NCBI GenBank assembly: GCA_027311185.1
Contig: DAICZK010000033.1
Location: forward strand, 1-12,227
Direction of reading: 5' to 3'
DNA from: Sulfuriferula sp.
GTDB taxonomy: Bacteria > Pseudomonadota > Gammaproteobacteria > Burkholderiales > Sulfuriferulaceae
Length of the DNA: 12,227 bases
Shown: positions 1-12,227 of the stretch, piece by piece
How positions within the stretch are numbered: position 1 is the first letter of the stretch
Layout of the letters: every line of letters starts with the position of its first letter
Notes under the pieces: model-generated
What the model was told of the DNA's origin: nothing
What the model saw: only the letters and a program-made list of their open reading frames with translations
Databases searched by the model: none
Position numbers and translations under genes: made by a program

Positions 1-339
1 GTATTGCAGGTTTCGCGCGCGCATGTCTATCTGACTTATCCTTTCGTGCTTTCCTGGTCGATGCTCGAGGCGATGTCGGCCGGTTGCCTGGTCATTGCTT
101 CGCGCACCGCGCCGGTGGAGGAAGTAGTGCGCCATCGCGACAACGGTTTGCTGGTGGATTTTTTTAATTCAGCCGAACTCGCCGACACTGTCATCGCCGC
201 ACTGGAACAACCTGAAGCCTTCGCGCAGATACGCCGCAATGCCCGGCAAACCGTCATCGAGCGCTACGATCTGAAAAGAATCTGCCTGCCGGCTCAATTG
301 GGCCTGCTGGAAGAGTTGGCGGGGCGGCCGATTGGGTGA
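1..339 (+). CDS. Glycosyltransferase family 4 (GT-B), C-terminal fragment
   Basis: The reading frame is open from the first base, so only the last 112 residues or so of the protein are present. They match the C-terminal nucleotide-sugar-binding half of a GT-B glycosyltransferase (GT4, Glycos_transf_1). The segment SWSMLEAMSAGCLVIASR carries the conserved LEAM-xxG acceptor/donor loop, PVEEVV supplies the downstream acidic residues, and NGLLVDF is the usual GLLV strand near the donor site. The tail has the typical amphipathic helix (RRNARQTVIERYDLKRI). The first Glu of the classical EX7E motif is replaced by Phe, as I recall for a recognised GT4 subfamily. The likely role is adding a sugar to a surface polysaccharide or lipid at the cytoplasmic membrane, but the donor and acceptor cannot be read from this piece. 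No gene follows in the same direction for about 290 bases. Confidence 0.85.
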   Translation, partial: VLQVSRAHVYLTYPFVLSWSMLEAMSAGCLVIASRTAPVEEVVRHRDNGLLVDFFNSAELADTVIAALEQPEAFAQIRRNARQTVIERYDLKRICLPAQLGLLEELAGRPIG

Positions 340-629
340 ATGAGACCGCATTTCCAGTCAGTGCGCCAGAGTAGCGGGCAAGAGAAAGTGAATGCCGCAA
401 GTGGACGTTCGCCAAAATCCGGGTTTTTTCACGATGTCAGTGCGTGCTGAACTTTGATCATGGATAATCAAGTGTTATTTCCGGTTATTCGGCGGGAAGA
501 TACAATGCCGTTGTTTGCATTTGCACTCGAATGTTTGAAATTTTGCGAGATTGTAATAAAGTGTACTAATGCAGGTGTTGGTCTTGCCGGGGTTCGGCAT
601 AATTTATCGCAAATGAATGGAGCAACAGT
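340..629. other. Intergenic region upstream of the DUF433/DUF5615 module
   Basis: I see no gene in this 290-base gap. There is a T6 run at 424-429 but no convincing stem before it, so no terminator is claimed for the glycosyltransferase. A possible sigma70-type promoter is TTGAAA at 535-540 with TAAAGT at 557-562 (16-base spacer), which is weak. A small hairpin lies in the leader of the next gene: TGCCG at 585-589 pairs with CGGCA at 595-599 around a GGGTT loop, and it could be an operator or a leader structure. A good Shine-Dalgarno GGAG is at 619-622. Confidence 0.4.
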
Positions 630-875
630 ATGATCATGAATTTCAAACATTATATTACCCGTGACCCTGAGATCTGCGGCGGAGAGCCAGTTATCACAGG
701 GACGCGAATCAGCGTGCGTACCATCCTCGCCAGTTTGGCGGAAGGGGTGGGTACCGATGACATTTTGCTGGATTTTCCAACGCTCAGCCGTGATGCCGTT
801 CGCGCAATTGTTGCGTTTGCGGCAGTCTCTGCGGAAGAGGATCTCCCCTTGCTGGCGACCCCGATTTTGGCATGA
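630..875 (+). CDS. DUF433 family antitoxin
   Basis: The 81-residue protein is nearly all a DUF433 domain. YITRDPEICGGEPVITGTRI is the family signature near the N-terminus, followed by SVRTILASLAEGVGTDDILLDFPTLSRDAVRAI, a winged-helix-like segment in which a fold resembling DNA-binding antitoxins is expected. Genes of this family commonly precede a DUF5615 PIN-like toxin, and that is the arrangement here: the TGA stop overlaps the ATG of the next frame (ATGA, 872-875). From family knowledge the product should neutralise the toxin and repress its own promoter. ATG at 630 is chosen because GGAG at 619-622 lies 7 bases upstream; ATG at 636 is an alternative that removes two residues. The gene looks intact although its partner is broken, so it may persist only as a repressor or relic. 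Confidence 0.85.
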   Translation: MIMNFKHYITRDPEICGGEPVITGTRISVRTILASLAEGVGTDDILLDFPTLSRDAVRAIVAFAAVSAEEDLPLLATPILA

Positions 876-1220
876 AGATCAAGCTCGACGAGAACTTGCC
901 GGTGAGATTGGTACCCATGCTGCAAAGACAGGGGCACGATGTTGATACGGTGCCCGAAGAACACTTGGCGGCAGACCGGATGCAGATATCTGGCGAGCAG
1001 TGTGTGCAGAGGGCCGGTTTCTTATCACTCAGGATATGGATTTTCTGACACCCGCCAATTTGCGCCCGGCACGCATGCGGGTTTATTGCTTGTCCGATTA
1101 CGCGAACCGGGCATTGGGGCACTGGTAGCGTCTATCGGCGCAATTGCCGCGGAGATTGTCGATTGGGTCGGTTGTTTTGTGGTGCTAACTGAAAATAAAA
1201 TTCGTATCAAACGGCCCTGA
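872..1220 (+). pseudogene. DUF5615 PIN-like toxin, broken by two single-base deletions
   Basis: Three successive frames together spell one DUF5615 (Mut7-C/PIN-like) protein. Frame one, from ATG 872, gives MKIKLDENLPVRLVPMLQRQ and continues GHDVDTVPEEHLA. Frame two, from about 970, gives GRPDADIWRAVCAEGRFLIT then QDMDF. Frame three, from about 1044, gives SDTRQFAPGTHAGLLLVRLR then EPG and runs to TGA at 1220. The first join needs one lost G around 968-972 and the second one lost T in the run at 1041-1044. LDENLP and the TQDxDF acidic motif, expected metal-binding positions of this nuclease-like fold, fall in different frames. As read, translation from ATG 872 stops after about 59 codons and cannot give an active toxin. 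Its start overlaps the DUF433 stop. Homopolymer sequencing error is possible, since the T deletion is in a short run. Confidence 0.8.
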
Positions 1221-1338
1221 AGATGGATTCGCTTGCTTTTTAGCCACTTTATTTATTATAAAGCGTGTCGTTTTAATAGCGATCGTCTCCAATCCGTTGA
1301 AATCGGGGGAATTAAAGCGGGTAACGAAATTCGTTAAT

Positions 1339-1665
1339 TCACTCGAAGATCGGCGCCAGCTTCGCAAGAACCTCATCGAGGATGGCTTGCGGTAGCGTAT
1401 CCACCTTGCGACAGTTACGAGCAGCTATGTCCAGCATGCGTGGTTGGTCGCAACGAATAATGCCGCTCGTTTTGATCCCGGTAATCGGTACGGCGAAGCC
1501 GATGCGTCTGGCGAACTCACCCCCTGTCGTGATCGGCACAATCACCGGTAGCCTTGTTGCTTCGTTGAACTCATCCGGCGATACGACCAAGACGGGGCAA
1601 TAGCCTTGTTGTTCGCGGCCGGCCACAGGTTCGAGCGATACCAGATAAATGCCTCCCCGTTTCAT
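1339..1665 (-). CDS. mazF: MazF/PemK (ChpB-like) endoribonuclease toxin, probable active-site variant
   Basis: This 108-residue protein has the MazF/PemK fold signature: KRGGIYLVSLEPVAGREQQG, VLVVSPDEFN, PVIVPITTGGEFARRIGFAV and CDQPRMLDIAARNCRKVD. It looks closer to E. coli ChpB than to MazF (GGxFARxxGFxVP, VRMMDLxAR-type strand). The family cleaves mRNA in the cytoplasm. The catalytic Thr of PIT (T46, aligned with E. coli MazF T52) is present. The Arg that normally follows in EQxGxRP (E. coli R29) is Cys23 here (EQQGYCP, codon TGC), one transition away from CGC. Arg17 lies nearby but aligns with MazF S23, so the toxin may be weak or dead. The ATG overlaps the antitoxin TGA in ATGA (1662-1665), indicating coupled translation. 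Family assignment is firm; activity is uncertain. Confidence 0.88.
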   Translation of the reverse strand: MKRGGIYLVSLEPVAGREQQGYCPVLVVSPDEFNEATRLPVIVPITTGGEFARRIGFAVPITGIKTSGIIRCDQPRMLDIAARNCRKVDTLPQAILDEVLAKLAPIFE

Positions 1666-1919
1666 ACCAGTTCGCCGCCCACGGCTGGCGCATCAACCCA
1701 TTCCCGTTCTTCCTGGGGCTGTGGCGCGGAATAGTCGGACGCCGCGAGTAATTCCGCCAGCGTGTAGCGCGGGCGCGGCAACGGGCCGATTACTATGCGG
1801 TCGCCGTCAAGGGTAACGCCAACCGTAGAGCCCGCGCTAAGGTGAAGCAGATCGAGAATTGCAGGTGGCAGCGCCAACATGACAGAGCCGCCAACTTTAC
1901 GCAGATGGGTGGTGTGCAT
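1662..1919 (-). CDS. mazE: MazE/ChpS-type antitoxin with AbrB-like DNA-binding domain
   Basis: The 85-residue protein begins with an AbrB/MazE swapped-hairpin domain: LRKVGGSVMLALPPAILDLL, then GSTVGVTLDGDRIVIGPL. It ends with an acidic toxin-binding tail that resembles ChpS (RYTLAELLAASD, then EEREWVDAPAVGGELV). It should bind and neutralise the MazF-like partner and, with it, repress the shared promoter. The start is supported by AAGGA on the minus strand, 7 bases before the ATG (TCACGCT spacer). Upstream is a perfect AT-rich inverted repeat (1937-1954), a natural operator candidate. The stop overlaps the toxin start by 4 bases. The antitoxin appears intact whereas the toxin has lost a key residue. 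Confidence 0.88.
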   Translation of the reverse strand: MHTTHLRKVGGSVMLALPPAILDLLHLSAGSTVGVTLDGDRIVIGPLPRPRYTLAELLAASDYSAPQPQEEREWVDAPAVGGELV

Positions 1920-1936
1920 AGCGTGATCCTTATTGA

Positions 1937-1954
1937 ATTATATTTTAGTATAAT
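1937..1954 (-). promoter_or_regulatory. Inverted repeat, probable operator/promoter of the mazEF module
   Basis: ATTATA (1937-1942) and TATAAT (1949-1954) are exact inverted copies around TTTTAG. The repeat lies 18-35 bases upstream of the mazE ATG on the minus strand and contains -10-like TATAAT and TATACT hexamers in that direction. I see no strong -35. AbrB/MazE-type antitoxins autoregulate through such palindromes, so operator function is inferred from position and symmetry. Confidence 0.5.
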
Positions 1955-1957
1955 GCA

Positions 1958-2126
1958 TTAAGCCCGATCTTTTCATAAATTGGCGCGCGCCCTCGCTGGG
2001 CTTTTGTTTCGTATGAAGCTCTTGCCCAGTTGGCTGTATGAATAACTACACCACGCCTTCCAAAAGCGCCCTACAAAACAAAATCCTGCGCGATCATCAC
2101 GCGAATTTATGAAAAGATCGGCTTAA
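1958..2126. mobile_element. MITE-like imperfect long palindrome (169 bp)
   Basis: The two ends are inverted copies. The left end, from 1958, reads TTAAGCCCGATC then TTTTCATAAATT. The right end is the inverse, ending GATCGGCTTAA at 2126, with single-base gaps; CGATCTTTTCATAAATT (17 bases) is perfect in both. Similarity resumes further in: TCGC plus TTTTGTTT and GTA at 1993-2013 match the inverse of 2072-2093, and weaker matches continue toward the centre near 2042. The whole element could fold into one long hairpin. It has no ORF of note. The terminal TTAA on both sides could be a target duplication. It sits between mazE and the REP hairpin. A decayed transposon end pair or a MITE is the simplest reading; a structured RNA is the alternative. 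Confidence 0.55.
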
Positions 2127-2207
2127 GTATCTTCATCGTCAACTCCCATCAGGCGAAGAGTTAACGAAGCGCTGATTTATTCGTCATCCCCTTTGTATGC
2201 CGTTTCG

Positions 2208-2266
2208 GTAGGAGCGGGCTTGCCCGCGAATCGCGGCCAAATTATCGCGGGCAAGCCCGCTCCTAC
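2208..2266. repeat. REP-type palindrome, possible bidirectional terminator
   Basis: Two perfectly complementary 22-base arms (2208-2229 and 2245-2266) flank a 15-base loop (ATCGCGGCCAAATTA). The arm core GTAGGAGCGGGCTTGCCCGC is the well-known REP sequence seen in many copies in Pseudomonas genomes. It lies 45 bases beyond the trpE stop, so the hairpin could end or stabilise the trpE transcript, although no T-run follows it. REP elements are spread by RAYT (TnpA-REP) transposases; none is encoded here. Confidence 0.8.
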
Positions 2267-2311
2267 CACCATGGATTGCGTCTCGTAAAATTTGGATAAA
2301 TCAACGTTTCT

Positions 2312-3796
2312 TTAAAGCTCCCCCAGCTCGGACAGCACCATCTCGGCTGCGCGTAGCACCGCACGCGCCTTGTTTTCGGTTTCCTGCCATTCGGCTTCGG
2401 CGACCGAGTCGGCGACGATACCTGCCGCCGCCTGCACGTAAAGTTTGCCGTTTTTGACGATGCCGGTGCGAATGGCGATGGCCAGATCCATTTCGCCGTT
2501 AAATCCCAGGTAGCCGACGGCGCCGCCATACAGCCCGCGTTTGCTGGGCTCCAGCTCGTCGATGATTTCCATGGCGCGGATTTTCGGCGCGCCGGTCAGC
2601 GTGCCCGCCGGGAAGGTGGCGCGCAATACGTCGAGGTTGCTGGTGCCGGGCTTGAGTTTGCCCTCGACTGAGCTGACGATGTGCATGACGTGCGAATAGC
2701 GCTCGACCACCATTTTGTCGGTGACCTTGACTGTGCCCGTTTGCGCGATGCGCCCGATATCGTTGCGCGCGAGGTCGATGAGCATGAGGTGTTCGGCAAT
2801 TTCCTTGGGGTCGGCCAACAGTTCTGTTGCGAGTTCTTCGTCGCGTTGCGGCGTATCGCCGCGCGGCCGGGTGCCCGCCAGTGGCCGGATGGTGACAAAA
2901 TCGCCGTCGGCGCGGTGCTCCTGGCGGACCAGTATTTCCGGCGATGCGCCGACGACGTGGAAATTGCCCATGTCGTAGTAATACATGTACGGCGACGGAT
3001 TGATCGAACGCAGCGCCCGGTACAGCGACAAGGCCGATGCGGCGAAAGGCTTGATCAGGCGTTGCCCGATTTGCACTTGCATCATGTCGCCCGCTGCGAT
3101 GTACTGCTTCGCGCGCGCGACTGCCTTGAGGTAATCGGCGCGCGAGGTTTCGCGTTCGGTTTCGCTGGCTACCGTGGGCAGGGGAATGGGGACCTCGACG
3201 GGTTTGCGCAAGGCTGTGCGCAATTGATTAAGGCGCAGCAGCGCCTGCGCGTAAGCGCCGGGCTGGCCCGGATCGGCGTATACGATCAGCGTCAGTTTGC
3301 CGGTGAGATTGTCCACCACCGCCAGTTCTTCGCTGAGCAATAACAGGATATCCGGTGTATTGAGCAAATCGGCCTTGTGGTTGTGAGCCAGGCGCGGTTC
3401 TATGTAGCGCACCGTGTCGTAGCCGAAGTAGCCTACCAGGCCGCCGACGAAGCGCGGCAGTCCGGGCAGACTCGCAACCCGGTAGCGCTGCAGCAGGGAT
3501 TCGATAAATACCAGCGGATCGGGAGCGTTGTGCTGTTCGGTTTTTTCGCCGTCGGTCTCCAGCGTGACGACATGGCCATGTACCCGCAATACTGTGCGCG
3601 CAGGCAGGCCGATGATGGAGTAGCGGCCGAAACGCTCGCCGCCGACGACCGATTCGAGCAGGTAGGAATACGGCGCGTTGGCGAGTTTGAGAAAAATCGA
3701 CAGCGGCGTATCCAGATCCGCCGGCAACTCGCGAGTCAGCGGAATGCGGTTGTAACCGGCCTGGGCGAGTTCGTTGAATTGCTGTTCAGTCATCAT
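2312..3796 (-). CDS. trpE: Anthranilate synthase component I
   Basis: TrpE converts chorismate to anthranilate, the first committed step of tryptophan synthesis, using ammonia from the TrpG glutaminase subunit in the cytoplasm. The 494-residue length is normal. The N-terminal domain carries LLES (residues 46-49), the tryptophan feedback-binding motif, so allosteric inhibition is expected. The chorismate-binding domain shows [51 protein letters not shown] and [20 protein letters not shown], all intact. Two start codons stand in tandem (ATGATG, 3796 and 3793), with AAAGG about 7 bases upstream. It is the third gene after rpe and gph. No trpG follows on the 3' side, where a REP hairpin, a MITE-like palindrome and a TA module lie instead. 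A possible Trp-containing leader ORF precedes it. Confidence 0.97.
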
Positions 3797-3806
3797 GCAT
3801 TTGCCT

Positions 3807-3893
3807 TTAATGAATGGAGGGACCGCGGTGCCGTGCGGGCCGCCTGCGCCATCGCCATGCCGTCGTCTTTATCAAGGTAACTGCAGGTTGCAT
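3807..3893 (-). CDS. Small ORF upstream of trpE, candidate Trp leader peptide
   Basis: This 28-codon ORF starts 2 bases after the gph stop (TAA TC ATG) and ends 10 bases before the first trpE ATG. It reads [18 protein letters not shown] at its start, so Trp occupies residues 13 and 15, unusual for so short a peptide directly before a tryptophan gene. The rest is Arg/Pro/His-rich. Against a real leader: there is no clear Shine-Dalgarno sequence and no rho-independent terminator with a T-run before trpE. An overlapping alternative ORF (3793-3858, 21 residues) has its TGA inside the trpE ATGATG and could couple translation instead. Function is conjectural. Confidence 0.3.
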
Positions 3894-3895
3894 GA

Positions 3896-4579
3896 TTAAT
3901 CTGCTTGGGTGACCAGTTTTGCGGCATCGAGCAGGCTGGCGACAACGGCATCCGGCTGCAATTCGCTGACCGGGACGCCGCGGTTATAACCGTAGGGCAC
4001 GCAAAATACCGGGCAGCCCGCGGCACGCGCCGCCTGGGTGTCGTTGCTGGAATCGCCGATCAGCAATAGCTGATCCGGAGTGACGCCGAAATGTTGGGCC
4101 GCGTGCAACAGCGGCAGCGGGTCGGGTTTGCGTCTGGGCAGGCTGTCGCCCGCCAGCACCAGTTCGAAATAATCAAGCAGGCCGGTATCGCGCAGCAGCG
4201 GCGTGGTGAACACTTCGGCCTTGTTGGTGACGCAGGCCAGCCGTACGCCCATGGCGCGGAAAGCCTGCAAGCCTTCGATCACCCCTCCGAATGGCCGCGA
4301 ATAGCGCGCTACATTCTCACCGTAATGTTTCTTGTAAATCGCATAGCCCTTGGCGAAAAGCTCAGCGTCAGGCTCGGCGTCCATGTCGCCGGTCAAAACG
4401 CGTTTCGCCAGGCGCGATACGCCGTTGCCGATATAGGTTTTAATCGTCGCCAGCGGCGGTGCCGGCAAGGCCAGTTCGTTCATCATCAATTCAGCCGCGT
4501 AGGCAAGGTCAGACGCGGTGTCGAGCAAGGTGCCGTCAAGGTCGATGACGACGGCTTTTACTGCGAGTGGGAAATCAAT
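3896..4579 (-). CDS. gph: Phosphoglycolate phosphatase (HAD superfamily), probable ATT start
   Basis: Gph hydrolyses 2-phosphoglycolate to glycolate, a repair/detoxification step. HAD motif I is VVIDLDGTLLDT, with the nucleophile and acid/base Asp at residues 13 and 15 counted from ATT. Motif II lies in ACVTNK, the motif III Lys in RRKPDPLPLL, and motif IV is LLIGDSSNDTQAARAAG. The cap domain lies between. The frame has no ATG, GTG or TTG before motif I. The first ATG falls at 4528, which would delete the catalytic DxD. The ATT at 4579-4577 shares its A with the rpe TAA stop, and AAGGTGG lies 4 bases upstream, so a rare ATT start coupled to rpe is favoured. From there the protein is 227 residues, normal for Gph, with the common N-terminus xDFPLAVKAV. 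Confidence 0.92.
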   Translation of the reverse strand: MDFPLAVKAVVIDLDGTLLDTASDLAYAAELMMNELALPAPPLATIKTYIGNGVSRLAKRVLTGDMDAEPDAELFAKGYAIYKKHYGENVARYSRPFGGVIEGLQAFRAMGVRLACVTNKAEVFTTPLLRDTGLLDYFELVLAGDSLPRRKPDPLPLLHAAQHFGVTPDQLLLIGDSSNDTQAARAAGCPVFCVPYGYNRGVPVSELQPDAVVASLLDAAKLVTQAD

Positions 4580-5268
4580 TATGCCACCTTGGCGAGCTCT
4601 GCTCGCAGTGCGGCTACGACGCTGTCGTAGCGGTGCGGGTCGGCGCCCTTGCCGGCGCTGAAGATGGCCGATCCGGCAACGAACACGTCTGCGCCTGCGC
4701 GCGCGACTTCGGCGATATTATCGATCTTGACGCCACCGTCGACTTCGAGCCAGATGTCGCGGCCTGAAGCGTCGATACGCTGGCGCGCGGCGCGAATTTT
4801 GACGAGAGTTTCAGGGATGAATTTTTGTCCGCCAAAGCCCGGGTTGACGGACATGAGCAGTATCATGTCGACTTTGTCCATAACGTAATCGAGATAGCTC
4901 AGCGAGGTCGCCGGGTTGAATACCAGGCCTGCCTTGCAGCCGGACTCCTTGATCAGTGCTAAAGTACGGTCTATATGCTCGGAAGCTTCGGGGTGGAAGG
5001 TGATCATGTTCGCCCCTGCCTTGGCAAAATCGGGGATAATGCGGTCAACGGGTTTGACCATCAAATGCACGTCGATGATCGCCTGGGTGATAGGGCGCAG
5101 CGATTCGCAGACCAGCGGGCCGATGGTGAGGTTGGGCACATAATGGTTGTCCATTACGTCGAAATGGATAATATCGGCGCCTGACGCAACGACATCGGTG
5201 ACTTCCTGCCCCAATTTGGCAAAATTTGCGGATAGAATACTGGGTGCGATACGAAATTGTCTGGACAC
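4579..5268 (-). CDS. rpe: Ribulose-phosphate 3-epimerase
   Basis: Rpe interconverts ribulose 5-phosphate and xylulose 5-phosphate in the pentose phosphate (and, if present, Calvin) cycle. The 229-residue TIM barrel is complete: [17 protein letters not shown] near the start, [17 protein letters not shown] (metal-binding His and catalytic Asp), [28 protein letters not shown] (second catalytic Asp) and [12 protein letters not shown] (phosphate loop). The start is GTG at 5268, preceded by AAGGAGA with a 5-base spacer. The frame is open further upstream, but that extension lacks similarity and would cover the apaG start. rpe leads the rpe-gph-trpE run and is divergent from apaG across 90 bases. 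Confidence 0.96.
4584..4590 (-). promoter_or_regulatory. Shine-Dalgarno AAGGTGG supporting the ATT start of gph
   Basis: On the minus strand AAGGTGG lies inside the last rpe codons, 4 bases before the ATT that begins gph. This is the only start signal in the frame that keeps the catalytic DxD motif, so it decides the start. Re-initiation by ribosomes ending rpe at the overlapping TAA is likely. Confidence 0.55.
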
Positions 5269-5272
5269 GATG

Positions 5273-5279
5273 TCTCCTT
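5273..5279 (-). promoter_or_regulatory. Ribosome binding site deciding the GTG start of rpe
   Basis: AAGGAGA on the minus strand is a near-perfect Shine-Dalgarno sequence 4-5 bases before GTG at 5268. It rules out the longer frame that extends to 5496. The homologous N-terminus ([15 protein letters not shown]) begins immediately after the GTG. Confidence 0.8.
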
Positions 5280-5358
5280 GCGCTAAATATTTAAGAGCCT
5301 TCGATTTTACCTGTAATCGCGTTCTTGTAACAGTACGAGTTCTAGTGAAAGATAATAA

Positions 5359-5742
5359 ATGGCCGATCTGAGAAAAAAACATATCACGATTAATGTGCAA
5401 ACCGCATTTCTGCCCGAGCAATCCGATCCGGATCAGGAGCGTTACGTGTTTGCCTATACCATTACCATTGCCAATAGCGGAACGGTAGTGGCGCAACTGG
5501 TATCACGCCACTGGGTCATCACCGACGCCGAGGATCATGTGCAGGAGGTGCGCGGCCTGGGCGTAGTCGGCGAGCAGCCCATGCTCAAACCGGGCGAGGC
5601 GTTTGAATATACCAGCGGCACGGCACTCAATACCCCGGTCGGCACGATGCGGGGTAGTTACCAGATGATCGCCGAGGATGGCGAGCACTTCGACGCCGAA
5701 ATTCCTCCCTTTGTATTGGCCATGCCCAGGACGCTGCATTGA
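5359..5742 (+). CDS. apaG: ApaG protein (Co2+/Mg2+ efflux-associated)
   Basis: The 127-residue product is a complete ApaG (DUF525) domain: [60 protein letters not shown] and [10 protein letters not shown]. The fold is an immunoglobulin-like beta sandwich. The biochemical role is not settled; the name derives from the apaGH locus and a link to cobalt resistance in enteric bacteria. No apaH is adjacent here. ATG at 5359 is preceded by only a weak GAAAGA. It is divergent from rpe, and the next gene starts 12 bases after its stop, so the two probably share a transcript. Confidence 0.95.
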
Positions 5743-5754
5743 TGCGGTTAGCGT

Positions 5755-6363
5755 ATGGCGCCAGAGGTACGTGAGCCCGAACTGAGCCGGGCGCAGCGCA
5801 GGATTGTGGCAGCGCTGTTATTGTCGATAGGTGCGCACGCCGCAGTGGTCGGCCTGCTGCGATTGCGAGCGATCGCGCCCTCCGCAGTCGAATCCGAAGT
5901 CTTGCAGATCAGATTGACTGCGAAGCCAGCCGCCGCGCGGACAGCGTCAGTGACACCGACACCGACCGCACCCGCACCCGCACCGGACGAGCCGCCGCAG
6001 CAAAGCACCCCCGTGCCGCCGGACAAATCCGGCCGGCTGGCGGTGGATGTTCCGTTGCTGGTGGACGAAACCTACTACCCGACCCGGGAACTCGATGTCC
6101 TTCCCCGGCCGCTATCCCCCGTCCACCCATTGTATCCGGTGTTCCCGCCGCAGCACGAGGTTCAGGGCTGGGTGTTGTTGCGATTGAAAATTGACGACAC
6201 GGGCCTGGTGCGTTCAGCCGAAGTCAGCGCCGCCGACCCGCCCGGCGTTTTCGATCAGTCCGCTCTCGCCGCGTTTGGCCAGGCGCGGTTTGCGCCAGCG
6301 CAAAAAGACGGGCGTGCGGTTAATTCGCTGGTGCAAATCAAGGTTAGTTTCAGGATCAAATAG
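5755..6363 (+). CDS. TonB-family energy transducer
   Basis: The 202-residue protein has TonB architecture: a short cytoplasmic start, one membrane helix at about residues 17-36, a Pro/Ala/Thr-rich periplasmic spacer (about 55-95) and a C-terminal TonB domain (about 120-202) with YPVFPPQ, VQGWVLLRLKIDDTGLV, SALAAFGQARFAPAQKDGRA and VQIKVSFRIK. The membrane helix keeps the Ser24-x3-His28 pattern equivalent to E. coli TonB S16/H20, which contacts ExbB/ExbD. It should pass proton-motive energy to outer membrane receptors. ATG 5755 is the first possible start because TAG at 5749-5751 is in frame just upstream. No exbBD or receptor gene is adjacent, so the partner and substrate are unknown. It appears co-transcribed with apaG. 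Confidence 0.88.
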   Translation: MAPEVREPELSRAQRRIVAALLLSIGAHAAVVGLLRLRAIAPSAVESEVLQIRLTAKPAAARTASVTPTPTAPAPAPDEPPQQSTPVPPDKSGRLAVDVPLLVDETYYPTRELDVLPRPLSPVHPLYPVFPPQHEVQGWVLLRLKIDDTGLVRSAEVSAADPPGVFDQSALAAFGQARFAPAQKDGRAVNSLVQIKVSFRIK

Positions 6364-6428
6364 CTTGCGGTTAAGGCGGCATCAGCCTGCTCGATTCGTC
6401 GATTTAACGTTCCGGGACTAATCTGGGT

Positions 6429-6434
6429 TAAAAT
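6429..6434 (+). promoter_or_regulatory. Probable -10 element of rnpB
   Basis: TAAAAT ends 6 bases before the predicted 5' end of RNase P RNA at 6441, the right distance for a -10 box. The upstream -35 is poor (TTAACG at 6404-6409 with a 19-base spacer). Confidence 0.4.
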
Positions 6435-6440
6435 GGCGTT

Positions 6441-6736
6441 GAAGCTGGTCAGGCAATCGCTGCCTTGAGCAATCAAGGGGGAGGAAAGTCCGGGCTCCAT
6501 AGAGCAGGATGCCGGTTAATGGCCGGCCGCCGTGAGGCGAGGAATAGGGCCACAGAGACGAGTATGCCGCAAGGCGGACGTGAAACGCGGTAACCTCCAT
6601 CCGGAGCAAGGCCAAATAGGCAGGCGATGAAGCGGCTCGCTGAGTCTGCGGGTAGGCTGCTTGAGCGGTTGAGCAATTGGCCGCCTAGAGGAATGATTGT
6701 CCACGACAAAACCCGGCTTATCGATCAGCTTCACTT
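6441..6736 (+). ncRNA. rnpB: RNase P RNA, class A, short form
   Basis: This is the catalytic RNA of RNase P, which matures the 5' ends of tRNAs. The 5' strand GAAGCTGGTC (6441-6450) pairs with GATCAGCTTC near the 3' end (P1). The universal GGAGGAAAGTCCGGGCTCC lies at 6480-6498, with ACAGAGACGAG near 6552, GGAGCAAGGCCAAATAGG around 6603, GGTAGGCTGCTTGAG at 6651, and AATGATTGTCCACGACAAAA then CCCGGCTTATCGATCAG near the end. The total of about 296 nt is much shorter than the 377 nt of E. coli. The loss is mainly between ACAGAGA and GGTAACCTCC, where the E. coli P13/P14 region would lie. I recall betaproteobacterial RNAs being compact there. The 3' end is set by the P1 pairing and may be off by a few bases. 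Confidence 0.95.
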
Positions 6737-6864
6737 CATTTTCGCAACGGCGCAGGCGGGCGGCGTTGATAGCGGCGGATGCGCCGCGCGTTTCGGTTGG
6801 TCCGATCGGTGTCGTCCCAGCGCGCCCGATGCCGCCGGAGATGCTTTTTGGTCCGTTTCGAGTG

Positions 6865-6885
6865 ACCCAATACGCTAGCTTGGGT
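6865..6885. repeat. Inverted repeat upstream of the response regulator
   Basis: ACCCAA (6865-6870) and TTGGGT (6880-6885) are exact inverted copies around TACGCTAGC. The centre is about 45 bases before the response-regulator ATG. It may be an operator for that gene; no T-run follows, so a terminator for rnpB is less likely. The rest of 6737-6919 holds no gene I can support. Confidence 0.4.
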
Positions 6886-6919
6886 TATCTGTTAACGAGC
6901 CCTTGGTGAGAGAACTAAA

Positions 6920-7594
6920 ATGCGAGTGCTGATAGTAGAAGATGACGAATTGCTGGCGGCCGGCCTGCTGCGGATTCTCAGTCAAGCAGGTTATGCGGTC
7001 GACCGTGTCAGCAGCGGGGAGCGGGCGGATCTCGCGTTGAGCTCGGAGTCCTACGATCTCGCCGTGCTGGATATCGGTTTACCCGGAATAGACGGATTTA
7101 CCGTACTCAAGCGTTTACGTGCGCGCGGGCAGGTGTGTCCGGTACTGATACTGACGGCGCGCGACGATGTCGCCGACAAAGTGCGCGGCCTGGATTCGGG
7201 TGCCGACGATTATCTGGTCAAGCCTTTCGAGCTCAATGAATTCGAGGCCCGCATCCGCGCGCTGGTCCGGCGCGGCACCCAGATGAATAGCTCGCAACTC
7301 GTTTGCGGCAGTTTGCTGCTCGATACCCTGGCGCATCGTGCCTGGATCGATCAGTCCCCGCTTAATCTGACGGCGCGGGAGTGGGGCGTGCTGGAATATC
7401 TGCTGATGCGTCAGGGGCAGGTTCTGAGCAAGGACAAGATACTGCAAGCCGTTTGCAATTGGGATGAAAATATCAGCCCGAACGCCATCGAGGTCTACAT
7501 GTCTCGCCTGCGCGGCAAACTGGAACCGGCTGGGGTGTATATCCGCACCATACGCGGATTCGGCTATTTGCTTGAATCCGGCGATGCCGCCTGA
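6920..7594 (+). CDS. OmpR-family response regulator (TctD/QseB-like)
   Basis: The 224-residue protein has a receiver domain followed by a winged-helix DNA-binding domain. In the receiver (about 1-115) the acidic pair D8/D9, the phospho-acceptor D51 in LAVLDIGLPG, T79 in LILTAR and K101 in YLVKPF are all present. The Trans_reg_C domain (about 125-220) has LNLTAREWGVLEYLLMRQGQ, VLSKDKILQAV and VEVYMSRLRGKL-type helices (here IEVYMSRLRGKL), ending IRTIRGFGYLLE. It would be phosphorylated by the adjacent sensor kinase and bind DNA. GAGAG lies about 7 bases before ATG 6920. The kinase starts 11 bases before its stop. It looks intact even though the kinase does not. Target genes are not evident; a palindrome lies in its own upstream region. 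Confidence 0.95.
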   Translation: MRVLIVEDDELLAAGLLRILSQAGYAVDRVSSGERADLALSSESYDLAVLDIGLPGIDGFTVLKRLRARGQVCPVLILTARDDVADKVRGLDSGADDYLVKPFELNEFEARIRALVRRGTQMNSSQLVCGSLLLDTLAHRAWIDQSPLNLTAREWGVLEYLLMRQGQVLSKDKILQAVCNWDENISPNAIEVYMSRLRGKLEPAGVYIRTIRGFGYLLESGDAA

Positions 7595-8048
7595 TATACG
7601 CAACCACAGCCTGCGCAGTTTATTGCTGGCCTGGGTACTTATCCCGTTGCTGGCTTTACTGGCAGTGGCGACGGGCGGCGCTTTTTATATTGCCAGGGTG
7701 TTTGTCACGGATGCTTATGACAAGGCGTTGCTGGACCCTATCCAGGCGCTCAGCCAGCATCTGGAGGTGGTCAATGGCAGGCCCGTTCTGGTAATGTCGC
7801 CGGAGGCGCTGCGCTCCTTGTTTACCCACGCTTATGACAGCGTGTATTACCAGATTGCGAACGACGACGGCAAGGTGTTCGCCGGCGACTTGCGTTTGCC
7901 GATACCCGCTTATCTGGGCGTCAAACCGATTTTCTATACCACCCGCTACAATGATCGCAATGTACGGGTCGGCGTGCTGCGCATCCCGCTCGACAACAGC
8001 GAGCGTTTCGACAACACGCCTCGTTACGCCATCATACAGATTGCGTAG
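7584..8048 (+). CDS. Sensor histidine kinase, N-terminal fragment ending at an in-frame TAG
   Basis: From ATG 7584, overlapping the regulator by 11 bases, the frame gives 154 residues and stops at TAG 8046-8048. It holds a membrane helix (about residues 12-35, LLLAWVLIPLLALLAVATGG) and a periplasmic sensor domain of the TctE/2CSK_N type (DAYDKALLDPIQALSQHL, then FTHAYDSVYYQIANDDGKVF and VRVGVLRIPLDN-type strands). The text around the stop is RYAIIQIA-stop-TLIRRDRN; homologous kinases have QIAE/QTL there. A single base change from GAG or CAG would create the TAG. On its own this piece has no kinase domain. The same frame stays open after the stop and supplies the rest. Confidence 0.85.
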   Translation: MPPDIRNHSLRSLLLAWVLIPLLALLAVATGGAFYIARVFVTDAYDKALLDPIQALSQHLEVVNGRPVLVMSPEALRSLFTHAYDSVYYQIANDDGKVFAGDLRLPIPAYLGVKPIFYTTRYNDRNVRVGVLRIPLDNSERFDNTPRYAIIQIA

Positions 8049-8081
8049 ACACTGATCAGGCGCGACCGTAATCTCTACGGC

Positions 8082-8975
8082 TTGTTAGCGGTCATGATCG
8101 CGCCGGCCTTGATTATTGCACTTGCAGCGGTCATTCTGGTCTGGTTTGGTATCAGTCGCGGATTGACGCCGTTAAGCGAATTGCAGGCTGAAATCGCTGC
8201 GCGCTCATTGCTCGATTTGAGCCCTGTGCCCGAAGAACACGCGCCGATCGAGGTGCGGCTGGTGATCGCCTCGCTCAATAATCTGTTGCGCGGACTTGCT
8301 GCCTCTATCGACGGGCAGCAGCGCTTTCTTGCCAACGCCGCGCATCAGTTGCGCACCCCGCTGGCCGGTTTGCAAACGCAGGTTGAAATCGCGCTGCGCA
8401 ATGATATGTCGACCGAATTGCGCGGCGTGCTCGAGCAGGTGCTTGCCGCCACCCAGCGCGCGGCGCATATTGCGAATCAATTGCTGGCACTGGCGCGCGC
8501 CGAGCCGGGATCGCAGTACCTGATGGCGCACCAAAACATCAATCTCGCAGATCTGATAGAGTCCATTATTGGCTCCTGGCTGCATCGCGCGAGCGTCAAA
8601 AAGATCGACCTCGGCTTCGAGATTTCCGCTGCCCACATATCGGGCGATCCTTTTCTGATCGGCGAGCTCATCGCCAACCTGATCGATAATGCGATTCGCT
8701 ACACGCACTCCAACGGTTATATTACCGTGCGCTGCTATCAGGACGGCGGGGTAGTGCTCGAGGTGGAGGATAACGGCATGGGCATTCCCGAATCGCAGCG
8801 CGAAAAAGTACTGGAGCGCTTTTATCGCGTAGACGGTAGCCCCGGCAACGGTTGCGGGCTCGGCCTCGCCATCGTCCAGGAAATCGTCAGGCAGCATGGC
8901 GCAGAACTGATGATCGCTACGCCCGACAATGGCATGGGCACCCGTATCGTCATACGTTTCCCGCGCGCGGCCTGA
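8082..8975 (+). CDS. Sensor histidine kinase, C-terminal fragment (TM2-HAMP-HisKA-HATPase)
   Basis: This is the remainder of the same kinase, in the same frame beyond TAG 8046. It contains the second membrane helix (VMIAPALIIALAAVILVWFG), a short HAMP linker (ISRGLTPLSELQAEIAARSL), the H box FLANAAHQLRTPLAGL with the phospho-acceptor His encoded at 8343-8345, N box LIANLIDNAIRYT, G1 VEDNGMGIP, F box ERFYRVDG and G2 GCGLGLAIV. All catalytic motifs are intact. If translated independently it could start at TTG 8082 or ATG 8094, though no clear Shine-Dalgarno is seen. It would then lack the periplasmic sensor and TM1. The full-length protein would be about 463 residues, normal for TctE/QseC-type kinases. 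A nonsense mutation, readthrough or a base-call error are the options. Confidence 0.88.
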   Translation: MLAVMIAPALIIALAAVILVWFGISRGLTPLSELQAEIAARSLLDLSPVPEEHAPIEVRLVIASLNNLLRGLAASIDGQQRFLANAAHQLRTPLAGLQTQVEIALRNDMSTELRGVLEQVLAATQRAAHIANQLLALARAEPGSQYLMAHQNINLADLIESIIGSWLHRASVKKIDLGFEISAAHISGDPFLIGELIANLIDNAIRYTHSNGYITVRCYQDGGVVLEVEDNGMGIPESQREKVLERFYRVDGSPGNGCGLGLAIVQEIVRQHGAELMIATPDNGMGTRIVIRFPRAA

Positions 8976-9085
8976 CGCGCAACTCCCAGCGCCTCCGCGC
9001 CACTTCTTCGGCCGCCGCACCGCATTTCCCCGCGCGGCAAAACGATAACCCGCACAAAAAAACATAACTGCCATTTAAATTTCAT

Positions 9086-9124
9086 TTATTAGTAATAATT
9101 GCGTGTTACATTTATAATTGTAAC
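9086..9124 (+). promoter_or_regulatory. AT-rich palindromic region upstream of virB8, likely promoter/operator
   Basis: Two perfect inverted repeats stand close together. TTATTA-G-TAATAA occupies 9086-9098. GTTACA (9105-9110) with TGTAAC (9119-9124) surrounds TTTATAAT, which contains a consensus -10 TATAAT at 9113-9118. A repressor bound at the second repeat would cover the -10. No good -35 is seen. The region from about 9062 to 9164 is much richer in A+T than either neighbour, marking the junction between the two-component genes and the secretion operon. The adjacent regulator is one candidate ligand, but this is inference only. Confidence 0.45.
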
Positions 9125-9164
9125 CAATACAAAATATGTTGTTGAATTATTAATTATAAAGAAT

Positions 9165-9815
9165 ATGGCCATGCACGACCCCATCGAAAATCAATTGCGA
9201 AGAAACCTCAAGCCCAGGCTGGAGGCGAACCGGATGACGCTGTTCCTGCTGGCCTCGCTCGCGCTCAATATTGCGCTCGGTACCGGCGTGACCGCAATGA
9301 TGCCGCTTAAGGAGCGCGTACCGTATTTTGTCGTGTCGAACAAGGATACTGGATTGGTTCAGGTGTCGACGCTTGCCGCGCAGCAGTTCATTCCCGATGA
9401 GCAGAACATCAAATACTTCGCCGCAAAATTCGTCCGAGAATTATTAACAATAGATCCTTACCGCACCAAAACCGAATTTTTGCCATCGGCCAAAACGGTA
9501 GTGTTGAGCAAGGCAAAAACGCAGGTCGAAAATTTCCTGACTGCCGACAATACGCTGGAGCGCATGGACAAGGATCCGTCCCTGGTTCGCAACGTGACCT
9601 TGCAGCGCATCACGATATTGCCGAGCGCAGAAAATGTCATCACCGCCATAGTCAAGCTCACCACGCTGAGCGGCAATGGGGCGGCCGTGTCGGTAGTCAG
9701 GGCAATTACGCTGCATTACGTGCTCGAACCGATAAAAACCGATGCGGAGGCATTGCGCAACCCCATTGGGTTTTATGTAACCCAATTCACTATCGACGAG
9801 GAGATGGGGCAATGA
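9165..9815 (+). CDS. virB8: Type IV secretion system protein VirB8
   Basis: From ATG 9165 the product is 216 residues: a short cytoplasmic N-terminus rich in Arg/Lys/Asn, one membrane helix (about 24-45, MTLFLLASLALNIALGTGVT), then a periplasmic VirB8 (NTF2-like) domain. Family features include KERVPYFVVSNKDTGLV, VRELLTIDPYRT and the terminal NPIGFYVTQFTIDEE block, close to the NPLGFxV motif of VirB8. VirB8 is an inner-membrane assembly factor that contacts VirB9 and VirB10. ATG 9171 is an equally good start; AAAGA just upstream is a weak ribosome site. Longer in-frame readings would need a non-standard start and would run through the palindromic promoter region. Its stop overlaps the virB9 ATG in ATGA. 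Confidence 0.9.
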   Translation: MAMHDPIENQLRRNLKPRLEANRMTLFLLASLALNIALGTGVTAMMPLKERVPYFVVSNKDTGLVQVSTLAAQQFIPDEQNIKYFAAKFVRELLTIDPYRTKTEFLPSAKTVVLSKAKTQVENFLTADNTLERMDKDPSLVRNVTLQRITILPSAENVITAIVKLTTLSGNGAAVSVVRAITLHYVLEPIKTDAEALRNPIGFYVTQFTIDEEMGQ

Positions 9816-10648
9816 AGGCGACTCGGTCTGCAGTGATTTTTCTGCTCGCGGTGTTTTGCGCCAGTTTCTGCGCCGACGGTGTCAAGGCGGCAGAAATCTT
9901 TCCCCCGCCTCCAACAGTGGATAACGGCATCGTCGCGCCGACGCTGTTTCAGGATACCAAGCTCGTCGCTTACGAATACGATCCTAACCGCACCTTTCCA
10001 GTCAAGACGAGAGTCAAGGTGTTTACCGAAATCGAGGTGCCGGAAGGCGAAAAAATCGTCGCCTACTATCCTTCGGCCGACGACGAGCGCGGTTGGCCCT
10101 ATACGGTTTCGGGTGACAAACAGCGCATATTCGTCATGCCAAAAACCGCCGGGACAGTCAATACCGCGACGCTCGTCACCGACAAGCGTTCCTATCTGCT
10201 GACATTCGAGGCGGCGGCCGAGGGAGCCTGGTTTCAACGGGTGCGCTGGATTATCCCTGCTGGCGAACCGGCCGGCTTGCCCGCCCAATATGAAGCGTCA
10301 GCCCAGGATACGCCGGATCAAAATGCGCCCGTCACGCCAACCCTTGCAAACATGTTTGTCAATTACGATGTGAGCGGAGAGGCGAATTTCGCGCCCACAC
10401 TGGTCGCGGATAACGGCAAATTCACCTGGTTCAGAATTCCGCGCGATGTTCAGGAATTGCCCGCGTTGTTTGTTCTGGACGACAAGAATCATCCCGAGCT
10501 GGTGAATTACACGGTAGACGCCGACGGCATGATCAAGGCGCAGCGCGTCGCCGACGCCTGGCTGCTCAAACTCGGCGATCAGGAGGTCAAAGTGATTATA
10601 AAAGGCCGAAAATCGGTTTCAAAATCATTTTTCGGATGGTTCGACTGA
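9812..10648 (+). CDS. virB9: Type IV secretion system protein VirB9/CagX
   Basis: The 278-residue protein has a signal peptide (hydrophobic AVIFLLAVFCASFCADG, probable cleavage near VKA-AE). The N-terminal VirB9 domain includes KTRVKVFTEIEVPEGEKIVA, WPYTVSGDKQRIFVMP and TATLVTDKRSYLLTFE. The C-terminal domain (about 170-265) includes NYDVSGEANFAPTLVADNGK, FTWFRIP, LPALFVLDD and a final AWLLKLGDQEVKVIIKG. VirB9 forms, with VirB10 and usually a VirB7 lipoprotein, the outer-membrane core ring. The start overlaps the virB8 stop by 4 bases and the stop overlaps the virB10 ATG at 10648 (TGATG). Normal length and all blocks present. The C-terminal domain resembles the product that starts at 11985. 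Confidence 0.93.
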   Translation: MKATRSAVIFLLAVFCASFCADGVKAAEIFPPPPTVDNGIVAPTLFQDTKLVAYEYDPNRTFPVKTRVKVFTEIEVPEGEKIVAYYPSADDERGWPYTVSGDKQRIFVMPKTAGTVNTATLVTDKRSYLLTFEAAAEGAWFQRVRWIIPAGEPAGLPAQYEASAQDTPDQNAPVTPTLANMFVNYDVSGEANFAPTLVADNGKFTWFRIPRDVQELPALFVLDDKNHPELVNYTVDADGMIKAQRVADAWLLKLGDQEVKVIIKGRKSVSKSFFGWFD

Positions 10649-11988
10649 TGGCCGGCACCGATGAAATCGGATCCGGAAAAATGAGCAAACACGTCGTGCT
10701 CATCGTCGCCGTCATCATGGTGGGCGGCTTGATTGTCGCCTTCATGTTCAAGTTCAGCAGCTCGGGTGGCGAGCCGCAAAGGCGCGCGAACGAGCAAAAA
10801 AAACGCGCCGAAACGATTGCGGCGCAAATCGGTAACGATACTCCTGAATCTGAAAAGAACGCCCAGGCTGAAATCTTCGAACGTGACAAAAAAGCACGAG
10901 AAAAACTGGCCGCCGAAGCAAAGGTAGGGAAGGAAAATGCCGCCAGAAACGCCGCGCATAACGCCGTTCGCTATCCTGATACGCAATTCCCGTTCGAGAC
11001 GGGCGTCGTCACACAGGAACAGATCGATCATTATCAGGCCGCCAAAAACGCTCTGAATTTTAATTTTGGCGACCTTAAGCAGGGATTGTTCAAGCACAAG
11101 GATACGTTGCCTGCCAGTTTCGATGAATCCGGCGCAAGCGCTGCTAGCCCCGGGCATGCGGTTGCGGCCGCCGCCGACCAGGCTGCACCGAATCCAGCGG
11201 AAAACACCGCGCAGCAACAGATCAAGACGCTGGACGAGAGCGCGCAGGCTCAGGCGCAACGCGCAGTAGCCGCGCGGCAGGCGGCGCAGGTCAAGCAGGC
11301 GCCGCATCCTAACGAGCAGTGGCTGGAAAAGCAGGCGAAGGCAAGCCAACTTGCCCCGTCCAAACGCCTGCTGCCCGACCTGCCGCCCTCGGTCGACCTG
11401 TTGCAGGAAGGCGCAGTGATACAGCTGGTGCTATTGACCGCGATTGACAACACCCTACCGGGACACGTCTCCGCGCGCGTTACCGAAAACATTTACGATT
11501 CCATCACCGGCGATCATCTGATGATCCCGGCGGGTTCCCGGCTCGAGGGCGACTACAATCAGTCCACTCTGTTTGGCCAGAATCGCATGATGTTCGGCTT
11601 CAAACGCATCATTCTTCCTTCCGGCGCCTCAATAAGGATTGCTGCGTGGAACGGTACGGATGCGCTGGGCCGGTCCGGCGTCGAGGGCGATGTCAACAAT
11701 CATATCCTGCCTCAACTGGGCACAGGAATTTTCCTCGCCGTACTGGCCTGGGCGCTGCAACCGCCGGTTACCTCGGGCAATGTAATTTTGAATACCACAC
11801 CGGGTAGCACTGGCTCCATAGGCGACGCCGCAGGCCAGATCGTCGATTCCACGGCGACCGGCATCCTCGGCAAGTACCTGAACATGAAGCCCCAATTGAC
11901 GATAGACGCGGGCAGCAAGATTTCACTGATCGTTCTGCAGGATATCGAGATTCCCAATCCGGCATCAATAAAAGGAGAGCCGAATTGA
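10648..11988 (+). CDS. virB10: Type IV secretion system protein VirB10/TrbI
   Basis: From ATG 10648 the protein is 446 residues. A membrane helix lies at about 16-34 (VVLIVAVIMVGGLIVAFMF). Next comes a long Lys/Glu/Ala/Gln-rich segment likely to form coiled coil across the periplasm (about 40-240), in place of the Pro-rich spacer of many VirB10 proteins. The TrbI/VirB10 domain follows: PPSVDLLQEGAVIQLVLLTA, LPGHVSARVTENIYDSITGD, LMIPAGSRLEGDYNQSTLFG, QNRMMFGFKRIILPSG and VNNHILPQLGTGIF. The antenna segment lies about 365-410, and the C-terminal beta barrel strand ends ISLIVLQDIEI. VirB10 spans both membranes and senses ATPase energy. Start 10648 is chosen because it overlaps the virB9 TGA and has GGATGG upstream; 10636 and 10681 are in-frame alternatives. 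Its stop overlaps the next start. Confidence 0.93.
   Translation: MAGTDEIGSGKMSKHVVLIVAVIMVGGLIVAFMFKFSSSGGEPQRRANEQKKRAETIAAQIGNDTPESEKNAQAEIFERDKKAREKLAAEAKVGKENAARNAAHNAVRYPDTQFPFETGVVTQEQIDHYQAAKNALNFNFGDLKQGLFKHKDTLPASFDESGASAASPGHAVAAAADQAAPNPAENTAQQQIKTLDESAQAQAQRAVAARQAAQVKQAPHPNEQWLEKQAKASQLAPSKRLLPDLPPSVDLLQEGAVIQLVLLTAIDNTLPGHVSARVTENIYDSITGDHLMIPAGSRLEGDYNQSTLFGQNRMMFGFKRIILPSGASIRIAAWNGTDALGRSGVEGDVNNHILPQLGTGIFLAVLAWALQPPVTSGNVILNTTPGSTGSIGDAAGQIVDSTATGILGKYLNMKPQLTIDAGSKISLIVLQDIEIPNPASIKGEPN
11971..11977 (+). promoter_or_regulatory. Shine-Dalgarno AAAGGAG for the TTG-started gene at 11985
   Basis: AAAGGAG sits inside the end of virB10, with 7 bases between GGAG and TTG at 11985. 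The TTG overlaps the virB10 stop (TTGA). Together these make TTG the probable start and suggest coupled translation. Confidence 0.65.
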
Positions 11989-12227
11989 AACATACCCTGT
12001 TCGCCGTGTTACTGGCGACGCTTTTTTCAGTTTCGTGCGCGTCGGAGTTACCGGGCTACGATTTCAACTACACCGTGACGGGCGACGAGGCAGCAGCTCC
12101 TATCCAGGCGTTTGACGACGGCACGCATTTATATTTGCAATTCAGTGATTCCGATACCGTCCCGGCGCTGTTCGTCAATACCGCGGAAGGCGCAGTCAGG
12201 TTAGCGGTTCACGAGCAGTTTCCTTAC
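11985..12227 (+). CDS. Exported small protein resembling the VirB9 C-terminal domain (incomplete at window end)
   Basis: The frame opens at TTG 11985 and gives 81 residues before the window ends. Residues 1-19 form a signal sequence (MKHTLFAVLLATLFSVSCAS). Cys18 suggests a lipoprotein, but the -3 residue is Ser, so cleavage by signal peptidase I at SCA-SE is also possible. The mature part, DFNYTVTGDEAAAPIQAFDD then GTHLYLQFSDSDTVPALFVN, lines up with the VirB9 C-terminal domain two genes upstream (FVNYDVSGEANFAPTLVADN then GKFTWFRIPRDVQELPALFV). Shared are NYxVxG, AP, the Asp-Gly turn, PALFV and the spacing. It lacks the VirB9 N-terminal domain. It probably joins the outer-membrane core complex, perhaps in a VirB7-like position; that role is inferred. 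Confidence 0.7.
   Translation, partial: MKHTLFAVLLATLFSVSCASELPGYDFNYTVTGDEAAAPIQAFDDGTHLYLQFSDSDTVPALFVNTAEGAVRLAVHEQFPY

Follow-up and report, generated by a model that had tools for sequence, protein, structure and literature searches.

A VirB9 C-terminal-domain protein encoded behind virB10 in Sulfuriferula: a candidate adaptor of a hybrid type IV secretion and type IVb pilus operon

Introduction

Type IV secretion systems (T4SS) and type IV pili are commonly treated as distinct machinery, with cooperation in mating at most. In the T4SS, VirB7 is described as a small lipoprotein of 30-45 mature residues, and the Xanthomonas VirB7 (VirB7XAC2622) as a VirB7 motif joined to an N0 domain (PMC3093366). 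On the pilus side, TcpQ and BfpG were reported to attach to their secretins (PMC4971541), and a 2025 review mentions the cooperation of type IV pili in IncI plasmids and PAPI-1 (PMC12857230). For Burkholderia terrae BS001 a 'T4SS-II' was published in 2014 for which virB8, virB9, virB10, transglycosylases, pilL, TcpQ and pulD/E/F are listed (PMC4122924), so that the hybrid cluster is already in print as a gene list. In the accessible sections of that article a VirB9 domain in pilL is not mentioned, and the cluster is set beside the loci described here by its description only. No description of a composite adaptor with a VirB9 C-terminal domain (CTD) was found in searches of the open-licence PMC literature (preprints excluded), including the available parts of PMC12857230, PMC7616799, PMC6461280 and PMC8929069.

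Here we describe a gene at the end of a stretch of 12,227 nt (the window), which is a complete contig (G000:C197). The encoded domain shares sequence family and fold with the CTD of the VirB9/CagX family (TrwF of R388, TraO of pKM101, CagX and the VirB9 of X. citri), whereas the protein lacks the N-terminal domain (NTD), carries a long C-terminal extension in most relatives and has Q in place of R or K after the DDG loop. The PilL of IncI1-type thin pili (ColIb-P9) has a TcpQ domain but gave no CagX match at E 0.5, so that PilL proteins do not generally carry a VirB9 CTD. In comparison to PilL and the secretin accessory proteins TcpQ, BfpG and LngC, the putative adaptor of the genus mostly carries LysM, and in one locus (L031) it is the next gene that shows sub-threshold TcpQ and STN matches. 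The nearest conceptual parallel is VirB7XAC2622, in which a T4SS outer-ring element is likewise joined to a secretin-type periplasmic domain. That protein stays within the T4SS alone, whereas here a VirB9 CTD is combined with LysM, OmpA-like or TcpQ domains in an operon with secretin and pilus genes.

Results

The last genes of the window lie on the forward strand, and profile matches identified them as virB8 (9165..9815; E 1.5e-24, start codon picked by eye), full-length virB9 (9812..10648; CagX positions 3-196 of 198) and virB10 with a TrbI domain (10636..11988; E 2.5e-43). They are followed on the same strand by an open reading frame (11985..12227) that is open to the sequence end and represents the 5' part (81 codons) of a gene cut by the contig end. 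The start codon is a TTG downstream of an AGGAG ribosome-binding site (11973..11977, forward strand), and four bases, TTGA (11985..11988, forward strand), are shared by this start and the virB10 stop codon. The overlap suggests that the translation of both genes is coupled, which argues for production of the protein together with the T4SS core. A TTGA or ATGA overlap is likewise present in L052, L053, L057 and L058, and five of the eight CTD genes looked at in the genus share four bases with virB10.

The product starts with a signal peptide (residues 1-19; 11985..12041, forward strand; cleavage after SCA placed by eye), followed by about two thirds of a VirB9-CTD-like domain (residues 23-81; 12051..12227, forward strand; profile matches). 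Residues 25-72, preceded by 24 residues, correspond to positions 116-164 of the 198 positions of Pfam CagX (PF03524; E 2.9e-10, 40.8 bits, cut-off 34.2), so that the C-terminal domain alone is matched: the C-terminal beta-sandwich domain of the O-layer outer ring is present and the N-terminal I-layer domain is absent. The NCBIfam VirB9 model TIGR02781 gave E 1.5e-8 and 34.6 bits, its whole-protein cut-off of 217.7 being far above. Against the VirB9 of the window itself, 14 of 38 residues were identical (E 5e-5), and none of 2000 shuffles reached the target score (25.8 bits; best shuffle 23.9). When the window row was left out of the CTD profile, the window gene scored 83.4 bits, the window VirB9 24.6 and the best of 2000 shuffles 8.5. 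The identity of the domain as a VirB9 CTD is therefore well supported at the level of sequence, and the earlier note was right about a signal peptide followed by VirB9-CTD-like sequence after virB10.

Other genes of the window were recorded as well. A two-component system (response regulator and sensor kinase, by eye) lies at 6920-8975, directly 5' of virB8. By eye it is also present upstream of virB8 in L031 and L033, with kinase ends in L035 and L036, and it is absent in L034, L037 and L038; it is a possible regulator of the operon. Pfam matches identified a DUF433 protein at 630-875 and a TonB C-terminal-domain protein at 5755-6363. On the reverse strand, positions 1339-1919 hold a gene pair resembling a PemK/MazF-type toxin with an AbrB-like antitoxin.

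A search of 100 genomes, the own genome included, gave matches in 21 of them; of the 26 matches that lie outside the window, 21 are covered by the 20 stretches retrieved. Eight other genomes of the genus (G002, G004, G005, G006, G007, G009, G010 and G015) encode close homologues (E 5.9e-15 or better). The 81-residue fragment used as a protein query against a large database gave no matches, probably because the fragment is short. The genus proteins are 254-406 aa long, and in each of the six of the eight that were scanned with Pfam the CagX CTD lies close to the N terminus. It is followed by LysM in L031, L034, L036 and L037, by a sub-threshold TcpQ match in L038 and by no recognised domain in L033. 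The window gene, of which 81 residues are visible, presumably continues into a LysM tail as does its nearest relative (59% identity).

Outside the genus the chain reads CTD-TcpQ or CTD-OmpA-like-TcpQ. TcpQ (PF10671) scored above the cut-off in L040, L062, L064, L065, L069, L077, L094 and L097 and below it in L038, L039 and L041, and the Pfam scan gave no TcpQ match in L031, L033, L034, L036, L037, L044, L082, L084 and L089. The Pfam OmpA match exceeds the cut-off of 27.2 bits in L062 alone (28.9 bits). L065, L077, L084, L094 and L097 stay below this value, and their OmpA reading rests on likeness to L062.

Additionally, genomes of named species were scanned with the seed motif Q[VI]F[DN]DGxx[LT]Y, and the resulting counts thus hold for motif-bearing genes. 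Among the best 80 of 100 confirmed relatives, which include the genus loci again as L052-L059, an open reading frame spanned the match in 79, namely in 39 NTD-less proteins, 39 ordinary VirB9 proteins and one case with a mis-called start (L061). L061 and L108, which lacks an open reading frame, are outside these two tallies of 39; L061 was taken as CTD-only in the tree test and the residue count. The NTD-less proteins have 22-86 residues ahead of the CTD and a median of 261 after it, in comparison to medians of 157 and 25 in the VirB9 proteins. Of the 39 NTD-less proteins, 37 have at least 254 aa. The other two, of 145 aa (L082) and 132 aa (L089), are lipoprotein-like VirB9 CTDs encoded after virB10 (L082:7759-8196 and L089:1483-1881) that come close to what the earlier note had pictured. 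The virB9 reading frame of L082 is also short, and this locus may be a remnant. Pfam scans covered 19 of the 39 NTD-less proteins (nine via earlier locus numbers) and gave LysM in 4, TcpQ matches that passed the cut-off in 7 and fell short of it in 3, a sub-threshold OmpA-like match alone in 1 (L084) and nothing past the CTD in 4. The absence of the NTD was thus confirmed, but the 'standalone' part of the earlier description mostly does not hold, given the truncated window gene and the length of 37 of 39 NTD-less relatives.

The VirB9-CTD fold expected in the earlier note was found in two relatives; the VIA-align lists used for this comparison do not prove the absence of other folds. For the L052 protein, the model of residues 291-369 reached a pLDDT of only about 47-65, and this part was left without an assignment. 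A lipid-modified Cys18, also suggested earlier, was rejected. By eye, the lipobox [LVI][ASTVI][GAS]C does not fit the SVSC of the window protein, and neither a strict nor a loose form of the motif was found in the eight relatives of the genus; among the 39 NTD-less relatives a strict lipobox occurs in four and a loose one in three. The protein thus differs from the small lipoprotein VirB7 both in this respect and in the length of its genus relatives. When a rough lipobox motif was used to look for a VirB7 gene elsewhere in the operons of seven stretches, several matches were obtained, none convincing by eye.

The relation of the CTD-only proteins to VirB9 was studied with a tree of 82 alignment columns, in which 29 of 107 inner branches stay open. 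The window protein falls into a set of 10 CTD-only rows (97/83) made up of nine of the genus and L089, the latter on a long branch, while the window VirB9 groups among the VirB9s. A recent duplication from the neighbouring virB9 is unsupported by these positions. One CTD-only clade of 41 rows was not rejected (p-AU 0.47). Five residues are invariant across 36 aligned proteins. Two positions after the conserved tyrosine, the 41 CTD-only domains have Q in 39 and E in 2, as compared to R or K in 20 and Q in 1 of the 25 motif-bearing VirB9s of the same loci (5 more without the motif were dropped), and among 39 other VirB9s 30 have R or K and 3 have Q; the position lies outside the scan seed, and the rows compared are related. 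In the window itself, the CTD gene encodes Q and virB9 encodes R at this position.

The CTD genes are typically part of a type IVb pilus operon that reads virB8-virB9-virB10-[CTD gene]-secretin-GspE-GspF-prepilins, and the secretin is often preceded by a TcpQ-like gene. The genus has virB8-virB9-virB10-[CTD gene]-TcpQ/STN-like protein-secretin-...-GspE-GspF-prepilins, and in L038 the TcpQ part is inside the CTD gene itself. By Pfam, the secretin and GspE of L031 are clear, and its TcpQ-like gene matches TcpQ and STN just below the cut-off; the other pilus genes were named by eye or by likeness to L031 seeds. In L033/L055 and L035/L056 the pilus genes behind the virB8-9-10-CTD-TcpQ-like block form an R64/IncI-like set that differs from the one in L031, with a prepilin-like gene at the join. 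The record annotation of the Hydrogenophaga plasmid pPBL-H3 gives MobH, TraD, an ATPase, VirB2, VirB3, VirB4, a transglycosylase, a T4SS protein, VirB9 and VirB10, and continues with a 'TcpQ domain-containing protein', which is of the CTD family, a second TcpQ protein, PilN, PilO2 and so on to PilV. In our analysis the ATPase is VirB11 and the T4SS protein VirB8. The Paraburkholderia plasmid pBN2 has a similar order, with the CTD gene annotated as TrbG/VirB9.

Among the 39 NTD-less genes, virB10 is at most 300 nt from the CTD in 26 and 0.7-4.9 kb away in 5, and it was not found in the stretch examined in 8. A secretin is encoded downstream in 34 of the 39 loci. The other five either reach the contig end (L068, L071) or have no secretin in the stretch examined (L082, L089, L090). 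The PilN family TIGR02520 was matched elsewhere in the genomes of L089 and L090, and gave no match in the genome of L082 (G107).

In six loci of Pigmentiphaga type (L064, L069, L070, L073, L075 and L078) only 4-10 nt separate the CTD gene from the secretin that follows, and virB8-10 were not detected in the flanks examined, which cover 10 kb upstream (about 3.6 kb for L075). The same picture is seen in L061, and the two proteins of this group scanned with Pfam (L064, L069) are CTD-TcpQ. VirB10 is encoded elsewhere, in 12 places, in six of the seven genomes; in the seven places checked neither a CTD gene nor a secretin was detected nearby, and VirB4 and VirB11 were alongside in five. These VirB10s score 105-110, like ordinary conjugation loci but also close to some CTD loci (114-125 in L084, L088 and L090). 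In the four genomes of this type that were searched, the secretin next to the CTD gene scored about 205-208 bits against the curated TIGR02520 cut-off of 287.65, and one of these genomes has a second secretin above that cut-off. The Pigmentiphaga-type loci, together with the surroundings of the other VirB10s where checked, indicate that contact with a T4SS is not always needed, and they tie the CTD gene to the pilus secretin at least as firmly as to the T4SS.

In the own genome, contig C36 carries the last 40 residues of a secretin (78% identity), followed by a PilO-like reading frame (by L031 resemblance), GspE and GspF. Based on this contig and the relatives we infer a secretin downstream of the window gene. 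The VirB4 and VirB11 motors are encoded on contig C230 (L051) with slt, and with virB3-like and virB5-like genes by eye. Its virB4 frame (L051 469-3027, reverse strand) contains a short stretch of unknown sequence flanked by a repeated segment, resembling an assembly scar. Across the genus this second T4SS locus (C230/L051, L157-L164) holds slt-virB11-virB4 with virB3-, virB5- and virB6-like genes by eye, amid housekeeping genes. VirB4 of the C230 type is present in 9 of 18 genus genomes (54-87% identity over matched pieces in relatives), which are exactly the nine carriers of the CTD gene; G001 and G014 encode distant VirB4s only, and seven of the 18 have none. This co-occurrence gave a Fisher p of 4e-5, with shared ancestry ignored and with G001 and G014 counted as lacking the gene despite weak matches (E 1e-4 to 5e-4); the two G001 loci with such matches hold full-length VirB9s. 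In G010 the virB8-10/CTD and slt-virB11-virB4 loci are on one contig, about 165 kb apart, which makes the system there a split chromosomal or at least single-replicon one. VirD4, searched as the coupling-protein family PF02534, was not found in six of the nine genomes with the CTD gene, the own genome being 65% complete, and it was above the cut-off but low-scoring (E about 7e-9) in G005, G009 and G015. Together, the window locus and the slt-virB11-virB4 locus make up a split T4SS whose carriers do not all share a VirD4.

Discussion

Judged from sequence and gene order, the protein is probably a PilL-like, wall-anchored secretin accessory protein with a VirB9 ring domain that couples the T4SS outer-membrane complex to the pilus secretin. 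The chances are about even that it is an exported adaptor of a hybrid T4SS/type IVb pilus operon that links the channel of the T4SS to the pore of the pilus or brings the two together. It would work in the manner of PilL or TcpQ: a TcpQ part, in the same chain or in the neighbouring protein, would attach to the PilN secretin, the LysM or OmpA-like part, of peptidoglycan-binding type, would anchor the assembly to the cell wall, and the VirB9 CTD would pack as VirB9 does, in a ring of the outer membrane adjacent to the VirB7/9/10 core complex. Channel and pore would thereby be coupled or co-localised. Against coupling are the seven Pigmentiphaga-type loci, where the CTD gene is beside a secretin and virB8/9/10 went undetected in the flanks examined, the five of 39 loci with virB10 0.7-4.9 kb off, the L082 genome with a short CTD form after virB10 and no PilN-family match, and L033 with no C-terminal domain in Pfam. 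The change from R/K to Q could likewise mean a loss of VirB9-type contacts, which would also speak against coupling.

An alternative is a pilus-only accessory protein, in which the VirB9 CTD would have been recruited as a collar domain for the secretin of the type IVb pilus and would no longer touch the T4SS, the co-location with virB8-10 being a relic of conjugative plasmids that carry both machines. The six CTD genes placed directly before a secretin with virB8-10 undetected in the flanks examined, the downstream secretin in 34 of 39 loci and the Q in 39 of 41 domains would all be expected. However, the overlap with virB10 in five of eight genus genes, the virB10 at most 300 nt upstream in 26 of 39 loci and the VirB4 in all nine genus genomes with the CTD gene make this explanation somewhat unlikely in our view.

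The earlier note had suggested, among other roles, a second outer-ring subunit or a VirB7 substitute. The CTD would then be built into or onto the VirB9/VirB10 O-layer, and the C-terminal domains would be just wall anchors. The VirB9-CTD fold in two relatives, the position after virB10, the short lipoprotein-like CTDs after virB10 in L082 and L089 and the lack of a convincing VirB7-like small lipoprotein by the rough motif are consistent with this, but TcpQ domains in the same chain, the occurrence beside a secretin with no virB8-10 nearby and the missing lipobox in the genus render it improbable. That interpretation was supported in part; the pilus half of the operon lay outside the view on which it was based. 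A decaying fragment or functionless virB9 duplication remnant, for which the incomplete window gene (contig end) and the short L082 and L089 could be taken, was already disfavoured and is hardly credible given the five invariant residues in 36 aligned proteins, the lineage separate from the neighbouring virB9 and the conserved start/stop overlap and ribosome site.

Returning to a wall-anchored adaptor between both machines, we tentatively propose, as a bolder and more doubtful step, that the T4SS core complex and the type IVb pilus secretin form one wall-anchored supercomplex, with the VirB9 CTD of the adaptor in the T4SS ring and its TcpQ/BfpG partner in the secretin ring. In the lineage of the window the machine might be chromosomal and split over two loci. 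As its carriers do not all share a VirD4, it might not be meant for plasmid conjugation, and could instead take up DNA, release DNA or act in contact-dependent delivery.

The labels 'TcpQ domain-containing' or 'TrbG/VirB9' alone conceal the composite make-up of this protein. If the proposed coupling is true, it would explain why virB8-9-10 are found at the head of pilus operons, and a single chain with a VirB9 ring domain and wall- or secretin-binding domains would provide a concrete and testable link between the T4SS and the pilus.
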